From: Gemmatimonadota bacterium
GTDB taxonomy: Bacteria; 4572-55; J002
Reading direction: 5' to 3'
Assembly: GCA_003697105.1 (NCBI GenBank)
Contig: RFFQ01000157.1
Location: 1-9,100, forward strand
DNA: 9,100 nt
The notes under the pieces are model-generated. The model searched no databases. It saw only the letters and a program-made list of their open reading frames with translations, and was not told the DNA's origin. This document shows, piece by piece, positions 1 to 9,100 of the stretch. Each line of letters opens with the position of its first letter. Within the stretch, counting starts at the first letter, position 1. Both the position numbers and the translations under genes were made by a program.

Positions 1-900
1 ATTCGAGGTGTAGCGTCACCGGTACAAGTGGGGAATATGTGGCTTTTCTTTCTGACCGTTTATTCCAACGAGGTGGTGGGTGAGATGATTCATTTTCAAA
101 CCTACGTATACGCCTTTGATGCGGTGGTACCGGTCATTGAGACTATCGAATTTGAGGCAAATCAGGTTATTGGGTCACCCACTGACCCCTTTGAATGGCA
201 CGCGGTCTATGTTCATTTACGTTTACCGGATCAATTTACCATTGTTGCTGAAAATGATCGAGTTCAGGAGGAATGTTTTGAGGTATGTGTGACCGATCCC
301 TACTTCACGGTAGAAGGGTTTGAGATTCTCAATACTCCCGTGACGGTTTATTTCTTGGAAGCAGGGGGGGTTCGGATGGATGTACCGGATTTTATTCAGG
401 TGGATTATCCTTCCACTTTTCAGGAGTGTGCTTCCGTCTGTTTTCAGTTGAATGCGGGAGATTCACGGTTGCCGGATGACGGTGTTGTTACGCTCTCTGG
501 AAATGTGGAATTTCGTAGCGAAAATGTTGACTCGGCGGGTGTTTCTGCGCCACTGGCGGTACATGTGCTACCGGATGTAGCCGGATCTACTTTGATTTTA
601 CTGGGCGATTTGGATGATCTAGAACTGATTGATTTGTGGCCCGTGGGTGACTTTAGCCGGGATGATTGTGTGGATGGGTTCGATTTGCTGACGATGTTGT
701 TTGCCTACAACTCGGAGCCGGGTGATGTCAATTGGAATCCGGTATGTGATGTTGCGTTAACTGGCTATAGCAACCGATTAGGGCACGATGGGCGTATCGA
801 TTTTTATGATTTATTACGTTTTGCGGTCTATTACGGGCAGGGGGATTGTGGGCGCGCCTATTTTCCGCCAGTACCACTGGACGGAGCCGATTCTGAATAA
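1..900 (+). CDS. Secreted multidomain protein with C-terminal dockerin-like domain (5' partial)
   Basis: The reading frame is open from the first base to a TAA at 898-900, so this is the last 299 residues of a longer protein; the GTG at 28 lacks a ribosome binding site and is probably internal. Residues about 1-195 are beta-rich and resemble an Ig-like or cohesin-like surface domain, but I cannot name the family. They contain two C-x3-C pairs (EECFEVC and QECASVC) about 51 residues apart. Residues about 214-280 resemble a type I dockerin: a first EF-hand-like loop (GDFSRDDCVDGFDLLTMLF), a GDVNWNP spacer, then a second loop ending HDGRIDFYDLLRF. The spacer between two Ca2+-loop repeats is typical of dockerin-like tails on secreted proteins outside cellulosomes. 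It is transcribed toward the pilin operon and shares no transcript with it. The function of the missing N-terminal part is unknown. Confidence 0.8.
   Translation: MRGVASPVQVGNMWLFFLTVYSNEVVGEMIHFQTYVYAFDAVVPVIETIEFEANQVIGSPTDPFEWHAVYVHLRLPDQFTIVAENDRVQEECFEVCVTDPYFTVEGFEILNTPVTVYFLEAGGVRMDVPDFIQVDYPSTFQECASVCFQLNAGDSRLPDDGVVTLSGNVEFRSENVDSAGVSAPLAVHVLPDVAGSTLILLGDLDDLELIDLWPVGDFSRDDCVDGFDLLTMLFAYNSEPGDVNWNPVCDVALTGYSNRLGHDGRIDFYDLLRFAVYYGQGDCGRAYFPPVPLDGADSE
646..837 (+). other. Dockerin-like paired EF-hand segment
   Basis: The first loop has D-x-S-x-D-x-x-V-D-x-x-D-L spacing, close to the dockerin F-hand consensus DxNxDGxVxxxDL. The second is longer and poorer: a D followed by about ten residues, then HDGRIDFYDLL. 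The hydrophobic helix after each loop (LLTMLFAY, LLRFAVYYG) fits the family. In dockerins the loops bind Ca2+ and the module binds a cohesin; no cohesin is identifiable here. Confidence 0.65.
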
Positions 901-972
901 CACTGATTTCCATGCTGTAACCGGCATTCTGTACCCTAAAAACCGTAACGTATGAGGGTGTAAGGTGTTACT

Positions 973-1026
973 GTGGTGGGACAAAGGGATCCTCCTTCCC
1001 CTCCGTGAGGTTCCCTTACCCACCAC
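973..1026. terminator. Long imperfect hairpin between convergent genes
   Basis: GTGGTGGG at 973-980 pairs with CCCACCAC at 1019-1026. The stem continues inside with AAGGGA (984-989) against TCCCTT (1012-1017) and CCTC (991-994) against GAGG (1007-1010). This gives about 18 paired bases interrupted by small bulges. It sits 73 nt after the plus-strand stop and about 150 nt after the minus-strand stop, so it could insulate both units. No U-tract follows, so a standard intrinsic terminator is not shown. Confidence 0.35.
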
Positions 1027-1027
1027 T

Positions 1028-1047
1028 CCCGTACCCCCCCTTACGGG
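1028..1047. other. Small hairpin with C-tract loop
   Basis: CCCGTA (1028-1033) pairs with TACGGG (1042-1047) around an eight-base loop made almost entirely of C. It directly follows the long hairpin at 973-1026. Its role is unknown. Confidence 0.35.
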
Positions 1048-1075
1048 TATTGAGTTGTAACGTTTTCCGGCGATT

Positions 1076-1111
1076 GAAATCGAGGTTACATATGGCGTAG
1101 CCTCTGGTTTC
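1076..1111. other. Hairpin with eight-base-pair core
   Basis: GAGGTTAC (1082-1089) pairs with GTAGCCTC (1097-1104) with one G-U pair around a seven-base loop. An outer GAAA/TTTC pair (1076-1079, 1108-1111) lies beyond an internal loop. It is 65 nt beyond the stop of the minus-strand operon. No T-run follows on either strand. Confidence 0.3.
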
Positions 1112-1175
1112 AAGGTGTCAAAACGCCGTGCTTGTGTTCTGAATTACTGTTCACTGCTTACGGCTTATCACCCAT

Positions 1176-3305
1176 TTACCGCTCTGTCCACGCCATGATT
1201 TCGTAATTGCGGTGGTCTTCTTCGGGCTCAATTTGCATCCGTATGACGGCTTCAATCCGGCGTACTGCCCGGCTTTTTTGTCCGGTCACTTCGGCTTCAA
1301 TAATACAACGGGGCAAATCCATGTTTTTGAGGGTATATGCGAGCAAATATTGTGAGTCGAGTTTGGTGGGCACGTCGGAGGAGAGGGCACCAGAACCGGC
1401 GATCATCTCTACGTAGCCATCTCCATCTAAGTCATGAAGAGCGACTCCGCCATAAAAGGAAGGGGCGGATTCCTCCTCAAAGGCGATCCGCAAATAGGTG
1501 CCTAACATGGTGCCACTGGTATAATCAAAGTCAAGCACGACAAGATGGGATGCGGTATTAAAGAGTGTTCCGTAAACCATTTCCAATTCCGGGTCATTAT
1601 CCAAATTACGGAAGTTGATAGGACCGGTAATTGATTCTCCAACGGGTTCGGTCATGCTATAGACTTCCACATAGGCACCGACACCCGTGATCAGATTGAT
1701 ATTATCCACGGCAGTGGAGGTTTCCCACGGCTCCCAGTCGAGCGCATCTCCGGCAGTTCCACCGGCAAATGCGTCATCATAGCTGATGTGAAAGGCTTTG
1801 ATCTCTCCATTTGCCTCCACGATGATTTCTGGAATGCTATCGGTATCCATATCGATATTGAAAACCTCAATAGGGAGGGTCATGCACGGGTCTTGTGTGG
1901 TAGTGTTGACCGGAATCCGCACATCATTGATGGTAATCGTCATATCGTTACGCCCTTGATCATCAAGGACCACCAGATAGCCATCAGTTGATCCGAAAAT
2001 GACTTCTTTATCGCCATCCAGTTCGTTGTTAGCATCAATATCAACATCGGCAACGGAGGGTTGGGGGTTGTAAAAGGCGGTTTTGGGTAGAAAGTGGTCG
2101 TCATCCGTAAAATCACCGCTGGCGTTTTTGTTTTCCATTCCTACCGGATAGCGCCACCGTTCCTGCCAAGTGTTGTCATATTCATCAAAACAGAAGATAA
2201 AATAGCCATTACTGGCGATAATCTCATTGGCGTGATCTGCTCCGACCCGTGAGCCCCCGTTGACATCGGCAAACACCGGACGGCTATGGGCATAACCGAT
2301 ATAGCTAACGCCAGAATCATCCGTAAACTTGGGGATTTGTACTTGATCGATTACCGTACCGTCATCTTCCAAAATGACAAGCTCTGCCGCCGTTGCTGTT
2401 AAAGCGATAAATGCCACTTCGCGGTTGGGTTCATCAAGGGGAACCCATTCCCGGTTGACCGGATCGTATCCCCACTCGTCACTATCAATCTCACCGGTAG
2501 TGGGTTCGGCGTAGTAGCCGTTCAGGTTGTAATCAACGCTACCGGAACCGGCGTATGTCCAATTTTGGCTGCCATCGGGGGCAAAGCAATAGAGCGTATT
2601 GCCACCTACCACCAGCAATTCTACAGTGCCATCATTATCTAAATCTTCAACCACTATTCCGCCGTAGATTTCACCGATGGCGCTGGCAAAAACCGGTTGT
2701 GATGGGTGCGGCTCCAATTGGTAGCGCACCATTGTTTTGCCGTAATTATTTTGATATTCGGCCAACTGGTAAATGTAGCGGTAAATATTACCCTGATCGG
2801 TGGCAACTAGCACATCCATTTCACCGTCATCATCTAAATCCAATACCACGGGTTGACCCCAGATGTTATCTTCACCCATTTCTACCAGCGAAACATAAGG
2901 CGATTTATCGTCAATCGGGTTACTGGCGGGGATGTACTTAGTGGGGATGCGATAGATTGATAGCTCCACATCAAAATTTTCGGCGGAACCGGAACTATCA
3001 ATGAGAGTGTAAGTGGTATCGATGCGCCCGCCGTTGATCATGACCTGTTCGTAGGTGTCCGGGTAACCATCCGGCGGGTTGTCACTATCTACGCCGTGCA
3101 AAAATTCATAAACGTAATCATCCAGAATGGTTTCGGTCTGATAAAATGCCCGCACCCCGACGGATTCAATGAAACTGCTCTCCGGCTCTATCCCGGACAT
3201 GATCAAAAATGCCGTGCCGAGCAGGGACATAATGACCAGTGCCATCAAAACAATGATAAACGCGGAACCGTTTTGTTGATTTAGATGATCCATGATCCAG
3301 ACCAT
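1176..3305 (-). CDS. PilX/GspK-like minor pilin with seven-repeat FG-GAP beta-propeller
   Basis: This is 709 residues and probably the filament-tip subunit. A short leader ends in Q-N-G at residue 13, followed by SAFIIVLMALVIMSLLG, a prepilin-type membrane helix like PilX_N or GspK. Position +5 after the glycine is Ile, not Glu, as in tip pseudopilins. Residues 45-130 look like the pilin helix and first strands. Residues about 145-655 hold seven acidic D-x-D-x-D-G-like motifs (near 156, 221, 347, 420, 485, 569, 627), each followed by hydrophobic strands, as in integrin-type FG-GAP/VCBS propellers; seven repeats imply seven blades. Residues 668-692 return to a PilX/GspK-like strand pair. The propeller therefore appears inserted into the pilin head. 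PilX/GspK proteins are usually about 200-350 residues, so the insert accounts for the excess. The ATG at 3305 lies 4 nt after the upstream stop; an ATG at 3293 giving a nine-residue leader is equally plausible. Neither has a clear Shine-Dalgarno, which suggests translational coupling. Confidence 0.85.
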   Translation of the reverse strand: MVWIMDHLNQQNGSAFIIVLMALVIMSLLGTAFLIMSGIEPESSFIESVGVRAFYQTETILDDYVYEFLHGVDSDNPPDGYPDTYEQVMINGGRIDTTYTLIDSSGSAENFDVELSIYRIPTKYIPASNPIDDKSPYVSLVEMGEDNIWGQPVVLDLDDDGEMDVLVATDQGNIYRYIYQLAEYQNNYGKTMVRYQLEPHPSQPVFASAIGEIYGGIVVEDLDNDGTVELLVVGGNTLYCFAPDGSQNWTYAGSGSVDYNLNGYYAEPTTGEIDSDEWGYDPVNREWVPLDEPNREVAFIALTATAAELVILEDDGTVIDQVQIPKFTDDSGVSYIGYAHSRPVFADVNGGSRVGADHANEIIASNGYFIFCFDEYDNTWQERWRYPVGMENKNASGDFTDDDHFLPKTAFYNPQPSVADVDIDANNELDGDKEVIFGSTDGYLVVLDDQGRNDMTITINDVRIPVNTTTQDPCMTLPIEVFNIDMDTDSIPEIIVEANGEIKAFHISYDDAFAGGTAGDALDWEPWETSTAVDNINLITGVGAYVEVYSMTEPVGESITGPINFRNLDNDPELEMVYGTLFNTASHLVVLDFDYTSGTMLGTYLRIAFEEESAPSFYGGVALHDLDGDGYVEMIAGSGALSSDVPTKLDSQYLLAYTLKNMDLPRCIIEAEVTGQKSRAVRRIEAVIRMQIEPEEDHRNYEIMAWTER
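1341..2858 (-). repeat. Seven degenerate FG-GAP-type propeller repeats (protein level)
   Basis: The motifs are DLDDDGEMD, DLDNDGTVE, a degenerate DVNGGSRVG copy, DVDIDANNELDGDKE (expanded loop), IDMDTDSIPE, LDNDPELE and DLDGDGYVE. Repeats 1, 2 and 7 keep the full Ca2+-loop pattern; 3 and 4 have lengthened loops; 5 and 6 lack the loop glycine. The copies are divergent, so this is an old propeller, not a recent tandem duplication. Confidence 0.75.
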
Positions 3306-3309
3306 ATGA

Positions 3310-6300
3310 TTAGGGTTGGCATGTTTTATTACCTCTGTTATTCACACAATTTCCGCTACAGCATTCGTTATTGTTTTTGCAGGGGTCTCCGTTTGCCACA
3401 CAACTGGCGGCGTCATTGTCCACGATGGTAATGGTGGCGGTTGAGGGTGAACCGACGGTATAACCGGTTCCGGCGTCCAGTTGTAAAACAACGGTCTCGT
3501 CACCTTCATCATCGGCATCATCATTAACCGAAATGGTAAGGGTTGTGGTTAGGTCTCCTGCCAGAATAGTGGCGAAGCCGGTCACCGTAAAATCAGACCC
3601 TTCCGTGGCGGTTGAACTACCGCTATTGAAACTGTAACCGATTGTTAAATTTGAGGTGGGCGCGCAGGACGCGGTAATGCGCATAGACCCGTCGGTGGCA
3701 GGCTCTGCACCGTTGGTTAAAGCGGAAAGTGTCACAATAATCGCACAATCATCGCTTTCGATGGTGACCATGTCTGAACTGGCAGAGGGATTCACATTGT
3801 AATCTGGCGTATCAACCAGCGCTAAGGTGAGGGTTTCATTTGCTTCTTCATCACTGTCATCTAACGCGGAAATCACGATAACCAGCGAATCCACGCCGGA
3901 GATGTTGTAAGTATTGGTATTGAGATGATCCAGAGTATAACCGGTACCATTGATGGTAGCACTATAATCACTAAATTGTACCAGACCGGCCGAGGCGAGA
4001 GCATCAAAATCGACATAGCTTGGTGTGCCGTTTGTCCAGCGGATGATAAACGTCCCGGATGTTGGTCCGGCTTCGGTGGCGATGGGATCGGTGGCTTCGA
4101 TACTGACGAGCGGGTCGGTGGCGTCATTATCCACAATAGTGACGGTGGCGGAAGCCGGTGTGCCGATTTCATACCCCGTGCCGGCGGCTAACTTCAATGT
4201 TACCACTTCATTGCCTTCATCCAGTGTATCATGATTCGGGGTGATCGGGATTGTTGCGGAAGCACTCCCTGCTGGAATGGTTACGCTAGTACCAATGTTG
4301 GTATAATCGATCCCCGTGGTTGCTGTATTGCTGGCAGAATTATCAATGGTAAAATTAACCGGAAGCGGGTCGGTTGCGGTACAAACCGTTCGGGTCACGG
4401 TAAACAGTCCGACGGTTTCATCGCCACTGGTACCGTCGGTGGGTTCGGCGGCATTTGCGGTGGCGGCGATGGTGACAACACAGTCGTTATCACCGATGGT
4501 CAGCGTGGCGGAAGATGAACCGCCACCTAAATCATAGTCATTTCCAGAATCGATCAGGGTGAGAATCACCGTTTCATCCCCTTCGCCAAGGGCATCATCA
4601 ATGACCGAAACCGGAATTGTGACGGATGAACTGCCGGAACTCATGCTCACGCTGCCGGATAGTGCCGTATAATCAGACCCATTTGTGGCACTGCCGGAAA
4701 CGGTATAAGTGACACTAATTGTATTTCGTAACAGGCAACTGCCGCTGGTGCGAACGGTGAATACGCCGTTGTCAGGTCCGGTTTCGCTGGCGTTGCCATC
4801 AGTGACTTCTACGTAGATATCGGGTCGGGGTTGGGGGCATTGTGTTCCGCCGCCGCCACTACTGCCGCCACCGCCGCTGCTACCGCACGTGCCCGGACAA
4901 CTGGGATTTTCGATCACGACGACTTCATCTACACAAATTCCGCCGGAACCACTTTGACCGGGGTCGAATCCAAAGCGCCCCCAGCCGAGGCTGGCAATCG
5001 CGTCATAATCGCTGATATTGGCGGACTTGACATTATCTTTGTGGAAAAACCAATCGCACCGGTCATCCGGTAGAGATTCGCCATTTTCGCGCCAGATATG
5101 CCCGTAAATACGGTTGGAATCTGCACAGACGGTGACCGCCATGTTGCCCCATTCCCCGGTACTAAAATAGCCGTTAGACGCATTGCTACTCAAAGAGGCT
5201 TTGTAGTTACTGCCATTCACGCGACCTTCCAGTGCTAACCCGCTATTTCCTTGATAAGACATTCGGGCCCAGTTGTTTTCATCCTGATACCAAAAGGTGA
5301 GCGCCGTTTGCGGGGCGGAGCCGCCATCCAACCCTTTCCATTTGAAATTCATCATAATGGTGTAATCGGTGTTGGTATTGGCATCAAAGGAGCTGGAGTC
5401 TCCCCAGACGGTCTGCAAGCCGCTACCATGATAACACCGGAAATAGGAATTTCCTTCGGCACAAATGGGTTTTCCATCCAGACCTAAAGGATAGGTGACA
5501 CCGGTAATGGGGTCGGTACAACAACTGCTGGGGTCGCAACTGGAATCATCACAATCAACGCAGTCATAGGTAATTTCCCATTCAGCACCTTTATCATCCC
5601 AGTTGGATTCATCGACAAAATTGTCATAGGCTAAACTGGGTAGATTGTCCCACTGGCAGCCGCCCAAACAACTGGTTGTATCGGCTTCATAGGCGGTTTC
5701 ACAATCGATGTACGCTTGGCGGGAGACCATTGATGATCTGCCGGTGGTATCGACCACCCGCACCACCAGTTGGCCATCCATAGCGGCGCAACAGAAGCCG
5801 AAATAATCATAGGGGTCAAAATCCAATTGGCTGCCGATATAGTACACTTCGGCACTATCAATCGTGCCTGTTTCGCCGCCAAAATCGTAAGACCCTTTTC
5901 CTTGTAAATCGCTGATATATGCACTCAAATCGACGGTATCTCCCGCGGCACTTACCCAATAGACTTCAATGCTGTCAATGCCGGCATCTTCATCATACAA
6001 GTTCAGGGTCATACTGTATGGGGTACCACAATAGAGTGTATCGGCGGTATTACCGAGGCTATCAAGGGGAGTAATATCGGGGACGGGGTCTCCTTCTGCC
6101 ATGCCTAAAATGATCGTGGGGGCCGGGGGTTCTTCCCAGTTGAGGGTTTGGCGCAACCGGATATCGGTTGAAAGTTTCCATGTGCGCGGGTTCTCTCCGC
6201 TATCGGTGGGGTCTTCCTTCAGTTCCAATGTCACGTGTACGCGCCGGATGTTCACCCGATCTTCCAGAGAAATGGGTAACGCCAGCGAATCACCGCGGAT

Positions 6301-6783
6301 ATCGTAGTAGGTAAAGGCAAGTGTTTTCACATTTTCGACCAAGGCGGTGGCATTGGGATACGTCCGGCTACCCTCCTCCGTGATGGTAAAATCTTCCCGA
6401 AACAGGGTATCATTTCGGACAAAATAGCGGATATGTTCCCCCACATCATTAAAATCGGCATCCCCGTAGCGGTAGGTGGAATCATTCGCCACATTTTTGG
6501 AACTCAGGTCGGACATGAATTCAAGGGTATTGTAGTCGGTGGTAATGAAGGGGGTAATCAGGGTGCCCTCCGGACCCGTGCCGGCTTCGCGGAGTTCCCG
6601 AACCAGTAAATCGAGCATTGCCCGGGCATTTTGCTGGGTTTCGATCTTTAGCTGACCCCGGTTGTATGTTTCTTCGCTCGTGGTGGCGATCATTAAGATC
6701 ACCCCAATCACCATGGCGATGATGGTAGCGGCAATGATGAGTTCCACAAGTGAAAATCCCCGGCGAGAGCGTGACACTGGCAT
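3310..6783 (-). CDS. PilW/GspJ-like giant modular pilin: lectin-like, Calx-beta and knottin-like modules
   Basis: This is 1157 residues; ordinary PilW/GspJ proteins are about 200-350. The leader MPVSRSRRG is cleaved before FSLVELII, with Glu at +5 and a hydrophobic helix to about residue 33. Residues 40-215 are a typical PilW/GspJ body (QNARAMLDLLVRELREAG, later VRRVHVTLEL-like strands). Residues about 218-362 look Ig-like. Residues 361-450 are rich in Cys (ten), including CVDCDDSSCDPSSCC. Residues about 384-627 resemble a concanavalin-A-like lectin/LamG fold. A Gly/Ser linker follows (634-646), then four Calx-beta domains (about 655-767, 768-887, 890-1011, 1012-1124) and a six-Cys tail (1128-1155). 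GAGGAA eight nt before the ATG supports the start. Grafted modules on pilins are known, for example the lectin-like module of Streptococcus sanguinis PilC. I infer an adhesin displayed near the pilus tip. The ligand is unknown. Confidence 0.88.
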   Translation of the reverse strand: MPVSRSRRGFSLVELIIAATIIAMVIGVILMIATTSEETYNRGQLKIETQQNARAMLDLLVRELREAGTGPEGTLITPFITTDYNTLEFMSDLSSKNVANDSTYRYGDADFNDVGEHIRYFVRNDTLFREDFTITEEGSRTYPNATALVENVKTLAFTYYDIRGDSLALPISLEDRVNIRRVHVTLELKEDPTDSGENPRTWKLSTDIRLRQTLNWEEPPAPTIILGMAEGDPVPDITPLDSLGNTADTLYCGTPYSMTLNLYDEDAGIDSIEVYWVSAAGDTVDLSAYISDLQGKGSYDFGGETGTIDSAEVYYIGSQLDFDPYDYFGFCCAAMDGQLVVRVVDTTGRSSMVSRQAYIDCETAYEADTTSCLGGCQWDNLPSLAYDNFVDESNWDDKGAEWEITYDCVDCDDSSCDPSSCCTDPITGVTYPLGLDGKPICAEGNSYFRCYHGSGLQTVWGDSSSFDANTNTDYTIMMNFKWKGLDGGSAPQTALTFWYQDENNWARMSYQGNSGLALEGRVNGSNYKASLSSNASNGYFSTGEWGNMAVTVCADSNRIYGHIWRENGESLPDDRCDWFFHKDNVKSANISDYDAIASLGWGRFGFDPGQSGSGGICVDEVVVIENPSCPGTCGSSGGGGSSGGGGTQCPQPRPDIYVEVTDGNASETGPDNGVFTVRTSGSCLLRNTISVTYTVSGSATNGSDYTALSGSVSMSSGSSSVTIPVSVIDDALGEGDETVILTLIDSGNDYDLGGGSSSATLTIGDNDCVVTIAATANAAEPTDGTSGDETVGLFTVTRTVCTATDPLPVNFTIDNSASNTATTGIDYTNIGTSVTIPAGSASATIPITPNHDTLDEGNEVVTLKLAAGTGYEIGTPASATVTIVDNDATDPLVSIEATDPIATEAGPTSGTFIIRWTNGTPSYVDFDALASAGLVQFSDYSATINGTGYTLDHLNTNTYNISGVDSLVIVISALDDSDEEANETLTLALVDTPDYNVNPSASSDMVTIESDDCAIIVTLSALTNGAEPATDGSMRITASCAPTSNLTIGYSFNSGSSTATEGSDFTVTGFATILAGDLTTTLTISVNDDADDEGDETVVLQLDAGTGYTVGSPSTATITIVDNDAASCVANGDPCKNNNECCSGNCVNNRGNKTCQP
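3319..3402 (-). other. C-terminal six-cysteine knottin-like module
   Basis: Residues 1128-1155 follow the spacing C-x6-C-x5-CC-x3-C-x8-C, ending two residues before the stop. This matches the inhibitor cystine-knot framework (C-C-CC-C-C) of conotoxin-like and spider-toxin-like knottins. The core is CKNNNECCSGNC. The fold is inferred from spacing only. In a secreted adhesin it is more likely a stable binding head or protease-resistant cap than a toxin. Confidence 0.6.
3412..4821 (-). repeat. Four tandem Calx-beta domains (protein level)
   Basis: Each unit ends in a D-N-D or D-D motif (GDND, VDND, ESDD, VDND) and carries the acidic signature before the penultimate strand: GEGDETVILTL, DEGNEVVTLKL, EEANETLTLAL, DEGDETVVLQL. 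Each also has the SDY/IDY/SDF element typical of Calx-beta. The family binds Ca2+ between domains and forms rigid extended rods. Unit 3 is the most diverged, with an insertion near residues 928-962. Confidence 0.85.
4846..4884 (-). other. Gly/Ser linker between lectin-like and Calx-beta modules
   Basis: Residues 634-646 are only Gly and Ser, with a perfect SSGGGG duplication. The run is bracketed by Cys residues (CPGTC before, C649 after). It separates the lectin-like module from the Calx-beta rod and is probably a flexible hinge. Confidence 0.8.
4903..5634 (-). other. Concanavalin-A-like lectin/LamG-type module
   Basis: Residues about 384-627 alternate strands and turns as in ConA-like jelly-roll domains: an opening DNFVDESNWDDKGAEWEI, a YTIMMNFKWKG strand, LTFWYQDENNWARMSY, GEWGNMAVTVCADSNRIYGHIW, then GRFGFDP and a closing CVDEVVVIE. 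The W-x-N-x-x-V-x-V strand and the final D-E-V-V-V are characteristic. Such modules usually bind glycans or extracellular protein. Confidence 0.65.
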
Positions 6784-6791
6784 GACTCATA

Positions 6792-6797
6792 TTCCTC
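6792..6797 (-). promoter_or_regulatory. Ribosome binding site of the giant modular pilin
   Basis: GAGGAA lies eight nt before the ATG at 6783, inside the 45-nt gap, the longest in the operon. It supports independent initiation on this gene. Confidence 0.6.
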
Positions 6798-6828
6798 ATA
6801 AATGATAAAATTGTGCCCGAGTGAGGGG

Positions 6829-7272
6829 TTATTGGCGTCGTTTTGTGGATTCGATCCGGTAAGTGCGGTCTCCATTCCGTCCGCGCCATTCAATCCAGAC
6901 GGTTAGCCCTTTAACAATGATGGTGTTATCCTCTTCGGCGTATTTTTCATCGGTGATCGTCCAATAACGGGTGGCGTAGCGATCTATCACGGTTTGATCA
7001 TCAATGGCGACGGTATCGGAATACGTGCCGGCAGTTAAAGCCGGATCGACGTAAATAGAATCTCCTGAGGCATAAAACGGTAGGGCTTTAAGTTCTTCCA
7101 TTTTATCCTGTGCGAGGATGGTGGCGCGGGTTTGCCGTTTGCCGTAATCGATCTCGGTTGTGCCGCGGATAAACATATTAAAGATCGCGATCAAGCCAAA
7201 CGCGAAGATGGCGATCGCGATCACAATTTCGATCAATGAAAATCCTGCCGATTTTGCATTCATCCGTGACAT
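6829..7272 (-). CDS. PilV/GspI-like minor prepilin (second copy)
   Basis: This is 147 residues, the usual size for the family. The leader MSRMNAKSAG precedes FSLIEIVIAIAIFAFGL, with Glu at +5 and a membrane helix to about residue 33. The helix continues through RQTRATILAQDKMEELKALPF, the Q/S-x-x-x-x-x-A-x-x-L-A-x-x-K-M-E-x-L-K pattern of PilV and GspI. A short beta domain ends in VWIEWRGRNGDRTYRIES. It would sit in the inner membrane until assembled into the filament, contacting its GspH- and GspJ-like neighbours in the tip complex. The ATG is three nt from the stop of the upstream gene, so coupled translation is likely; an in-frame ATG at 7263 would give a shorter leader. It resembles the first gene of the operon but lacks that protein's Cys/His insert. 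Confidence 0.88.
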   Translation of the reverse strand: MSRMNAKSAGFSLIEIVIAIAIFAFGLIAIFNMFIRGTTEIDYGKRQTRATILAQDKMEELKALPFYASGDSIYVDPALTAGTYSDTVAIDDQTVIDRYATRYWTITDEKYAEEDNTIIVKGLTVWIEWRGRNGDRTYRIESTKRRQ

Positions 7273-7275
7273 GGT

Positions 7276-7788
7276 TTAGCGCTCTTCTTTGGCAATTTTG
7301 GGAAAGCCGGCAATACTCACACTGATGTACTTTTTACGAGGGGTATTGGGCAAGCTCACTTCAATCATATTTTGAATCGAACTCGGTTCGGCATATCCTC
7401 TATTATTGAACACGACAAATGTATCCGCATAAGAAACACGAACGGTCGGGGGTAGATAGAGCAGATATTCACCTGCACCCCGATTACCGGCATCATCATG
7501 ACCGATAGCTTGGACGGGTTCCCATTCCGCATTATCGTTCAGCCGCTCCATGTAGTAGCCATTTTCATACTCGCCAAAATTAAGACGGTAAGGGCGATGT
7601 TCCCGCGTTGCCCGTTGTTTTGCCTGATGCAGATGGGTAATGATTTGCTCCGCCGCCGCATCCAGCCGCTGGGTTTGCAATCGTTTTAAGTATGTGGGTG
7701 AACCAATGGCAATCATAATACCCAAAATCGCAATGACGACGACCAATTCGATCATGGAAAATCCGTTTTGATGTTGATCACGTTTCAT
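7276..7788 (-). CDS. GspH/FimT-like minor prepilin
   Basis: This is 170 residues from the chosen ATG. The leader MKRDQHQNG is cut before FSMIELVVVIAILGIMIAIG, with Glu at +5. The segment RLDAAAEQIITHLHQAKQRATREHRPYRL is the GspH/FimT/FimU signature (A-x-x-L-x-x-x-L-x-x-A-R/K-x-x-A). The C-terminal half is beta-rich, with FNNRGYAEP and VSIAGFPKI strands as in GspH heads. In type II secretion and type IV pili this subunit joins the GspI/J/K-like tip complex. I chose ATG 7788 because AAAGGG lies eight nt upstream; a GTG at 7797 would add three residues but overlaps that Shine-Dalgarno. It lies 34 nt after the helix-turn-helix gene and three nt before the next prepilin. Confidence 0.9.
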   Translation of the reverse strand: MKRDQHQNGFSMIELVVVIAILGIMIAIGSPTYLKRLQTQRLDAAAEQIITHLHQAKQRATREHRPYRLNFGEYENGYYMERLNDNAEWEPVQAIGHDDAGNRGAGEYLLYLPPTVRVSYADTFVVFNNRGYAEPSSIQNMIEVSLPNTPRKKYISVSIAGFPKIAKEER

Positions 7789-7796
7789 GAAAATCA

Positions 7797-7802
7797 CCCT
7801 TT
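7797..7802 (-). promoter_or_regulatory. Ribosome binding site that decides the GspH-like start
   Basis: AAAGGG is eight nt before the ATG at 7788 and overlaps the alternative GTG at 7797, which therefore has no usable ribosome binding site. Confidence 0.6.
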
Positions 7803-7822
7803 CTGGTATTGGACGTTTAGGG

Positions 7823-8158
7823 TTAGGCTAACGAAAGGCTCGGGAGTTTCGTTTTATCTGAAGACACGGCTAAAACATACTGAAATACGCCAGCTTCGCA
7901 CTCCACTACGGAATATAACGGGGAGGTTTGCCAGCGGTGGCGGATTTCTTCATCGCGGACATCAATGAAAAATTTGGTTGTCTTGATGTTGGCTGCTGAT
8001 CGGTGATGCATCACTTGCCGCTTAATACCATAAAGCCGCTTTTCTTTGATCCATCGCCGGACGGTGGGGACTGATTTTTGACTGAATTTAGCATAGATGT
8101 CAACCGGCATAAATATCATTTTCGTGGTATGAGCGAAGATAATTTCTGTCTCCTTCAT
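7823..8158 (-). CDS. Small excisionase/MerR-like helix-turn-helix protein inside the pilin operon
   Basis: This is 111 residues with no signal peptide or membrane segment, so it is probably cytoplasmic. Residues 18-48 (VDIYAKFSQKSVPTVRRWI, then KEKRLYGIKRQ) match the winged helix-turn-helix of excisionase/HTH_17 proteins: a Y-A helix, an S-x-x-T-V-R-R-W-I recognition helix and a basic G-I-K turn. KFFIDVRD at 62-69 could be the following wing strand, after a longer than usual loop (49-61) rich in His and basic residues. The C-terminal 35 residues (EAGVFQYVLAVSS) are unassigned. AAAAGGA eight nt before the ATG supports this start, although Met14 or Met17 would give a more typical N-terminus. 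It lies 24 nt after one prepilin gene and 34 nt before another on the same strand, so it is probably co-transcribed. It could regulate the operon. No integrase or attachment site is seen, so a recombination role is unsupported. Confidence 0.7.
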   Translation of the reverse strand: MKETEIIFAHTTKMIFMPVDIYAKFSQKSVPTVRRWIKEKRLYGIKRQVMHHRSAANIKTTKFFIDVRDEEIRHRWQTSPLYSVVECEAGVFQYVLAVSSDKTKLPSLSLA

Positions 8159-8182
8159 GGGTATAATCCTTTTACGTGGGGT

Positions 8183-8767
8183 CTAGGTTCCCAATTGGTA
8201 ATACGTTCGATACGTTCGTAGCCGGTATTCCCGCAGGTTGTGTCTGCCTTGCCATTCCACGACTACTTCAATTTCCAGCGGCGGGATGGTGCCATCTTCG
8301 GGGCAGGGACCTAAGGGGTCGCCATGTCTCACGTGGGCTGGTAGGGCGTTCCGGCTGACGGAGAGGGTCAACCGTTTTTCCCCGTTATGTCCCGGTGGCT
8401 CATGGCAAATCGTGATCTTTTTGCCATCATTTTCAAACGGTCCCCCTTGGATCGTCCAGTGGCGCACGTATGGCACCGGATCGGTTTCTGGATTGCCATC
8501 TTCATCGATATAAACCGTATCCTGATGGGCGCCATGGTCTAAGAGGCAGTGTTCCTGAAGCAGGCGTTCACCGGTGAACGGTTCCGTTTTGAGCTTTTCC
8601 ATCAAGTCACTGGCCAGGTACGTTGCCCGGCTCTGGCGGGCGGCAAAATCGATCTCGGAGTAACTATTGGTGAACATACTCAAGAGCATAATTAGAGCAA
8701 AAGAAAGCAATGAAGCGGCAATCACAACTTCAACCAAGCTGAATCCATTTTGTTTTTGCGGTTTCAT
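8183..8767 (-). CDS. PilV/GspI-like minor prepilin with inserted Cys/His mini-domain
   Basis: This is 194 residues and the first gene of the operon. The leader MKPQKQNG precedes FSLVEVVIAASLLSFALIMLL, with Glu at +5. RQSRATYLASDLMEKLKTEPF continues the helix and aligns closely with the second PilV/GspI-like protein (RQTRATILAQDKMEELKALPF). The tails also align (EVVVEWQGRHNLREYRL against VWIEWRGRNGDRTYRI), so the two are paralogues. Between them, residues about 116-156 form an extra module: KKITICHEPPG, then LTLSVSRNALPAHVRHGD and LGPC. This matches a recurrent C-H-x-P-P-G ... A-H-x-x-H-G-D-x-L-G-x-C element of bacterial surface proteins, whose function I do not know. GGAGG four nt before the ATG is a strong ribosome binding site. 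It could be a tip subunit displaying a metal-binding or disulfide-stapled surface. Confidence 0.88.
   Translation of the reverse strand: MKPQKQNGFSLVEVVIAASLLSFALIMLLSMFTNSYSEIDFAARQSRATYLASDLMEKLKTEPFTGERLLQEHCLLDHGAHQDTVYIDEDGNPETDPVPYVRHWTIQGGPFENDGKKITICHEPPGHNGEKRLTLSVSRNALPAHVRHGDPLGPCPEDGTIPPLEIEVVVEWQGRHNLREYRLRTYRTYYQLGT
8303..8422 (-). other. CH-PPG...AH..HGD...C mini-domain within a pilin
   Basis: Residues 116-155 hold C121, H122, the PPG turn, H145, H148 and C155. Two Cys and three His in 35 residues suggest a bound metal or a single disulfide with a conserved His face. I recognise the pattern from C-termini and linkers of many secreted bacterial proteins, where it usually reads CHxPPGN...HTxxVSxxAxxAHLxHGDxxGxC. 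The ligand is not established to my knowledge. Confidence 0.75.
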
Positions 8768-8771
8768 GAAG

Positions 8772-8776
8772 CCTCC
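8772..8776 (-). promoter_or_regulatory. Strong ribosome binding site of the first pilin gene
   Basis: GGAGG lies four nt before the ATG at 8767, the best Shine-Dalgarno match in the operon. The short spacing is acceptable, and it fixes the start of the first gene. Confidence 0.7.
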
Positions 8777-8829
8777 ATAGTATTGAATATTATCGGGTAT
8801 ATCTGTTAGCGGGCTTGTGTTTTTTAATA

Positions 8830-8843
8830 GCTAAAAGTATGCC
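8830..8843 (-). promoter_or_regulatory. Candidate sigma-54 promoter (-24 GG / -12 GC)
   Basis: On the minus strand TAGGCATACTTTTAGCT has GG and GC separated by exactly ten bases. The match to YTGGCACG-N4-TTGCW is partial: GGCA and the terminal GC-T agree, while C, G and one T do not. It lies between the terminator hairpin and the first gene and would give a leader of about 50 nt. Pilin genes are often sigma-54 dependent, but chance occurrence in AT-rich DNA is possible. Confidence 0.3.
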
Positions 8844-8861
8844 TAAATATATAACATTAAA

Positions 8862-8896
8862 AAAACCAGTATGTTACAGTAAAACATACTGGTTTT
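8862..8896 (-). terminator. Intrinsic terminator: 14-bp perfect hairpin with U7 tract
   Basis: AAAACCAGTATGTT (8862-8875) is the perfect complement of AACATACTGGTTTT (8883-8896) around a seven-base loop. On the minus strand the stem runs into seven consecutive Ts; on the plus strand only the four stem Ts are present and are followed by A. It therefore acts mainly on minus-strand transcripts arriving from beyond 8900. It either ends an upstream gene outside the window or attenuates a long leader of this operon. Confidence 0.75.
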
Positions 8897-8994
8897 AAAA
8901 ATGGTTTTGGTGGTTTTTATACACCGTTCTGCTATTGGTCGTTTTTATGATTTTGCTATTTTCAGGTAACTCCTTTTTAATCAGTCTGTTACGT

Positions 8995-9020
8995 TGGTGT
9001 CATTTGACGCCATATTTTTT
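8995..9020 (+). terminator. Weak plus-strand terminator candidate
   Basis: TGGTGTC (8995-9001) pairs with GACGCCA (9006-9012), with one G-U pair, around a four-base loop. The sequence continues TATTTTTT to 9020. This is hairpin plus U-tract geometry on the plus strand, but no plus-strand gene ends nearby, so it may be chance or belong to an unannotated small RNA. Confidence 0.25.
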
Positions 9021-9046
9021 ACACCACGGTTTCTATGATTTTTCAA
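9018..9046 (-). promoter_or_regulatory. Candidate sigma-70-like promoter upstream of the hairpin
   Basis: On the minus strand TTGAAA (five of six matches to the -35 consensus) is 17 nt from TGTAAA (four of six at -10). A transcript from here would meet the hairpin at 8896-8862 after about 115 nt, giving a short terminated RNA or an attenuated leader of about 240 nt. AT-rich DNA yields such matches easily. Confidence 0.25.
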
Positions 9047-9100
9047 CGGGATGGATTGGATTCAGGTTGTATTTTTGTACTTTTTGCCAGAAATTTTTCC

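Follow-up and report, generated by a model that had tools for sequence, protein, structure and literature searches.

We identified a 709-aa minor pilin that combines, in one chain, a PilX/GspK-type stem and a β-propeller of the FG-GAP type, predicted to have eight blades. The protein probably belongs to a type IVa pilus as a minor pilin of the tip type, in which the inserted propeller acts as the ligand-binding head of the tip and a single chain does the job of both PilX and PilY1. The first-pass annotation of this DNA had proposed a PilX stem joined to a PilY1-like propeller with seven blades. The main idea of that interpretation holds, whereas the blade count and the propeller family had to be corrected.

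Gene organization and pilin stem

The window, i.e. the whole stretch of DNA that was analysed, is a complete contig of 9,100 bases (C35) from a 4.18-Mb draft genome of Gemmatimonadota, which consists of 199 contigs and is 96.85% complete. ORF calling and translation placed the gene at exactly 1176-3305(-) (Table 1). It is the last gene of a minor-pilin operon and starts 4 nt past the stop of the preceding pilin gene. The next ORF on its other side is convergent; hence, no operon gene follows it. This convergent ORF (window 1-900 (+), cut at the contig start) ends in two stretches that look dockerin-type or EF-hand-like (GDFSRDDCVDGFDLLTM... and GHDGRIDFYDLLRF...), for which Pfam gave no match.

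The N-terminus of the product, MVWIMDHLNQQNG/SAFIIVLMALVIMSLLGTAFLIM, consists of a prepilin leader and a hydrophobic stem with the junction QQNG/SAFIIVLMALVIMSLLGTAFLIM. Position 5 of the stem is Ile and not Glu. The tip complex of minor pilins has a capping subunit without Glu5 (reviewed in PMC10191384). A PilX/GspK-type tip pilin is recognized by a prepilin leader with a hydrophobic N-terminal helix lacking Glu5 and by neighbours of the FimT, PilV and PilW types in a minor-pilin operon. Both were found here. This agrees with the first-pass description of the N-terminus, although it is the paralogue described below, and not the window protein on its own, that reached the cut-off of PilX_N (Pfam). 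Searched up to E 1, the window protein did not match the GspK model NF037980 (NCBIfam). The pilin stem and the FG-GAP repeats are the features that we set against the modular-pilin definition of Raynaud et al.

Table 1. Features annotated in the window, with the basis of each assignment.
Feature	Position	Strand	Basis
PilX/GspK-type modular minor pilin with inserted FG-GAP propeller, 709 aa	1176..3305	-	ORF, FG-GAP_3 match, full-length paralogue P0002
Prepilin leader, residues 1-13, MVWIMDHLNQQNG	3267..3305	-	Sequence; paralogue junction QESG/SAL of like type
Stem helix alpha1 (hydrophobic, lacking Glu +5), residues 14-70	3096..3266	-	Sequence; model helices 13-36, 42-70; PilX_N match of the corresponding part of the paralogue
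First pilin β-hairpin (predicted), residues 94-119	2949..3026	-	Model strands 94-101, 111-119, modest pLDDT
Eight-bladed FG-GAP β-propeller (predicted), residues about 130-660	1326..2918	-	Blade HMM with shuffles, repeat register, model, fold match
C-terminal pilin hairpin (predicted), PilX/GspK-like end, residues 666-709 and stop codon	1176..1310	-	Model strands 666-675, 681-689; C-terminal comparison with PilX_N proteins
PilW/GspJ-type pilin, 1157 aa, Calx-beta domains, modular partner	3310..6783	-	N_methyl; Calx-beta 90.3 bits; weak T2SSJ; counterpart P0003
PilV/GspI-type minor pilin	6829..7272	-	N_methyl; TIGR02523 below cut-off
GspH/FimT-type minor pilin	7276..7797	-	GspH 25.0 bits; paralogue in second operon
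Small ORF inside pilin operon, 111 aa	7823..8158	-	Weak helix-turn-helix match
Second PilV/GspI-type minor pilin	8183..8767	-	58% identity to counterpart in second operon

Repeats and predicted fold of the propeller

The window protein matched FG-GAP_3 (Pfam) with 29.2 bits (cut-off 26.9). With a blade HMM derived from FG-GAP proteins in the source genome and in other genomes, four of its blades scored 29.1, 31.4, 13.1 and 18.4 bits, compared with 2.8 bits for the best of 200 shuffles. FG-GAP motifs start near residues 156, 221, 347, 420, 483, 567 and 625. A degenerate third blade lies at about residue 296, and its counterpart in the paralogue does resemble an FG-GAP repeat. Column by column, the repeats are in register with those of eight-repeat FG-GAP proteins.

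An AlphaFold2 model based on an alignment of 24 sequences reached a pLDDT of 67.4 and a pTM of 0.67, while a model from the two paralogues only was unusable (pLDDT 30.6). The usable model places helix alpha1 (13-36, 42-70) first, followed by strands 94-101 and 111-119, the propeller at about 138-660, and strands 666-675 and 681-689. In VIA-align, the top match of the model was the designed propeller Cake8 (Z 32.1, 2.2 Å, 317/320 residues), so that a closed propeller fold is predicted. The chains that came next included Tako8, Bagel8, BamB, Fbw7 and YxaL, which are eight-bladed as well. By repeat register and predicted fold, the propeller thus has eight blades and not the seven counted in the first-pass annotation. 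The rows of the usable alignment had been picked for eight-repeat FG-GAP proteins; therefore, the count from the model is only partly independent and may be biased.

A profile search of PDB sequences also matched the designed Cake propellers, and searches with single proteins found nothing useful there. Foldseek placed other propellers on top, with poor global superposition. Propeller matches filled this Foldseek list, so the missing pilin matches do not count as evidence.

D-x-D-x-D loop motifs occur in most blades. These loops, together with the analogy with PilY1, make calcium plausible, and the propeller probably binds it through them. PilY1 binds calcium with an EF-hand-like motif in its C-terminal domain, and this motif is important for function (PMC8833165). 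The source genome contains 112 FG-GAP_3 matches across many large proteins. Judged by its repeats, the inserted propeller is of the ordinary FG-GAP type that is abundant in this genome, and the FG-GAP-rich genome itself is a possible origin of the domain.

A paralogue in a second minor-pilin operon

A second minor-pilin operon was found on contig C172, and its final gene encodes an 805-aa paralogue (P0002) of the window protein. The two proteins align end to end (BLASTP E 8e-21 in a single comparison, 22% identity). The paralogue exceeded the Pfam cut-offs of both PilX_N (36.0 bits, cut-off 25.5) and FG-GAP (36.8 bits, cut-off 22.1), and has the leader junction QESG/SAL.

Both operons contain GspH/FimT, PilV, a large PilW and a propeller pilin. 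Between the operons, PilV-type partners share 58% identity, but the propeller pilins only 22%. This difference would fit a faster change in an exposed binding head, although other causes are possible. With one such tip-type pilin in each of the paralogous operons, the genome probably provides for two tip specificities.

The PilW-type partner is very large and modular in both operons, with 1157 aa and Calx-beta domains in the window (3310-6783(-)) and 1798 aa with an Ig-like Big_7 domain in the second operon (L007 7239-12635(-)). The two have mainly their N-terminal pilin part in common.

PilY1 in the source genome and in other genomes

A profile search for PilY1 (PF05567) gave no match in the draft source genome, the window and the pilus locus included. 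This agrees with the first-pass statement that the window contains no PilY1-like gene, and extends it to the genome. At E up to 1, neither the window protein nor its paralogue matched PF05567. We therefore rejected the reading of the propeller as PilY1 itself. 'PilY1-like' denotes a functional analogy and not homology, since the sequence does not match the PilY1 propeller family. Of the earlier proposal of a PilX stem and a PilY1-like propeller in one chain, the combination of stem and predicted closed propeller thus stands, while the family is FG-GAP.

The same search found PF05567 in 23 of 145 genomes, but neither in the source genome nor in a sister genome, the only other one of the phylum that we compared. 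In six genomes (G026, G064, G084, G086, G093, G096), a PilX_N gene of the same strand precedes the PilY1 match by no more than 10 kb, and in five of these six the PilX frame measures 209-304 aa. The sister genome has a compact PilX of 189 aa followed by a separate secreted protein. This secreted-looking protein (L040 3-1793(-), cut by the contig end) carries PPC and Golvesin_C domains and occupies a place after PilX that PilY1 often takes.

Position of the propeller and type of machine

After the propeller, about 45 residues follow (CIIEAEVTGQKSRAVRRIEAVIRM...YEIMAWTER), in which the model predicts the last two strands. This end is similar to that of some PilX/GspK-like proteins, most clearly L033 (...YTIVAEGQVEGSRIYRQIRAVVQV...VQVLHWDD). 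In pairwise tests of the C-terminus, the best score of the window protein was reached by 5 of 500 shuffles and its top-five sum by 1 of 500. For the 805-aa paralogue, 132 and 57 of 500 shuffles reached the corresponding values. An HMM built from six PilX/GspK-like C-termini did not find the end of the window protein. A motif close to the end, with W or Y and then x-D/E, was present in 6 of 20 PilX_N proteins versus 2 of 133 other open frames. The strand order of the model fits a pilin sheet made from both sides of the insert, where pLDDT is about 55-70 only, and the C-terminal similarity is modest. Hence, the chain likely returns to the pilin fold after the propeller, and its four pilin strands may form one sheet. 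In the first-pass annotation, the last 40 residues were likewise described as returning to pilin-like strands and the repeats as inserted into the pilin head. The predicted position of the propeller before the last pilin strands, and not C-terminal to everything, is in line with both.

The pilin fold might instead be complete before the propeller begins, with the propeller appended to it in the manner of PilB of Streptococcus sanguinis. The strands preceding the propeller could make a minimal head, model confidence is low in that region, and the C-terminal end shows a modest likeness to other PilX proteins. However, the two strands predicted after the propeller, the PilX/GspK-like end and an equivalent end in the paralogue make this arrangement quite unlikely. 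A different question is which machine the operon serves. It could serve secretion, forming the tip either of a type II pseudopilus or of a secretion-dedicated type IV-like system, with the propeller pilin as a GspK-like cap that recruits secreted substrates and is not an adhesin. For several of the operon pilins, GspH, GspI or GspJ models match about as well as pilus models; the paralogue matches GspK (NF037980) weakly, and the pilin head of GspK likewise contains an inserted domain (PMC8179133). This GspK score of 20.8 bits is nevertheless far under the cut-off of 130. Furthermore, the source genome has type IVa machinery with four PilT-family ATPases over cut-off, PilM and a PilQ-like secretin, and one locus unites PilT, PilM and the PilQ-like secretin with pilins. 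These findings point to type IVa pili, and we regard a secretion system as distinctly improbable. Assembly ATPases were seen in neither of the minor-pilin operons, so that linkage does not tie them to one machine. The core type IVa locus also contains a third large tip-type candidate, a PilX-like protein of 563 aa (L209 10989-12677(-)), without any Pfam (including FG-GAP) or NCBIfam match.

A third alternative accepts the tip of a pilus but assigns the propeller another task, as a spacer or as a platform on which a further, unrecognised secreted tip protein docks. PilY1 propellers act as carriers of variable N-terminal modules (PMC8179133), and the secreted PPC/Golvesin_C protein of the sister genome follows PilX. 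In the source genome, however, neither operon has a large secreted protein directly after the pilin gene. The next gene in the window is convergent, and in the second operon the propeller pilin is followed by a 181-aa protein and then a sensor-kinase-like protein. We consider a mere spacer or platform unlikely, and prefer a propeller that is itself the ligand-binding head.

Proposed function

In the preferred reading, the FG-GAP propeller would follow the second strand of a PilX/GspK-type pilin head and precede the third. The stem without Glu5 would cap a bundle of GspH/FimT-, PilV- and PilW-type minor pilins from its own operon, and the capped bundle may prime pilus assembly. The propeller would be too bulky for the shaft and should therefore be displayed at the tip, in analogy with ComZ, for which such an argument was made, and with GspK. 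Above the bundle, it could bind a surface ligand, and calcium in the D-x-D-x-D loops probably adds to its stability. A single chain would thus perform the role of PilX and PilY1 with a propeller of another family, and the strand-complementation joint between PilX and PilY1 would have become covalent. It is quite possible, but short of probable, that the lineage replaced a two-protein PilX/PilY1 tip by one PilX-type chain with a foreign eight-bladed FG-GAP propeller, duplicated it for two tip specificities, and is devoid of PilY1.

If true, propellers of different families can occupy the same place at the tip, which would hint at how some type IVa pilus systems manage without PilY1. Moreover, the joint between PilX and PilY1 is known largely from models, and a single-chain version that occurs in nature would be easier to study structurally.

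Comparison with known systems

Modular pilins are widespread, with more than 1,200 proteins in 264 architectures (PMC8179133); hence, extra domains on pilins are in themselves not new. An insertion of an FG-GAP propeller into a pilin head is not described in the literature that we searched, which covers the field in part, and this architecture may already figure in supplementary lists of modular pilins. No FG-GAP match was obtained at E up to 0.01 in 20 further PilX_N proteins of large size, taken from distant genomes. The GTDB contig collection, scanned twice, yielded no relative, so that the architecture could not be traced outside the source genome.

Eight-repeat FG-GAP proteins of diverse bacteria have the same repeats and register as the window protein. 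However, most of those collected end in W...F...TG.Y after the last repeat, an end that the window pilin lacks, and no PilX-type stem was seen among them. PilB and PilC of S. sanguinis resemble it as pilins with a domain from outside pilus biology, which in PilB is likely at the tip. In PilB, the vWA module is C-terminal and loop-linked, whereas that of the window protein is predicted to be inserted in the head (PMC8179133). GspK of type II secretion is also a tip subunit with an extra domain in the pilin head (PMC6561018; PMC8179133). Its extra domain is alpha-helical and not a propeller, and neither of our two proteins reaches a GspK model at cut-off.

A structural parallel in placement is offered by ComZ of Thermus thermophilus, in which a large repeat domain likewise interrupts the sheet of the pilin-like head, close to where the fold ends C-terminally, and whose place at the tip was argued on structural grounds from this domain (PMC6561018). 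The insert of ComZ is a DNA-binding β-solenoid between the penultimate and last strands, while the FG-GAP propeller is predicted to precede the last two strands. The PilX and PilY1 tip complex shares with the window system a PilX-type pilin, a minor-pilin operon and a propeller at or near the tip, a place that the window protein presumably also takes. For Myxococcus and others, a joint by β-strand complementation has been predicted between PilX and PilY1 (PMC13190605). That complex consists of two proteins, and its PilY1 has a seven-bladed PF05567 propeller with a variable N-terminal domain. In contrast, the window system has one protein, with a predicted eight-bladed propeller of the FG-GAP type.
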